From Paludisphaera soli (lineage in GTDB: Bacteria > Planctomycetota > Planctomycetia > Isosphaerales > Isosphaeraceae): a DNA stretch of 64,000 nt. Under the pieces are notes generated by a model, which was not told where the DNA came from, searched no databases, and saw only the letters and a list, made by a program, of their open reading frames with translations. The stretch spans positions 124,001 through 188,000 of the forward strand of contig NZ_JAALJI010000014.1 in the NCBI RefSeq assembly GCF_011064595.1. The letters are read 5' to 3'. Shown here one piece after another: positions 1 through 64,000 of the stretch (its first letter is position 1; each line of letters opens with the position of its first letter). The position numbers were made by a program, and so were the translations under genes.

Positions 1-223
1 AGGCGTGGGAACGGAAGGCCGGATCGGTCACGTCGCCGATGATCGCCTCGGCCACCGGCCGCTCCATGCGGTCGTTGATCGCCCGGGCCACGTTGATGAC
101 GCTCTCGCTGCTGTCGACCAGGCCGACGGCGCCCACGCCGCGCTCGGCCAGTTCCATGGCAACGGCCTGGCCGATGCCGCTGCCGGCGCCGGTGATGACG
201 GCCGATTTCCCCTTGATGATCAT
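1..223 (-). CDS. SDR family oxidoreductase, N-terminal part (cut by window edge)
   Basis: Only the first 74 or so codons are inside the window. The reading begins MIIKGKSAVITGAGSGIGQA, so the Rossmann cofactor-binding motif TGxxxGIG of classical short-chain dehydrogenases (TGAGSGIG) lies at about residues 11-18. An acidic residue follows the second strand (GLVDSS), which in this family usually favours NAD(H) over NADP(H). The catalytic Tyr-x-x-x-Lys would lie beyond the edge, so substrate and activity cannot be judged. A TTGACA-type promoter candidate lies about 115-145 bases upstream. The family assignment is firm and the exact function is unknown. Confidence 0.85.
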   Translation of the reverse strand, partial: MIIKGKSAVITGAGSGIGQAVAMELAERGVGAVGLVDSSESVINVARAINDRMERPVAEAIIGDVTDPAFRSHA

Positions 224-767
224 GGCGAAACTCCCGAAGAACTGGCGGACTTTGTACGCCGTCGCTCGGCACTCCCCCCCGGGCCGGCGGGTGGGGGGCG
301 ACGGGCTCCCTCGCCCGATGGGCGACGGCGACTCGGTTTATCGTGGCAGATTCCCGGGGCCTGTCAAGGCCGTGGCGGAGTAAACGTTCAAGAATTTGTT
401 TACCTGATGTTGGAGCTTCCGGCCCGTTCGCAAGGGCCGGAATCGACGCCTCCGGCGAAAATGGCGAAATGTCGGAAACTCGCCGAAGCCGCGCTTCCGC
501 GATGGCCGAGGCCCTCCGGAACGGGTATCCTTGCACGAACAGAACACCCCGATGCGGTCGCCGATCGCGTCGCTCGGGGCCCCGCCTCCGATCGCGGGAC
601 GCGTCCAAGCGCCCGCGGACGACGAGCGGATCGCACATTTCCAGGGACCAGCGTCGTCGATGACCAGGCCTGGTGCGGGGCGTTCACGCCTTCGAAAATC
701 CGGGCGATGAAGGATATGCGCCGCGGTGATCCCCACTTCAAGCTGAGGGATGAGAGGCCCGATAACG
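224..767. other. divergent intergenic region between the SDR gene and the mutase gene
   Basis: This 544-base stretch separates the leftward SDR gene from the rightward mutase gene and should hold both promoters. I can point to one for the SDR gene (see 340-367). The least GC-rich part, around 380-410, lies upstream of the mutase but shows no convincing pair of hexamers. Open frames that cross it run into the mutase gene on the wrong strand or frame and look like shadows. Confidence 0.6.
340..367 (-). promoter_or_regulatory. candidate promoter for the SDR gene (TTGACA-N16-CACGAT)
   Basis: On the minus strand a perfect TTGACA (362-367) is followed after 16 bases by CACGAT (340-345). That -10 differs by one base from the TACGAT seen at other promoter candidates in this window. 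The predicted transcript would start about 110 bases before the SDR start codon. Confidence 0.42.
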
Positions 768-2924
768 ATGAGCGAGTCATTGCCCAACTCCTCGAACCTG
801 GGCGGCTGGGAGAAGGCCGCGGCGAAATTCGCCCCCGGGAACAAGGTCGAAAATCTCGATTGGAGGACGCCGGAAGGCGTCGACGTCAAGCCGCTGTACA
901 CCCGTCGCGACGTGGAGGGCCTGCCCTTCGCGGACACCCTCCCCGGCTTCGAGCCCTTCGTCCGCGGCCCTCAGGCGACGATGTACGCCGTCCGCCCCTG
1001 GACGATCCGCCAGTACGCCGGCTTCTCGACCGCCGAGGAATCCAACGCCTTCTACAAGCGGGCCCTGGCCGCCGGGGGCCAGGGGGTCTCGGTGGCGTTC
1101 GACCTGGCCACCCACCGCGGCTACGACTCCGACCACCCCCGCGTCCAGGGCGACGTCGGCAAGGCCGGCGTGGCGATCGACTCCGTCGAGGACATGAAGC
1201 TCCTCTTCGACGCCATCCCGCTCGACAAGGTGTCGGTCTCCATGACCATGAACGGCGCCGTCCTGCCGATCCTCGCCGGCTACATCGTCGCGGCGGAAGA
1301 GCAGGGCGTCGCGCTCGACGCGCTCTCCGGGACCATCCAGAACGACATCCTCAAGGAGTTCATGGTCCGCAATACGTACATCTATCCCCCCGAACCCTCG
1401 ATGCGCATCGTCGGCGACATCATCGAGTACACGGCGCGGAAGATGCCCAAGTTCAACTCGATCTCGATCTCGGGCTATCACATGCAGGAGGCCGGCGCCA
1501 CCCAGGCGCTGGAACTCGGCCTTACGCTCGCCGACGGCCAGGAGTACGTGAAGACGGCCCTCGCCAAGGGCCTCGACGTCGACGACTTCGCCGGCCGGCT
1601 GAGCTTTTTCTTCGCGGTGGGGATGAACTTCTACCTGGAAGTCGCCAAGCTCCGCGCGGCGCGGCTCCTGTGGTGGAAGATCATGAAGGGCTTCGGCCCC
1701 AAGAAGCCGAAGTCGATGATGCTCCGGACCCACTGCCAGACCTCGGGGTGGTCGCTCACCGAGCAGGACCCGTACAACAACATCGTCCGAACCACGATCG
1801 AGGCGATGGCGGCCGTGTTCGGCGGGACGCAATCGCTCCACACCAACTCGTTCGACGAGGCGATCGCGCTGCCGACGGACTTCTCGTCGCGCATCGCCCG
1901 GAACACCCAGATCATCATCCAGGAGGAGACGCACATCACCAACGTCGTCGACCCCTGGGCCGGCTCGTACATGATGGAGAAGCTGACCCAGGATCTCGCC
2001 GATAAGGCGTGGGCCGTCATCGAGGAGGTCGAGAAGCTGGGCGGCATGACCAAGGCCGTCGAATCCGGCTGGGCCAAGCTCAAGATCGAGGAATGCGCCG
2101 CCGAGAAGCAGGCGCGGATCGACTCGGGCCGCGACGTGATCGTCGGGGTGAACAAGTACCGCCTCGAGACGGAAGATCCGGTCGAGATCCGCGAGATCGA
2201 CAACTCGGCCGTACGCGACTCGCAGATCGCCCGCCTCAAGGCGGTCCGCGCCTCGCGGGACGCCGAGGCCGTCCTTCGGGCGCTCGACGAGTTGACCGAG
2301 GTCGCGCGCGGCGGGGAGGGCAACCTGCTCGACGCGACGCTCAAGGCGATGCGGCTCCGGGCGACCGTCGGCGAGGTCTCCGACGCCCTGGAGAAGGTGT
2401 GGGGCCGCTTCCGGGCGAACAATCAGGTGATCTCGGGCGTGTACGGCTCGGCCTTCGGCAAGGACCACGAGTGGGAGGACCTGAAGGCCGACGTCGAAAA
2501 ATTCGCCGCCGACGAAGGTCGTCGGCCGCGCGTGATGATCGCCAAGCTCGGCCAGGACGGCCACGACCGGGGCGCCAAGGTCGTCGCCACGGCGCTCGCC
2601 GACCTCGGCTTCGACATCGACATCGGCCCGCTCTTCCAGACCCCGGAGGAGGCGGCCCGGCAGGCGGTCGAGAACGACTGCCACGCCGTCGGCGTCTCCA
2701 CCCTCGCCGCCGGCCACAAGACCCTCGTCCCCGCCTTGATCGCGGCGCTCAAGGAACTCGACGCCGACGACGTCTGCGTCTTCGTCGGCGGCGTCATCCC
2801 GGCCCAGGACTACGAGTTCCTGAACCAGGCCGGGGCGGTGGGGATCTTCGGGCCGGGAACTCCGATCCCGGCCTGCGCCCGCCAGATCCTCGACGCCATC
2901 CGTCGGACCCGCGTCTCGGCATGA
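768..2924 (+). CDS. mcm: methylmalonyl-CoA mutase, single-chain with B12-binding domain
   Basis: Adenosylcobalamin-dependent mutase converting (R)-methylmalonyl-CoA to succinyl-CoA, the last step of propionyl-CoA assimilation. The 718 residues match the length of homodimeric or large-subunit mutases. The N-terminal TIM-barrel domain carries [10 protein letters not shown] (about 78-86) and [14 protein letters not shown], which are highly conserved in true methylmalonyl-CoA mutases. The C-terminal cobalamin domain has DGHDRG (about 597-602, whose His is the lower cobalt ligand), GVSTL (642-646) and the FVGG turn (about 672-675). I chose ATG 768 because AGAGG lies 10 bases before it. The in-frame ATG at 750 has its purine run directly abutting it. 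Neighbours are MeaB and the carboxylase. A GC-rich hairpin follows the stop. Confidence 0.97.
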
Positions 2925-2956
2925 CACGGTCCGGCCCGGATCTCGGCCGATCGCGA

Positions 2957-2992
2957 ACGGGGGCCGGGGCGAGACGACGCCCCGGCCCCCGT
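2957..2992 (+). terminator. perfect 15-bp hairpin after the mutase gene
   Basis: The left arm 2957-2971 is exactly complementary to the right arm 2978-2992, with a six-base AGACGA loop. The stem is almost all G/C and very stable. There is no T run after it, so it could be a Rho-assisted or intrinsic-like terminator, or an mRNA-stabilising or attenuating hairpin between mcm and meaB. Confidence 0.6.
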
Positions 2993-2995
2993 CGA

Positions 2996-3025
2996 TTGAC
3001 GCGGGCGGCGCCCCGGGCGGACAAT
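2996..3025 (+). promoter_or_regulatory. candidate promoter for meaB-pccB-pccA
   Basis: TTGACG (2996-3001) is followed after 18 bases by GACAAT (3020-3025). It sits just after the hairpin and 60 bases before the meaB start codon, so meaB and the carboxylase genes may be transcribed separately from the mutase. The match is moderate (5/6 and 4/6). Confidence 0.38.
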
Positions 3026-3084
3026 CCTGTTCCATCCGGGGCCGAAGCCGCGAAGATTCCCTCCAACCCTCGAAGATCCGCTCC

Positions 3085-4101
3085 ATGTACGACGAATCGA
3101 CGCCGAGCCGCGTGACCCTGGAAGCCTCCGACCAGGCGCTCGTCGACGGGATCCTGAAGCGACATCCTCGCGCGCTGGCCAAGGCCATCACCCTCGTCGA
3201 GTCCACCCGGCCGGACCATCGTCGTCGCGCGGCGGGCTTGCTGGATGCGATCCTGCCGCACACGGGCCGCTCCATCCGGCTGGGGATCAGCGGCTCGCCG
3301 GGGGCGGGGAAGTCGACGTTCATCGAGGCCCTCGGCCTCAACCTGATCGGCCGCGGACATCGCGTCGCCGTCCTGGCCATCGACCCCTCCAGCAGCATCT
3401 CCGGCGGCTCCATTCTGGGCGACAAGACCCGGATGGAGCATCTCTCGGTGAACCCGGACGCCTATATCCGACCCTCGCCCTCACGGGGCTCGCTCGGCGG
3501 GGTCGCCGACAAGACCCGCGAGGCCATGCTGATCTGCGAGGCCGCCGGCTTCGACGTCATCCTGGTCGAGACCGTCGGCGTCGGCCAGTCGGAGACGACC
3601 GTGGCCGGCATGGTCGACGCATTCGTCCTGATCCAGCTCCCCAACGCGGGCGACGACCTCCAGGCCATCAAGAAGGGGATCGTCGAGGTCGCCGACGTGA
3701 TCGTCGTGAATAAGGCCGACATCGACCCCGACGCCGCCGAGCTCGCTCGCGCTCAACTCGCCGGAGCTCTCTCGCTGCTGCGGCACGCCTCGCCGAACTG
3801 GAACCCCGTGGTCGTCGCCCTGAGCGCGGCCAGGAATCAGGGCATCGACGAGTTCTGGGGCGAGATCGAACGACTCCGCGAGGCGTTCTCGTCGTCCGGC
3901 GAGCTGGAAGCGAAGCGTCGCCGGCAGTCGGTGGACTGGATGTGGAGCCTGATCGACTCGGGGCTCCGCTCGCGGTTTCGCGAGAATCCCAGGGTGCGTC
4001 GCGACCTCGACTCCGTCAGCCGATCGGTGTCCGAAGGGGCGATGACGGCGGCGGCGGCGGCCTACCGACTGCTCGATTACGTCGAGGCCGCCGACGGCTG
4101 A
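3085..4101 (+). CDS. meaB: MeaB/ArgK-type GTPase, methylmalonyl-CoA mutase chaperone
   Basis: G3E-family P-loop GTPase of 338 residues. Family members gate adenosylcobalamin loading into methylmalonyl-CoA mutase and protect it from inactivation. The sequence shows Walker A GSPGAGKST (about 70-78), the family-typical IDPSSSISGGSILGDKTRM block, VETVGVGQSE as the switch region, and the guanine-specificity motif NKAD near residue 210. Length is normal for MeaB. It lies 160 bases after the mutase gene and 38 bases before pccB, an expected genomic partnership. Older annotations of this family as an arginine/ornithine transport kinase (ArgK) are considered wrong. Confidence 0.95.
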   Translation: MYDESTPSRVTLEASDQALVDGILKRHPRALAKAITLVESTRPDHRRRAAGLLDAILPHTGRSIRLGISGSPGAGKSTFIEALGLNLIGRGHRVAVLAIDPSSSISGGSILGDKTRMEHLSVNPDAYIRPSPSRGSLGGVADKTREAMLICEAAGFDVILVETVGVGQSETTVAGMVDAFVLIQLPNAGDDLQAIKKGIVEVADVIVVNKADIDPDAAELARAQLAGALSLLRHASPNWNPVVVALSAARNQGIDEFWGEIERLREAFSSSGELEAKRRRQSVDWMWSLIDSGLRSRFRENPRVRRDLDSVSRSVSEGAMTAAAAAYRLLDYVEAADG

Positions 4102-4139
4102 GCCAACCCCTTTGATCGTCGTCCTTCGCGAGGCCGCCC

Positions 4140-5672
4140 ATGCACGAGATCATCCGTCAGCTCGATGAGAAGCGCGCCGCGGCCCGGATGGGCGGGGGTG
4201 AGAAGCGGATCGCGGCCCAGCACGCCAAGGGCAAGCTCACCGCCCGTGAGCGGCTGGAACTCCTTCTGGATCCCGGGTCGTTCGAAGAATGGGATATGTT
4301 CAAGGGCCACCGCTGCACCGACTTCGGCATGGACGCGAACGTCGTCCCCGGGGACGGCGTGGTGACCGGCTACGGCACGATCAACGGCCGGCTCGTCTTC
4401 GTGTTCAGCCAGGACTTCACCGTCTTCGGCGGCTCGCTCTCCGAGGCGCACGCCGAGAAGATCTGCAAGATCATGGACCAGGCCGTGAACGTCGGCGCCC
4501 CGGTCATCGGCATCAACGACTCGGGCGGGGCGAGGATCCAGGAGGGCGTCGCCTCGCTCGGAGGTTACGCGGACGTCTTCCTACGCAACGTCACGGCGTC
4601 GGGCGTCGTCCCGCAGATCTCGCTCGTCATGGGCCCTTGCGCGGGCGGTGCGGTGTATTCGCCGGCGATGACCGACTTCATCTTCATGGTGAAGGACTCG
4701 TCCTACATGTTCGTCACCGGGCCGGACGTGGTGAAGACCGTCACCCACGAGTCCGTCACCCCCGAGGAGCTGGGGGGCGCCGTCACCCACACGACCCGTT
4801 CCGGTGTGGCCGATCTTGCGTTCGAGAACGACGTCGAGGCCCTCATGATGACCCGGCGCCTCTTCACGTTCCTGCCCTCGAACAATCGCGAGAGCCCGCC
4901 CGTCGTCCCGACGGAGGCGCCGGTGGACGAGGTGGACCGCTCGCTCGATTCCCTCGTCCCCGACGACCCGAATCGGCCGTACGACGTCCGCGAGCTGATC
5001 CTCAAGGTCGTCGACGAGTGGGACTTCTTCGAGCTGATGCCCGACCACGCGAAGAACATCGTCATCGGCTTCGGCCGGATCGACGGCCGGAGCGTCGGCT
5101 TCGTGGCGAACCAGCCGCTGGTGCTCGCGGGCTGCCTCGACATCAAGAGCTCCATCAAGGCCGCGCGATTCGTCCGCTTCTGCGACGCGTTCAACATCCC
5201 GATCGTGACCTTCGTCGACGTCCCGGGCTTCATGCCCGGCACGGCCCAGGAATACGGCGGGATCATCAAGCACGGCTCCAAGCTGCTCTACGCCTACGCC
5301 GAGTGCACCGCGCCGAAGGTCACGGTCATCACGAGGAAGGCCTACGGAGGCGCCTACGACGTGATGTCGTCGAAGCACCTGCGGGGCGACGTGAACCTCG
5401 CCTGGCCGTCGGCGGAGATCGCCGTCATGGGCCCCAAGGGGGCCGTCGAGATCATCTTCCGCGAGGAGAAGGGGGACCCGGACCGGCTCGCCGCGCGCGA
5501 GCGGGAATATCGCGAGAAGTTCGCCAACCCCTTCATCGCCGGCCATCGCGGGTTCATCGACGACGTGATCATGCCCCGCGAGACCCGGCGGCGGCTGGCT
5601 CGCTCGCTCGAGATGCTCCGCAAGAAGCACGTCGAACGACCCTGGCGCAAACACGGAAACATCCCCCTCTGA
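4140..5672 (+). CDS. pccB: acyl-CoA/propionyl-CoA carboxylase, carboxyltransferase (beta) subunit
   Basis: Biotin-dependent carboxyltransferase of 510 residues that moves the carboxyl group from carboxybiotin to propionyl-CoA (possibly also other short acyl-CoAs). Both crotonase-fold halves are present. The N-half has [11 protein letters not shown] and [12 protein letters not shown] for CoA and oxyanion contacts, and the C-half has [22 protein letters not shown] and [11 protein letters not shown] for biotin binding. Length is typical of PccB. Its place between meaB and the biotin carboxylase subunit, next to the mutase, favours propionyl-CoA as main substrate. That substrate choice is inferred from context. 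The biotinylated partner starts 15 bases after the stop, so the two are almost certainly cotranscribed. Confidence 0.94.
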
Positions 5673-5686
5673 GCGTCGAGGCCCGA

Positions 5687-7675
5687 ATGTTCCAGAAGAT
5701 CCTGATCGCCAACCGCGGGGAGATCGCCTGCCGGATCCTGCGCACGGCCCGCGCGATGGGGATCGCCACGGTCGCGGTCTACTCCGAGGCCGACAGGGAC
5801 GCGCTCCACGTCGAGCTTTCCGATGAAGCGATCGCGATCGGGCCGCCGCCGCCTCGCGAGTCGTATCTCGACATCGACCGGATCGTCACGGCCTGCCGCT
5901 CGACGGGCGCGCAGGCGGTCCATCCGGGCTACGGATTCCTCTCGGAGAATGACGCGTTCGTGCGGCGGCTCGAAGCCGAGCGGATCGTCTTCATCGGCCC
6001 GGGTTCCGAAGCCATCGCCGCGATGGGCGACAAGATCGCTTCCAAGCGGATCGCCCGAGCGGCCGGCGTGAACGTCATCCCCGGGCACGACCAGGCGATC
6101 GGCTCGGCGAGCGAGGCGGTCCAGATCGCACGCGAGGTCGGATATCCGTTGATGATCAAGGCCTCGGCGGGCGGCGGCGGCAAGGGCCTGCGGATCGCAC
6201 GCGACGAAGGCTCGTTCGTCGAGCAGTTCGACGCCTGCCGCGCCGAGGCCGCCGGGGCTTTCGGCGACGATCGGATCTTCCTGGAACGGTACATCGAGAA
6301 CCCCCGTCATATCGAGATCCAGGTTCTCGCCGACTCGTTCGGGAGCACCGTGCATCTCGGCGAACGCGAGTGCTCGCTCCAGCGCCGGCATCAGAAGGTC
6401 GTCGAGGAGGCCCCGTCCCCATTCCTGGACGATGCCACGCGAGCGGCGATGGGCGAGCAGGCCGTGGCGCTCGCCAGGGCGGTCGGCTATCGCTCCGCCG
6501 GCACGGTCGAGTTCGTCGTGGCGAAGGATCGCCGCTTCTACTTCCTGGAGATGAACACGAGGCTCCAGGTCGAGCATCCCGTCACCGAAATGATCACCGG
6601 CCTCGATCTGGTGGAGCAGATGATCCGGATCGCCGCCGGCGAGCCCCTGGGGTTCACCCAGGAGCAGGTGCGAAGGGACGGATGGGCCGTCGAGTGCCGG
6701 ATCAACGCGGAGGACCCGTCCCGCAACTTCCTGCCGTCCACCGGCCGCCTCGTCCGATACCAGCCTCCGGAGGACGAGTCGCGTTCGATCCGCGTCGATA
6801 CGGGAGTGGTCGAGGGGGACGAGGTCCCGATTCACTACGACTCGATGATCGCCAAGGTGATCACCCACGGCTGGTCCCGCGGGGAGGCCCTCGCGAGGAT
6901 TCACCAGGCTCTCGACGCCTTCCTGATCCGGGGCGTCGCGTCCAATCTCGCCTTCCAGGCCCGGCTGACCCGCCATCCCCGATTCCTCGCGGGAGATTTC
7001 GACACCGGCCTCATCCACGAGAGTTATCCCGATGGGTTCCAGCACGCGACCCCGACTGCAGAGGAATCAATCCTGCTGGCCGGCGTCGCCGCCTACGCGC
7101 GTCGCCGCTACATCAAGCGGGCGACCGCGACCAGCGGCCAGCTCAAGGGCCATGCCCGTCGCGTGGACGCCGACTGGGTCGTGCTCATGCCCGAGGGACG
7201 CGTCGAGCTGGGGGTCTTCCTGGAAGACCAGGGCTGCCAGATCCTGCACGGGGGCGTGGTTCATCATCTCCGAACCCAGTGGAGGCTCGGCGAGTTCCTC
7301 CTCAAGGGGACCTGGGACGGCGATCCCATCTGCGTGCAGGTCGAACGATCTGGCCTCAACTATCGCATCGCTCATCGCGGGCTGCAGGTCGACGCCATGG
7401 TCATGACTGCCAGGGCCGCCGAGTTGCTTGCCCTCATGCCCACGAAGGCCCCCCCGGACCTTTCCAAGCTCCTCCTGTCGCCCATGCCCGGGCTGCTCGT
7501 CGAGGTCGCCGCGGCCCCCGGTCGATCCGTCCGCGCGGGGGAGAACCTGGCGATCGTCGAGGCGATGAAGATGCGGAACGTCCTCAGGGCTGAACGCGAC
7601 GGCCTCGTGGCCGAGGTCCTCGCAAACCCCGGCGACAGCCTGGCCGTCGATCAACCGATCCTGCGGTTCGAGTGA
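5687..7675 (+). CDS. pccA: acyl-CoA/propionyl-CoA carboxylase, biotin carboxylase-biotin carrier (alpha) subunit
   Basis: ATP-dependent biotin carboxylase fused to its biotin carrier, 662 residues. It opens MFQKILIANRGEIACRILRT, the standard biotin carboxylase start. ATP-grasp elements include KASAGGGGKGLRIA (glycine-rich loop), HLGERECSLQRRHQKVVEE, and EMNTRLQVEHPVTE with the catalytic Glu/Arg. The C-terminal biotinyl domain has the classic EAMKM with the acceptor Lys at about 628. The same frame is open far upstream inside pccB, but the conserved N-terminus fixes the start at ATG 5687. Together with pccB it should form the holoenzyme making methylmalonyl-CoA for the mutase. Confidence 0.96.
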   Translation: MFQKILIANRGEIACRILRTARAMGIATVAVYSEADRDALHVELSDEAIAIGPPPPRESYLDIDRIVTACRSTGAQAVHPGYGFLSENDAFVRRLEAERIVFIGPGSEAIAAMGDKIASKRIARAAGVNVIPGHDQAIGSASEAVQIAREVGYPLMIKASAGGGGKGLRIARDEGSFVEQFDACRAEAAGAFGDDRIFLERYIENPRHIEIQVLADSFGSTVHLGERECSLQRRHQKVVEEAPSPFLDDATRAAMGEQAVALARAVGYRSAGTVEFVVAKDRRFYFLEMNTRLQVEHPVTEMITGLDLVEQMIRIAAGEPLGFTQEQVRRDGWAVECRINAEDPSRNFLPSTGRLVRYQPPEDESRSIRVDTGVVEGDEVPIHYDSMIAKVITHGWSRGEALARIHQALDAFLIRGVASNLAFQARLTRHPRFLAGDFDTGLIHESYPDGFQHATPTAEESILLAGVAAYARRRYIKRATATSGQLKGHARRVDADWVVLMPEGRVELGVFLEDQGCQILHGGVVHHLRTQWRLGEFLLKGTWDGDPICVQVERSGLNYRIAHRGLQVDAMVMTARAAELLALMPTKAPPDLSKLLLSPMPGLLVEVAAAPGRSVRAGENLAIVEAMKMRNVLRAERDGLVAEVLANPGDSLAVDQPILRFE

Positions 7676-7681
7676 GCCGGT

Positions 7682-7701
7682 CGGACGCGGGCGAACGTCC
7701 G
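7682..7701. terminator. short hairpin between convergent pccA and the Tat-exported gene
   Basis: CGGACG (7682-7687) and CGTCCG (7696-7701) can form a 6-bp stem with an 8-base loop in the 30-base gap between two convergent genes. It could serve both directions. There is no T run and the stem is short. Confidence 0.35.
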
Positions 7702-7705
7702 GTAT

Positions 7706-9073
7706 TCACAACCGATTCGGAGTCGTATCGGTGAGGCTGGACCGAATGAACCCGGAATCGGCGGGGGCTTCGTAATCGATCCCGGCCAGGTCGGGCGTGT
7801 CGATCCGGCGGGAGCCCTGGATCCGGCTCTCCAGCGCCACGTCGAGGATCCCGCCGGAAAGCAAGGTCCGCCGGACGGGGTAGGGGGGGGCCGCTTCCCG
7901 GAAGAAGTCCTCGATCCGCAGCACCAGCGGGTTGAAGAAGCTGGCCCCGGGGGGAGCTGGGAGATAGGTCAGGGTCGAGGCGATCGTGTCCCTCCCCTGG
8001 GCGTCGACGGTGCGGACCGCCACCGTGGTGTCGTCGACGTGGCCGTTGAGGATCAGGACCGTCCCCCTCAGGCCGTCGACGTATTCCACCACGAAGGCGA
8101 CCGGCCGATCGAGGATCGTCGCGGCGTCGCGCACGCCCGGCCGCTTGAAATCCTGCGTGTTCCGGCGGACGTCGCCGGGGTTGACCGTGTTGCTCCGGCC
8201 CAGCGCCTGCGCGAGCAGCTCCCACGACCAGACCCCCTTGTCGCCGGCCTCCCAGACGGCGTCGCCTTCGAGGCACGTGACGGCCGCCACGCCCTGGGGC
8301 TTGCCGCGCCGATCGCGACGTTCGGCCATGCACTGGAGGACTTCCAGCGCGTGAAACCCGAAAATCTCCAAGTTCCCGCGCGATGCGACGAGGACCTCGC
8401 TCATCGGCCGGCGCAGGGGGATCTCCAGCTCGGGCCGACGCCAGGTGATCGGCAGGCTGGACCCGGCCATGAGCGGGACCTTCATCGCCTCCGCCTGGTC
8501 GACCATCTCCGCCGCCTCGTCCCGCCTGTAGGAGAGATGCTTGTCTACGAAGACCGGCACCACCCGGCCCGAAGTGCGGAAGACGTCGAGGACCTCCCGA
8601 AAGTAGCGGCCCCGCGGATAGAGCTTCTGGAGCTTTTCGTTGATCGGGTAATCGCCGTGCTCGGCGATCAGCAGGACGCCATCGACCGCCAGGCCCCCGG
8701 TCCCCAGCGTCAGGGCGTCGGCGATGGTCGGGGAGAGGCGGACGCCGTGCCTCGCGGCCTTCGCTCGTCCCAGATCGGTGTCGTCGGCGACCTGTTCGAT
8801 GAAGAGGCTGGCGATCTCGAACGGCGGCCTGTGCAGGTTCTGCTCCGGCGAGCGCCCCGGCCCGCCGTCGTAGACCGGGAATCCGTCGAGGAACCGACCG
8901 ACGATGTGATAGGCGTGAGAGAGGTAGAAGTACGTCGAGGCGAGGGCCGCGATCCTCGGCGGACGAGCGGGTTCCTGGGCCCCGCCCCCCGACCTCGGGG
9001 CGACACCGCCCGCCAATCCGGCCGCGAGTCCGACACCTTCCAGAAACGTGCGGCGCGACGATCCCGATCTCAC
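7706..9073 (-). CDS. Tat-exported Gfo/Idh/MocA-like protein of unknown substrate
   Basis: I do not recognise a named family member. The chosen GTG start (9073) is preceded by GGAGGAGC and gives 455 residues opening with RSGSSRRTFLEGVGL, a twin-arginine signal followed by an Ala/Gly-rich hydrophobic stretch, so it is probably folded in the cytoplasm and exported. The mature part has a Rossmann-like layout resembling oxidoreductases of the Gfo/Idh/MocA group: PRIAALAS at the first strand, VFVDKHLSYRRDEA similar to the 'EKPLA' segment, then a helix and VPLMAGSSLP. The N-terminal glycine motif is poor, so nucleotide binding is uncertain. It starts 26 bases after the end of the AI-2E-type gene, so the two are likely cotranscribed. 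Confidence 0.65.
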   Translation of the reverse strand: MRSGSSRRTFLEGVGLAAGLAGGVAPRSGGGAQEPARPPRIAALASTYFYLSHAYHIVGRFLDGFPVYDGGPGRSPEQNLHRPPFEIASLFIEQVADDTDLGRAKAARHGVRLSPTIADALTLGTGGLAVDGVLLIAEHGDYPINEKLQKLYPRGRYFREVLDVFRTSGRVVPVFVDKHLSYRRDEAAEMVDQAEAMKVPLMAGSSLPITWRRPELEIPLRRPMSEVLVASRGNLEIFGFHALEVLQCMAERRDRRGKPQGVAAVTCLEGDAVWEAGDKGVWSWELLAQALGRSNTVNPGDVRRNTQDFKRPGVRDAATILDRPVAFVVEYVDGLRGTVLILNGHVDDTTVAVRTVDAQGRDTIASTLTYLPAPPGASFFNPLVLRIEDFFREAAPPYPVRRTLLSGGILDVALESRIQGSRRIDTPDLAGIDYEAPADSGFIRSSLTDTTPNRL

Positions 9074-9099
9074 GACGGCTCCTCCTCGATGCGGACGTT

Positions 9100-10272
9100 T
9101 CAGGACCGGGTCGCCCCGACGCCGTCGGCCTTGTCGACGACGGTCGCCGGGGTCGTGGGCTTCGCCGGAGCCGTCGAAGGGGCCTCGTCGAGCGAGCCTT
9201 CCAGGGCGGTCGGCGACTGCCAGTCGACGCTCATGAGTTCGGCCCAGCGATTCAGCTCGGGGACGGTCTGGCAGACGATCTTCAGGGTCGCGGTGAACGG
9301 CATCGCGAGCACCAGGCCCGGGAGCCCCCAGATGTACCCCCAGAACAAGCAAGCGATCAGCACGGTCGTGCCGTTCAGGTCGAGCGACTTGCCCATGACC
9401 AGGGGCGTCACGACGTAGCCTTCCACCCCCAGGACCGCCAGGTACATCGAGGCCACGATCAGGGCGTCGCCCAGCGAGCCGGTCTGTCCCAGCGCGATCA
9501 GGGCCGGCAGGGCCCCACCCGCGAGCTGGCCGATATAGGGGATGTAGTTGGTCACGGCGGCGAACAGCCCGAGCGGGAGCGCAAAGTTCACGCCGAGCAG
9601 CCAGAGGCCGAGCGCCACGACCAGCCCGACCCCAAGATTGATGAGCGTCCGTGCGATCAGGTAGGCGCGGACCTTCCGCGTCACCTGATCCAGGATCGAT
9701 CGCGCGTTGCGCGACGATTCCGGGGTCCGGGCGAAGAACCGGAGCACCTTGGTCGTGAGCATCTCGCTCTCGATCAGCAGGAAGATCACCAGGACCAGGA
9801 CGATGAACCCCTGGACGACCCAGGTGGTGAAGTCCGACAGCCCGAGGCTCAGCTTCTCGATCAAGAGGGCCCGGTTGGTGTCGCCCAGGCGGTCGATGGT
9901 CCCTGGCTCGGGCAGGATGACGCGGAGCGAGGGCTGATCCCGGATCAGGTCGGTGAGACGGCCGCTGAGCTGACCCGCCAGCCGCTCCAGGTCCGACGGC
10001 AGGGTGTTCGCCGCATGGATCAGGCTCTCGGCGGCCAGGCTGGCGAGGTAGACGCCGCCGAGCACGAGCAGCAGGAAGACCGTCAGGACCCCGAACGGCC
10101 CGTAGGAGAGCCTCCGCCGGAAGAACGAGGCGAGCGGCGAGAGGATCGAGGCCAGGACTAGCGCGAAGGCGATCGGCGCCAGGATCGTCTTCAGCAGGTA
10201 GAGCGCGCCGATGACGCCGAGGACGGCCAGGATCACCTGAGACGAGGTGGCGTACTTCGCCGCTCGATCCAA
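9100..10272 (-). CDS. AI-2E family (PerM/YdiK-type) membrane protein
   Basis: Polytopic inner-membrane protein of 390 residues. It has an N-terminal pair of hydrophobic helices (SSQVILAVLGVIGALYLL onward), a soluble loop (about residues 90-170), then helices including FIVLVLVIFLLIESEM, the family block AVTNYIPYIGQLAGGALPAL, and VLGVEGYVVTPLVMGKSLDLN. These blocks are typical of the AI-2E exporter family, whose members have been linked to autoinducer export or sodium/proton antiport. The substrate cannot be read here. No ATG fits. A TTG at 10272 with GGGAGAG five bases upstream is the best start, and a GTG about 12 codons further in is an alternative. The C-terminal tail is Pro/Ala/Thr-rich. 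Confidence 0.85.
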   Translation of the reverse strand: MDRAAKYATSSQVILAVLGVIGALYLLKTILAPIAFALVLASILSPLASFFRRRLSYGPFGVLTVFLLLVLGGVYLASLAAESLIHAANTLPSDLERLAGQLSGRLTDLIRDQPSLRVILPEPGTIDRLGDTNRALLIEKLSLGLSDFTTWVVQGFIVLVLVIFLLIESEMLTTKVLRFFARTPESSRNARSILDQVTRKVRAYLIARTLINLGVGLVVALGLWLLGVNFALPLGLFAAVTNYIPYIGQLAGGALPALIALGQTGSLGDALIVASMYLAVLGVEGYVVTPLVMGKSLDLNGTTVLIACLFWGYIWGLPGLVLAMPFTATLKIVCQTVPELNRWAELMSVDWQSPTALEGSLDEAPSTAPAKPTTPATVVDKADGVGATRS

Positions 10273-10686
10273 GAGGACTCTCCCGGGTCGGAGTTCAAAG
10301 GGGCGGTCGTGGATCCCCGCGCGACGGCGGACCGTTCCATCATCGGGCCCCCGGCCGCCGGCCGCAAGCCCGCCGTCCCGGGCCCGGGTGCGATCCACGC
10401 ATCTTGAAATCCGAATCATCCCCCGGGGCCGGCCGCACGCGAGGAGGCCCGCCCTCCGCCGCCCCGGACGCGCGAATCGGCCGGGCGTGACGACATTCCC
10501 CAAGGGGCCCGAATTGAGGGAACTCCGGCTGGCATCGCGCCGGCCCCTCAAGCCGCCCCCCAGCCCCTTTGACCGGGCCCGGCGGGGGGAGTACGATCCA
10601 TAGGAGATGACAAGACGATCGCGGCGGGGACGTCCCAGGCCCGCCCTGGATCCTTCCTCGATTTCTCGTGCGAAAGGGAGCGGATC
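10273..10686. other. intergenic region between divergent genes
   Basis: This 414-base, very GC-rich stretch lies between the leftward AI-2E-type gene and the rightward 107-residue gene. I see one strong promoter candidate for the rightward gene (10569-10597) and no credible coding frame. No clear promoter for the leftward gene was found. Confidence 0.6.
10569..10597 (+). promoter_or_regulatory. candidate promoter TTGACC-N17-TACGAT
   Basis: TTGACC (10569-10574) and TACGAT (10592-10597) are spaced by exactly 17 bases and lie about 90 bases before the start codon of the 107-residue gene. The same two hexamers recur at 57180-57209 in front of another gene, which strengthens both. Confidence 0.52.
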
Positions 10687-11010
10687 ATGCCTCTCTTCGA
10701 GGTCGAAACGACGTCGCATATCATGATTGCATCCGCGGACGACGAGGACTCGGCCCGGACGTTCGCCCAGGCGAACTATCCCGCCGAGGAGATCCTCCGC
10801 GTGGCGCATCGCCCCCGCGACGCCTGGGTGATTTCCAAGAACCTGCTCGGCGTCCAGTCCGACGTCGACCCCTGCTCCACGGCCCGCGAGTGCCTCGCCA
10901 ACGCGGCGGGGGACAAGCTGCACGCCGTCCGCCTCTACATGCAGAAGACGGGCGTCGACCTCGAGAAGGCCCGCAAGGTCGTCGAGTCGAACATGTCGCG
11001 GGGATGGTGA
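10687..11010 (+). CDS. small conserved-looking protein of unknown function (107 residues)
   Basis: I do not recognise a family. The start is well supported: AAGGGAG lies about 7 bases before ATG 10687 and a good promoter candidate lies upstream. The protein is soluble and lacks a signal peptide. It opens with MPLFEVETTSHIMIASADDE, giving a beta-strand then a helix (EDSARTFAQANYP). It ends with a charged helix (TGVDLEKARKVVESNM). The two Cys residues in DPCSTARECLAN are not in a recognisable metal motif. Codon use matches its neighbours, so I consider it a real gene. Confidence 0.7.
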   Translation: MPLFEVETTSHIMIASADDEDSARTFAQANYPAEEILRVAHRPRDAWVISKNLLGVQSDVDPCSTARECLANAAGDKLHAVRLYMQKTGVDLEKARKVVESNMSRGW

Positions 11011-11271
11011 ACCCGCGGGCGGTCGTCGGACTGTCCGTCGATCGTCCTCGCGACCGCCTCGCCTGCGCTCGGGGTCCGATCATATTACGCCCGCCCGCCG
11101 GCCCCTCGACGTGGCCGGCGTGGGGGCGGGCCAGGCCCTCGCCACGCTTCCCGGCGCGAGAATTGTAAGACGAAGCCTCGGACGCAGAGTCGAAGCCGTC
11201 ACGAAGTCCAAAGCCGCATCCGCGGCCGTCGTACCACGCGACGGTTCGCCTCGCCCTTGAAGGAGGGTTCC

Positions 11272-12558
11272 ATGCCTCGGGTCATCTCGTTGATCTTGGG
11301 CGGCGGGAGGGGCACTCGCCTCTACCCGCTCACCAAGTCGCGGAGCAAGCCCGCGGTGCCCATCGCCGGGAAGTATCGTCTCATCGACATCCCCGTGTCG
11401 AACTGCATTCACTCCGGGCTGCACCGCATTTTCGTCGTCACCCAGTTCAATTCCGTGAGCCTCCACCGGCACATCTACAACACCTACAAGTTCGACCCGT
11501 TCGAGGGGGGGTTCGTCGAGATCCTGGCCGCGCAGCAGACGATGCAGAACGAGTCCTGGTATCAGGGCACGGCCGACGCCGTCCGCCGCAACATCCCCTA
11601 CTTCACCGACAGGGACTACGACCTGGTCCTGATCCTCTCGGGCGACCAGCTCTATCGGATGAACTTCCAGGAGATGATCAAGACCCACGTCGAGAGCAAG
11701 GCCGTCGCCACGATCGCCGCCCTTCCGGTGCCGGAGTCCGAGGCCCGCTCTTGCGGCATCATGCGGATCCAGGCCGACGGCCGGGTCATCGACTTCGAGG
11801 AGAAGCCCAAAACCCAGGAGAAGCTGAGCCGGGTCCGCACCGATCCCAACTGGCTCGACAAGCTCGGGCTCAAGGCCCAGGGCCGTCCGTACCTCGCCAG
11901 CATGGGGATCTACGTCTTCAACAGGAAGACGCTCGTCGACCTCCTGACCTCCAGCACCACGACCGATTTCGGCCACGAGCTGCTCCCGCAGCTCCTCAGC
12001 CAGCAGCGCGTGCAGGCGCACCTGTTCGACGGCTACTGGGAGGACATCGGGACCGTCGGGGCTTTTCACCAGGCCAACATCGACCTGACCCTGGACCACC
12101 CCCCGTTCGATTTCACGGTCGGCGAGCAGCCGATCTTCACGAGGCCCCGCTACCTCCCCAGCTCGCGGATCCTCGGGGCGACCGTCCGCAACAGCCTGAT
12201 CTGCGACGGCTGCGTGATCGGTCGTGGATCGGTCATCGAGAACTCCGTCATCGGCGTCCGCTCGATCATCGGCGACAACGTGACCATCCGCGACTCCTAC
12301 CTGATGGGCTCCGACTGGTACGAACAGGCCGCCGACGTGAGGCAGAACCAGGGCGAAGGGCTCGTCAACCTCGGCGTCGGGGCGGGCTCGGTCATCGAAC
12401 GCGCCATCGTCGACAAGAATTCCCGGATCGGCCGCAACGTCAAGGTCCTCAACGAGACCGGCATCGTCGACTCGGAAGAGTGCTCGACCCACGTCATCCG
12501 GGACGGCGTCGTCGTGGTCCCCCGGAACACGGTCTTGCACGAGGGCTTCGGCGTCTGA
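11272..12558 (+). CDS. glgC: glucose-1-phosphate adenylyltransferase
   Basis: Makes ADP-glucose from glucose-1-phosphate and ATP, the committed step of bacterial glycogen synthesis. 428 residues, the usual length. The N-terminal nucleotidyltransferase domain carries LGGGRGTRLYPLTKSRSKPA, then SNCIHSGLHRIFVVTQFNS, the ESWYQGTADAVRR segment and FEEKPK with the sugar-phosphate-binding Lys. The C-terminal part holds left-handed beta-helix hexapeptide repeats (IGRGSVIENSVIGVRS, IIGDNVTIRDSYLMG). AGGAGGG at 11261-11267 puts the start at ATG 11272, not at the in-frame ATG five codons earlier. No glycogen synthase or branching gene is adjacent. The TreS-maltokinase at 27809-31168 is the only related enzyme here. 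Confidence 0.97.
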   Translation: MPRVISLILGGGRGTRLYPLTKSRSKPAVPIAGKYRLIDIPVSNCIHSGLHRIFVVTQFNSVSLHRHIYNTYKFDPFEGGFVEILAAQQTMQNESWYQGTADAVRRNIPYFTDRDYDLVLILSGDQLYRMNFQEMIKTHVESKAVATIAALPVPESEARSCGIMRIQADGRVIDFEEKPKTQEKLSRVRTDPNWLDKLGLKAQGRPYLASMGIYVFNRKTLVDLLTSSTTTDFGHELLPQLLSQQRVQAHLFDGYWEDIGTVGAFHQANIDLTLDHPPFDFTVGEQPIFTRPRYLPSSRILGATVRNSLICDGCVIGRGSVIENSVIGVRSIIGDNVTIRDSYLMGSDWYEQAADVRQNQGEGLVNLGVGAGSVIERAIVDKNSRIGRNVKVLNETGIVDSEECSTHVIRDGVVVVPRNTVLHEGFGV

Positions 12559-12563
12559 CCCGA

Positions 12564-12585
12564 GTCGGCGTCCGACGACGCCGGC
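12564..12585 (+). terminator. hairpin after glgC
   Basis: GTCGGCGTC (12564-12572) and GACGCCGGC (12577-12585) form a 9-bp stem with one wobble or mismatch and a CGAC loop, directly after the glgC stop. It is followed by a purine-rich tract and not by Ts, so it is a weak terminator candidate that may allow read-through into the ABC genes. Confidence 0.3.
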
Positions 12586-12624
12586 GCGGGGAAGAGACGC
12601 ACGAGGCCGCAGGAGGAGGACGGA

Positions 12625-13635
12625 GTGGCGACGGAGTCGGCGATTCGCGTCAAGGATTTACGCAAGCAGTACCCCGGCCGCGACGGGCCCATCGACGCCG
12701 TCGCCGGCGTCGACCTGGAGATCCGTCGCGGCGAGTGTTTCGGCCTGCTCGGTCCCAATGGGGCCGGCAAGACCACGACCGTCGAGATTCTGGAAGGCCT
12801 CAATCGACCAACTTCGGGAGATGTGGAGGTCCTCGGTCTTCGCTGGGAGCAGGACGCCCCCGCCATTCGCGAGCGGATCGGCGTCACGCTTCAGGAAACG
12901 AGGTTCCCGGAGAAGGAGACCGTCCGGGAACTTCTGACAGTCTTTCGCAGCTTCTACGGCCACGGATTGACGGTGGAGGAGGCGATCGCACGGGTCTCGC
13001 TGGAGACCAAGGCCAATGCGCTGGTCGAGCAGCTCTCGGGCGGCCAGCAGCAGCGGCTGGCGGTGGCCGTCGGGCTCATCGGCGACCCCGACATCCTCTT
13101 CCTGGACGAGCCGACGACGGGCCTCGACCCGCAGTCGCGACGCCAGCTCTGGGACGTCATCCTCGACCTTCGCGGTCGGGGCCGGACCGTGCTCCTGACG
13201 ACGCACTACATGGACGAGGCCGAGCGGCTCTGCGACCGGGTCGCAGTCATCGACCACGGCCGGATCATCGCGCTCGGGTCGCCGGCCGAGCTGATCACCC
13301 GGCTCGGCGGCGAGCACGTCGTGGAGTTCGCCGTCGGCGAGGGGGATTCGCTGGACCTCTCCGCGATCGGCGGCCTCGACTCGGTGCTCGCGGCCCGGGC
13401 CGAGGCCGACGGCTACTCGCTGACCGTCGGCGAACCTCACCTGGCCATCCCGGCCCTCCTCGAAAGCCTGGCGACGAGCGGTCGGCCCCTCGCCCGCCTG
13501 ACGACCCGGCACGTGAGCCTGGAGGACGTGTTCGTCTCGCTGACGGGGCGTCACCTGCGTGAGGACGAGGTGGTCGAGCCGGAAGCCGAACCCCGAGGGG
13601 GTCGCCGCGGCCGCCGCCGACGCGCCGCCCGCTGA
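12625..13635 (+). CDS. ABC transporter ATP-binding protein (DrrA/CcmA-like exporter type)
   Basis: ATPase subunit of an ABC-2 type exporter, 336 residues from a GTG start preceded by AGGAGGAGGA. Walker A GPNGAGKTT (about 43-51), Q-loop TLQETRFPEKE, signature LSGGQQQR, Walker B DILFLDEPTTGLDP and the H-loop TTHYMDEAE are all intact. A C-terminal extension after residue 230, with LEDVFVSLTGRHLRE, is typical of drug/lipid exporter ATPases of the DrrA/YadG group. The last 20 or so residues are unusually Arg-rich. The permease begins 57 bases downstream. The exported substrate cannot be inferred. Confidence 0.94.
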   Translation: MATESAIRVKDLRKQYPGRDGPIDAVAGVDLEIRRGECFGLLGPNGAGKTTTVEILEGLNRPTSGDVEVLGLRWEQDAPAIRERIGVTLQETRFPEKETVRELLTVFRSFYGHGLTVEEAIARVSLETKANALVEQLSGGQQQRLAVAVGLIGDPDILFLDEPTTGLDPQSRRQLWDVILDLRGRGRTVLLTTHYMDEAERLCDRVAVIDHGRIIALGSPAELITRLGGEHVVEFAVGEGDSLDLSAIGGLDSVLAARAEADGYSLTVGEPHLAIPALLESLATSGRPLARLTTRHVSLEDVFVSLTGRHLREDEVVEPEAEPRGGRRGRRRRAAR

Positions 13636-13692
13636 CCAACCCCCGCGGCCAGTCCAGGCCCGCGCAACGACGTGTCGCATTAAGGATCGTGC

Positions 13693-14784
13693 ATGCTTCG
13701 CCACTCGCCCTTCTTCCAGCTCTACCTCGCACGCCTGCGCGAGTTCATCCGCCAGCCCGCGAGGATCTTCTGGGTCTACGGCTTCCCGATGCTCCTGGCG
13801 ATCGTCCTGGGCTACGCCTTCCAGAGCCGACCGCCCGCGCCGGTCGAGGTCGACGTCGTCGCCGGCCCCGCGAGGGCCGGGATCGAGGAGGCCGTCGCCG
13901 CGCATAACGCGAGGCTCGCGGACGCGGGGTCGGCTTCCCTCGGCGCCACTTCCGGAGTGATCCTCCACGTCCACCCGGAAGCCGAGGCCCTGAATCGACT
14001 GAGGACGGGGCGGACGCCGGTCGTGGTCATGCCAGAGGAAGACGGCGGATTCTCCTACCGATATGACCCGACGCGCCCGGAGTCCGCGGCCGCCCGCCGG
14101 GCCGTCGATGAGGTCCTCCAGCGAGCCGCGGGCCGGGTCGACCCGATCGCGACCCGCGACGTCCTGGTGACGGAACCCGGCTCGCGGTACATCGATTTCC
14201 TCATCCCGGGGCTGATCGGACTGAACGCGATGGGGGGCGGCCTGTGGGGGGTGGGCTTCTTCCTGGTCAACATGCGGATCGCGAAGCTGCTGAAGTGCTT
14301 CGTCGCCACCCCCATGCCGCGGCGCGACTTCCTGGGCGCGATCCTGGCGGCCCGGCTCACGTTCCTGCTGCCCGACCTGGCTGTGCTCCTGCTCCTGGGC
14401 GTGTTGGCCTTCCACATGCCGATCCGGGGCAGCCTGGCCCTGGTGATCCTGCTGGACGTGGTGGGAGCCCTGGCTTTCGCGGGACTCGGGCTGCTGATCG
14501 CCAGCCGGGCTTCGACGACTGAGACCGTGAGCGGCCTCATGAACCTCGTCATGCTGCCGATGTGGCTCCTGTCGGGCGTCTTCTTCTCGGCCGACCGCTT
14601 CCCGGCGGTCGTCCAGCCGATCATCCAGGCCTTGCCGCTGACGCAGCTCGTCGGGGGCTTAAGGCTGGTCCTTCTGGAAGGGGCCGGGCTCGGCCGATTC
14701 GAGGTCGCTCGCGCCCTGGCGATCCTCGCCGCCTGGGCGGTCGGGACCTTCTGGCTAGCCTTGCGACTGTTCAAATGGTCGTGA
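13693..14784 (+). CDS. ABC-2 type transporter permease
   Basis: Membrane partner of the preceding ATPase, 363 residues. One hydrophobic helix lies near the N-terminus (IFWVYGFPMLLAIVLGYAFQ), then a soluble extracytoplasmic loop of about 120 residues, then a cluster of five to six helices from about residue 170 (FLIPGLIGLNAMGGGLWGVGFF, LLPDLAVLLLLGVLAFHM, MLPMWLLSGVFFSADRFPA). The last contains the ABC-2 signature-like 'LSGVFF...P' element. This layout is that of ABC-2 permeases with a large first loop. The final 30 bases overlap the end of the convergent glycosyltransferase-like gene. Confidence 0.92.
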   Translation: MLRHSPFFQLYLARLREFIRQPARIFWVYGFPMLLAIVLGYAFQSRPPAPVEVDVVAGPARAGIEEAVAAHNARLADAGSASLGATSGVILHVHPEAEALNRLRTGRTPVVVMPEEDGGFSYRYDPTRPESAAARRAVDEVLQRAAGRVDPIATRDVLVTEPGSRYIDFLIPGLIGLNAMGGGLWGVGFFLVNMRIAKLLKCFVATPMPRRDFLGAILAARLTFLLPDLAVLLLLGVLAFHMPIRGSLALVILLDVVGALAFAGLGLLIASRASTTETVSGLMNLVMLPMWLLSGVFFSADRFPAVVQPIIQALPLTQLVGGLRLVLLEGAGLGRFEVARALAILAAWAVGTFWLALRLFKWS

Positions 14785-15462
14785 GTCGGGCCCGAGCTCG
14801 GGCGGCCGTCGGAACGTGGGCCGTTTGAAGACCAAGGCCAGGTCGCGGAGACGCCCCCGCGTCCACGTCGGCCCCGGGAGCGCGGGAATCGTGGGCTCGT
14901 CGAGGACGTGGCCGAGGAACGTCGCCTTGGCCAGGATCTCGACGTCCACGAACGACGAGCCCGATTGCAGCGGGATCTCCCGTAGCTTCTCGGCGCGGTG
15001 CAGTCTCATCGTCGAGTGGACGTCGGCCACGGGCACGCCCAGCACGATCCGACGGACGATGCGAGCGAGGGCCCGCCACGCGGCGGCCGGAGGATTCGCG
15101 GACCGACCCCCGACGACGTGATCCGCCTGATCGAGGCCCTTGAGCAACGGCTCCCAGTGCTCGCGCGACGGCGGCCTCTCGGCGCGGCAGATTGCGACGA
15201 TCGGCTGAGCCGAAGCGTCGAGGAACCGGCGAATCTGCTCACCGATCTGTGGTTCCGCGCCGTCGACGACCTCGGTGACGACCTCGACCGTTCGCCCCTC
15301 GGCCCTCAGCCAATCGACGCCGGCCTCCCAGGCCGAGGGGTCGGGATTCACCGCGGCGAAATCCCTCAGGACGAGGAGGTCGATCCCCACAGGGCCCAGG
15401 GGCTCGCGGTGGAAATGCAACGCGAAGGGATCGTCCGCGTCGAATGGCTCTGAAGTCGTCAT
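14755..15462 (-). CDS. glycosyltransferase family 2-like protein with a degenerate DxD
   Basis: 235 residues resembling a polyprenyl-phosphate sugar transferase core (DPM1/GT2): a helix and strand at EAGVDWLRAEGRTVEVV, then PIVAICRAERPPSREHWEPL, then LDQADHVVGGRS, and later VADVHSTMRLHRAEKL and SSFVDVEILAKATFLG, which mirror 'v.D..sg.r...r' and 'f..Eil.ka...G' of that family. At the place of the metal-binding DxD there is C-R-A-E, and the usual N-terminal 'P.yNE' nucleotide segment is missing, so catalysis is doubtful. Its start codon overlaps the aminotransferase stop (ATGA), implying translational coupling. The 3' end overlaps the convergent permease gene by 30 bases. Confidence 0.62.
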   Translation of the reverse strand: MTTSEPFDADDPFALHFHREPLGPVGIDLLVLRDFAAVNPDPSAWEAGVDWLRAEGRTVEVVTEVVDGAEPQIGEQIRRFLDASAQPIVAICRAERPPSREHWEPLLKGLDQADHVVGGRSANPPAAAWRALARIVRRIVLGVPVADVHSTMRLHRAEKLREIPLQSGSSFVDVEILAKATFLGHVLDEPTIPALPGPTWTRGRLRDLALVFKRPTFRRPPELGPDSRPFEQSQG

Positions 15463-16361
15463 GAGGCGGTCGCCGGGGCTTTCCTCATGCCGGGGGAGGG
15501 CCTTTCGGCGAGCCAGGCTTCAAGCTCCTCCACATAGGCGGCCTGGAGCTTCGCCGCGATGGGGCCGGGTGAGCCGGCGCCGATCGGCACGCCGTCGACT
15601 GTCGCCACCGGCATGATCTCGGTCGAGGTTCCGACCAGGATTGCCTCGTCGGCGGCCTGGAGCTCGGCGAGCGTCACGCGCGTCTCGACGAACGGGATCC
15701 CCACCTTCGCGGCGAGACGGACGGTGAGGTGGCGAGTCATGCCGATCAGGATCTCGGGCCCCTCCGGAGTGGCCTCGATCCGACCGTCCCGAACCCATAG
15801 GAGCGAGGTGTGGGTCGCCTCGGTGACGTAGCCGGCCGCGTCGATCAGGACGGCCTCGTACGCCCCCTCGCGATGCGCGGAGTCGTTGGCCAGGACGTTT
15901 CCGAGCAGGTTCGTGGTCTTGATGTCGCAGCGCTTCCAGCGGATGTCGGGCCGGCTGACGATCGGCACGCCCGTCTTGCGGAGCGCGGCCGAGGGAGCGT
16001 CGTCGTAGGGACGGACGATGATGACCTCGGTCGGCGGGACAGGAGGATTTGGGAAAGCGTGGGTCCGGGGAGCGACCCCTCGGGTCACCTGGACGTAGAC
16101 CAGCCCTTCCTTCACGAAGCTCGCCCGGATCGTCCTGTAGATTCGCTCCACGAGGAGATCGAGGTCATACGGAGGAAACTCCAGCTCCTTGAGGCTCCGT
16201 TTCAGCCGGGCCAGGTGGTCGGATTCAAGCCAGCACCGGCCGTCGTAGATCCGGCAGACCTCGTAGACCGAATCGCCGAACAGGAAGCCCCGATCGTAGA
16301 TCGGCACCGTCGCCTGCTCCGGCACCATCAGTTTCCCGTTGACGCAAGCCAAATCGCCCAT
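15459..16361 (-). CDS. class IV PLP-dependent aminotransferase (D-amino acid/branched-chain aminotransferase-like)
   Basis: Fold-type IV aminotransferase, 300 residues. It shows the N-terminal VNGKLMVPEQATVPIYDRGFLFGDSVYEV block, RWKRCDIKTTNLLGNVLA with the PLP Schiff-base Lys (the DIKxxNLL form is closest to D-amino acid aminotransferases), and the phosphate-binding 'VTEATHTSL' region. Substrate could be D-amino acids, branched-chain or aromatic keto acids. PheA lies 103 bases upstream on the same strand, so an aromatic role is possible but is only inferred. ATG 16361 is preferred over an in-frame GTG at 16397 because the conserved fold starts right after it and AGGA lies upstream. A weak TTGTCG-N18-TATCCT promoter lies in the gap. 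Confidence 0.88.
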   Translation of the reverse strand: MGDLACVNGKLMVPEQATVPIYDRGFLFGDSVYEVCRIYDGRCWLESDHLARLKRSLKELEFPPYDLDLLVERIYRTIRASFVKEGLVYVQVTRGVAPRTHAFPNPPVPPTEVIIVRPYDDAPSAALRKTGVPIVSRPDIRWKRCDIKTTNLLGNVLANDSAHREGAYEAVLIDAAGYVTEATHTSLLWVRDGRIEATPEGPEILIGMTRHLTVRLAAKVGIPFVETRVTLAELQAADEAILVGTSTEIMPVATVDGVPIGAGSPGPIAAKLQAAYVEELEAWLAERPSPGMRKAPATAS

Positions 16362-16464
16362 CCAACCGATCCTTTCGCATGTCGATATCCGCCGCACTCC
16401 CTGCGACAGGATACCGACGCGACGCGGACGGCGACAATCCGGCCTGGCCGCGGAATGGGGGGGA

Positions 16465-17637
16465 TTAGCTCTCGATGACCTCGCTGCGGGGGTAAGACCC
16501 GAGGACGTCGAGCCGTTCGCATCGTCGACGGATCGTCTCGACGGCCTTCTGGACGAGCGCGTCCTCGATATGGCCCTCGATGTCGAGGAAGAACAGGTAG
16601 GCGGGGTTCTTGTCGCCGGCCGCGGCTGGGATGGGGAAGGACTCGATCCAGGTCATGTTGACGCCGAGCTTCTCCAGCGGGGCGATGGTCTTGACCAGGG
16701 AGCCGGGATCATTCGGGATGCGAGCCATCAGCGTGGTCTTGTCCCGCCCGGTGCGCGTCTCGGGGGTCTCGGCGATCACGGCGAATCGGGTCACGTTGTT
16801 GGCCTGGTCCTCGATGTTCTCGGCCAGCAGATTGAGCCGATACGCCTGGGCTGCCGGCTTGCTCGCCACGGCCCCGGCGAATTCCTCGCGCTGGGCCAAC
16901 TCGGCGGCGGCGGCCGTGGAAACGACCTCGATCTTCGCGGCCTGCGGGAGGTTTTTGCCGAGCCAGTTCCGGCACTGGGAGAGGGCCTGCGACTTCGAAT
17001 AGACCCGACGCATCTGGCTCCACTCGCAACGCCCCAACAGGCAGTGGTGGATCCTCAGGCGGACCTCGGCCCGGATCTTGAGGTTCGGCAGCTTGGTGAA
17101 CATGTCGAGCGTGTCGGCGATGCGTCCGTCGGTCGAGTTCTCGAGCGGCACGATCCCGAACTGGACGTGCCGACGGTTCACCTCCTCGAACACCGCCGCG
17201 ATCGAACCGACCGACACATGCTCGACGGCCTCGCCGAACTTGGCGACCGAAGCCAGGTGGCTGTAGCTATATTTGGGCCCCAGGCACGCAACCCGGAGGG
17301 TGCGTTGCAAGGCCCGGGTGCCGCTCATCAATTCGCGAAAGATCAGGCGGAGAGTGTCCTGCGGCAGCGGCCCATGGCTGGCCCCCAGCACCTTGGCCAG
17401 GACCTCCTCCTCGCGGGCCGCCGAGAAGACCTCCAACCCGTTTGAACTCTTGACCTTGCCGATCTGGACCGCGATCTCCGCACGTCGATTCAGGATCGCC
17501 ACCAGGTCCTTGTCGAGGCGGTCGATCTCGCTTCGCAGCGAAGCCAGCGAAGGCGACTTCTTGGGATCCGCGGGCTCGGCCGCCGGTCCGGTCGACGCGG
17601 CGGTGGGACGGGCGGGCGTGGGGGACTTACGGGCCAT
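16465..17637 (-). CDS. pheA: bifunctional chorismate mutase/prephenate dehydratase (P-protein)
   Basis: Converts chorismate to prephenate and on to phenylpyruvate for phenylalanine. 390 residues in the usual order: a Ser/Pro/Ala-rich lead, an AroQ chorismate mutase helix bundle (about 30-115, LRSEIDRLDKDLVAILNRRA with the catalytic Arg/Lys set), a prephenate dehydratase domain (about 118-300, with GIVPLENSTDG and the catalytic V-T-R-F), and an ACT regulatory domain (about 305-380, ARIPNDPGSLVKTIAPLEKLGVNMTWIES). The first dehydratase motif reads CLGPKYSYSH where GPxG(S/T) is usual. A strong promoter candidate stands 140-168 bases upstream. No Phe-rich leader peptide is seen. Confidence 0.96.
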   Translation of the reverse strand: MARKSPTPARPTAASTGPAAEPADPKKSPSLASLRSEIDRLDKDLVAILNRRAEIAVQIGKVKSSNGLEVFSAAREEEVLAKVLGASHGPLPQDTLRLIFRELMSGTRALQRTLRVACLGPKYSYSHLASVAKFGEAVEHVSVGSIAAVFEEVNRRHVQFGIVPLENSTDGRIADTLDMFTKLPNLKIRAEVRLRIHHCLLGRCEWSQMRRVYSKSQALSQCRNWLGKNLPQAAKIEVVSTAAAAELAQREEFAGAVASKPAAQAYRLNLLAENIEDQANNVTRFAVIAETPETRTGRDKTTLMARIPNDPGSLVKTIAPLEKLGVNMTWIESFPIPAAAGDKNPAYLFFLDIEGHIEDALVQKAVETIRRRCERLDVLGSYPRSEVIES

Positions 17638-17776
17638 CGGTTCACTCTGAGAGAGACGATCGAATCGGGATGGCGGGCGAAGGCGTCCTAGATCAGGTCG
17701 CGGGCTGGACCCGATTCAGGCCGCCGGGGAACCTTTAACGCCCCCCGACTCTCGACGCAAGGTTCATAGTCATAAG

Positions 17777-17805
17777 GTATTAAAAGAAAAGTCCAACCCT
17801 GTCAA
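17777..17805 (-). promoter_or_regulatory. strong promoter candidate for pheA
   Basis: On the minus strand a perfect TTGACA (17800-17805) is followed by TTTAAT after 15 bases (17779-17784, 5/6 to TATAAT) or TAATAC after 17 bases (17777-17782). It sits in the most AT-rich patch of the region and points at pheA, leaving a 5' leader of roughly 130 bases. Confidence 0.55.
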
Positions 17806-18147
17806 GTTATTTCCGAAGCCACCGCTGATGGATTCTAAACCGTGCTCGGACCGCCTATGATGGTGGGGGTGTGTTCGGTCTCTACTCCAGGTTCTCTGGG
17901 ACGAATGGAACGAAAGTGCCAAAACGACAGGCAGCCCCGCCGACCTCCCGAGAGACTGCCATATCGACAGCCGCACAGGCGTAGGGCGATCCCGACGCCT
18001 TCGATCAATGAAGTCATAAGTTGATTTCTGAGAGAGACTTGAGGTCGAGGGCAAGCATCATTTCGGATCTGGCACGATGCTTGCGAATCCCGGTAGTTGT
18101 GAAGAGAGAGTCGGTGCACCCCCGGACGAACGGCCGTGGGCCGGCGA

Positions 18148-18160
18148 TTCCGATTCGGAA
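18148..18160. repeat. short perfect palindrome in the dnaK leader
   Basis: TTCCG-ATT-CGGAA has 5-bp arms and lies about 95 bases before the dnaK start. It could be an operator half-site pair or chance. No matching copy was noticed at other genes in the window. Confidence 0.25.
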
Positions 18161-18253
18161 CGCGTCCATCGTTCCTGGTCTGATCGCTTCGCACGTCACT
18201 GTGACGCGCGGGTTTCCTCGTCACCGCTCGGCGCGAGATAAAGGAGATGGGAC

Positions 18254-20176
<1,923 letters not shown>

Positions 20177-20211
20177 CCTGCGGGGCGCCATAGCCCGAGC
20201 CCAACGAGAGC

Positions 20212-20247
20212 GGGACGGGACCCCGATCGCATCGCGGGCCCCGTCCC
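20212..20247 (+). terminator. rho-independent terminator candidate after dnaK
   Basis: GGGACGGGACCC (20212-20223) pairs with GGGCCCCGTCCC (20236-20247) at 11 of 12 positions, and the right arm runs straight into TTCTTC. The position, 36 bases past the dnaK stop, suits a terminator that separates dnaK from clpB. Confidence 0.55.
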
Positions 20248-20412
20248 TTCTTCACGCGCGGAAGGCCCCCGCCCGCCGACGAACCTCGTCTCGCCAACAC
20301 GCGTAGAAATGTGCACATACTCCGATAGATCGCATCGTGACGGCCCCGCGGCGGTGAGGCGTCTTCCGGCGGGCTCCAGCTCGACGCGACACCCGAAAGG
20401 CGGACACATCCC

Positions 20413-23049
<2,637 letters not shown>

Positions 23050-23060
23050 CGGTCGATCAA

Positions 23061-23092
23061 GGCGGCCCGCGTCGAACGCGGCGGGGGCCGCC
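23061..23092 (+). terminator. hairpin after clpB
   Basis: GGCGGCCC (23061-23068) pairs with GGGCCGCC (23085-23092) around an inner GCG/CGC stem with a TCGAA loop. It begins 12 bases after the clpB stop. No T run follows. Confidence 0.45.
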
Positions 23093-23131
23093 ACGCCTCG
23101 TCCCCGCCCTGCCCCGGCCCGTGCCGAGGGT

Positions 23132-23160
23132 TTCGCCGCCTCGGGGTCCCTGGGTATAGT
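23132..23160 (+). promoter_or_regulatory. promoter candidate for the first DUF1549 pair
   Basis: TTCGCC (23132-23137), 17 bases, then TATAGT (23155-23160, 5/6 to TATAAT). Transcription would begin near 23167, which rules out an in-frame GTG at 23159 as a start and supports the TTG at 23243. Confidence 0.42.
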
Positions 23161-23242
23161 GGGAGATGTCGATCCTGCCTCGCCCAGGACCCCGCGTCGT
23201 GCTACCGCATCCCGCACCAGCCTCGCTCCGGAGGGCTCGACC

Positions 23243-26200
23243 TTGCGTCCCAGCCTCTCTTCCGGCCTTGCCGCCGCTTGCCTCCTGCTCGCAGCGAACC
23301 TGCCCGCCCCCGCATTCGCGAAGGATCGGATCGAGTTCAACCGCGACGTCCGCCCGATCCTCTCGGAGAACTGCTACGCCTGCCACGGCCCGGACAAGAG
23401 CCAGCGCAAGGCCAAGCTGAGGCTCGACGAGCGAGAGGCGGCGACCCAGCACGGGGCCATCCTGCCGGGCAACCCCGACGACAGCGAGTTGGTCCTCCGG
23501 ATTCTCAGCGAGGACGACGACGTCATGCCGCCGGCCGAGGCCCACAAGACGCTCTCGGCCGAGCAGAAGCAGACGCTCCAGGACTGGATCGCCCAGGGCG
23601 CCGAGTATCAGGCCCACTGGGCTTACGTCCCACCCGTCAGGCATGCGACACCGGAAGTCCGTCGCGGGGATTGGGTCCGCAACCCGATCGACGCATTCCT
23701 GCTCGCCACGCTCGAATCCCGGAATGTCGAGCCCTCGCCCGAAGCTCCCCGAAACCGACTGATCCGTCGAGTGTCGCTCGATCTCATCGGACTTCCGCCG
23801 ACCCCCGACGAGGTGCGAGCGTTCGAAGAGGATCCCGATCCGAAGGCTTACGAGAGGCTCGTCGAACGTCTGCTTGACTCGCCCCATTACGGCGAACGGA
23901 TGGCCGTGGCCTGGCTGGACCTCGCCCGGTTCGCGGACACGGTCGGCTACCACGGCGACCAGGGTCAGCGGGTCTTCCCGTATCGCGACTACGTCGTCGA
24001 CTCGTTCAACCGCAACAAGCCGTTCGACGCCTTCACCACCGAACAGCTCGCTGGCGACCTGCTGCCCGACCCCACTCCCGAGCAACTCGTCGCGACGGGA
24101 TTCAATCGCCTCAACATGATGACCCGCGAGGGGGGGGCCCAGCCGGAGGAGTACCTGGCGAAATACGCCGCCGACCGCGTGCGGACGGTCGGCCAGACAT
24201 TCCTCGGCTCCACCTTCGGCTGTGCCGAGTGTCATGACCACAAGTATGACCCGATCACCCAGCGCGATTTCTACACCATGTCGGCGTTCTTCGCCGACGT
24301 GAAACAATGGGGCGTCTACAACGATTACGACTACACGCCCAACCCCGAGCTGAAGGGCTGGAGCAACGACCACCCCTTCCCGCCCGAGATCGAGGTCCAG
24401 AGCCCTTATCTCAAGGCCCGCCGGGCGCAACTCGTCGAGCGGTTGCGGGAGGTCGCCGGCCGCCCGGCCGATGTGAAAGACCTCGACGCCTGGCTCGACG
24501 CGACGCGGGCCTTCGTGACATCCTCGGAATCCGGCTGGCTCGCGATGAAGCCGACGGGGGATCAGGGCTCGATCCTCGCCGATGAGAGCTTGCTCGTGAA
24601 AACCGCCGCCCAGGCCGACACCAAAACCCGAAACTCCACCGCCGCGATGCATTTCGTGACCGGGGGCGAGCCGCGATGGGTCGCCCGAATCCGCGTGGAG
24701 ATGCTCCCGCCGGAGCAGGGGGGACGGATCGTCCGCGACGGGGCCGAGGTTGCGTCCGTCGCACTCACTGCGACCCTGAATGCCGGGGAGGGCAAGCCCG
24801 GACCCGCGCTGAAGTTCCACTTCGCCGACGCCGACTTCAAGTCGCCTCGCTACTTCAACGGCGACGAGGTCCCGGGCGTGCTCGCAGGCTGGCGGACCTC
24901 GAAAGAGCACGTCGAGAGCCCGCAGACGGCCGTCTGGTCCCTCGATCCGCCCATCCAGCTCAAGGAGGGCGAGTCGCTCGGGGTCGCGATCAAGAGCCCG
25001 GAAGCCGTCCGCCTCCGCGTTTCCGTCAGCCCCTTCGGCCTGCCGGAAGACGGCGATCCGCTCGGCGGGCTGGACGGCGACGATCGAGCGGCGATCCTGT
25101 CCGCAGAGCCGGATCGGACCCCCGAGCAATCCGCGCGAGTCCGACGGCTGTTCCACCTGGGGACGGCCGCCGACGCCGAGGTGTGGAGCCGGTCGAAGTC
25201 GCTCGCCACGGAGATCCAGGCGTGTCGCGACGGCAGGGCCACCAGCCTCGTAACGCGATCCGCGCCCCCGATGGAGACCCGCGTGCTGCCTAGGGGCGAC
25301 TGGCAGAATCGAACGGGCGAGGTCGTCGAGCCCGAGGTCCCGGGCTTCCTGCCGCACGACTCCGTGGCGACCGGCCGTCGATTGACGCGGCTCGACCTGG
25401 GGCGCTGGATCACCGCCCCCGAGAACCCGCTTACGGCCCGAGTCTTCGTGAACCGGCTCTGGAAGCAGATCTTCGGGGTCGGCCTCAGCAGCGTGATGGA
25501 GGACGTCGGCGGCCAGGGAGAATGGCCCGTGCATCCCGAACTTCTCGACTGGCTGGCGGTCGAGTTCCGGGAATCGGGCTGGGACGTCAAGCGGATGGTG
25601 AGGCTGATGGTCACGTCGTCCGCCTATCGCCAGGACTCGCGGTCCCGCCCCGAGTTGAAGGACCTGGACCCCGGGAATCGGTGGGTCGCGTTTCTCTCGC
25701 CACGACGCCTGGAGGCCGAGTTCGTCCGCGACAACCTCCTCGCCGTCGCAGGCCTGCTGAACCCGGACGTCGGCGGGCCGAGCGCGTTCCCCTATCAGCC
25801 CGCCGGCTATTACGCCAACATCCAGTTCCCGAATCGCGACTACATCGCCAGCGAAGGCGACCTCCAGTACCGGCGCGGCCTCTATTCGCACTGGCAGCGG
25901 ACGTTCCTCCACCCGATGCTGGCCAACTTCGACGCCCCGGCGCGCGAGGAATGCACGGCCTCGCGGAACTCCGCCAACACCCCCCAGCAGGCGCTCACGC
26001 TGCTCAACGACCCGACCTTCGTGGAGGGCGCCCGGGTCCTGGCCGCGAAGCTGCTCGCGGAGACCGGCTCGACGAGCGACGAGGATCGTTTGGACGGCTT
26101 GTTCAAGATCGTCCTCGCACGCCCGATCCTGCCTGCGGAACGGGTGTCGCTGCTGACGTTCCTCGCGGAGCGTCGGCGGGCCTTCCGCGAGGATCCGGCC

Positions 26201-26329
26201 GCCGCCGAGGCGTTGCTCAATGTCGGCCAGGCCCCGGCCCCCGAGGACGCCGATCCGGCCGAGGTCGCGGCCTGGGCGGCGACGTGCCGCGTCGTGCTGA
26301 ACCTCCATGAAACGATCACCAGGTATTGA
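23243..26329 (+). CDS. secreted PSCyt1-DUF1549-DUF1553 protein
   Basis: Planctomycete-type exported cytochrome-like protein of 1028 residues. From the TTG start (GGAGGG 7 bases upstream) it opens with a Sec signal ending at about PAFAKD. The PSCyt1 domain follows with FNRDVRPILSENCYACHGPD (heme motif CYACH). The DUF1549 domain has NPIDAFLLATLE, DLIGLPPTPDEV and ERMAVAWLDLARFADT, with a second heme-type motif CAECH followed by DHKYDPITQRDFY. After a variable middle part comes DUF1553 (ENPLTARVFVNRLWKQIFG to the C-terminus, with NTPQQALTLLNDP). The biochemical role is unknown. The family is usually placed in degradation or electron-transfer contexts. The DUF1501 partner begins three bases after the stop. 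Confidence 0.9.
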   Translation: MRPSLSSGLAAACLLLAANLPAPAFAKDRIEFNRDVRPILSENCYACHGPDKSQRKAKLRLDEREAATQHGAILPGNPDDSELVLRILSEDDDVMPPAEAHKTLSAEQKQTLQDWIAQGAEYQAHWAYVPPVRHATPEVRRGDWVRNPIDAFLLATLESRNVEPSPEAPRNRLIRRVSLDLIGLPPTPDEVRAFEEDPDPKAYERLVERLLDSPHYGERMAVAWLDLARFADTVGYHGDQGQRVFPYRDYVVDSFNRNKPFDAFTTEQLAGDLLPDPTPEQLVATGFNRLNMMTREGGAQPEEYLAKYAADRVRTVGQTFLGSTFGCAECHDHKYDPITQRDFYTMSAFFADVKQWGVYNDYDYTPNPELKGWSNDHPFPPEIEVQSPYLKARRAQLVERLREVAGRPADVKDLDAWLDATRAFVTSSESGWLAMKPTGDQGSILADESLLVKTAAQADTKTRNSTAAMHFVTGGEPRWVARIRVEMLPPEQGGRIVRDGAEVASVALTATLNAGEGKPGPALKFHFADADFKSPRYFNGDEVPGVLAGWRTSKEHVESPQTAVWSLDPPIQLKEGESLGVAIKSPEAVRLRVSVSPFGLPEDGDPLGGLDGDDRAAILSAEPDRTPEQSARVRRLFHLGTAADAEVWSRSKSLATEIQACRDGRATSLVTRSAPPMETRVLPRGDWQNRTGEVVEPEVPGFLPHDSVATGRRLTRLDLGRWITAPENPLTARVFVNRLWKQIFGVGLSSVMEDVGGQGEWPVHPELLDWLAVEFRESGWDVKRMVRLMVTSSAYRQDSRSRPELKDLDPGNRWVAFLSPRRLEAEFVRDNLLAVAGLLNPDVGGPSAFPYQPAGYYANIQFPNRDYIASEGDLQYRRGLYSHWQRTFLHPMLANFDAPAREECTASRNSANTPQQALTLLNDPTFVEGARVLAAKLLAETGSTSDEDRLDGLFKIVLARPILPAERVSLLTFLAERRRAFREDPAAAEALLNVGQAPAPEDADPAEVAAWAATCRVVLNLHETITRY

Positions 26330-26332
26330 ATC

Positions 26333-27802
26333 ATGAATCGCCCGATCGATCGCGACGCCTGGCGCACGGACCTCCAGCGGCGAGCCTTCCTCCGGAACTC
26401 GACCTACGGCCTGGGCTCCCTGGCCCTCGCCGGCCTCCTCGACCCCGGCCTCTTCGCGAGGCCCGCCCGCGGTGCCGAGGCCGACGCGAGCCGCCCCGAA
26501 GATCGGTGGCGCGGCGTGGTCCGGACGCCCCACTTCCCGGTGAAGGCCAAGCGGGTGATCCACCTCTGCATGGCCGGCGGCCCCTCGCAATTCGAAAGCC
26601 TGGACTACAAGCCCCGACTGCGGCAACTGGACGGCCAGCCGTTCCCGGAGTCGTTCACGAAGGGCCAGCAGCTCGCCCAGCTCCAGAACAAGACGTTGAT
26701 CGCGCGGGGCCCTTTCTGCGACTTCCGCAAGCACGGCGAATCCGGTCAGGAGATCTCCGACCTCTTCCCGCACATCGCCACGGTCGCGGACAAGATCGCG
26801 ATCGTGCGTTCGATGACCACCGAGCAGATCAACCACGACCCGGCCCACGCGTTCATGAACAGCGGCTCCATCATCAAGGGCCGCCCGAGCATGGGGTCGT
26901 GGCTCCTCTACGGCCTCGGATCGGAGACCGAGGAGCTTCCCGGCTTCGTCGTGCTCACCTCGGCCGGCGCGACCGGGCTGCAGCCGGTGTCGGCGCGGCA
27001 GTGGTCGGCCGGCTTCCTGCCCAGCAAATTCCAGGGCATCCAGTTCCAGTCGAAGGGGGACGCCGTCCATTACATCAGCAACCCCCCCGGGCTGAACGGC
27101 GACGCCCAGCGCGCCTCGATCGCCGAGATCAACCGCCTGAACGGCCTGCTCGCCGCCGATCGACTCGATCCCGAGATCCAGACCCGGATCGCGCAGTATG
27201 AGCTGGCCTCGCGGATGCAGGCGAGCGTCCCCGAGCTGACCGACTTCGGCAGCGAGCCGCGATCGACGCTCGAGATGTACGGCGTCTCGACCCCCGGCGA
27301 CGGCAGCTTCGCCTCCAACTGCCTGATGGCCCGCCGACTGGCCGAGCGCGGCGTCCGGATGATCCAGCTCTACCACCGCGCCTGGGATCACCACGGCGAC
27401 ATCGAAAGGGGTATGACGCTCGCCGCGGCCGACGTCGACCAGGCCTGCGCCGCGCTCGTCAAGGACCTCGACCAGCGCGGGATGCTGGAGGACACGCTGG
27501 TGATCTGGGGGGGCGAGTTCGGCCGGACGCCCATGGGGCAGGGGACCGGCCGCGACCACCACATCCTGAGCTTCTCGCTCTGGATGGCCGGCGGCGGGAT
27601 CAAGGGGGGCGTCACCTACGGCGGCACGGACGAACTCGGCTACAAAGCCGTCGAAGACGTGGTCCACGTCCGCGACCTGCACGCGACGATCCTGGCCCTC
27701 TGCGGGATCGACCACGCGCGCCTGGGTTACAAGTTCCAGGGCCTCGACGTCCGATTGACGGGCGTCGAGCCGGCGCGCGTGGTCCGGGAGATCCTCGCCT
27801 GA
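26333..27802 (+). CDS. DUF1501 protein, Tat-exported, sulfatase-like fold
   Basis: 489 residues. The N-terminus has a twin-arginine-like RRAFLRNSTYGLGSLALAG, so Tat export is likely. The body carries family hallmarks: HLCMAGGPSQFESLDYKP, INHDPAHAFMNSG, MIQLYHRAWDHHGD and WGGEFGRTPMGQGTGRDHH. These resemble the alkaline phosphatase/sulfatase fold but no catalytic formylglycine Cys motif is visible. Function is unknown. It begins three bases after the DUF1549 protein, so the two are almost certainly made together and may act as a periplasmic or surface complex. Confidence 0.9.
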   Translation: MNRPIDRDAWRTDLQRRAFLRNSTYGLGSLALAGLLDPGLFARPARGAEADASRPEDRWRGVVRTPHFPVKAKRVIHLCMAGGPSQFESLDYKPRLRQLDGQPFPESFTKGQQLAQLQNKTLIARGPFCDFRKHGESGQEISDLFPHIATVADKIAIVRSMTTEQINHDPAHAFMNSGSIIKGRPSMGSWLLYGLGSETEELPGFVVLTSAGATGLQPVSARQWSAGFLPSKFQGIQFQSKGDAVHYISNPPGLNGDAQRASIAEINRLNGLLAADRLDPEIQTRIAQYELASRMQASVPELTDFGSEPRSTLEMYGVSTPGDGSFASNCLMARRLAERGVRMIQLYHRAWDHHGDIERGMTLAAADVDQACAALVKDLDQRGMLEDTLVIWGGEFGRTPMGQGTGRDHHILSFSLWMAGGGIKGGVTYGGTDELGYKAVEDVVHVRDLHATILALCGIDHARLGYKFQGLDVRLTGVEPARVVREILA

Positions 27803-27808
27803 CGCGGC

Positions 27809-31168
<3,360 letters not shown>

Positions 31169-31336
31169 CGCCGAGTCTCCGTCTCTAGGGGACGCATCGA
31201 GGCGCCTGCCGGGGCCGCCCGAAGGATCGAGGCGGATTCAAGCAGATTCGATGCCGATGAACCGGGAGACGCACGCTCGCGTCCCGACCTCCGTGCCGTC
31301 GATCCCCCGAGCTGGAGCGATCGAACCTCCGGCCCT

Positions 31337-32125
31337 TTAGAGTATGCTCCGCACAAGGCCGCCGTCGACCCGGAGGGCGGCCCCATTGATCGCCGAGGCG
31401 CGCGAGCTGCACACGAACGCGACGAGGTCGGCGATCTCAGCCGGATCGATCAGCCGGGAGATCAGCGAGGTGGGGCGGTTCTCGGCCATGAATCGACGCT
31501 CGGCCTCGCTCGGGTCCAGCTCCGGGAAGAGGTCCCGGATAAACTTGTCGACCCCCTCGGTCCTGGTAGAGCCCGGCAGGACGGTGTTCACGGTCACGGC
31601 CGTGCCTTTGGTAAGCTCGGCCACGCTGCGCGAGATCGAGAGCTGCATCGTCTTGGTCGCGCTGTAGTGGGCCATCTCCGGGGCCGGGCTCACGGCCGAC
31701 TCGCTGGATACGAAGACGATCCGGCCGGTATTCCTCGCGAGCATCCCCGGAAGATAACCACGCGCCAGCCGCACGCCGCTCAGGATGTTGACCTCGAACA
31801 GCCGCCGCCAGTCGTCGTCGGTCTCGTCGAGGAAGCCGACCGCCTCGTAGATGCCGAGGTTGTTGACGAGGATGTCGACCTCCGGGAGCCTCTGCAGGAT
31901 GGCGTCACATCCTTCAGCCGTCCCGGCGTCGGCGGCCAGCAGATCCAGCTTCGCCTCGGGGACGCGCTCGCGGATCGAGCGGATCGCGCGTTCGACGTTC
32001 GCCTCCGATCGGCCGTTGATTATCACCCGGGCCCCTTCCGCGGCCAGGGCCTGCGCGATGGCAAGGCCGATTCCCCCGGAGGAGGCCGTCACCAGAGCCG
32101 ACTTGCCGGAAAGTTCGAGATCCAC
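31337..32125 (-). CDS. SDR family oxidoreductase
   Basis: Classical short-chain dehydrogenase of 262 residues. Cofactor motif TASSGGIG (about 13-20), [11 protein letters not shown] after the second strand (Arg-Ser, which leans toward NADP(H)), NNLG at about 89-92, catalytic Ser in VFVSSES, YSATK as the Tyr-x-x-x-Lys pair, and a C-terminal [12 protein letters not shown]. Substrate unknown. The family also contains 3-oxoacyl reductases and sugar dehydrogenases. The GTG start at 32125 has GGGAGA 8 bases upstream. It sits 168 bases upstream of treS on the same strand. The gap shows no clear terminator, so co-expression is possible. Confidence 0.92.
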
Positions 32126-32250
32126 GGCGGCGTCTCCCGGAGAATCCTCGTTCCCGCCCGTCCGAAGCCGCGCGGGGGCGTCGGTGCGCGACTCTACCCG
32201 GTCCTCCCGCGCGGATCCAGCGGGTATGCTCCGACTGGAGGAAGAACGCG

Positions 32251-32845
32251 ATGGAGAGGCGATTGGAGATCTCCAGATTCTCGATGACGAAGATGCGATC
32301 GCTGCTGGGATCCGGCGATCGGGCGGCCATCGAGCGCATCGATCGACCGCTGGAGATCAACTCCTACGAATGGCCCGCGAACCGACTCCATGCGAGGCGG
32401 GTTCTGGAAGCCGCGATCCTGCACGGCGTCCCCTTTCCCGCCGTGGGGATGGAGACCGTGGTGCATTTCCAGGTGGCGGTCGCCCTGGCCCTGGACGATC
32501 AGGACCATTTCTGGACCGAGGCCGCTTACCACACAGCCGATCGGTTCGAGTTCGAGCTACGGCGGATGGCTCGCCGGCATGCAGGCGTCCGGACGCGAAG
32601 GATCCTCAACGGTATCGCCCGGGGACTGCCCCTGTTCGGCCTGGGCACGATCGAGGGGGGGGCCGGTCTACGCGGCCGTGCGCCGGGACAGGCTCCTCGC
32701 GCACCGGCCGGGGCTGGAAGAGCTTCGCGATCGCATCATCGCAGGTGAAGGCCGGGACGCGGAGGCGACCTTCGCGTCCGGGTTCTGCGGCTGGATCGGC
32801 GAGATCGTCGACGCGGGCCTCGATCTCTGGTGCACGGCGCGATGA
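32251..32845 (+). pseudogene. unknown small protein gene broken by a +1 frameshift in an 8-G run
   Basis: Translation from ATG 32251 (GGAGGAA 7 bases upstream) gives a sensible protein up to GLGTIEGG, then turns into Arg/Ala/Pro-rich nonsense and stops at 32748. The next frame, entered right after the G run, continues sensibly as PVYAAVRRDRLLAHRPG through SGFCGWIGEIVDAG to a stop at 32845. The run at 32655-32662 has eight Gs. Seven would restore one 197-residue protein. It could be a sequencing error, a recent mutation or programmed slippage. The N-terminal [20 protein letters not shown] loosely recalls the DUF7691-type family, but I am not sure. Function unknown. Confidence 0.7.
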
Positions 32846-32855
32846 CCCGGCCTTG

Positions 32856-34325
32856 TCAGCCCCGGATCACGTCCTTGACGACTTCGCCGGCCACGTCGGT
32901 GAGCCGGAAGTAACGGCCCTGGAACTTGTAAGTCAGCCGCTCGTGATCGATGCCCAGCAGCGCCAGGACGGTCGCGTGGAAGTCGTGGACGTGGACGGGA
33001 TCGGCTACGACGTTGTAGCCGAATTCGTCGGTCTCGCCGAACGTGAAGCCCGGCTTCACGCCGCCGCCGGCCGCCCAGGCGGTGAAGCAGCGCGGGTGGT
33101 GGTCGCGGCCGTAGTCGGTGGGCGTGAGCTTACCCTGGCTGTAGTTCGTGCGGCCGAACTCGCCGCCCCAGAGGACGAGGGTGTCGTCGAGCATCCCGCG
33201 CTGCTTGAGGTCCTGGATCAGGGCCGCGCAGCCCTGGTCGGTCTCTTTGGTAAGCTGTCGGATCCCGGCCGGGAGGCCGCCGTGGTGGTCCCATCCGGGA
33301 TGATAGAGCTGGATGAAGCGGACGCCCCTCTCGGCGAGTCGGCGGGCGAGCAGGCAGTTGGCCGCGAAGCTACCCGGCTTGCGGGCGTCGGGACCGTAAA
33401 GGTCGTAGATATGTTCCGGCTCGCTCGCGACGCCCGCCGCCTCCGGCACCGAGGTCTGCATCCGGTAGGCCATCTCGTACTGCGCGATCCGCGCGGCGAC
33501 GGCCGGGTCCAGGTTCGCCTCGTACTCCTTCCGGTGCAACTCCCCCAGGCGGTCGAGCATCTTGCGACGGCTCGCGGCGCCCGTGCCGGGCGGATTTTCC
33601 AAGTAGAGCACCGGCTCCGCGCCCGATCGGAACTGGACCCCCTGGTGAATCGACGGCAGGAACCCGTTGCCCCAGAGCCGCGAGTAGAGCGGCTGGTCGA
33701 CGGGACGGCGGCTGATCAGCACGGTGAACGTCGGCAGGTTCTCATTCATCGATCCCAGGCCGTAGCTCAGCCAGGCGCCCATCGACGGCCGCCCGGCGAT
33801 CTGCGAGCCGGTCTGGAAGAACGTGATCGCCGGGTCGTGATTGATCGCCTCGGTGTGCAGCGAGCGGATGAAGCAGAGGTCGTCGGCCACCCGGGCCGTG
33901 TGCGGCAGGAGGTCGCTGATCCAGGCCCCCGAGTCGCCATGCCTGCTGAAGCCGAACAGCGAGCCGGCCAGGGGCAGCGCCGCCTGATTCGAGGACATGC
34001 CCGTCAGGCGCTGGCCCTGTCGCACCGAGTCCGGCAGGTCCCGGCCGTTCATCTTGTTGAGCAGCGGCTTGTAGTCGAACAGGTCGAGCTGCGACGGTCC
34101 GCCGCTCATGAACAGGTAGATGACCCGTTTCGCCTTCGGGGCGAAATGCGGCCCTCCCAGGGCTCCCCGAGCGGCCTCGGGCGACGCGGCCGGCGATGGA
34201 TCGGCCGCCCCACCCATCAGGGTGGCGAGGGCCGCGCCGCCGAGCCCCAGGCTGGTCCGCGAGAAGAAATGGCGACGGGTGCCGAACAGGCGGGGGTCGT
34301 CGCCGATTTCGCGAGGTTGGGACAT
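32856..34325 (-). CDS. DUF1501 protein, Tat-exported (second copy)
   Basis: 489 residues, the same length as the copy at 26333-27802 but clearly diverged. It opens with TRRHFFSRTSLGLGGAALATL, a twin-arginine-like signal. Family blocks are YLFMSGGPSQLDLFDYKP, INHDPAITFFQTG, FIQLYHPGWDHHG and WGGEFGRTNYSQGKLTP with GRDHHPRCF. The C-terminal blocks VHDFHATVLALLGIDHERLTYKFQGR are shared with the other copy. Function is unknown. It lies 16 bases downstream of its DUF1549 partner on the same strand, so the order cytochrome-like protein first, DUF1501 second, is conserved between the two loci. Confidence 0.9.
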   Translation of the reverse strand: MSQPREIGDDPRLFGTRRHFFSRTSLGLGGAALATLMGGAADPSPAASPEAARGALGGPHFAPKAKRVIYLFMSGGPSQLDLFDYKPLLNKMNGRDLPDSVRQGQRLTGMSSNQAALPLAGSLFGFSRHGDSGAWISDLLPHTARVADDLCFIRSLHTEAINHDPAITFFQTGSQIAGRPSMGAWLSYGLGSMNENLPTFTVLISRRPVDQPLYSRLWGNGFLPSIHQGVQFRSGAEPVLYLENPPGTGAASRRKMLDRLGELHRKEYEANLDPAVAARIAQYEMAYRMQTSVPEAAGVASEPEHIYDLYGPDARKPGSFAANCLLARRLAERGVRFIQLYHPGWDHHGGLPAGIRQLTKETDQGCAALIQDLKQRGMLDDTLVLWGGEFGRTNYSQGKLTPTDYGRDHHPRCFTAWAAGGGVKPGFTFGETDEFGYNVVADPVHVHDFHATVLALLGIDHERLTYKFQGRYFRLTDVAGEVVKDVIRG

Positions 34326-34341
34326 GGCCGGGAGGCTCCTC

Positions 34342-37300
34342 TCAGTGCTTCGTGACGGTCTCGTCGTAGCTCAGCAACGCCTGAGCCACCACGGTCATCG
34401 CGGCGCAGCCGGCGGGGTCGAACGCCGGGTCGCGCGGGGCGTCGCCGACGGCGAGCAGCTTCTCGGCGTCGGATCGTCCCGAGGCGAACTCGTCGTATTG
34501 CTCGCGGTAGAGGCCCTCCAGGATCGCCAGGTCGCCCTCGTCGGCGCGACGGCCGGTGAGGACCCGGAACACGAAGCCCACGCGGTCGCGAGGCGTCGTC
34601 CCTCCCTCTCGGAAGGAGCGCTCGGCCAGCCCGCGAGCGGCCTCGACGAACTGGGGGTCGTTCAGGAGGACCAGCGCCTGCAAGGGCGTGGCCGTCGGCT
34701 GCCGCTTCACGGCGCAGACCTCGCGATTGGCGGCGTCGAAGGTCAGCATGGCGGGCGGCGGGGAGGTCCGCTTCCAGTAGGTGTAGAGGCTCCGGCGGTG
34801 GCTCCCCGGGCCGACGTCGCGGACGTACGGGAGGTTCGACTTTTCCTCCCACAACCCGTCGGGCTGGAACGGCTTGACCGGCGGCCCGCCCAGGGTCCCC
34901 ACCAGCAGCCCGCTCGCGGCCAGGGCGTTGTCGCGGACCATCTCGGCGGAGAGGCGTTCGCGAGGCCCGCGGGCCAGCAGGATGTTGTCCGGATCGCGGG
35001 CGAACAGCTCGGTCGTCGCGTCCGACGATTGCCGGTAGGTGGCCGAGGCCACCATCAGCCGCATTGTCCGCTTCACATCCCAGCCCGAGTCGACGAGTTC
35101 GCGGGCCAGCCAGTCGAGCAGCTCCGGGTGCGAGGGGAGCCTGCCCTGCGAGCCGAAATCCTCGGGGGTCGCGACGAGCCCGCGCCCGAACAGCGACTGC
35201 CACCAGCGGTTGACCGTCACCCGGGCCGTCAGGGGGTTACGGGGATCGGTCGTCCAGCGCGCCAGGCCCAGGCGATTGCGGGGTTGATCGGCCGGGAAGG
35301 GGAGCAGGCTCGCCGGCGTCGCCGAGGTCACTCGCTCGCCGGGGGCGTCGTAGGCGCCCCGGTTCAGGACGAACGTCGGCCTGGGCTCGGCCATCTCCCT
35401 CATCACCATGATCTCGTCGATCGGGTCGGCGAGCCGGGCGAGTTCCTTGCGAGCGTCGCGGACGGCGGCCAGGCGGGACTTGTGATCGACGTTTGCGACG
35501 GCGAGGTAGTAGGCGAAAAGTCGCGAACGGTCGTCCGGCGAGAGCCCCGCGGGGTCCGCTTCCAGGAGTTCGTTAAGGGACCGGCCGTCGTGGATCTGGG
35601 CGACCTCGACCGAAGTCAGCTCCCGGTCGAAGACCTGAAGTTCGTCGACCTCGCCCCCCTGAAACCCCCGGTCGCGGAACCGCTGGCCGATCACCAGGTC
35701 GTCGGCACCGCCGCCCGTGATGGTCTTGGTGAGCTTGTCGCGAACGACTTCCAGTTCGGCTGGTCGACCGTCGAGGTAGAGCCTCAACCCGGACGCCCGG
35801 CTTGAACCGTCGTAGGTGAGGGCCACGTGGACCCAGCGGTCGAGGGCCAGCGGCTCGCGGGCGGCCACGCCGACGGCGTTCCCGGGCCAGAAATGGACGA
35901 GCGCGGCCGTGAGCCGGCCGTCCTCGATGAGCAATTGGTAGCCTCGGCTGCCGGCGTCGGTCCAGGCCGCCGACCGACGGAGCACGACGGCCCGATCCTT
36001 CCGATCGGGCGATTTGACCCAGAGCGCCAGCGAGAAAGGCTGGTCGCGGTCGAAGTTCCCCATCGGCAGCGTCACGCTGTTTTCGCCGTCGAACCGAAAG
36101 GCCTGGCCGACTCGCCCCGGGACGACCTTCGGACCCTCGGCCGCCGAGCCGAGCTTTGCCGGATCGACGCGGTTCGCGGTCTTCCCGCCTTCCAGCGCGT
36201 CGAGCGGGAAGTCGCCGATGCGGCCGGGCAAGGCGGCCGCCGGCCGGCCGTTTCGATCGCGGCCGCTCAACCACAGCTCGAAGGCGGCTCGTTGCTCATC
36301 CGAGAGTCGAGTCAGTTCGGCCTCGGCGGATCGCACGCGCTCGCCTGCCTGGGCCAGCTCCCTCTCGCGTGGATCGTCGGCGAGCCAGAGCGTGGGCGTG
36401 GGGACGGCGGGGGTGAAGTGGGAGTAGAGGCCGGACTCGTCGATGTTGTTGAAGAAGCTGAAGAGCGAGTAGAAGTCCTTCTGCGTGATCGGATCATACT
36501 TATGCGTATGGCAGCGGGCGCACTCCAGCGTCAGGCCGAGGAACGCGGAGCCGTAGGTGATCGTGCGGTCGGCGACGTACTCGGTCCGCCACTCGGCCTC
36601 GATCGATCCCCCCTCGTTGGTCTGCCGGTGATGGCGGTTGAAGGCGGTGGCGAGGATCATCTCGCGCGTCGGGTTGGGAAGGAGGTCGCCCGCGAGCTGC
36701 CAGGTGATGAACCGGTCGTAGGGCAGGTTCGCATTGAAGGCGCCGACCACCCAGTCGCGCCAGGGCCACATGGCGCGGTAGACGTCGGCCTGGTAGCCGA
36801 AGGTGTCGGCGTAGCGGGCCACGTCGAGCCAGTCCACGGCCATGCGCTCGCCGAACCGCGGCGACGCCAGCAGCCGGTCGACGAGCTTCTCGTAGGCGTC
36901 CGGTCGAGCGTCGGCGAGGAATGCGTCGATCTCGTCGAGCGTCGGCGGCAGCCCCGTCAGGTCGAAGCTCAGGCGGCGGATCAGCCGCTCGCGCGAGGCC
37001 TCGGGAGACGGGGCGAGGCCCTCGGATTCCAGGCGGGCGAGGACGAACCGGTCGATGGGGTTGGCGGCCCAGCCCCCAGCGGTCGGCTCGGGCACGGGGG
37101 GCCGCTCGGGGGGGATGAAGGCCCAGTGGTCCTTCCATTCCGCCCCCTGCTGGATCCAGCGCGTGAGAACTTCGACCTCGCGAGGGGACAGCTCTCGGCC
37201 CAGCGAGCGGGGCGGCATGCGGTCGCCGTCGTCCTCGCTGGTGATCCGGGCGACGAGTTCGCTCTCCCCCATGTCGCCGGGGACGATGGCGTGGAGGCCC

Positions 37301-37536
37301 GTCGTGGTCTCGCCGAACGCGCCGTCCTTGGTGTCGAGCCGCAGCCCGGCTTTGCGGTTTTTCGGGTCGGGCCCGTGGCAGTGGAAGCACTTGTCGGAGA
37401 GGATCGCCCGGACTTCGCGATTGAAGTCGACCTTCTCCGTCGTCGGCCGATCGTCGGCCCGGACGAAACCCCAGGCGCCCAGGGCCAGCCAGCACCCGAC
37501 AGCCAGCCCGATCCCGACGTTCCGACCTTCGCGCAT
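34342..37536 (-). CDS. secreted PSCyt1-DUF1549-LamG-DUF1553 protein (second copy)
   Basis: 1064 residues with an N-terminal hydrophobic export segment (GIGLAVGCWLALGAWGFVRA). PSCyt1 has VDFNREVRAILSDKCFHCHGPD (CFHCH heme motif). DUF1549 has NPIDRFVLARLESEG, FDLTGLPPTLDE and ERMAVDWLDVARYADT, then a second heme-type motif CARCH before THKYDPITQKDFY. Unlike the first copy, the middle (about 440-620) is a LamG/concanavalin-like domain (FRFDGENSVTLP, FSLALWVKSPDRKDRA, RWVHVALTYDGSS, EVDELQVFDRELT), which usually binds carbohydrate. DUF1553 then runs to the end. GAGGGACGC precedes ATG 37536. The carbohydrate-binding module suggests a polysaccharide-related role, as inference. Confidence 0.92.
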   Translation of the reverse strand: MREGRNVGIGLAVGCWLALGAWGFVRADDRPTTEKVDFNREVRAILSDKCFHCHGPDPKNRKAGLRLDTKDGAFGETTTGLHAIVPGDMGESELVARITSEDDGDRMPPRSLGRELSPREVEVLTRWIQQGAEWKDHWAFIPPERPPVPEPTAGGWAANPIDRFVLARLESEGLAPSPEASRERLIRRLSFDLTGLPPTLDEIDAFLADARPDAYEKLVDRLLASPRFGERMAVDWLDVARYADTFGYQADVYRAMWPWRDWVVGAFNANLPYDRFITWQLAGDLLPNPTREMILATAFNRHHRQTNEGGSIEAEWRTEYVADRTITYGSAFLGLTLECARCHTHKYDPITQKDFYSLFSFFNNIDESGLYSHFTPAVPTPTLWLADDPRERELAQAGERVRSAEAELTRLSDEQRAAFELWLSGRDRNGRPAAALPGRIGDFPLDALEGGKTANRVDPAKLGSAAEGPKVVPGRVGQAFRFDGENSVTLPMGNFDRDQPFSLALWVKSPDRKDRAVVLRRSAAWTDAGSRGYQLLIEDGRLTAALVHFWPGNAVGVAAREPLALDRWVHVALTYDGSSRASGLRLYLDGRPAELEVVRDKLTKTITGGGADDLVIGQRFRDRGFQGGEVDELQVFDRELTSVEVAQIHDGRSLNELLEADPAGLSPDDRSRLFAYYLAVANVDHKSRLAAVRDARKELARLADPIDEIMVMREMAEPRPTFVLNRGAYDAPGERVTSATPASLLPFPADQPRNRLGLARWTTDPRNPLTARVTVNRWWQSLFGRGLVATPEDFGSQGRLPSHPELLDWLARELVDSGWDVKRTMRLMVASATYRQSSDATTELFARDPDNILLARGPRERLSAEMVRDNALAASGLLVGTLGGPPVKPFQPDGLWEEKSNLPYVRDVGPGSHRRSLYTYWKRTSPPPAMLTFDAANREVCAVKRQPTATPLQALVLLNDPQFVEAARGLAERSFREGGTTPRDRVGFVFRVLTGRRADEGDLAILEGLYREQYDEFASGRSDAEKLLAVGDAPRDPAFDPAGCAAMTVVAQALLSYDETVTKH

Positions 37537-37856
37537 CGTGCGTCCCTCAAGCGGCCGACCGCGTCCCCTATCCGCCTCGCTACGGAGAGGCCGCGGGCGA
37601 GGAACCTTTGTTAAATCTTATCAGGAGTTCCGATCCGGGGTAAAGGAGCGGTCCCCGCGAATGCGAACGGGCCGCCCCGCCCGCGGAGTTGCGAGCGGGC
37701 CGGTTCGAGCCTCGGATCTCAAGGCGCACGCGAATTCAACAGCAGTCGGGTCGCCCGTCTCGCCACTGGGTGCGAGCCAAGAGCGTGGCCGAGGCGATGC
37801 AGTTCTTCACAAGGCTCGGAATTCATCCAGGTCGTCTATCCGGGAGGATTTTGCTC
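37537..37856. other. divergent intergenic region
   Basis: This 320-base stretch is upstream of the leftward DUF1549/DUF1501 pair and the rightward 172-residue gene. The only AT-rich patch (about 37607-37625, CTTTGTTAAATCTTATCAGG) is a likely promoter site but I cannot assign hexamers with a fair spacing. The frame of the rightward gene stays open through part of it, but coding appears to begin at 37857. Confidence 0.5.
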
Positions 37857-38375
37857 ATGGAAAGGATGCACGGCGAGTCGCCCGGGCACCGAATCACGGT
37901 CGTCATCCACGAACGCACGGGGGCATGGGCGAGACGGCTTCGGACCCGGATCGACGACACTCGAGTCTCGTGGTTCGAGACGAGGACGACGGCCGAGCTG
38001 CTGGACGCGATCGCGGCCACGTCCTCGCCCGTGGTACTCATCGAGGTCGGGCCCGATCCCGAGCGGGCATTGCGCGACCTCGCCGAGCTGCAATCCCGTT
38101 GCAACGGATCTTTGATCCTGGTCCTCGACCCGGCGGATCGGCCGTCGGTCCGCGAGTTGGCTGCCGAATTCGGGGCCGTCCACGCCGCGTCGGGGTCCGT
38201 GACGCCGCCCGAGGTGGCGGGATGGCTGGACCGCTGGATCGCGCTTGGGGCCGATCGGATCGCGCGGGAAGGGTGGACCCGCGTGCCGCCGGCGGACCCG
38301 ATCCTCGACCCCGTCGCCTGGCTCGCGGAGCAGGAGGCCTGTGCGGAGCGGCGCGGCCCCGATCTGGAGTCCTAG
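37857..38375 (+). CDS. unknown protein with a receiver-like alpha/beta domain
   Basis: 172 residues from ATG 37857, which has GGGAGG 9 bases upstream. In-frame ATGs at 37797 and earlier lack such a site. The sequence alternates strands and helices like a response-regulator receiver or similar flavodoxin-like fold: HRITVVIHERTGAWARRL, ELLDAIAATSSPVVLIEVGP, NGSLILVLDPADRPSVRELA and AVHAASGSVTPPEVAGWL. The phosphoacceptor Asp and the Lys of true receivers are not obvious, so it may be a pseudo-receiver. No signal peptide. I do not recognise a family. Confidence 0.6.
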   Translation: MERMHGESPGHRITVVIHERTGAWARRLRTRIDDTRVSWFETRTTAELLDAIAATSSPVVLIEVGPDPERALRDLAELQSRCNGSLILVLDPADRPSVRELAAEFGAVHAASGSVTPPEVAGWLDRWIALGADRIAREGWTRVPPADPILDPVAWLAEQEACAERRGPDLES

Positions 38376-38401
38376 TCGCCGACGGGACATTCCCCTAGAA
38401 T
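38373..38401 (+). promoter_or_regulatory. weak promoter candidate for the Mrp-type gene
   Basis: TAGTCG (38373-38378), 17 bases, then TAGAAT (38396-38401, 5/6 to TATAAT). It begins inside the stop codon of the upstream gene and is 88 bases before the ATG. The -35 is poor. Confidence 0.3.
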
Positions 38402-38488
38402 GGACTCGTCGAGTCGCGGGCAGGATGCGGAGCGGTCGGATCACCGGGGAATTGGCATCGGGTCGTCGTAATGCGGGGATGACGCGGA

Positions 38489-39655
38489 ATGTTGGGCAAG
38501 TCGGATATCGTGCTCACCGAGAAGGACGTGCTGCAGGCCCTGAAAGGCGTCAAGGACCCCGACCTCGGCCGGGACCTCGTGGACCTGGGGATGATCCGGA
38601 ACATCCGGATCGGCGAGGGGAAGGTTGCGCTGACGGTCAACCTCACGACCCCGGCCTGCCCGCTGAAGGCGAAGATCGAGGCCGACGTCCGGTCCGCCCT
38701 CCAGGCTCGCCTCCCCGCCGGACTGACGATCCAGATCGACATGACCGCCGAGGTCCGGGGCAAGGGTGCCGCCGAAGCCGGCGACATCCCCGGCGTCAAG
38801 AACGTGATCGCGGTCGGCTCGGGGAAGGGGGGCGTCGGCAAGTCGACGATGGCGGCGACGATCGCCCTCGGCCTGAAGGCTCACGGCGCATCGGTCGGCC
38901 TCATGGACGCCGACGTCTACGGGCCCTCGATCCCCCACCTGCTCGGTGCCTCCGGCCGGCCGATGGCGCGCGGCGAGCAGATCGTCCCCATCGAGGCCGC
39001 CGGTCTCAAGCTCATGTCGATGGGCTTCCTGCTGGAAGCCGAGCAGGCCGTGGTCATGCGCGGGCCCATGCTTCACGGGATCATGCAGCAGTTCCTCCGC
39101 AAGGTCGATTGGGGCGAGCTGGACTATCTGGTCATCGACCTGCCGCCGGGCACGGGCGACGTGCCGCTGACGCTCTCGCAGACCCTCCCGCTGACCGGGG
39201 CGGTGGTCGTCTGCACCCCGCAGGAGGTCGCCCTGCTCGACGCCGTTCGGGCCATCGCCATGTTCCGGCAACTCCGCGTGCCGGTGCTGGGGATGATCGA
39301 GAACATGTCCTTCTTCGACGTCCTGGCCTATCTCCAGGATCGCGGCGGGCCCGAGGCCCGCAAGCTCGTCGAGGGCAAGAGCTTCTTCGACGAGGCCGGC
39401 GACGAGCGTGCGTATCTCTTCGGCCAGGGTGGGGCCCGGCGCAAGGCCGAGGCGATGCAGGTCCCGTTCCTCGGCGAAGTGCCCCTCAACCTCTTCCTCC
39501 GCGAGAGCGGCGACGTCGGCCGGATCGACCAGGCCTTCCGTGACGGCTCGCCCTCGAAGCCCTACCTGATGGCGATGGTGGAGAACCTCGCCGCGCAGAT
39601 CAGCATCCGGAATCTCAAGAACCCCAAGATGCCCAAGCTTGAGATCCTCAACTGA
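38489..39655 (+). CDS. mrp: Mrp/NBP35-type P-loop ATPase lacking the CxxC motif
   Basis: 388 residues. An N-terminal MIP18/DUF59 domain (about 8-85, with NLTTPACPLK) is joined to a Mrp/ApbC ATPase domain: VGSGKGGVGKST (deviant Walker A, about 110-120), LMDADVYGPSIPHLL, LDYLVIDLPPGTGDVPLTL and a final GEVPLNLFLRESGD block. Relatives carry Fe-S clusters for delivery to apoproteins. In canonical Mrp the segment after 'ENMS' contains C-x-x-C, which bridges the cluster between two subunits. Here ENMSFFDVLAYLQDRG (about 269-284) and the following 30 residues contain no Cys at all and the segment is longer than usual. ATPase features are intact, so it is not a decayed gene. Confidence 0.92.
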   Translation: MLGKSDIVLTEKDVLQALKGVKDPDLGRDLVDLGMIRNIRIGEGKVALTVNLTTPACPLKAKIEADVRSALQARLPAGLTIQIDMTAEVRGKGAAEAGDIPGVKNVIAVGSGKGGVGKSTMAATIALGLKAHGASVGLMDADVYGPSIPHLLGASGRPMARGEQIVPIEAAGLKLMSMGFLLEAEQAVVMRGPMLHGIMQQFLRKVDWGELDYLVIDLPPGTGDVPLTLSQTLPLTGAVVVCTPQEVALLDAVRAIAMFRQLRVPVLGMIENMSFFDVLAYLQDRGGPEARKLVEGKSFFDEAGDERAYLFGQGGARRKAEAMQVPFLGEVPLNLFLRESGDVGRIDQAFRDGSPSKPYLMAMVENLAAQISIRNLKNPKMPKLEILN

Positions 39656-39778
39656 TCCGGCCACGTCCTGAGCCTCGCCGCCCCGACCAACGGCCGCGAA
39701 TTTGCGTAATGAAATTACAGATGAGCACGGCGGGCACCCTTCCGCCGCGACTTCCTCGATTTCACCACGGAGATTCCG

Positions 39779-40123
39779 ATGCGATCCAAGATATTGATCC
39801 TGGCCTCTGCGTTTGCGGCCTTCAGCGCCGTCGACGCGCGGGCCCAGTACTGGGGCGGGACGGTGGTCACGGGCGGCCCTGGCTACGTGGCGTTCGGCTC
39901 GTCGCCGTTCCTGGCGCCTTCGCTGGGCCCGGTCGTCGCCAGCCCCTACACCGTCGTGGCACCGACCTCCCGCGTGATCGTGACGAATCCGGGATACTAC
40001 GCGGCGCCGGCCCCCGTCATCGTGCCTCGCGCCTACCCCGTCGTCCGTCCCGGTTGGGGGCCCGGCTTCTACGGGCCGGTCGGTCCTCGCGTCTGGGGCG
40101 GCCGAGGATGGCGTCGCTGGTGA
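39779..40123 (+). CDS. small secreted Gly/Pro/Tyr/Val-rich protein
   Basis: 114 residues. A Sec signal (MRSKILILASAFAAFSAVDARAQ would be cleaved after A-R-A or so) is followed by a mature part of low complexity: YWGGTVVTGGPGYVAFG, repeated PVV/APV/PYxVV patterns, and a GWGPGFYGPVGPRVWGG tail. GGAGATTCCG precedes ATG 39779. Similar small signal-bearing Gly/Tyr-rich proteins are common in planctomycetes and probably sit in the periplasm or cell surface. No function can be given. Upstream, at 39706-39718, is the short palindrome GTAAT-GAA-ATTAC. Confidence 0.7.
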   Translation: MRSKILILASAFAAFSAVDARAQYWGGTVVTGGPGYVAFGSSPFLAPSLGPVVASPYTVVAPTSRVIVTNPGYYAAPAPVIVPRAYPVVRPGWGPGFYGPVGPRVWGGRGWRRW

Positions 40124-40157
40124 GCCGCTTCTATCGGTCCTTCGGAACCGTCGCGCC

Positions 40158-41417
40158 ATGACCCTTCGCCGAGTCGCCGCCCTATCGATCCTCCTCACGG
40201 CCCCCTGGACCACGCACGCCGTCGGTCAGGGGGCCGATCTCGTCATCGACGACCCATCCCGGGTCGGCGTCGTCGCCGAACGGCTCCCCCGGATCTCCGA
40301 GGCCGTCCGGCGTCGGATCGAGGCCCGCGAGATCGCCGGAGCGGTGACCCTTGTGGCCCGTCACGGGCGGATCGTCCACTTCGAGGCCCAGGGCGCCCTG
40401 GACGTCCAGTCCGGGGCCCCGATGACTCGCGAGGCCCTCTTCCGGATGGCTTCGACCACCAAGCCGGTGACGGCCGCCGCGGTCGTCATCTTGATCGAGG
40501 AGGGCAAGGTCCGGCTCACCGATCCGGTCTCCCGCTTCATCCCCGAATTCCGCAACCCGAGAGTGGCCGTGGAGCGTGACGGCCGAGTCGAGCTGGTCCC
40601 GGCAAGCCGCGAGATCCAGGTCCTGGACCTGCTGACGCACACCTCGGGATTGCTCAGCGGCGGACTCGGTCAGAAGCAGCTTCCTGGCGATTCGACCTTC
40701 CCGAAAAAGGGCGACACGCTGGCCGACTATGTCGGGCGGATCGCGACGGCTCCCCTGGATTTCGAGCCGGGCTCACGATGGGCGTACAGCCCGTTCGCCG
40801 GGATCGACACGCTGGCGCGGATCGTCGAAGTGGCCTCGGAGCGGCCGTTCGACGACTTCCTCCGCGAGCGTCTCTTCGACCCGATGGGGATGCACGACAC
40901 CTCCTTCGTCGTCCGGGCCGACCAGGCCCCGCGATACGCGTCCTTGCACGCGCGGGAGGGGACGGAACTGAAGAAGGCCGATTACTCCTTCGCCTTCGAC
41001 CCGCCTTATAACTCGGGCGCTGCGGGCCTCATCTCATCGGCTGCGGACTTCTTTCGCTTCGCGCAAATGTTGGCCAACGGTGGAGAGCTGGAGGGACGCC
41101 GGGTCCTGAGCCCGCGCGGGGTCGAACTGCTGTCGGCGAACCACGTCGGCGATCGCTTCCAGGGGAGCCTGGGCCGGCCCGAGGGCATGGGCTTCGGTTT
41201 CGCCGTCGAGGTCGTCGTCGACCCGATCCGCGCGGCGACGTTTCGTGGGGCGGGGAGTTACGGCTGGGACGGCGCCTTCGGCACCCAGTTCTGGGTGGAC
41301 CCTCGCGAAGGCATCGTCGCCGTCTTCATGGTCCAGGCGTCCGGAGTTCGGCCCATCCAGAACGACTTCGGCACGGCCGTCATGCAGGCCGTGGGCAACC
41401 TGGACCATCCTCGCTGA
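40158..41417 (+). CDS. serine hydrolase, beta-lactamase class C/EstB-like
   Basis: 419 residues with an N-terminal export signal (RRVAALSILLTAPWTTHAVGQG). The beta-lactamase/D-peptidase fold is shown by the nucleophile motif S-T-T-K at about 99-102 (LFRMASTTKPVTAA), the second motif region RWAYSPFAGIDTLARI (Y-S-P, where penicillin-binding relatives have Y-x-N), and a late GSYGWDGAFGTQFW block in place of KTG. The DPVSRFIPEF and DLLTHTSGL segments are typical of EstB-type esterases and transacylases of this family. A true beta-lactamase role is unlikely. Substrate unknown. It lies 34 bases after the small secreted protein, on the same strand. Confidence 0.88.
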   Translation: MTLRRVAALSILLTAPWTTHAVGQGADLVIDDPSRVGVVAERLPRISEAVRRRIEAREIAGAVTLVARHGRIVHFEAQGALDVQSGAPMTREALFRMASTTKPVTAAAVVILIEEGKVRLTDPVSRFIPEFRNPRVAVERDGRVELVPASREIQVLDLLTHTSGLLSGGLGQKQLPGDSTFPKKGDTLADYVGRIATAPLDFEPGSRWAYSPFAGIDTLARIVEVASERPFDDFLRERLFDPMGMHDTSFVVRADQAPRYASLHAREGTELKKADYSFAFDPPYNSGAAGLISSAADFFRFAQMLANGGELEGRRVLSPRGVELLSANHVGDRFQGSLGRPEGMGFGFAVEVVVDPIRAATFRGAGSYGWDGAFGTQFWVDPREGIVAVFMVQASGVRPIQNDFGTAVMQAVGNLDHPR

Positions 41418-41420
41418 CGA

Positions 41421-42044
41421 TCAGCGCTGGTCCAGGCTCCGCCAGAGATACCAGCTCGCGACCGAGCGATACGGTCGCCAGTGCTCGGTCAGGTCGTGGC
41501 AATCCGGAGGCTTGGGCAGCTCGGCCAGCTCATGGATGGCCTTGATCGCCGCGCGGACGCCCAGGTCGCCGACCGGCAGCACGTCCGGGCGATTCATCGC
41601 GAAGATCAGGAACATGTGCGCCGTCCAGATGCCGACCCCCTTGATCGAGGTCAGGGCGGCGATGATCGCGTCGTCGTCCCAATCGTCGTCGAATCGGTCG
41701 ACAGGGGCCGAACCGTCGGCGACGGCTGCGGCGAGGTTCAGGACGTATCGGGCCTTGCTCGCGGAGAGCCCGCAGCCTCGAAGGGGTTCCTCGCCGAGTT
41801 CCAGCAATCGGTGCGGATCGTAAGGGCGGCCCGCCAGGGCGTGCAATCGCTCGCTGATCGAGGCCGCCGCCTTGGTCGAGATCTGCTGCGCGACGATCGC
41901 GCCCACGAGCGTCCCCAGGCGATCCTCGCGGGGGGCGAGCAGGCAGGGCCCGACGCGCCCGATGACCGACTTGAGGTGGGGGTCGACCTTCTTCAGGTGG
42001 CGAATCGCCTTCGCCCAGGGGTCGACCGTAGTCTTTCGGCTCAT
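41421..42044 (-). CDS. DNA-3-methyladenine glycosylase II, AlkA-type
   Basis: Base-excision repair enzyme of the HhH-GPD superfamily, 207 residues. It removes alkylated bases. The helix-hairpin-helix LTSIKGVGIWTAHMFLIF (about 131-148) is followed by LPVGDLGVR with the catalytic Asp at 160. VGAIVAQQISTKAA is the conserved early helix. It lacks the N-terminal beta domain of E. coli AlkA, as many shorter bacterial versions do, and has no Fe-S cluster cysteines, unlike EndoIII/MutY. The stop is only four bases from the end of the convergent hydrolase gene. Confidence 0.93.
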   Translation of the reverse strand: MSRKTTVDPWAKAIRHLKKVDPHLKSVIGRVGPCLLAPREDRLGTLVGAIVAQQISTKAAASISERLHALAGRPYDPHRLLELGEEPLRGCGLSASKARYVLNLAAAVADGSAPVDRFDDDWDDDAIIAALTSIKGVGIWTAHMFLIFAMNRPDVLPVGDLGVRAAIKAIHELAELPKPPDCHDLTEHWRPYRSVASWYLWRSLDQR

Positions 42045-42098
42045 CGGGGGCGTCCGGAAGCGGGAGGGACGAGGTCAGGACCGAGCGACCGATCCTCG

Positions 42099-42881
42099 TC
42101 AGCGCGAGGCGATCACCTGGGCCAGCGGACGGACGATCCGGGGGATGACCGAGCGCTCCAGCATCTCCTCGCCGATCTCGCGCTGGCGTCGGAACGACTC
42201 CAGGAACGACATCTCGGGGCCGTTGCCCCAGTACTGGCGGATCGTCAGGTAGAGGCTGATCTGGTCGTCGGCGAAATCGCCCGTGCGGACCTGATAGGCG
42301 CTGCTGCGGGTTTCAATCGTGAGCCGGGCCTGGAGCTGGCACGCGTCGTCGAGGGCCAGGGTCAGCGACGGCTCGAAGTTCACGACCTTCTTCGACCGGG
42401 GCGATTCGAGCAGCCCTTCGAGGGCGCTGCCGACGCCCAGGGCCTCGGCGACGACCTCGTCGTGATTGCCGTCGTAGGTGAAGTCGAAGCCGAACATCAC
42501 GTCGAGGGCCTCGCAGTCCAGCAGGCTGATCGACAGCAGCGGCGGCGCGAGGTCCAGCAGCAGCTCATGCTGCCGGTACGCGTCGGTGAGGGCCTCCGGA
42601 TTCGTGCAGCCGGACGCCAGCCGTCTCGTCTCGATCGCCACGGTGCGATAGGCGTCCTCTTCCTTGTCGCTCTCCAGGACGAGATCGCCGTTGTCGCGCG
42701 ACTGGAAATTGCGCAGCTCCGGGAACCCCTTCTTCATCTGCTCGAAAAAATGCAGGACCGTGTCGCGATTGCTCGGAAGCTCCATCTCGGTATTCAGATT
42801 GACGTTCACATAGTAATCGTCGGCGTCGCGATTGTAGCGATTCATCCGTCGGGCCTCGTCGTCTTCCTCAAGTTCAGCCAT
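42099..42881 (-). CDS. unknown acidic protein (260 residues)
   Basis: I recognise no family. The protein is soluble and acidic with no signal peptide, opening MAELEEDDEARRMNRYNRDA. It seems to have two alpha/beta portions: VNVNLNTEMELPSNRDTVLHFF and LLSISLLDCEALDVMFGFDF. A pattern of hydrophobic alternation with charged loops continues to IVRPLAQVIASR. The second half contains SLYLTIRQYWGNGPEM and a helix (SFLESFRRQREIGEEML). The promoter candidate at 42957-42985 lies 76 bases upstream. The start could also be the Met at codon 13. A well-behaved, complete gene by codon use. Confidence 0.72.
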   Translation of the reverse strand: MAELEEDDEARRMNRYNRDADDYYVNVNLNTEMELPSNRDTVLHFFEQMKKGFPELRNFQSRDNGDLVLESDKEEDAYRTVAIETRRLASGCTNPEALTDAYRQHELLLDLAPPLLSISLLDCEALDVMFGFDFTYDGNHDEVVAEALGVGSALEGLLESPRSKKVVNFEPSLTLALDDACQLQARLTIETRSSAYQVRTGDFADDQISLYLTIRQYWGNGPEMSFLESFRRQREIGEEMLERSVIPRIVRPLAQVIASR

Positions 42882-42956
42882 CTTCGCCGCCGGCGGTGGG
42901 GGGGAGGTCCCTCTTGGCGGCCGACAAGCCGGTTCCGGTGTACGGCCATCCCCGCA

Positions 42957-42985
42957 ATTCTACCAGATCGCGGAGGGGCTGGGAA
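42957..42985 (-). promoter_or_regulatory. promoter candidate for the 260-residue gene
   Basis: On the minus strand TTCCCA (42980-42985, 4/6), 17 bases, then TAGAAT (42957-42962, 5/6). The spacing is ideal and it points at the gene starting at 42881. Confidence 0.42.
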
Positions 42986-43067
42986 CGAACCGAGTCGACG
43001 CGGTCGGCCCCGGCCCGGCCGGTTCACCCTAAGGATCGTTCACGAAACTCTTTCAATCTCGGCGTCG

Positions 43068-46000
43068 TCAGACCCGGGCGCGGCCGATCTCGGGGTGGCG
43101 GATGCGGATCGGCCGGGTGCCGTCGGGATCGCGGGAGGCGTCGAGGAACGCCCGGACCCCTTCGACGGTGAGGCGGGGGTCGGGATTGATGGCGTAATGG
43201 CCCCCGTCGCGGCCGGCCGGGAGCCTCGCCAGGACGTCGCCGTCCTCGACCGAGACGGGGACGGCTCGCTCGTTCGCCACCAGCACGAGCGGCGGGACCT
43301 CGGACCCTGCCGGTTCGGTGCGGACCGTCAGCGTCCAGGGCCGACCGGGGAACCAGGGCCGCCTCAATTGGTAGGCGACGGTCACCTCAGGATGGGGGCC
43401 GGGCGCGACCGTCTCCGCCGTGGGCTCGACGCCAGGCGAGAACGTGGTCGTCCCGTCCCGGTCGTCGCGAGCATAAACCCGGATGTGCCAGTGGTTTCCC
43501 AGCGGGCCGCCGGTATCGGCACCGTCCGTCAGGGCGGGGGCCAGGAGGATCCAGGAGCCGCCGCGGTCGTAGGTCTCGCGAGGCACGTCGAAACGGAGGG
43601 CGGCCGGGTCGGCCGGGCCGTCGGGCGGCTCGCCGCGACGGGCCGCGACCCGGGCGGATCGTGCGTCTCGCGGCCAGGACCAGCGGAGCTGCACCCGCGT
43701 CACCCCCGGCGCCCCGGCGGGGGGATCGAGCCGCACGGCCCGGAGGTCCGTCGGGTCGGCGAGACGCGAGAGGGACGCTGCGCGACCGACGATCAGGTCG
43801 CCGTTCCAGGAGGTGACCGGCGTGTAGAACCGAGAGGCCGACCCCGGCGGGGCGAAATCCTCGGCGCGACCGGGTCCCGTCGCGGCGATCCAGTCGCCAG
43901 GTTGGGCCTCGATCTGGGCCTCGGACGTCTCCGTCCCCGGTGCCGGGGCGAGCGGTTCGGCCGTCCGACGCAGTCGCACCGTGCCGCGCGCCGGCTCGTC
44001 CCACTCGATACGCAGGCGTCCCGTCGCCTCGACGGTCAGCCGAGGCGGCCCGACCGGCGAGGCCGGCGAGTCGGCCGACGCCGAGACCAGGACGCCCGGC
44101 GAGGGGAACCGATCCCCCTCGGGCGTTCGATAGATCGCGAAGACGGCGTAATGGTAGACCCTTCCCTCCGCCACGTCCCGGTCCACGGCCCCCTCGCGCG
44201 AGGCGGGGACGCGGTCGCCGTCGCGAGGATCCCTGGGGACGCCCTCGCGACCGCGGAGCACGCGGATCTCGGCGACGCCGGCCGGCGGCTCCCAGGCCAG
44301 CACGATCTCCCCAGGATGGGCGTGCGCCCGGAGCATGCGGACGTCGGGCAGGAAGACGAGCGGCCCGGCGGCCACGGCGGCCAGCGACTCGGCCTCCCCT
44401 CGCTTGCTCAGGACCGCATAGCTGACCGTCGCGCCCGGCTCCACCCCCCGATCCTCGAACACGGCGGTCGAGGTCTCGGCGATGCGGGCTCCGTCCCCCG
44501 GATGCGCGGGCAGCCCGCCGGGTTTCCGAAGCACGACGAAGCGGGGCGGGGCCAGCCCGTCGGGCTCGGGGGGGCTCCAGGCGAGCCGGACCCGGCCGTC
44601 GACCACGCGTGCGTCGAGGTTCGACGGGGGGTCGGGGGGGCATCGGACGATCCCCTCCAGCGCGGCGGGGAGGTCGGCCGCCAGGGCGAGGCTCCGACCG
44701 TACAGCCGGCGGGACTCGGCGGGGTCCACGCGCTCCAGGCGGCGAGCCTTCGCCGCGAGCGTCTCGGCCTTCCGCAGCCGCTCGACGATCCGATCGCGGG
44801 CCGCCGCGACCTCGGGAGAGCCGGCCGCGACGATCCGACGCCAGGACGCCAACGCCTTGGCCGCGGCCGAGAGCCGGCCGCCGGCCTCGGCCAGCTCGAA
44901 GGCCATGCGGAGCTGGTCGATTTCGCGCTCGCGATCGACGATCCGCGCCATCCCGTTCCTCGCTCCGACGTGCTGGGGGGCGTAGCGCTGCACCTCTTCC
45001 AGGTGCCGGCGAGCGGCGGCCAGGTCGTGCGAACGGTAAGCGTGCAGGGCCGCCGCGAAATGCTGGACGAGCGGCTCGCGGAGCGACCGGCGGAAGCCGC
45101 AGACGCAACGCGCCGCGTCCACCAGATTGGAGCGCCGGCAGACCGGGCAGTCCCACTTGAGCGAGGCGCCGCAGTGCTTGCAGCGCACCGCGCCGACGCC
45201 CCTCGCGGTCGGGCTCAACTCCGTCACCCCCGCGCAGTTCCTGCAACGGAGGATCTTGTAGGCCGACTTCCCCGTGCCAGGACCCGTCGACCGAGCTGGG
45301 GCGGGCGCGGTCGCGTGAACTTCGACCGAAACGCCCGCCTTCAGGCAGGCCCGGCGGATCAGCCCGTGGGCTCGATCGGGCGGGATGCCCTTCGATCCCG
45401 CCTCGTCGATCAGGGCGACGTGCGTCCCGGGATCGATCCGGACGAGCCCCTGGACGGCGAACGCCGCCGTCCGCTCGAAACGCTCCTCGGCCTCCAGGAT
45501 CAGGGTCCGATCGTAGCGGGCCCGCGACTTCGCGTTACCCAGGTGCGTCTGGGCGTGGGAGACGACCTCGAGCCACGCGGTCTTCTCGGCCGTGACCTGG
45601 GCCTTCTTCATCCAACGCTGACGCTCCTCGTCGGCGCGCGAGGCGATCACGACGAGCGGGGCGTCTCGGAAGAGCCCCAGCGCGTCGTAGAGGTCGCGGC
45701 GGTCAAGGTGGTCCAGGGCCATCCGGATCTGCCGACGGGTCGACGGATCGAGCACGTCGGCGGGGGGCGCGGCGTCCGGGACGCCCTCGTCGGCGGCGGG
45801 ACCGTCCTCGACCAGGAATGGGATCGGCTTCATCAGCCGGTCGAGGGACTCGGCGTCGATCGCGAGGCGGTCGGCCTCGCCGCGGAGGAGGTCGCGGTCG
45901 GCCGCGTTCAGGCCCCCCTTGGCCGCTCGCAGGCGGACCAGGCGGTGCAATTCATCGAGCCTTTCCTCGCGACGGGCGATCTCGGCGGCGGCCAGCTCGG

Positions 46001-46277
46001 CGTCGTAGGCCGAGCGGTTCACCGGCCCGCTCAGGAGCGCCGCGCGGAGGGCGGGGATCTCGTCGAGGTAGAGTTGGTTGGCGTGGCGAGTCTTGGGGTT
46101 GCGGGTTCCCATCGACCAGGCGGGCTGCTTCTTCTTGAGCGCGGATTCGATCTCGGCGGGGGTCGCCCCCGGGTCGACTCCCAGTCGTTCGTAATAATCC
46201 GGGCTCATGTCTGGATCGATCGTCCCGCCTGTGACATACGCCGAATCTTCACCGCCCGCTTCGTCGTATGGATTCAT
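43068..46277 (-). CDS. large protein with two degenerate J-like segments, zinc ribbons and Fn3-like repeats
   Basis: 1069 residues from ATG 46277 (ATG 46208, MSPDYYERL, is an alternative). Residues 27-95 (DYYERLGVDPGATPAEIES, ending NRSAYDAEL) look like a J domain without the HPD tripeptide. A second such segment spans about 195-258 (DLYDALGLF, ending SRARYDRTL). Four Cys pairs at about 345-393 (CRNC, CKHC, CPVC, CVC) form two zinc ribbons. A helical, TPR-like stretch (about 400-570) follows, then several beta-rich modules (about 575-950) with PPSNLDARVVDGRVRLAWSPP typical of fibronectin type III. There are no clear membrane segments. Zinc ribbons and J-like parts suggest a cytoplasmic scaffold or assembly factor. 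Function is unknown and I cannot name the family. Confidence 0.75.
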   Translation of the reverse strand: MNPYDEAGGEDSAYVTGGTIDPDMSPDYYERLGVDPGATPAEIESALKKKQPAWSMGTRNPKTRHANQLYLDEIPALRAALLSGPVNRSAYDAELAAAEIARREERLDELHRLVRLRAAKGGLNAADRDLLRGEADRLAIDAESLDRLMKPIPFLVEDGPAADEGVPDAAPPADVLDPSTRRQIRMALDHLDRRDLYDALGLFRDAPLVVIASRADEERQRWMKKAQVTAEKTAWLEVVSHAQTHLGNAKSRARYDRTLILEAEERFERTAAFAVQGLVRIDPGTHVALIDEAGSKGIPPDRAHGLIRRACLKAGVSVEVHATAPAPARSTGPGTGKSAYKILRCRNCAGVTELSPTARGVGAVRCKHCGASLKWDCPVCRRSNLVDAARCVCGFRRSLREPLVQHFAAALHAYRSHDLAAARRHLEEVQRYAPQHVGARNGMARIVDREREIDQLRMAFELAEAGGRLSAAAKALASWRRIVAAGSPEVAAARDRIVERLRKAETLAAKARRLERVDPAESRRLYGRSLALAADLPAALEGIVRCPPDPPSNLDARVVDGRVRLAWSPPEPDGLAPPRFVVLRKPGGLPAHPGDGARIAETSTAVFEDRGVEPGATVSYAVLSKRGEAESLAAVAAGPLVFLPDVRMLRAHAHPGEIVLAWEPPAGVAEIRVLRGREGVPRDPRDGDRVPASREGAVDRDVAEGRVYHYAVFAIYRTPEGDRFPSPGVLVSASADSPASPVGPPRLTVEATGRLRIEWDEPARGTVRLRRTAEPLAPAPGTETSEAQIEAQPGDWIAATGPGRAEDFAPPGSASRFYTPVTSWNGDLIVGRAASLSRLADPTDLRAVRLDPPAGAPGVTRVQLRWSWPRDARSARVAARRGEPPDGPADPAALRFDVPRETYDRGGSWILLAPALTDGADTGGPLGNHWHIRVYARDDRDGTTTFSPGVEPTAETVAPGPHPEVTVAYQLRRPWFPGRPWTLTVRTEPAGSEVPPLVLVANERAVPVSVEDGDVLARLPAGRDGGHYAINPDPRLTVEGVRAFLDASRDPDGTRPIRIRHPEIGRARV

Positions 46278-46329
46278 TCTCGGGGCGGGAGGGCCGATCG
46301 TCCAGCCCCGCCTACCGAGGTTTGGGGCC

Positions 46330-46358
46330 TTGTCCGCCGCGGTGACGGCCACTACGCT
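46330..46358 (+). promoter_or_regulatory. promoter candidate for the RidA gene
   Basis: TTGTCC (46330-46335), 17 bases, TACGCT (46353-46358). The -10 differs by one base from the recurrent TACGAT. Transcription would begin near 46365, so earlier in-frame starts are excluded and ATG 46429 is supported. Confidence 0.42.
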
Positions 46359-46428
46359 GGCCGCATGCGGATCGTCGCAGGATCCGTCGCCACGATCGCA
46401 GGGGACTTCCAGGGAGCCAGCCAGAGCC

Positions 46429-46866
46429 ATGACCTCGAGAGTGAAGATCACCACGACCCAGCAGAACGGCCGGACGCACGCCTCCAGCGGCTCGTCCTGG
46501 GAGAGCGTCATCGGCTACTCGCGGGCCGTGCGCGTGAGGGACCAGGTCCATGTCACCGGCACCGTCGGCGTCGAGGCCGACGGCAAGTACGCGCCGACGC
46601 TCGCCGCCCAGTCCCGCCGCGCCTTCGAGATCATCACCGCCGCGCTGGAGGCCCTGGGGGCCAAGCCGGCCGACGTGGTCCGCACGCGGATCTACGTCAC
46701 CGACATCTCCAAATGGAAGGAGGTCGGCGAGGTGCACGGCGAGATCTTCGGCGAGATCCGGCCGGCGCTGACCATGGTCCAGGTCGCCGCCCTGATCGAC
46801 GCCGAGGCCCTCGTCGAGATCGAGGTCGAGGCCGTGGTCCTGGGAGATGAGCATCGCCTCGCCTGA
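46429..46866 (+). CDS. RidA/YjgF/UK114 family protein
   Basis: 145 residues. The family hydrolyses reactive enamine/imine intermediates released by PLP enzymes, with trimeric chorismate-mutase-like fold. The opening SSWESVIGYSRAVRVRDQVHVTGTVG, the middle QSRRAFEIITAALEALGAKPADVVRTRIYVTDI with the catalytic Arg (R-T-R-I), and the terminal LVEIEVEAVV are characteristic. The 'GxxG/ExGxD' region (GTVGVEADGKYAP) fits non-RidA Rid subgroups better, so it may be an Rid4-7 type paralogue that lacks deaminase activity. The gene runs divergently from the J-like/Fn3 gene, 151 bases apart. Confidence 0.9.
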   Translation: MTSRVKITTTQQNGRTHASSGSSWESVIGYSRAVRVRDQVHVTGTVGVEADGKYAPTLAAQSRRAFEIITAALEALGAKPADVVRTRIYVTDISKWKEVGEVHGEIFGEIRPALTMVQVAALIDAEALVEIEVEAVVLGDEHRLA

Positions 46867-46893
46867 GCCATGGCGTCCGGTCGGGCCCCGCCC

Positions 46894-47442
46894 TCAGCGC
46901 GGCCCGACCGCCGGCTCGCCCTCGGGCTTCCGGAGCGAATCCGGGACCGGCATCTTGGACAGGGCGTAGCAGTACGCCGCGACGGAGCGCATCTGCGCGT
47001 CTTCGAGCAGCGGTCCCCAAGGGGCCATCCGCGTGCCCGGCACGCCGACCCGGATGACGCGGAGGACGTCTTCCGGCTTCTCGCCGTGCTTCCACTTGCC
47101 GTCGGTCAGGTCGCCGACCTGCTCGCCGCCGAGGCTGGCGGCCAGCGGGCCGTTCCCCTTGCCGGCGACGCCGTGGCACGGCACGCAGCGCGACAGGAAG
47201 ACGCTCCGCCCTTCCATCAGGAAAGGGTCGTTCGCCACCTCCGGCGGCGGGGGCTCGATCGGCGGCGCGAAGCTGAGATAGCCCACGGCGGCCGAGGCGA
47301 GCAGGATCGCCAGGCCGATGATGATCCACTTGCCCGCCGAGAAGTCCGTCGGGGCGTCGTTCGGGGGGGCGATTTCAGGGCTCGACAAGGTGGGGACCAG
47401 CAACCGGGACAGTGAAGACGAGGGGGGGACGTCGCACCTCAA
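46894..47442 (-). CDS. membrane-anchored cytochrome c (class I)
   Basis: 182 residues from a TTG at 47442, or 164 from a TTG at 47388. Neither has a good ribosome site, so the start is open. One N-terminal transmembrane helix (KWIIIGLAILLASAAVGYLSF) is followed by a Pro-rich linker, then a cytochrome c domain with heme motif CVPCH and a likely Met axial ligand in GVPGTRMAPWG. The domain should face the periplasm. Partners are unknown. The adjacent RidA gene is convergent, 27 bases away. It may carry electrons to or from an oxidase or the DUF1549-type proteins, as pure speculation. Confidence 0.85.
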   Translation of the reverse strand: MRCDVPPSSSLSRLLVPTLSSPEIAPPNDAPTDFSAGKWIIIGLAILLASAAVGYLSFAPPIEPPPPEVANDPFLMEGRSVFLSRCVPCHGVAGKGNGPLAASLGGEQVGDLTDGKWKHGEKPEDVLRVIRVGVPGTRMAPWGPLLEDAQMRSVAAYCYALSKMPVPDSLRKPEGEPAVGPR

Positions 47443-47718
47443 CGCGATTCCACCTTACCCACCGACCCGCGAGGCCGACAAGCCTCGCCGAGCCCGCCGG
47501 ATTGTCGCTCCGAGCAAAAGGGGCCGATCTTCGTCGCCGACTCCGAATCTCGAACCACCCTACAAGATGGAGGATGGTGCGCGCCGCGAGGATCGACCCT
47601 GGATGTGTCTCGCGTGCAGATCCCTCGTCAGAAGCGTTCCTTCATGGATTCGACCAACGGGATCGGGGGACCGAGGATTACGGCCTGAGGTCCCGCGGAA
47701 ACAACTCGATTCCGCGCG

Positions 47719-47739
47719 AACGAACCCAAGCTAAATCCA
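47719..47739 (-). repeat. interspersed repeat copy A (diverged)
   Basis: Plus strand reads GAACGAACCCAA then a shortened, altered second half. It shares the first 12 bases exactly with copies B and D. Confidence 0.5.
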
Positions 47740-47786
47740 CCGTAAACCCATATCAATAAACCACATAACACGCTACGACGCCCGAG

Positions 47787-47811
47787 GAACGAACCCAAAT
47801 CGAACCCAATC
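47787..47811 (-). repeat. interspersed repeat copy B
   Basis: Plus strand reads GAACGAACCCAAATCGAA followed by CCCAATC. The first 18 bases are identical to copy D, with one change in the last 7. Confidence 0.65.
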
Positions 47812-47874
47812 ACGGCTCACGACGGAGCTGTGTCCAAACCTTGCCCGACGGCGGAATGAACGACGTCGATCCTG

Positions 47875-47892
47875 TCGAACGAAGCCAATCCT
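47875..47892 (-). repeat. interspersed repeat copy C (partial)
   Basis: Plus strand reads TCGAACGAAGCCAATCCT, matching the end of copy D with the middle ACCCAAATCGA missing. Confidence 0.5.
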
Positions 47893-47957
47893 CGAAGACA
47901 GCTTAAGTGTTTCTAAATTCTAAACTTAGATCGAGTCCCGCCGCCGATGGACGCTAC

Positions 47958-47983
47958 GAACGAACCCAAATCGAAGCCAATCC
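47958..47983 (-). repeat. interspersed repeat copy D
   Basis: Plus strand GAACGAACCCAAATCGAA followed by GCCAATCC. Its end forms part of a small hairpin, AAGCCAA (47974-47980) with TTGGCTT (47984-47990). On the minus strand the repeat translates as IGFDLGSF. Confidence 0.65.
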
Positions 47984-48022
47984 TTGGCTTAGCTCGGACT
48001 CCCGGCGTTGATCGACGTCCGC

Positions 48023-49309
48023 TCAGGATTCGGCCCCCGCCCTGCCCACGAGTTCCGGTCGAGGTCGGATGGCGAGGACGACTGCCGCGGAGGCCAGCGC
48101 GATCAGGGCGAAGACGCCGAAGATGACAGCCAGGGGCGCATGCCGGTCGCGGAGGGCGCCGAAGCCCCAGTCGGCGAAGCCGCCACAACTGATGCTCACC
48201 AGGTTCATGACGCCGTAGCCCGTGGCCCGGCGATCGGCCGGGACGATCTGCGAGAGGATCGGCATGTTGTTGCAGTCGAAGAACCCCCAGCCGATCCCAT
48301 AAAGGATCAGGAAGGCGACCGCCAGGCCCAGGTGCTCCGAGAACCCCACCCCGAAGAGCGCCGGCAGGAACAGCAGCATCCCGAAGGCGCTGACTTGGAT
48401 CCGGCCCCGGACGGTCCGCCGCATGGCCGAGTCGGCGAGCCAGCCGCCGAAGAGCACGCCGACCAGCGAGGCGATCTGGACCGGAAGCACCGCGTAGACC
48501 CCCGCATTCCCCTGCGTCAGGTCGAACCGCTCCTTGAGGATGTCGGGCATCCAGTCCTTGACCACCCAGCCGGCCATCGCGGGGAGGGTGAAATAGACGA
48601 CCAGCAGCAGGTAGTCGCGGTTGCGGGCCAGCTCCCCGAGCGCGGACGTGAGCGAGGCCGACTGATGCGCGCGTTCGGCCGCCGTCTCCCGGGCGGGCGG
48701 GTCGCGAAGGACCAGCAGCAGGGGGAGGGCGTACAGGATGCCGACCAGGCCGCTCGCCTGGAAGGCGAACCGCCACCCCAGCGCGGGAGCGTCGGCGACG
48801 TGGCCGGCGAAACCGCCCAGGATCAGGCCCGCGTAGATCCCCGTCTGATGAATGCCGACCGCCCGCGACCGCGTGGAGCCGCGATGGAAGTCGGTGATGA
48901 GCGCCAGCGCGGCGGGGATGTAGAAGGCTTCGCTGATCCCCATCAGGGCCCGGGTGGCGACGAGGCTCTCGTAGGTCGTGACGTAGCCGGTCGCCCAGGT
49001 CACGGCCGACCAGACGAACAGGCTCGACACGATCACCAGCCGTCGGCTGTAACGGTCGGCGATGTAGCCGCCGATCGGGCTCAAGAGGGCGTAGACCCAC
49101 TTGAACGACCCGAGCATGAAGCCCCAGTTCTCGCGGCTGGCGATGTCCGGGATGTCGGCCATCATCGACGTCTTCATCGCCGCCAGCATCTGCCGGTCCA
49201 GGTAGTTCAGCAGGGCCACCGGCGCGAGCATCGCCACCGTCAGCCAGGCGATGCGCGCCAGCGGCGGGCCGGCCGCGGAAAGGTCGTGATCGGAGGGCGT
49301 CGAGTGCAT
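48023..49309 (-). CDS. MFS transporter (sugar-phosphate/anion symporter-like)
   Basis: Major facilitator with 12 predicted helices, 428 residues from ATG 49309 (AGGTGAT upstream). It has the N-terminal loop 2-3 motif (GGYIADRYSRRLVIV, close to GxxxDRxGRR) and the domain-linking loop. FAFQASGLVGILYALPLLL and WVVKDWMPDILKERFDL recall ACS/organic-anion family members (GudP, ExuT, GlpT relatives), so the substrate is probably an organic anion or sugar acid. That is inferred from overall style only. A GATAAT -10-like site sits about 65 bases upstream. No catabolic gene for a matching substrate is adjacent. Confidence 0.9.
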   Translation of the reverse strand: MHSTPSDHDLSAAGPPLARIAWLTVAMLAPVALLNYLDRQMLAAMKTSMMADIPDIASRENWGFMLGSFKWVYALLSPIGGYIADRYSRRLVIVSSLFVWSAVTWATGYVTTYESLVATRALMGISEAFYIPAALALITDFHRGSTRSRAVGIHQTGIYAGLILGGFAGHVADAPALGWRFAFQASGLVGILYALPLLLVLRDPPARETAAERAHQSASLTSALGELARNRDYLLLVVYFTLPAMAGWVVKDWMPDILKERFDLTQGNAGVYAVLPVQIASLVGVLFGGWLADSAMRRTVRGRIQVSAFGMLLFLPALFGVGFSEHLGLAVAFLILYGIGWGFFDCNNMPILSQIVPADRRATGYGVMNLVSISCGGFADWGFGALRDRHAPLAVIFGVFALIALASAAVVLAIRPRPELVGRAGAES

Positions 49310-49435
49310 GGCATCACCTGGAGAGGGCGGCCGGGCACGGCCGGGCGGATCGGCGGCATCGCGAGGTCGCGCATTATCACGCGGCCTCGCGGGCGATTCC
49401 ACCCCCCGGGTCTTCTTCTCGGCCGGCCCAACGGC

Positions 49436-50716
49436 TCAGGGCTTCCGGGCGAGCGTCGCCCCGATCGCGTCCAGGGTCACCTCGGCGTCGCCGAGGCCGA
49501 CGTCGGTGTACGAGATCGTGACGGAAACGTTGCCCTTCTGAAGGCTCGCGGCCCCGGCGGGCCCCTCAAACGCCGCCACCTGCTCCTTCCAGCCCTCGGA
49601 TCTCAAATCAGCGTGGACCTCCTTCGCCGAGGCCATCCCCTTGCCGGCGTCGGCCTTGAAGGCGATCCGCCCCCCCTCGACCTTCACTTCGCGGACCCCG
49701 GCGGGAATCCGGACCCGGAGCACCGGTTTCGCGTTCGGCGGCACCGCCGCCGACTACGGCTTCGAGGCCGATGCCAGCATCGCCTCGACCTCCTCGGCCG
49801 ACTGGTGCCGCAACCTCCCTCGAGAGAGGCCGTCGATGGTCTGGACCTCCAGGGACATCAACTCCCTCGCGGGATTTCGGAACCGGAGCGATTCGCCGAG
49901 ACGCTCCTTCATCGGCGAGGCGGTGACGGGCTCCCATCCCTTCTTGCCGAGAGCCTCGCGATACAGGTCGAACACCTCCTTCGGCTCGCGAGGGACGTCG
50001 AAGGAGAGCTCCTTGGTCGAGTCGGCGTACTGGGCCCGGACGGCGTCCTCGGGGGCGGGGAGGTCGGCCGACATCAGCTCGGTCGAGTAGCCGAGCATCG
50101 TCTGGCCCCCCTGCGCCGGGGCCTCCGTCACCCTCGCTCCGAGCTTGACCGCGTTCCGCTTGTAGAAACGGACGTCGCCGGCCGACCCGTAAGGCTCCCA
50201 TTCCTGTTCGCGGAGCCGCTTGTGCACCTCATCGGCCACAGCGGCGACCGTCCCGGGGGCGAGATAAGCGGGGCCGAGCGGCGTCTCGTAGAGGAGCTTC
50301 GAGCCGTCGGGGACGGGCAGCGACTTCCCCTCGACGTTCCCATGGTTGAGGATCGCGACAGAGGCCGTCCCCGGCCTGGACCCTTCGAAGGCCGAGACGG
50401 AGACCCGATAGCCTTCCTTCTCAAAGACACCGCTCGCCGCCTGGTCGCTGGCGTACCCCCCGGGGGCCTCGGCCCATCCGGCGTCCACCAGCGTCTTCTT
50501 CACGAAGGCGAACGCCTCCGTGACGCCGCTCGAGGTCTCGTAGGACAGCGCGGCCGGTCGACGCAGCTTCGGCGGTTCGACGCCTTTCGGGAGCGGGAAC
50601 TTCGAGAGGTCCAGCACCGCCGCCGCCTTCTCGATCGTGGCCGGTTCCTCGGCCGACGACGGCCGGACGGCGACCAGGGCGAGGACGAGGGCGATCGAGA
50701 TCGACAGGAGCTTCAC
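49436..50716 (-). pseudogene. secreted four-repeat protein interrupted by an in-frame TAG
   Basis: From GTG 50716 (AAGGA upstream) a signal peptide (LLSISIALVLALVAVRPSSA) is followed by three related modules of about 90-100 residues, each with a helix and GW (TLVDAGWAEAP, LREQEWEPYG, EALGKKGWEPV) and a beta half. The frame stops at a TAG (49754-49756) after LASASKP. It then continues open without shift for another 106 codons and encodes a fourth module (VHADLRSEGWKEQVAAF, NVSVTISYTDVG) ending in ARKP and a stop at 49436. The uninterrupted product would be 426 residues. Either a nonsense mutation, a sequencing error or two genes (a GTG at 49744 could restart). Function is unknown. Confidence 0.7.
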
Positions 50717-50818
50717 GGGTTTATCCTTCGACGGAGAAGGGGAGTGGGGACGGCCCGCGCCGGCCGCCGCGTCATCGTGAACATAGGACGCGACGGCCGT
50801 TTCGTGACTGGCGGCGGG

Positions 50819-52309
50819 TCAGGGCGCGACGGGCGCCGTCAGGACGATCCGGCCGAGACGGTACCGGCGGGCGCCGTCGTCATCGGGCAGGGGGAGGGCC
50901 ACGACCGGCGCGCCGTCGCGACGGCCGACCGACAGGAAGACCTCGTAGGCTCCGGGCTTCGTCGGGACGGTGAAGACGCCCAGGGGGTCGCGGTGGGGAA
51001 GCGCGACGACCACCTCGGAACGGACCTCGCGGACCGGAGCGGCGTCGGGGGCGCCCACTTCCAGCGAGCGCACGTCGAACGACTCATCGACGTTCACCGA
51101 GACGATCCCGCCCTTCTCATCCTTGAGGGTCAGCGCGACGAAGCCGCCGGGGAGGCACGGCGCGACTCCGGCGTTCGCCCAGGCCGTCTCCAGCGCGAAC
51201 GGCGAGCCCAGGGGCGTCTCGCGTGGCCACGAGGCCTTGCGGAGCTGGATACGATAGCCGAGGCGGCGATTGATCCGATCGATGACCTCACGGTTCTCCT
51301 GCAATTCCTCGCGGGGCCACCAGTGGATGGACATGTAGCTCGCGTGATAGTCCTCGACGGACTTCGAAAGCAGCGAGCCGTCGCCCCAGGCGTTGCGGAT
51401 CTTGGAGCTGCCGTAGTGCTCGTGCTCCAGGATGACCGGGAGTTCCGGCCAGAAGGCCTGGGCCATCTCGGCGTGGAACCAGGACTTCGGCGGCGGCTGG
51501 ACCAGGATGCTGTCGTCGCGAAGCGTGACCCCCTTCGACCGGGCGTAGTCGGTCGACGGTTGATGCGCCCCCGGACGCTCCGGCCCGGCCACGTCGTCGC
51601 TGATCGCCAGCAAGGTCCGCTTGAAGTGCTTCGCGTGCAGGTCGACGTGGGCCTTCACCACCGCCAGGGTGCGTTCATCGTCGAGCTGGGCGCCGAACCC
51701 CGTGTGCCCCTCGCCCCACATGCCGAACGAGCCGACGTCGATGAAGGCCACGTCGGGATTGCCGTCGTACCGCGCGGCCATCGCGGCGAGGAAGGCGTCG
51801 AGCTTTTCCAGGAAGATCGGGTCCAGATAGTCCGGCTCCCAGAGCGGCCCGTCCTTCGAGGGGCCCACACCGAACGTGAAGTTCACCCCCTTCGCCCCCG
51901 CCGCCTGGACCCAGCGCGGGGTGGCGTCGCGCATCCAGCTCTCGGTCGAGGTCACCCGGATCGCGACCTTCTTCCCCTTGGCACCGAACCGCCGAGCGGG
52001 GGTGTCGAACAGCGTCCAGTTGTACCGGCCCTCCTGGGGCTCCAGGAACGACCATGGGACGCGCAGGTAGACCGTGGAGAGCCCGGGGAAATCGTCCAGA
52101 GTGTCCGAGGCTTCGAGCCTGGAGCCGTAGTTGGCGATGATGTTGGAGTAGAAGTGGAGCGTCCACCCCATGCCGGGATTCACCAGCGAGCGGCCGTCGT
52201 CGTCGGGCGTGACGACCACGCGGTCGGGAGCCTCCCCGGCGGCCGCTCCGCGAGCAGCGGCCGAGAGGGTCAAGGCCGAGAGGGTCACGATCGTCGTGAA
52301 ACGACGCAT
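50819..52309 (-). CDS. secreted DUF4832-type (glycosidase-like) protein
   Basis: 496 residues from ATG 52309 with AAGGAG 8 bases upstream. A Sec signal (TIVTLSALTLSAAARGAAAG) precedes a TIM-barrel-like region: RSLVNPGMGWTLHFYSN, STVYLRVPWSFLEPQEGRYNW (the 'W..lEP..G.y.w' pattern of GH42/GH-A-like enzymes), DVAFIDVGSFGMWGEGHTGF with candidate acidic residues. The C-terminal part (about 390 on) is beta-rich (DUF4832). Probably acts on a polysaccharide outside the cytoplasm. Substrate and catalytic residues are unproven. Confidence 0.78.
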   Translation of the reverse strand: MRRFTTIVTLSALTLSAAARGAAAGEAPDRVVVTPDDDGRSLVNPGMGWTLHFYSNIIANYGSRLEASDTLDDFPGLSTVYLRVPWSFLEPQEGRYNWTLFDTPARRFGAKGKKVAIRVTSTESWMRDATPRWVQAAGAKGVNFTFGVGPSKDGPLWEPDYLDPIFLEKLDAFLAAMAARYDGNPDVAFIDVGSFGMWGEGHTGFGAQLDDERTLAVVKAHVDLHAKHFKRTLLAISDDVAGPERPGAHQPSTDYARSKGVTLRDDSILVQPPPKSWFHAEMAQAFWPELPVILEHEHYGSSKIRNAWGDGSLLSKSVEDYHASYMSIHWWPREELQENREVIDRINRRLGYRIQLRKASWPRETPLGSPFALETAWANAGVAPCLPGGFVALTLKDEKGGIVSVNVDESFDVRSLEVGAPDAAPVREVRSEVVVALPHRDPLGVFTVPTKPGAYEVFLSVGRRDGAPVVALPLPDDDGARRYRLGRIVLTAPVAP

Positions 52310-52504
52310 GGGCGAGGCTCCTTCAGGGGAGGGACGCGCGGCCGGACGTTCCCGCTGGAGGCTCGGCGACGGCTCGCACGCGACGGAGGAGGCCGTCATC
52401 TTACCACCCGGAGACGACCGAGGAACCGGCTCGACGTTCGGCACGGACCACCCGTCGCCCGGCCTTCGGATCGAAAAGATCCGATGAAGATCGGCCGGGT
52501 CGGG

Positions 52505-52532
52505 TTGTGCGGGTGGACGAGCGGCGTAAAAT
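52505..52532 (+). promoter_or_regulatory. promoter candidate for the second MFS gene
   Basis: TTGTGC (52505-52510), 16 bases, TAAAAT (52527-52532, 5/6 to TATAAT). It is the only AT-rich patch in the 294-base gap and lies 72 bases before ATG 52604. Confidence 0.42.
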
Positions 52533-52603
52533 AGAACATCTCGCCCGAAGATTCATCCCAACCACTCCCCGAAGGACCCAGGGAACCAGCCCACCCCACC
52601 CCC

Positions 52604-53869
52604 ATGGATGTTTCGCCGGCCCGACCGCGGCTGAGGGTCTCTGCCACCTTCCTCGCCCCCCATGATCGCCCGATTCGACTCGCAGTCTTTGCGTTCTTCG
52701 CCCTCGACGGCATTGGCTTCGGGTCGTGGGCGGCGTACCTGCCGACGTACAAGGCTCGGCTCGGCCTGAGCGACGGCCAGCTCGGCGGAACCCTGTTCGC
52801 GCTCGTCGTGGGGAGCCTCCTGTCGATGCCGGCGACCGGCCGGGCCCTGGCCGGGCGGAGCAGCCGATCCGTGGTCCTGGCCGGCTCGGCGGCGTTCTGC
52901 CTGACGATCCCCATGGTCGCCTTCGCGGCCCACTCGCTCGGCAGCACGGCCCTGTTCACTCTGGCGGCCTTCCTCTTCGGGGCGACGAAGGGGGTGATCG
53001 ACGTCTCGGCCAACGCCCATGCGATCGGGGTGGAGCGCTCCGGGAGCGTCGCGCTGCTGTCGACCTGCCACGGCGGCTGGAGCCTCGGCGTCCTCTGCGG
53101 GGCGAGTTCCGTGGCGATCGCCCTCAGGCTCGGTACGCCTCCGCCGCTGACCTCTCTCCTGATCGCCCTCGGCCTCCTCGGCCTGGTCGGGGCGGCGTCG
53201 AGGAGGCTGCCCGAGGTCGAGGCGGCGGGGCCGTCGCCCGGCCGTCCTGCTTCGGTCTGGCCCCGAGGCCGGCTGATCCCGCTCGCGGGCCTGGCGTTTC
53301 TGGGCCTCTTCTGCGAGGGGGCGATGGGGGACTGGGCCGCGATCTTCCTGGCCGACGAGGTCCGCGCGACGGCCTCGGCCGCGGCCCTGGGCTTCGCCGC
53401 GTACTCCCTGGTGATGATGTGCGGCCGCTTCGCCGGCGACCGCCTCGTCGAACGACTCGGACCGGCCGCACTGCTCGCCGCCAGCGGGCTGAGCGTGGCC
53501 CTCGGCCTGGGCCTGGCGCTGGCGACGCGGACGTACCCGGCGGCCGTGGCCGGGTTCGCGCTCGTGGGCCTCGGCGTCGCCAACATGGTCCCGATCCTCT
53601 TCCGCTCCGCCGGCCGCGGGCCCGACTCGGGCGCGGCCATCGCCTCCGTCTCGACCGTCGGCTACCTCGGCTTCCTGGTCGGCCCCCCGCTCATCGGGAC
53701 GCTCAGCCAGGCGGCCGGCCTCTCGGCCGCGCTCGGCGTCGTGGTGCTCTTCGGCCTGACCATCGCCGCAGGAGCCCGGTTCGTCCATCCACCGACTTCC
53801 AACTCGCCCTCATCTCCAACGCTCCTGGAAGAAAGTCCTCCGCATGTCCAGCCTGAACCGAACATTTGA
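52604..53869 (+). CDS. MFS transporter
   Basis: 421 residues with about 12 hydrophobic helices. Segments such as DGIGFGSWAAYLPTYKARLGLSDGQLG and MPATGRALAGRSSRSVVLAG look like the FucP/YbjJ-type or inner-membrane MFS group that includes YbjJ. In E. coli YbjJ is encoded next to YbjI, a HAD phosphatase. Here too a Cof-type HAD gene follows, overlapping by 26 bases, so the pairing appears conserved. The substrate is unknown, perhaps a sugar or phosphosugar-related compound. There is no clear ribosome site before ATG 52604. Confidence 0.88.
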   Translation: MDVSPARPRLRVSATFLAPHDRPIRLAVFAFFALDGIGFGSWAAYLPTYKARLGLSDGQLGGTLFALVVGSLLSMPATGRALAGRSSRSVVLAGSAAFCLTIPMVAFAAHSLGSTALFTLAAFLFGATKGVIDVSANAHAIGVERSGSVALLSTCHGGWSLGVLCGASSVAIALRLGTPPPLTSLLIALGLLGLVGAASRRLPEVEAAGPSPGRPASVWPRGRLIPLAGLAFLGLFCEGAMGDWAAIFLADEVRATASAAALGFAAYSLVMMCGRFAGDRLVERLGPAALLAASGLSVALGLGLALATRTYPAAVAGFALVGLGVANMVPILFRSAGRGPDSGAAIASVSTVGYLGFLVGPPLIGTLSQAAGLSAALGVVVLFGLTIAAGARFVHPPTSNSPSSPTLLEESPPHVQPEPNI

Positions 53870-54683
53870 ATTCGCACTCGCCGCCATCGACATCGACGAG
53901 ACCCTGATCGGCCACGACAAGACGATCGGCCCGGAGAACCGCCGCGCCATCGCCCGGCTGCAATCGCTCGGGTGCCGCGTCGTGCTGGCCTCGGGCCGCC
54001 GCCACGCCAACATGCTCCCCTACTACGCCGAGCTGGGCCTCGACGACTTCGTGGTCTCCTCGCAGGGAGCCCGCGTCCAGCACGCCACGACCGGGGAGGT
54101 CCTCCACCGCGCCGAGATCACCCCGGAGCCCGCAGCACGGCTGGTCGCCGAGGGGCTGGAACGCGACTTCACCGTCCTGCTCTGGCTGGAGGACCGCGTC
54201 GTCGCCCAGGAGCGGACGCGCTGGATCGGCTCGTATGAGAGGCTCTGTGACGACCCGGTGGGGATCGTCGATCTGGCCTCCCTGGCTGGGCGATCGGCCG
54301 AGAAGGTCGTCTGGATCGCCGAGCCGGAGGTCGTGGCCAGAACGGCCGACGAAGTGCGGAAGCGTCTGGGCGATCGGACCCTCGTGACCATCACCGAGCC
54401 CTGGTCCCTGGAATTCAGCGCCCCCGACGCCAACAAGCGCGACGGCCTCGCGGCCCTCGCCCGGAAGCTGGGGATCCGCCGCGAGGCGGTCCTGGCGTTC
54501 GGCGACGGCAACAACGACGCGGAGATGCTGGCCTGGGCCGGCACGGGCGTCGCAATGCCCCACGCGCGGCCCTCCGCCCGCTCCGCCGCCCGGATCGTCG
54601 CCCCGGAGGGCGACCGGGAATCGGCCCTGGCCCGCGGGATCGAGGAGGCGCTGCGACGCGCCGAAGGCGTCAAGGTCGCCTGA
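53844..54683 (+). CDS. Cof-type HAD family hydrolase
   Basis: HAD phosphatase of 279 residues, subclass IIB. Motif I AAIDIDETLIG (D16, D18), motif II region VVLASGRRHANM, motif III Lys in DANKRDGLAALA and motif IV AFGDGNNDAEMLAWAG are all present. The Cof/YbjI family acts on sugar phosphates, FMN and similar small phosphates. It begins 26 bases inside the end of the MFS gene, so the two are translationally linked. The joint role might be import followed by dephosphorylation, as inference. Confidence 0.93.
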   Translation: MSSLNRTFEFALAAIDIDETLIGHDKTIGPENRRAIARLQSLGCRVVLASGRRHANMLPYYAELGLDDFVVSSQGARVQHATTGEVLHRAEITPEPAARLVAEGLERDFTVLLWLEDRVVAQERTRWIGSYERLCDDPVGIVDLASLAGRSAEKVVWIAEPEVVARTADEVRKRLGDRTLVTITEPWSLEFSAPDANKRDGLAALARKLGIRREAVLAFGDGNNDAEMLAWAGTGVAMPHARPSARSAARIVAPEGDRESALARGIEEALRRAEGVKVA

Positions 54684-54780
54684 TGGACCGGCTCCTCGGC
54701 CCGGGTTAGGTTGGAACGGTCGGGCCGCGCACCGGCCCCGAGGCGATCGGAGAGGTCGCCAGGCCCTGGGAGTGGCATCC

Positions 54781-56139
54781 ATGCCTTCGCATCGCCCGCC
54801 GATGATCGTCTGGTTCGCATCCCTTCCGCTGCTCGGCTGGACCGTCGCCGCGGCGACCGAGCCCGCCCCCGTCGCGATCACTCACGTCCGACTCATCGAC
54901 GGCGGCGGAGGCCCCCCGGTCGACGACGCGGTGATCGTCGCGGCCGGAGGCAGGATCCTTGCAGCCGGCCCTTCCGGGACCGCGATCCCGGATGGAGCGA
55001 CCGTCCGAGACCTGCGCGGGAAGACCGTGGTCCCCGGCCTCATCTCGCTGCACAGCCACGTCGGGCAGGTCCGGGGCGTGACCAACGGGGCGGCCAATTA
55101 CACCCGCGAGACCATCGAGGCCGAGCTGCGGCGGTATCGCGACTACGGCGTGACGACGGTCACGGCGCTGGGGAACAACGGGCCGTTGTTCGAGACGATC
55201 CGGGCCGAGGCCCACGCCGGGACGCTCGACGGCGCCGACCTCTTCGGGGTCGTCCGGGGGATCGGCGTCCCGGATGGCGCGCCTCCTCAGGCGATGATCA
55301 AGGTCGGGCCGGATCAGCTCGACAGGCCGGCGGACGCCCCGGCCGCCCGCGCGGCGGTCGACGCGATGGCCGATCGGGGGACTGACCTCGTGAAGATCTG
55401 GCTCGACGACTTCGGCGGCGGCGTCCCCGCCAAGATGAGCCCTGAGGTCTACCGCGCCGTCATCGATCAGGCCCACGCCCGGGGCGTCCGGGTCGCCGCC
55501 CACATCCACGACCTGGCCGACGCGAAGGCGATCGTCGCCGCCGGGGCCGACCTCCTCGCCCACGGCGTCCGCGACCTGCCCGTCGACGCCGAGCTGATCG
55601 CGGCGATGAAGGATCGGGGCGTCGGCTATATCCCGACGCTGGCCCTGGACGATGCGAGCTTAGCCTGGGCCGAGCAGGCCCCTTGGACCCGGACGCCGTT
55701 CGCGAGGGCCGCACTCTCGCCCGAGCTGGCGCGACAGGTCGACGACCCGGCCTGGCGAGCCAGGGTCCTCGCCGACCCCGGGCTCGAAGGCTCACGATCG
55801 TCCTTGGCCAGGAATCTCCGCAATCTCAGGACGCTCTTCGACGCCGGCGTCCGGATCGGCTTCGGGACCGACAGCGGCGCCACGCCGCTCCGCGTCGGCG
55901 GCATCGCCGAGCACCGCGAACTCGCCCTGATGATCGAGGCCGGGCTGACCCCCCTCCAGGCCCTGGCCGTCGCCACGTCCGGCTCGGCCGAGCTGCTCGG
56001 CCTCGACGATCGCGGCCTCATCGAGCCCGGACGCCGCGCCGACCTGATCGTCCTCGACGCCGACCCGTCGATCGACATCGGGAACTCGACGACGATCCGC
56101 GAGGTCTGGGTGCAAGGCCGGACCTTCAGCCGGCCCTGA
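54781..56139 (+). CDS. exported amidohydrolase family protein (imidazolonepropionase-like)
   Basis: 452 residues. A Sec signal (MIVWFASLPLLGWTVAAATE) is followed by the amidohydrolase layout: a small beta domain, then LISLHSHVGQ (H-x-H metal ligands), LVKIWLDDFGG with the carbamylatable Lys, VAAHIHDLADAKAIVAAGADLLAHGV (two further His), and FGTDSGATPL with the final Asp. All ligands of a binuclear metal site are present. The family includes prolidase-like and other secreted hydrolases. Substrate unknown. ATG 54781 has TGGGAG 8 bases upstream. A GTG three codons earlier is an alternative. Confidence 0.9.
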   Translation: MPSHRPPMIVWFASLPLLGWTVAAATEPAPVAITHVRLIDGGGGPPVDDAVIVAAGGRILAAGPSGTAIPDGATVRDLRGKTVVPGLISLHSHVGQVRGVTNGAANYTRETIEAELRRYRDYGVTTVTALGNNGPLFETIRAEAHAGTLDGADLFGVVRGIGVPDGAPPQAMIKVGPDQLDRPADAPAARAAVDAMADRGTDLVKIWLDDFGGGVPAKMSPEVYRAVIDQAHARGVRVAAHIHDLADAKAIVAAGADLLAHGVRDLPVDAELIAAMKDRGVGYIPTLALDDASLAWAEQAPWTRTPFARAALSPELARQVDDPAWRARVLADPGLEGSRSSLARNLRNLRTLFDAGVRIGFGTDSGATPLRVGGIAEHRELALMIEAGLTPLQALAVATSGSAELLGLDDRGLIEPGRRADLIVLDADPSIDIGNSTTIREVWVQGRTFSRP

Positions 56140-56164
56140 CGTGCAACCCTGAGCGGGAAGTCGG

Positions 56165-57079
56165 CTACGCTCGGATCGAGTCGAAGAAGCCGAGCTGGTC
56201 GAGGCCCGCGTTGAGCCTCGCCACCTGCTCGGGGGTGAGGCGGACGGTCGGCAGGCGCGGAGGCCCCACGTCCACGCCGAGGAAGCCCATGACGGCCTTC
56301 GCCGCCGCCATGTAGCCGAAGCTCGAGAGCAGCTTGATGAGCCGCACCGCCCGCAACTGCTCCGCTCGGGCCTTCGCCAGGTCGCCCGCCTGGAACGCGG
56401 CGATCACGCGATGGTACAGGGGCGCGGCGAAGTTGTAGCTGCTCCCCACCGCCCCTTCGGCCCCCAGCGCCACCGCCGCGAGGAGCGCCTCGTCCACGCC
56501 CCAGAGCACGTCGAACCGGCCGCCGCCGGCCGCCAGGCACTCCTGAAAGGCCATGAGGTCGATGTTCGTGAACTTCAGGCCCGCGAGCGTCGGCAGCTTC
56601 GCGGGGGCCCGCTCCAGGAACTCGGGCATCGAGAGCTGCACGCCGGTCATCGAGGGGATGTCGTAGAAGTAGAAAGGGAGGTCGGGCGCCCCCCCGGCGA
56701 CCGCGACGCAGCAGGCGACCAGGGCGTCCACGTCCTTCGGCTTGAAGTAGCAAGGCGCGAGCGCCGCCACGGCGACCGCCCCGATCGACTGGGCCTGGGC
56801 GGCCAGGGTCCGGGAATCGGCCAGGCTGTTCGAGCCGACGTGGACGACCACCCGGAGCGCCGAGCCCCGGGCGACCTCACACCAGCGTCCGGCCAGGAGG
56901 AGGCGTTCCTCGGTCGTGAGCGAGCTGCACTCGCCGGTGGTCCCGCCGATGAAGACCGTGTCGACGCCGTCGCGGGCCAGCCGATCGGCCTGGGCCTCGA
57001 CGGCCGCGAGACGGAGATCCCCCTGAGCGTCGAAGGGGGTGTGGGTCGCGGCGACGAGGCCGCGAAGCTTGAAAGCCAT
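56165..57079 (-). CDS. N-acetylneuraminate lyase/dihydrodipicolinate synthase family protein
   Basis: 304 residues, a class I aldolase. Features are GGTTGECSSLT (substrate-binding loop, about 45-55), the catalytic Tyr in YFYDIPSMTGV (about 139), and the Schiff-base Lys in LAGLKFTN (about 170). The 'Y-x-I-P-x-x-T-G-V' and 'G-x-K-F-T' forms are closer to N-acetylneuraminate lyase than to DapA, where NVPxRTG is usual. The physiological substrate could be sialic acid or another 2-keto-3-deoxy acid. A divergent promoter candidate sits just upstream. Confidence 0.9.
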   Translation of the reverse strand: MAFKLRGLVAATHTPFDAQGDLRLAAVEAQADRLARDGVDTVFIGGTTGECSSLTTEERLLLAGRWCEVARGSALRVVVHVGSNSLADSRTLAAQAQSIGAVAVAALAPCYFKPKDVDALVACCVAVAGGAPDLPFYFYDIPSMTGVQLSMPEFLERAPAKLPTLAGLKFTNIDLMAFQECLAAGGGRFDVLWGVDEALLAAVALGAEGAVGSSYNFAAPLYHRVIAAFQAGDLAKARAEQLRAVRLIKLLSSFGYMAAAKAVMGFLGVDVGPPRLPTVRLTPEQVARLNAGLDQLGFFDSIRA

Positions 57080-57145
57080 GTGGGTCGATCCCCCGTTTGC
57101 ACGTCCCGCCCGGGCCGATCGCGTGGGAGTTCCACGCGTCCCCCC

Positions 57146-57173
57146 ATCGTAAACATACCCCTCACGCGGTACA
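57146..57173 (-). promoter_or_regulatory. promoter candidate for the lyase gene
   Basis: On the minus strand TGTACC (57168-57173), 16 bases, TACGAT (57146-57151). It sits back to back with the plus-strand candidate at 57180-57209 and shares its -10 exactly. Confidence 0.4.
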
Positions 57174-57179
57174 CCGGGT

Positions 57180-57209
57180 TTGACCCGCGACGACGCCCGC
57201 CAGTACGAT
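57180..57209 (+). promoter_or_regulatory. promoter candidate TTGACC-N18-TACGAT
   Basis: TTGACC (57180-57185), 18 bases, TACGAT (57204-57209). It lies 74 bases before the solute-binding gene's likely start. The in-frame ATG at 57208 falls inside the -10 and is therefore not the start. Same hexamers as at 10569-10597. Confidence 0.52.
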
Positions 57210-57282
57210 GGAACTTTCCGCGGTCCGCCGGGCGCGGGCGAGTCGATCGCCGACGGCGGCGCGGCCTTCCTGGAGACGCCGG

Positions 57283-58860
57283 ATGCGGTGGTCGGTCGCC
57301 TCGAATCTCGATCGCCCGAGGATCCTCGCCGGGGCTTTCATCCTCACCTGCCTTCTCATCGCGCCCACCGGGTGTTCCACCCCGGAATCCGAAGAGCCCG
57401 CCCCGGCGCCGAGCTTCCCGGGCGTCAAGCTGACCGTCGGGGCCGTCGGCGATCCGGCGATCCTGCCGGGGGTTTCCGCCCAGCGAGGCGAATGGATGGC
57501 CTCGCGGAAGGGTGAGGTCGTCGTTGCCTCCGACGCGGCGCGGACCGTCGCCGACGCCGACGACCTCGACGTCCTGGTCTTCCCGGGGACGGAACTCGGC
57601 GGGCTCGTGGATCGTGACCTCCTCGAAGAGATCCCGAACGACGTCGTCCTGCCGCCCGAGTCGGACGAAGGCGCGAGGAAGCCGACCGAGCCGGACGACG
57701 ACGAGGCCGTCGAGGGCGACTTCAGGTACAACGACATCGCTCCGGCGTTCCGCGAGCAAGTGAGCAAGTACGGCACCCGGCGCTACGCCCTGCCCATCGG
57801 CGGCTCCGCGCTCGTGCTGGTCTACCGTCGCGACGCGTTCGCCTCCGACGCCAACGTCAAGGCGGCGAAGGAGGTCGGCCTGGCCCTGGAACCTCCCGCG
57901 ACGTGGGCCCAGCTCGACGCCCTCGCGCGCTTCTTCCAGGGCCGTGACTGGAACGGCGACGGCTCGCCCGACTTCGGGATCTCCGCCGCGCTCGGGCCCG
58001 ACCCCGAGGGCCTCGCCGACGCGACGTTCCTCGCCCGAGCCGCGAGCCTGGGCCAGCATCGCGACCACTACTCGTTCCTCTTCGACGCCGACGACCTCGC
58101 CCCTCGCCTGGAGACGCCCCCCTTCGTGGAGGCCCTGGGATCGCTCGCGGCCTGGAAGGCCGCCGGGCCTCCGGGCATCGAGTCGTTCGACGCCTCGGCC
58201 GCCCGCGCCGCCTTCCGGGAAGGGAAGACGGCGATGCTGATCGATCGGGCCGAGAAGGCCTCCGGCTGGTCCCAGGTTAAGAGTCTCGCGGTGGCCCCGC
58301 TGCCGGGGTCCGAGCGCGTGTACGAGCCTTCGCGTAAGGCCTGGGACGAATCCGGATCGATCAACCGGCCGACCTATCTGCCCCAGGGCGGCGGTTGGGT
58401 CGTGGCCGTTCGTCGCGGCCTGGATGAGGCCAGGCGCGAGGCGGCGTTCAATTTCGCGCTCTACCTCGCCGAGGCGGGCGTCGCCAACCGGATGCTCGCC
58501 GAGCGGGACTTCCCGATGCTCCCCGTCCGCGCCAGCCAGATGGGGCGGGGCCTGCCCGACCCGTCCTCGGCGCCCGACGTCGATCCCAGGAGCTGGTCGG
58601 GGGCCGTCTCTCGGACCCTCATGGCCGAGCGCGTCTTGCCGGGCCTGAGAATCCCCGACGCCGATGGGTACCTAGCCGACCTCTCCGGCGAACGTGCTGC
58701 GGCGATGTCCGGCAAGCCCGCCGAGGAGGCCCTTCGAGCGGCCTCGGCCGCCTGGTCCGCGAGGACCGCGAAGCACGGCCGGGCTCGCCAGCTCTGGCAC
58801 TATCGCCGCAGCCTGAACACGCTGGCGACCCTGCCCGAGCCTCCCCCGCGAGGCGAATGA
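57283..58860 (+). CDS. extracellular solute-binding lipoprotein (ABC family 1-like), orphan
   Basis: 525 residues. The N-terminus LAGAFILTCLLIAPTGCS looks like a lipoprotein signal with Cys as the anchor. The mature part resembles family 1 (sugar-type) solute-binding proteins: DLDVLVFPGTELGGLVDRDLL, YALPIGGSALVLVYRRDAF, LEPPATWAQLDALARFF, FREGKTAMLIDRAEKA and GGWVVAVRRGLDEARREAAFNFALYL. No permease or ATPase gene is nearby, so it may serve a transporter encoded elsewhere or act as a stand-alone binding protein. ATG 57283 is fixed by the promoter candidate and signal sequence. Confidence 0.85.
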   Translation: MRWSVASNLDRPRILAGAFILTCLLIAPTGCSTPESEEPAPAPSFPGVKLTVGAVGDPAILPGVSAQRGEWMASRKGEVVVASDAARTVADADDLDVLVFPGTELGGLVDRDLLEEIPNDVVLPPESDEGARKPTEPDDDEAVEGDFRYNDIAPAFREQVSKYGTRRYALPIGGSALVLVYRRDAFASDANVKAAKEVGLALEPPATWAQLDALARFFQGRDWNGDGSPDFGISAALGPDPEGLADATFLARAASLGQHRDHYSFLFDADDLAPRLETPPFVEALGSLAAWKAAGPPGIESFDASAARAAFREGKTAMLIDRAEKASGWSQVKSLAVAPLPGSERVYEPSRKAWDESGSINRPTYLPQGGGWVVAVRRGLDEARREAAFNFALYLAEAGVANRMLAERDFPMLPVRASQMGRGLPDPSSAPDVDPRSWSGAVSRTLMAERVLPGLRIPDADGYLADLSGERAAAMSGKPAEEALRAASAAWSARTAKHGRARQLWHYRRSLNTLATLPEPPPRGE

Positions 58861-58906
58861 TCCAAACCGGCCGCCCCGACCTCTCGGCCTCGCGAAACCG
58901 TCATTC

Positions 58907-59488
58907 ATGAGCGACCACGGAGCCGATCCACCCGACGCCTCGCTCGCCACCTCGTCGGAGGACGGGTCGCTCCTCGTCTTCGACGTCCCGGCGTTCGCGC
59001 GCCGGGGCATGGATGTCGAGTTCCTTGTCCAGACGCTCCACGAGCGCTGCCGACGCCACCGCCGGTCGACCCTCGACATGGTCCACGTCCGACTCCGCCA
59101 GTGGGCGAAGGGGGCGACCGGCCCGGCCGACTGGCGCGACGCCTTTCGCGCCTCGATCGAGCCCCTCTGGGACCTCGTCGACGCCGAGCCTCCCGCATGG
59201 GCCGCCCGCCCGGCGTCGCCACGAAGCCGCAGGGCGGTCGCCCGCGACCTCGCGGCGAGCGTCGGGCGGTTCAACGAGCGCTGGGACGCCTTCGTCGCGA
59301 GGCTCGACCTGGCGCTGATCAACCGATCCATCGACGACTACAATCGCTTCTACTTGATTGAGAAGGAATGCGTGCTCGGCTCGGCGCGGCTGGCCTCCCT
59401 CCACTTCCGGCCGATCTCCGAGGTGACCCGCGAGGCGATCCTCGCCGACCATCCCAGGCTCCCCGTCCCTGAGCTCGTCGCCCGTTGA
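58907..59488 (+). CDS. unknown protein, predicted mostly helical (193 residues)
   Basis: I do not recognise it. It is cytoplasmic by appearance. After an acidic lead (SDHGADPPDASLATSSEDG) come alternating helices rich in Arg and Leu, such as VEFLVQTLHERCRRHRRSTLDM and RFNERWDAFVARLDLALI, then SIDDYNRFYLIEKECVLG and FRPISEVTREAIL. The RFNERWDAFV and DYNRFYLIEKEC segments look like a conserved core. It starts 47 bases after the solute-binding gene on the same strand and ends 54 bases before the esterase gene, so it may belong to that transcription unit. Confidence 0.68.
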   Translation: MSDHGADPPDASLATSSEDGSLLVFDVPAFARRGMDVEFLVQTLHERCRRHRRSTLDMVHVRLRQWAKGATGPADWRDAFRASIEPLWDLVDAEPPAWAARPASPRSRRAVARDLAASVGRFNERWDAFVARLDLALINRSIDDYNRFYLIEKECVLGSARLASLHFRPISEVTREAILADHPRLPVPELVAR

Positions 59489-59541
59489 TTGCGACGAAGG
59501 TTCGCCCAATCCCCGACCCTCAACCCGAGCGAGATTGGCCA

Positions 59542-61101
59542 ATGATGCGTCCCCCGAACGTTCGCCGGAAAGACCCCGCCGTCCTCTCGCTTGCGCTCCT
59601 GGTCTGCGGTCCGGTCGCGGTCCTCGCGCAACAGGCCCCCGCGAACCAGGAGCGGCCCGCCGCCGCGACGAGCGAGGTCGCCCACGGGACGGTGTTCGAG
59701 ATCGCCTACCCCGAGAAGGTCGCCGACGGCCGGACGATCACGGCGCGAGTCTACGTCATGCTCGCCGCCGAGGGCTCGCCGGGCGAGCCCCGCATGGGCC
59801 CGAACTGGTTCCGCCCCCAGCCGTTCTTCGGGCGGGACGTCCGCGACTGGAAGCCCGGCGAGACCATCCGGGTCGACGCGAAGGCCGACGGGTTCCCCGA
59901 GACCCTCGACAAGCTCGCGGCCGGCTCCTACCGCGCCCAGGCCGTCGTCAGGCTGAACCTGGACACGGCCAAGATCGGCGACGGCGCGGGAAACCTTTAC
60001 GGCCCGATCGTCGCCTTCACGGCGCCCGGAAAAGCGGGCGAGCCCGTCAAGCTGGCCGTCGATCAGGTCGTCCCCCCGCGTGAGTTCAAGGAGACCGAGC
60101 GGATCAAGTACGCGGAACTGCCCAGCCCCATGCTGTCCGAGTTCCACGGCCGGCCGATCAAGCACCGCGCGGCGGTGATCCTGCCGAAGCGGCCCCGCGA
60201 GGGCAAGTCGCCCGCGATCTACATCATCACGGGCTTCGGCGGCGACCACCACTCGGCCCCGCGCTACGTCGACTCCCCCGGCATGCAGTTCGGCGACGAC
60301 TTCACCCGCATGGTGCTCGACGCCGACTGCGGCACCGGCCATCACGTTTTCGCCGACAGCGCCAACAACGGCCCGCGCGGCCGGGCTCTCGTCGAGGAGT
60401 TCATCCCCTACCTCGAAAAGACGTACGACCTCATCCCCGATCCCCGCGCCCGGCTGCTCAACGGGCATTCATCGGGCGGGTGGAGCAGCCTCTGGCTCCA
60501 GGTGTCGCAGCCCGAATTCTTCGGCGGCGTCTGGTCCACCAGCCCCGACCCGGTCGACTTCCGCGACTTCCAGCAGATCGACCTGTACGCCCCCGGCGAG
60601 AACATGTTCCGCGACGGGAAGGGGGAGCGGCGGCCGATCGCCCGGATGGGGACGAAGCCGGTCCTGTTCTACGACAAGTTTTCTCAGATGGAAGACGTCA
60701 TCGGCCTCGGGGGTCAGCTGGGCTCGTTCGAGGCCGTCTTCAGCCCCAAGGGCGCCGACGGCCTGCCGATCAAGCTCTGGGACCGTAAGACCGGCGTGAT
60801 CGACCCCGCCGTCGCCAAGGCCTGGGAAGCGTACGACATCCGACTCGTCCTGGAGCGGAACTGGCCGGAGCTGGCGCCAAAGCTCGCCGGCAAGCTGCAC
60901 GTCGTCACCGGTTCGCTCGACACCTTCTACCTGGAAGGCGCCGTGGAGAAGCTCAAGGCGGCCCTGGAGAAGCTCCAGAGCGACGCCGTGGTCGAGATCA
61001 TCCCCGACAAGGACCACGGCAACATCCTCGACCGCTCGCTCACCAGCCGGATCGATCGCGAGATGAAGGCGGCCGTCGCCCCGGTCCTCGACCCGCGCTG
61101 A
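59542..61101 (+). CDS. exported esterase (putative esterase/Esterase D-like alpha/beta hydrolase)
   Basis: 519 residues. A signal peptide (AVLSLALLVCGPVAVLAQQ) precedes an N-terminal beta-sandwich-like region (about 45-190). The alpha/beta hydrolase core follows with PAIYIITGFGGDHHSAPRYV, VEEFIPYLEKTYDLIPDPRA and LLNGHSSGGWSSLWLQ (nucleophile Ser in G-H-S-S-G), the pattern of the PF00756 esterase group. KDHGNILDR near residue 490 likely supplies the catalytic His. Substrate unknown: carbohydrate esters or other acyl esters are possible. The ATG at 59542 gives the signal peptide a normal length. Confidence 0.88.
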   Translation: MMRPPNVRRKDPAVLSLALLVCGPVAVLAQQAPANQERPAAATSEVAHGTVFEIAYPEKVADGRTITARVYVMLAAEGSPGEPRMGPNWFRPQPFFGRDVRDWKPGETIRVDAKADGFPETLDKLAAGSYRAQAVVRLNLDTAKIGDGAGNLYGPIVAFTAPGKAGEPVKLAVDQVVPPREFKETERIKYAELPSPMLSEFHGRPIKHRAAVILPKRPREGKSPAIYIITGFGGDHHSAPRYVDSPGMQFGDDFTRMVLDADCGTGHHVFADSANNGPRGRALVEEFIPYLEKTYDLIPDPRARLLNGHSSGGWSSLWLQVSQPEFFGGVWSTSPDPVDFRDFQQIDLYAPGENMFRDGKGERRPIARMGTKPVLFYDKFSQMEDVIGLGGQLGSFEAVFSPKGADGLPIKLWDRKTGVIDPAVAKAWEAYDIRLVLERNWPELAPKLAGKLHVVTGSLDTFYLEGAVEKLKAALEKLQSDAVVEIIPDKDHGNILDRSLTSRIDREMKAAVAPVLDPR

Positions 61102-61107
61102 CGCGGC

Positions 61108-61542
61108 TCAGGCCGGCTCGCGGCCGCCTCGGCGGGCCGCGAGCCGGCGCAAGCCCTCGGCCGCGACGAAACCGAGGCCCGCGCCGAGCGTGTTCAGGAT
61201 CACGTCGTCGACGTCCGTGAACCGCCTCCCCGACTGGTACTGGAGCACCTCGATCGCCGAACTCAGCGCGGCCCCCGCGAGGACCGCGTGCCCGAGTCGA
61301 GGCCGTGGACGCTCCAGGACGACGAACGCCGCCCCCAGGGGCGTGAATACCAGGACATTGCCGATGATGTTCACCCAGAGCCCCCGCCCCCCCCGCGGGA
61401 TGTCCCGCGCGATGCTCTGGAACGGCGTCAAGCTGAGGCGTTCGGAGACCGGTCGGTAGTGCGGATGCTTGTACGCCAAGGTCACGGCGAGCAGCACGAA
61501 CAGATAGGCGACCAGGGCGGTGACGGTCAGCGATCGGATCAC
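61108..61542 (-). CDS. VanZ-like family membrane protein
   Basis: 144 residues from GTG 61542 (AGGGA 8 bases upstream), or 166 from an ATG at 61608. It has several helices (TVTALVAYLFVLLAVTLAY, NIIGNVLVFTPLGAAFVVL, AVLAGAALSSAIEVLQY, LNTLGAGLGFVAAEGL). The segments IIGNVLVFTPLG and SAIEVLQYQSGRRFTDVDDVILNTLGAGLG are the VanZ signature with conserved Arg and Asp. Distant relatives confer low-level teicoplanin resistance, but most VanZ-like proteins have no known role. The C-terminal tail is Arg-rich. It converges with the esterase gene, six bases apart. Confidence 0.88.
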   Translation of the reverse strand: MIRSLTVTALVAYLFVLLAVTLAYKHPHYRPVSERLSLTPFQSIARDIPRGGRGLWVNIIGNVLVFTPLGAAFVVLERPRPRLGHAVLAGAALSSAIEVLQYQSGRRFTDVDDVILNTLGAGLGFVAAEGLRRLAARRGGREPA

Positions 61543-61571
61543 GGAGACGTTCCCTCGCGGCGAAGCAGGCG

Positions 61572-61600
61572 TTTCGATCGTCGATCGAAGTTCGTACGAT
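61572..61600 (+). promoter_or_regulatory. weak promoter candidate for the 291-residue gene
   Basis: TTTCGA (61572-61577), 17 bases, TACGAT (61595-61600). The -10 is the recurrent form and the -35 is poor. It lies 96 bases before ATG 61696. Confidence 0.33.
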
Positions 61601-61695
61601 GGAACCATGGTGCCGGACCGTCGCCCGGATCGCAATCGGACCTCCAGTCCGACGACCGCCGGGTAGCGCGGCCCGCAGGCCGGAGGAATGCGGCA

Positions 61696-62571
61696 ATGCC
61701 CGTGCTCGATCGCGAGGAGTTCATCGAGCAGGCGTATTTCTTCCGCGCCTTCCGCGAGCGCCTGGCCGACGGCGTCCCGTCGCAGGACATCCTCCAGCGC
61801 GTGGGCGAGGAGCTGCTCTCGACCACCAAGCTGCCGATGGCCGTCGGCTTCCTCGCCACGGAGAGCCGGGTCACGGGGCTCATGGCCCCCGCCATGCGGC
61901 ACCTTGGCCACTACTTCACCCCGTTCCAGGCCCACGTCGTCGCGCAGGCCGAGGCCGACCTCAGCCGGTTCCCGATGGAGCAGGCCCTCGTGATCCTCGA
62001 ACGCGAGGTCGAATACAAGGCCAAGGGGGCTTCGCTCGCGGGGCTGTTCATCTTCCAGTTCGAGTCCCTGTCGCGGAACCGGCTCGGTTACGCCAAGGGC
62101 CTGGCCGCGATGGCCGACGACCCGATGTACGACGAGGACTGGCGGGATTACATCGCGACCCTCCAGACGCGGCTCGGGGACGTCGATTTCGCCGACCTCA
62201 TCTTCGTCCGGTCGGCGTTCTTCGTGAACGAGCGGCGGAAGCTCAACCCGGATTTCATCCCCAAGTACCCGCCCCTCTTCGGTGAGAAGGAAGGGAAGAT
62301 CGCGCGGGCCAACCGGGGCCGGGACCCGCTGTACCTCTTCTCGGCCCTCCAGCGCCAGCTCGGCTATCCCGAGGTGCCCCGGCCCCGACGCCCGGACGGC
62401 CTGGAGGATCGCATCATCCAGCTCGAACAGCGGATCGCGCAGCTGGAGAGCCGCCTGAAGTCCGTCGAGAGCGACGGCAACCCGACGATCGACGTTGGAG
62501 ACGTTCTCGTGAAGCCCGAGGACACGGCCGGCATCCCCAGCGGATGGGCCGCGAAACGGCTCGGACCCTGA
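61696..62571 (+). CDS. unknown protein with C-terminal coiled coil (291 residues)
   Basis: No family recognised. GGAGGA lies 8 bases before ATG 61696. The body is helical and soluble with well-formed blocks: FIEQAYFFRAFRERLADGV, SQDILQRVGEELLSTTKLP, HYFTPFQAHVVAQAEADL and EREVEYKAKGASLAGLFIFQ. A short coiled coil is clear near residues 235-260 (DRIIQLEQRIAQLESRLKSV), so it probably oligomerises. The tail is extended (VGDVLVKPEDTAGIPSGWA). Codon use and the ribosome site support a real gene, and similar proteins are probably restricted to planctomycetes, by inference from my not recognising it. Confidence 0.72.
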   Translation: MPVLDREEFIEQAYFFRAFRERLADGVPSQDILQRVGEELLSTTKLPMAVGFLATESRVTGLMAPAMRHLGHYFTPFQAHVVAQAEADLSRFPMEQALVILEREVEYKAKGASLAGLFIFQFESLSRNRLGYAKGLAAMADDPMYDEDWRDYIATLQTRLGDVDFADLIFVRSAFFVNERRKLNPDFIPKYPPLFGEKEGKIARANRGRDPLYLFSALQRQLGYPEVPRPRRPDGLEDRIIQLEQRIAQLESRLKSVESDGNPTIDVGDVLVKPEDTAGIPSGWAAKRLGP

Positions 62572-62593
62572 TCCCGAACTAGGGCGACCCCTC

Positions 62594-63802
62594 GTGAATG
62601 CGACCGCGAAATCCCTGGCGTTCTTGATCCTCGCGACCCTGGGCCGAGCGGCCGCCGCCCCGCCCGAGGAGGCTCCGGCACCCCTCGTCTTCGAGAGGAT
62701 CGTCCTCGACGCCGAGTTCCCGGGCGCGTATCAGGTGGAGGTCGCCGACGTTGACGGCGACAGCCGGCCCGACGTCGTCGCCCTGGGAGGCGACGTCTGC
62801 GCCTGGTATCAGAACCCGACCTGGAAAAAACGGATCATCACCTCGAAGGCCGACGCTCCGGGCGTCATCAGCAGCGCGACGGCCGACCTCGACGGCGACG
62901 GCAAGGCCGAGGTCGCCATCGCCTACGAGTTCGCCATGAACGAGCCGAGGCGCGGCAAGCTGCTACTGGCCAGGGCCGGAGCCGACGTCGAAGCACCCTG
63001 GTCGCTCACGAAGATCGACGAGGTCGGCAGCATCCACCGGCTCCGCTGGGGCGACCTCGACGGCGACGGCCGCCGAGACCTCCTCGTGGCGCCGATCTTC
63101 GGCCCCGAGGCCGCTCCGCCGGCCTACGACGATCCGGCCCGGCCGTTCGCCTACATCTCGGTCGACGTCCAGGACCCCTCCCGCTGGCGCAAGCTCCCGC
63201 TGACGAGCCGACGCGTCGTCCACGCGATCGAGTTCCTGCCGTCGTTCGGGACCGAGCCACGTCCCGTGCTCCTCGCGGCCGACAATTCGGGCGTCACCCT
63301 GATCGGCCCGGTCGCGCCAGGCGGCGCGCCCCCCGCGCGGGATCTGGTCCCCGGCGCCGAGGGCGAGGCCCCCCGGCGAGGCTCTAGCGAGATCCACCGC
63401 GGGCGATCCCGCGACGGCGCGGAGTTCCTCGCGACGATCGAGCCCTGGCACGGTTCCGACGTCGTCGTCTGGCCCCGAGCCGACGGGACCGATCTCGCGT
63501 ACGGCCCCCGCGTGGTCCTCGACGACACCCTCGCCGACGGCCACGCCCTGTGGGTCGTCGACCTCGACGGCGACGGCCAGGACGAGGTGCTCTCCGGACA
63601 TCGGGGCGAGGATCACGGGGTCCGCCTCTTCCGCCACGACGCCGGTTCGAACGCCTGGCGGCGCACGATCCTCGACCGCGAGATCGCGGCGCAGGACCTT
63701 CGCGGCGGCGACCTCGACGGCGACGGCCGACCCGACGTCGTCGCCGTGGGCGGGGCCACGCACAACGTCGTCTGGTATAGAAATGCGACCGCACGGCGAT
63801 GA
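62594..63802 (+). CDS. secreted FG-GAP/VCBS repeat protein
   Basis: 402 residues from GTG 62594. The signal peptide (AKSLAFLILATLGRAAAA) is followed by a beta-propeller of FG-GAP/VCBS-type repeats. Calcium-loop motifs are seen: VADVDGDSRPDVVALGG, ADLDGDGKAEVAIAYE, WGDLDGDGRRDLLVAP, VDLDGDGQDEVLSGHRG and GDLDGDGRPDVVAVGG, each DxDGDGxxD. This is a common secreted architecture in planctomycetes, used for surface binding or as a scaffold, without an enzyme domain here. It starts 22 bases after the preceding unknown gene and may be cotranscribed. Confidence 0.92.
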   Translation: MNATAKSLAFLILATLGRAAAAPPEEAPAPLVFERIVLDAEFPGAYQVEVADVDGDSRPDVVALGGDVCAWYQNPTWKKRIITSKADAPGVISSATADLDGDGKAEVAIAYEFAMNEPRRGKLLLARAGADVEAPWSLTKIDEVGSIHRLRWGDLDGDGRRDLLVAPIFGPEAAPPAYDDPARPFAYISVDVQDPSRWRKLPLTSRRVVHAIEFLPSFGTEPRPVLLAADNSGVTLIGPVAPGGAPPARDLVPGAEGEAPRRGSSEIHRGRSRDGAEFLATIEPWHGSDVVVWPRADGTDLAYGPRVVLDDTLADGHALWVVDLDGDGQDEVLSGHRGEDHGVRLFRHDAGSNAWRRTILDREIAAQDLRGGDLDGDGRPDVVAVGGATHNVVWYRNATARR

Positions 63803-64000
63803 CTGATTCGCCGATCCCTCGACGGTCGAACGACTTGCGTGATTCGACGCGGATCTGGATCGTCATGATATTCGGCAATTTGGACATCAAACCGGGCGGT
63901 CCGGCGGGGGTTTGGCGACGGATTTAGTGACAGGCCGATCCGCAACTATCTGGCCGTCCGTCCACCGCCCGGATCTAAGCCCCTCCATGCGCGTCCTCAT
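63803..64000. other. end of window, no gene called
   Basis: 198 bases after the last stop. An ATG at 63987 could open a rightward gene (M-R-V-L) but only four codons are inside the window and no ribosome site precedes it. No terminator hairpin is recognised. Confidence 0.4.

Follow-up and report, generated by a model that had tools for sequence, protein, structure and literature searches.

Canonical J proteins need an HPD motif for the stimulation of Hsp70. Pam16/Tim16, a J-like subunit without HPD, is part of an Hsp70 machine; Pam16 is a small mitochondrial protein with neither zinc ribbons nor Fn3 domains. Kaur et al. 2020 (eLife, PMC7159879) describe, for the Hsp70 theme among GAP1-N2 GTPase systems, a protein with FNIII repeats whose typical fusion partner is a DnaJ domain or TPR repeats. 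The window (i.e. the whole stretch of 64,000 nucleotides analysed here) encodes a protein with two J-like domains, hereafter the J protein. It is probably (roughly two chances in three) the J-like scaffold of a GTPase-free Hsp70/vWA/FHA system, distributed over two loci and related to the GAP1-N2/Hsp70 systems, for which we infer both the contacts and the biochemistry.

Architecture of the J protein

The ORF at 43068-46277 (minus strand, as are all features of the J protein below) has an open and intact frame, and its translation agrees with the description in the original prediction. The length of 1069 residues given there does not hold: the start Met appears as MxxDYYxxLG in homologues, a comparison that places it at Met24 of the ORF. 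The likely CDS is 43068-46208 (1046 aa; N-terminus MSPDYYERLGV...), with an intact frame and family-wide conservation. The ORF as first delimited begins 23 codons too far upstream. Counted from Met24, the J-like segments lie at about residues 4-72 and 165-236, instead of 27-95 and 195-258.

J-like domain 1 (residues 4-72; 45993..46199) matches solved J domains by structure over residues 1-70 (VIA Z up to 9.5). For J-like domain 2 (residues 165-236; 45501..45716) the same is true over residues 166-244, with Z up to 8.8; the two align to each other by hhalign (E 7e-7). The profile of each segment also matches DnaJ-like, ordinary-looking ORFs elsewhere in the phylum. With Foldseek the E-values for the J segments are weak (best 0.17, none being below 0.001), although the top J-domain rows have a probability near 1. 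At the sequence level the signals are faint: DnaJ E 0.005 in Pfam, below cut-off, DnaJ 0.21 in NCBIfam, and titin Fn3 (0.003) and DNAJB8 (0.46) by phmmer against the PDB. Measured against the Hsp40 criteria, both domains have the J fold and lack HPD in the helix II-III loop. HPD is absent from both loops in all 29 aligned sequences; the sole HPD within their first 300 residues is at residue 221 of L018, late in the second J segment and outside the loop. The original claim of two J-like segments without HPD, for which an absent J fold was the refuting result, is thus borne out. In the loop of J-like domain 1 a W..G.RNPK stretch replaces HPD, with W31, G34, R36, N37, P38 and K39 invariant (29/29). 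As a point against the Hsp70 reading, this changed loop may correspond to a different partner.

Each J-like domain is followed by a helical hairpin in the AF2 model: hairpin 1, with the motif KGGL..DR..L..EA, covers residues 73-130 (45819..45992) and recurs as hairpin 2 at residues 237-296 (45321..45500; hhalign over 28 columns, E 3e-6). This [J + helical hairpin] unit thus occurs twice in the N-terminal half, by internal duplication, residues 1-130 aligning with 160-298 (hhalign E 1.1e-8), a feature that the first description had missed.

Then come the zinc ribbons (residues 322-370; 45099..45245), with weak Pfam matches to Zn_ribbon_4 and DZR below cut-off. The four Cys pairs originally placed at 345-393 correspond to their eight Cys (322, 325, 343, 346, 354, 357, 368 and 370), invariant in 29/29 sequences. 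The helical region and the several beta-sandwich modules of that description are found as a TPR-like region and four Fn3-like domains. The former (residues 374-522; 44643..45089) is seen in the AF2 model, has a weak Pfam TPR_19 match below cut-off, and yields a segment profile that matches other ORFs. Fn3 domains 1 (residues 524-621; 44346..44639) and 2 (residues 622-716; 44061..44345) align to each other (hhalign E 1.5e-14) and jointly match solved Fn3 tandems over 524-716 (VIA Z up to 13.0). VIA coverage of the full model is concentrated on residues 522-717, and domains 3-5 are assigned from hhalign and the model. Fn3-like beta-sandwich 3 (residues 717-816; 43761..44060) aligns to Fn3 domain 2 with E 2.4e-6 over 53 columns; a gap in the alignment shows that it is mostly absent from 4 of the 29 sequences (L025, L028, L032 and L033). 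Fn3-like beta-sandwich 4 (residues 817-938; 43395..43760) aligns to the same domain with E 1.5e-10. The C-terminal beta domain 5 (residues 939-1046; 43071..43394) has strands in the AF2 model and no clear sequence kinship to the other beta domains by hhalign (0.2-11% probability).

By hydropathy scan alone, the J protein has no stretch that is likely to be a TM or signal segment; values exceed 1.6 in 3/29 homologues, reaching 1.95 at residue 305 of L009. This result, together with the tie to Hsp70 partners shown below, is compatible with the cytoplasmic assembly or scaffold role first proposed.

Homologues and GAP1-N2 systems

The J protein is present in 37/45 genomes of the family Isosphaeraceae, some copies being fragmented or truncated where a contig ends; 38/45 have a match at E<=0.001, of which G003 was left out for its lone match of 46 residues (2.4e-4). 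The whole-protein profile matched 51/294 genomes of the phylum (two candidates scored per genome) and the J-half profile 68/248 genomes of the class, including 36 family members (here with as many as nine candidates scored in a genome). Outside the family both searches gave partial matches only. The longest J-half match there, 4-114 in a 1078-aa ORF of genome G552, pointed to an operon described below. Restriction of the protein to Isosphaeraceae would be a wrong conclusion, because these profile searches missed or did not sample a near full-length homologue in another planctomycete, G428. A tblastn of the J protein against plasmids gave no match; DO-GTPase matches on plasmids came from 28 records, mostly proteobacterial by name.

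The G428 homologue (L157, 1003 aa) aligns over 936 columns (hhalign E 7e-37; by hmmsearch 233 bits, profile positions 4-997 of 1021). It is encoded between Hsp70-vWA and DO-GTPase2/GAP1-N2, in an operon of the order GrpE - Hsp70 - Hsp70-vWA - J-protein homologue - DO-GTPase - GAP1-N2 - second GTPase. The G552 operon comprises DO-GTPase, Hsp70, Hsp70-vWA, a J/J/double-zinc-ribbon protein and GAP1-N2; 439 columns of the J/J/double-zinc-ribbon protein align to residues 3-486 of the J protein (E 6e-16). In G095 an Hsp70 and a GrpE-like ORF are present, and its contig of 7121 bases has no match to the J-protein profile. The J protein thus has whole-length homology to the FNIII/DnaJ component of a bona fide GAP1-N2 system, and itself fuses FNIII repeats to J domains and a TPR-like region.

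The W..G.RNPK loop could substitute for HPD, the J protein being then an active co-chaperone that still stimulates a dedicated Hsp70. The loop is not decaying, since six of its residues are invariant (29/29), and dedicated Hsp70s do co-occur with the protein. But neither HPD nor the W..G.RNPK loop is present in the homologues from G428 and G552, and the requirement of canonical J proteins for HPD is established; we therefore regard such activity as highly improbable.

The J protein might also still function within a GAP1-N2 GTPase conflict system, in trans to GAP1-N2 operons at other sites of the genome. GAP1-N2 is indeed matched in 29/45 family genomes at E<=0.001, of which 28 pass the cut-off, and in a control comparison its correlation with the J protein is weak (27 genomes with both, 10 with J only, 2 with GAP1-N2 only and 6 with neither; p 0.017). 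The genome studied here has a single DO-GTPase2-like match (PF19993), on contig C132; the J gene is on C46, hence no linkage. DO-GTPase2 is matched in 45/45 genomes, J-less ones included, and was discarded as a marker of co-occurrence. Against an action in trans, the same genome has no GAP1-N2 match (PF20013), which the control genome of Corynebacterium glutamicum did give, and it shares with 3/5 congeners the retention of the J protein in the absence of GAP1-N2. In addition, no homologue with the J/J/zinc-ribbon/Fn3 architecture was seen in 20 neighbourhoods of GAP1-N2 from the family, of 5.7-19.5 kb each: the whole-protein profile found one Fn3-type ORF in them, and a 405-aa ORF gave the only match, a weak one, to the J1 profile. 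A GAP1-N2 partnership in trans thus seems very unlikely.

The remote Hsp70-vWA locus

On contig C1 of the same genome lie, in this order, genes for Hsp70, Hsp70-vWA, FHA and vWA proteins. The nearest Hsp70 match on C46 itself is DnaK-like and about 23 kb from the J gene, i.e. outside its neighbourhood. The Hsp70-vWA protein of C1 is 40% identical to that of G428 over residues 3-688; its vWA domain, at the C-terminus, has a DxSxS (MIDAS-type) motif. The hydropathy scan shows hydrophobic stretches in the FHA and vWA proteins; the J protein and both Hsp70s have none. Among 20 neighbourhoods from other family genomes Hsp70 was found in 17, FHA in 17 and vWA in 17; Hsp70-vWA was in all 20 by choice of the neighbourhoods. 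Across the phylum, the G428 Hsp70-vWA matched 3/392 genomes at E<=1e-100, ours among them, a count from which DnaK may have crowded out other matches because two candidates were scored per genome.

In the 45 family genomes, with Hsp70-vWA counted at E<=1e-100, 35 have both Hsp70-vWA and the J protein, 2 the J protein only, none Hsp70-vWA only and 8 neither (Fisher p 2e-7, ignoring kinship). The J gene looks damaged in the two J-only genomes: in G005 residues 1-78 were not found, and in G004 it is split over two frames, which could instead be an assembly error. On the marker tree, a quick tree with long branches flagged whose changes cannot separate loss from gain, the J protein needs 5 changes and Hsp70-vWA 6, with no independent pair in opposite directions. 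Five independent matched changes give a median p of 0.125 or 0.0625 in the independent-pairs test, which cannot reach 0.05 because there are only 5 supported pairs. Divergence is correlated as well: in 26 genomes, distances of J residues 1-523 and of Hsp70-vWA have a partial r of 0.74 once the marker is accounted for (Mantel p 0.0005). The two proteins thus appear to be retained or lost jointly. Part of this pattern could come from genome reduction, because some J-negative genomes are incomplete (G013 81%, G035 64%, G036 77%) and several are small.

Next to the J gene the window encodes cytochrome c, L-PSP, HhH-GPD and ParA-like proteins, unrelated to Hsp70, and downstream a 260-aa protein (42099..42881, minus strand) without Pfam or NCBIfam match. 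The J protein could then be a general housekeeping scaffold whose partners are such neighbours (upstream cytochrome c, FKBP prolyl isomerase and GAF-like proteins; the 260-aa protein downstream), its correlation with Hsp70-vWA being a by-product of genome reduction. These neighbours do recur in 20 J-gene neighbourhoods: a c-type cytochrome gene in 12, GAF-like in 7, FKBP in 6 and the 260-aa protein in 14 (blast) or 12 (clusters). But they vary by genus and stand at variable distances, and between the J and cytochrome genes the window has an L-PSP gene on the opposite strand. Moreover the correlation of distances survives correction by the marker, and the presence pattern of Hsp70-vWA fits that of the J protein better than GAP1-N2 does. 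We consider a housekeeping scaffold of this kind unlikely.

A proposed two-locus assembly system and its relatives

We favour a reading of the J protein as the J-like/FNIII scaffold in an Hsp70-based assembly system, separated here from its partner genes. The two HPD-less J-like domains would dock on the two Hsp70s of C1 without the usual triggering of ATP hydrolysis. With its zinc ribbons, TPR-like helices and array of Fn3 domains the protein would keep these two chaperones together and link them with clients and with the FHA/vWA pair. That pair would read phosphorylated proteins, and both its members could be anchored in the membrane by their hydrophobic stretches. The outcome would be a regulated, ATP-gated multiprotein assembly close to the membrane, possibly with a role in conflict or stress. 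We only infer contact between the J protein and Hsp70-vWA, because their genes lie apart in this genome and in the fetched neighbourhoods.

More tentatively, and at somewhat less than even odds, the Isosphaeraceae may own a dedicated second Hsp70 machine, whose Hsp70/Hsp70-vWA pair is coupled to FHA and vWA proteins of the membrane and owes its organisation to the HPD-less twin-J/zinc-ribbon/Fn3 scaffold. This machine would descend from a conflict system that dropped its GTPase switch, was split over two loci and now belongs to the core genome of the family. A predicted "conflict" module may have a stable, GTPase-free core-genome relative here. For a protein that most of a bacterial family retains and that is otherwise unannotated, candidate partners at an unlinked locus can now be named. 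The analysis also raises a testable question, namely the role of paired HPD-less J domains that travel with a vWA-bearing Hsp70.

The original prediction knew of no described protein with this domain order and suggested an undescribed planctomycete system. Neither stands in full, given the FNIII fusions to DnaJ or TPR in PMC7159879, the near full-length G428 homologue and the GAP1-N2/Hsp70 character of its planctomycete operon. What stands is the stand-alone, GTPase-free form with a remote Hsp70/Hsp70-vWA/FHA/vWA locus, of which the available text of PMC7159879 and PMC8195603 and our literature searches gave no description.

Compared with known systems, the J protein resembles Pam16/Tim16 in features, both having a J fold without HPD and, putatively for the J protein, a place in an Hsp70 machine; it differs from the small mitochondrial Pam16 by its zinc ribbons and Fn3 domains. 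The one GAP1-N1 DO-GTPase system found, in G038, belongs to the same broad class of predicted conflict systems and to the same family, but has a GASH component, and its six scanned proteins gave no Hsp70, J or Fn3 match. With the GAP1-N2/Hsp70 theme it shares FNIII fused to DnaJ/TPR, Hsp70 partners and a near full-length homologue in such an operon. It differs from the theme by the lack of HPD in both J domains, and the account of the theme in PMC7159879 mentions neither a tandem [J + hairpin] duplication nor zinc ribbons or an Hsp70-vWA fusion. Unlike in these operons, the J gene here lies apart from its partners, the genome lacks GAP1-N2, and at the C1 locus FHA and vWA genes take the place that GTPases have in the operon.

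An intact gene for a protein with twin J-like domains

The reading frame at 43068-46277 (minus strand) is open and gives one match in its own genome. Homologues of the same GTDB family begin MxxDYYxxLG, so the sequence most likely encodes 1046 aa from a start at 46208 (CDS 43068-46208). This J protein is matched at E<=0.001 in 38 of the 45 Isosphaeraceae genomes, or 37, some in pieces, once G003 is set aside (a match of just 46 residues, 2.4e-4). The best 30 places and three more from the genomes' contigs gave 33 loci; with the window's own locus (L001), duplicates L024, L027 and L031 and the cut L010 left out, the alignment holds 29 sequences including the window, to which the others are 40-76% identical.

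The AF2 model built from this alignment has a mean pLDDT of 83.8 (89.2 for residues 1-299 modelled separately) and a pTM of 0.48. In structure, residues 1-75 match solved J domains with VIA Z up to 9.5 and residues 156-244 with up to 8.8, though Foldseek E-values are weak; the profile of each segment also finds DnaJ-like ORFs. By duplication, a unit made up of a J-like domain and a helical hairpin occurs twice, at residues 1-130 and again at 160-298 (hhalign E 1.1e-8). HPD is absent from both J loops in all 29 sequences (0/29); in the first loop its place is taken by a W..G.RNPK stretch, six residues of which are invariant. An active co-chaperone, in which this stretch would replace HPD and still stimulate a dedicated Hsp70, appears improbable to us. 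Eight invariant Cys (residues 322-370) are followed by a TPR-like helical stretch, then by Fn3 domains, the first pair reaching a VIA Z of 13.0 to solved structures. By hhalign, Fn3-like domains 3 and 4 are akin to domain 2, while domain 5 shows no such kinship. A hydropathy scan detected no TM-like segment in the protein. Models, structure matches and alignment bear out the original prediction of a large ORF with two J-like segments lacking HPD, zinc ribbons and Fn3-like modules.

Next to the gene, window 42099-42881 encodes a conserved protein of 260 aa that matches neither Pfam nor NCBIfam and is present in 14/20 J-gene neighbourhoods. At four loci (L073, L078, L081, L082) cytochrome c, FKBP isomerase and GAF-like genes lie upstream on the same strand; in the window's genus (five loci) only the cytochrome gene was seen.

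Kinship with operonic Hsp70 partners

GAP1-N2 neighbourhoods were searched because of an FNIII/DnaJ clue in Kaur et al. 2020 (PMC7159879). Of the 392 phylum genomes searched, 35 carry GAP1-N2; one neighbourhood from each of 17 such genomes was examined. Segment profiles of the J protein match in just two, the G428 locus and a cut Fn3 ORF (L150), so operons of this kind are either rare or diverged beyond recognition. The G428 operon, outside Isosphaeraceae, reads on one strand GrpE, Hsp70, Hsp70-vWA (Hsp70 with a C-terminal vWA domain), a 1003-aa protein, DO-GTPase2, GAP1-N2/M and a second DO-GTPase2 with a weak zinc-ribbon match. A J match led to the locus of another outside genome, G552, with DO-GTPase, Hsp70, Hsp70-vWA, a 1076-aa J/J/double-zinc-ribbon protein and GAP1-N2. 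The latter protein aligns with the window family over 439 columns (E 6e-16) and has no Fn3 match; HPD occurs nowhere along either homologue. These operon homologues place the window protein, by sequence, in the FNIII/J component family of the predicted GAP1-N2/Hsp70 systems. Its domain order, first thought undescribed, has a near end-to-end homologue in the 1003-aa G428 protein (936 columns, E 7e-37; hmmsearch 233 bits), and an FNIII/DnaJ component already figures in Kaur et al.; the claim of novelty in order holds only in part.

Joint occurrence with Hsp70-vWA

The Hsp70-vWA of the own genome lies on contig C1, apart from the J gene, and is 40% identical to the G428 protein across residues 3-688 of the latter. 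Beside it are a second Hsp70, a Uma2 nuclease gene, an FHA protein and a vWA protein. Among 20 neighbourhoods of other family genomes, picked for Hsp70-vWA, the second Hsp70, FHA and vWA genes each recur in 17. DxSxS is present in Hsp70-vWA and the vWA protein, and the hydropathy scan finds hydrophobic stretches in the FHA and vWA proteins. In the window's genus (L203, L234-L237) the Uma2-type gene lies between both Hsp70 genes (L203:12474-13169); any Uma2 match appears in 5/20 Hsp70-vWA neighbourhoods. The Hsp70-vWA query also matched an ordinary DnaK-like Hsp70 frame at window 18272-19750.

With Hsp70-vWA counted at E<=1e-100, 35 of the 45 genomes have both genes, eight neither, two the J gene only and none Hsp70-vWA only. 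Of the J-only genomes, G004 has the J gene broken across two frames, and in G005 the stretch encoding residues 1-78 was not found. Presence of Hsp70-vWA agrees with that of the J protein in 43/45 genomes, against 33/45 for the control GAP1-N2. On a quick marker tree (45 rows, long branches flagged) of a 779-aa DO-GTPase2-like protein, the J gene needs five changes and Hsp70-vWA six, which we read as losses, although the tree cannot separate loss from gain. In independent pairs the two never go in opposite directions, the five pairs being too few for significance. The correlation between pairwise distances of J-protein residues 1-523 and those of Hsp70-vWA is 0.92; with the marker removed it is 0.74 (Mantel p 0.0005, 26 genomes).

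The marker protein (G000:C132:180834-183173 in the own genome; L105:7835-10174) has a divergent DO-GTPase2 domain, followed only by a weak, below-cut-off YfiO match, and a homologue in 45/45 family genomes; its gene adjoins that of a 330-aa protein without Pfam match. Twenty GAP1-N2 neighbourhoods examined from the family revealed no homologue with the J protein's architecture, only one Fn3-type match (L188) and one weak J1 match (L187, first J-like domain).

Proposed role and relation to known systems

The analysis shows conserved HPD-less twin J-like folds, zinc ribbons and an Fn3 array; it also shows that the protein is related to an operonic partner of Hsp70, and that its presence and its divergence go along with those of Hsp70-vWA. 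We consider the J protein, with a probability of about 0.65, the J-like/FNIII scaffold of an Hsp70 assembly system, detached from its partners on C1. Its J-like domains would dock Hsp70 and Hsp70-vWA, the remainder would act as scaffold, and the FHA/vWA pair may give input or anchoring.

A GAP1-N1 system also exists in the family (G038, L106:7179-14355): calcineurin-like phosphoesterase with GAAD, GASH, DO-GTPase2, DO-GTPase1 and GAP1-N1. For operonic systems Kaur et al. (PMC7159879) propose conflict defence; retention of the J gene in 37/45 family genomes speaks for stress or housekeeping in the present one. GAP1-N2 has no match in the own genome, and the gene set there, which lacks the defining GAP1-N2/GTPase features, should be called a GTPase-free variant rather than a GAP1-N2/GTPase system.
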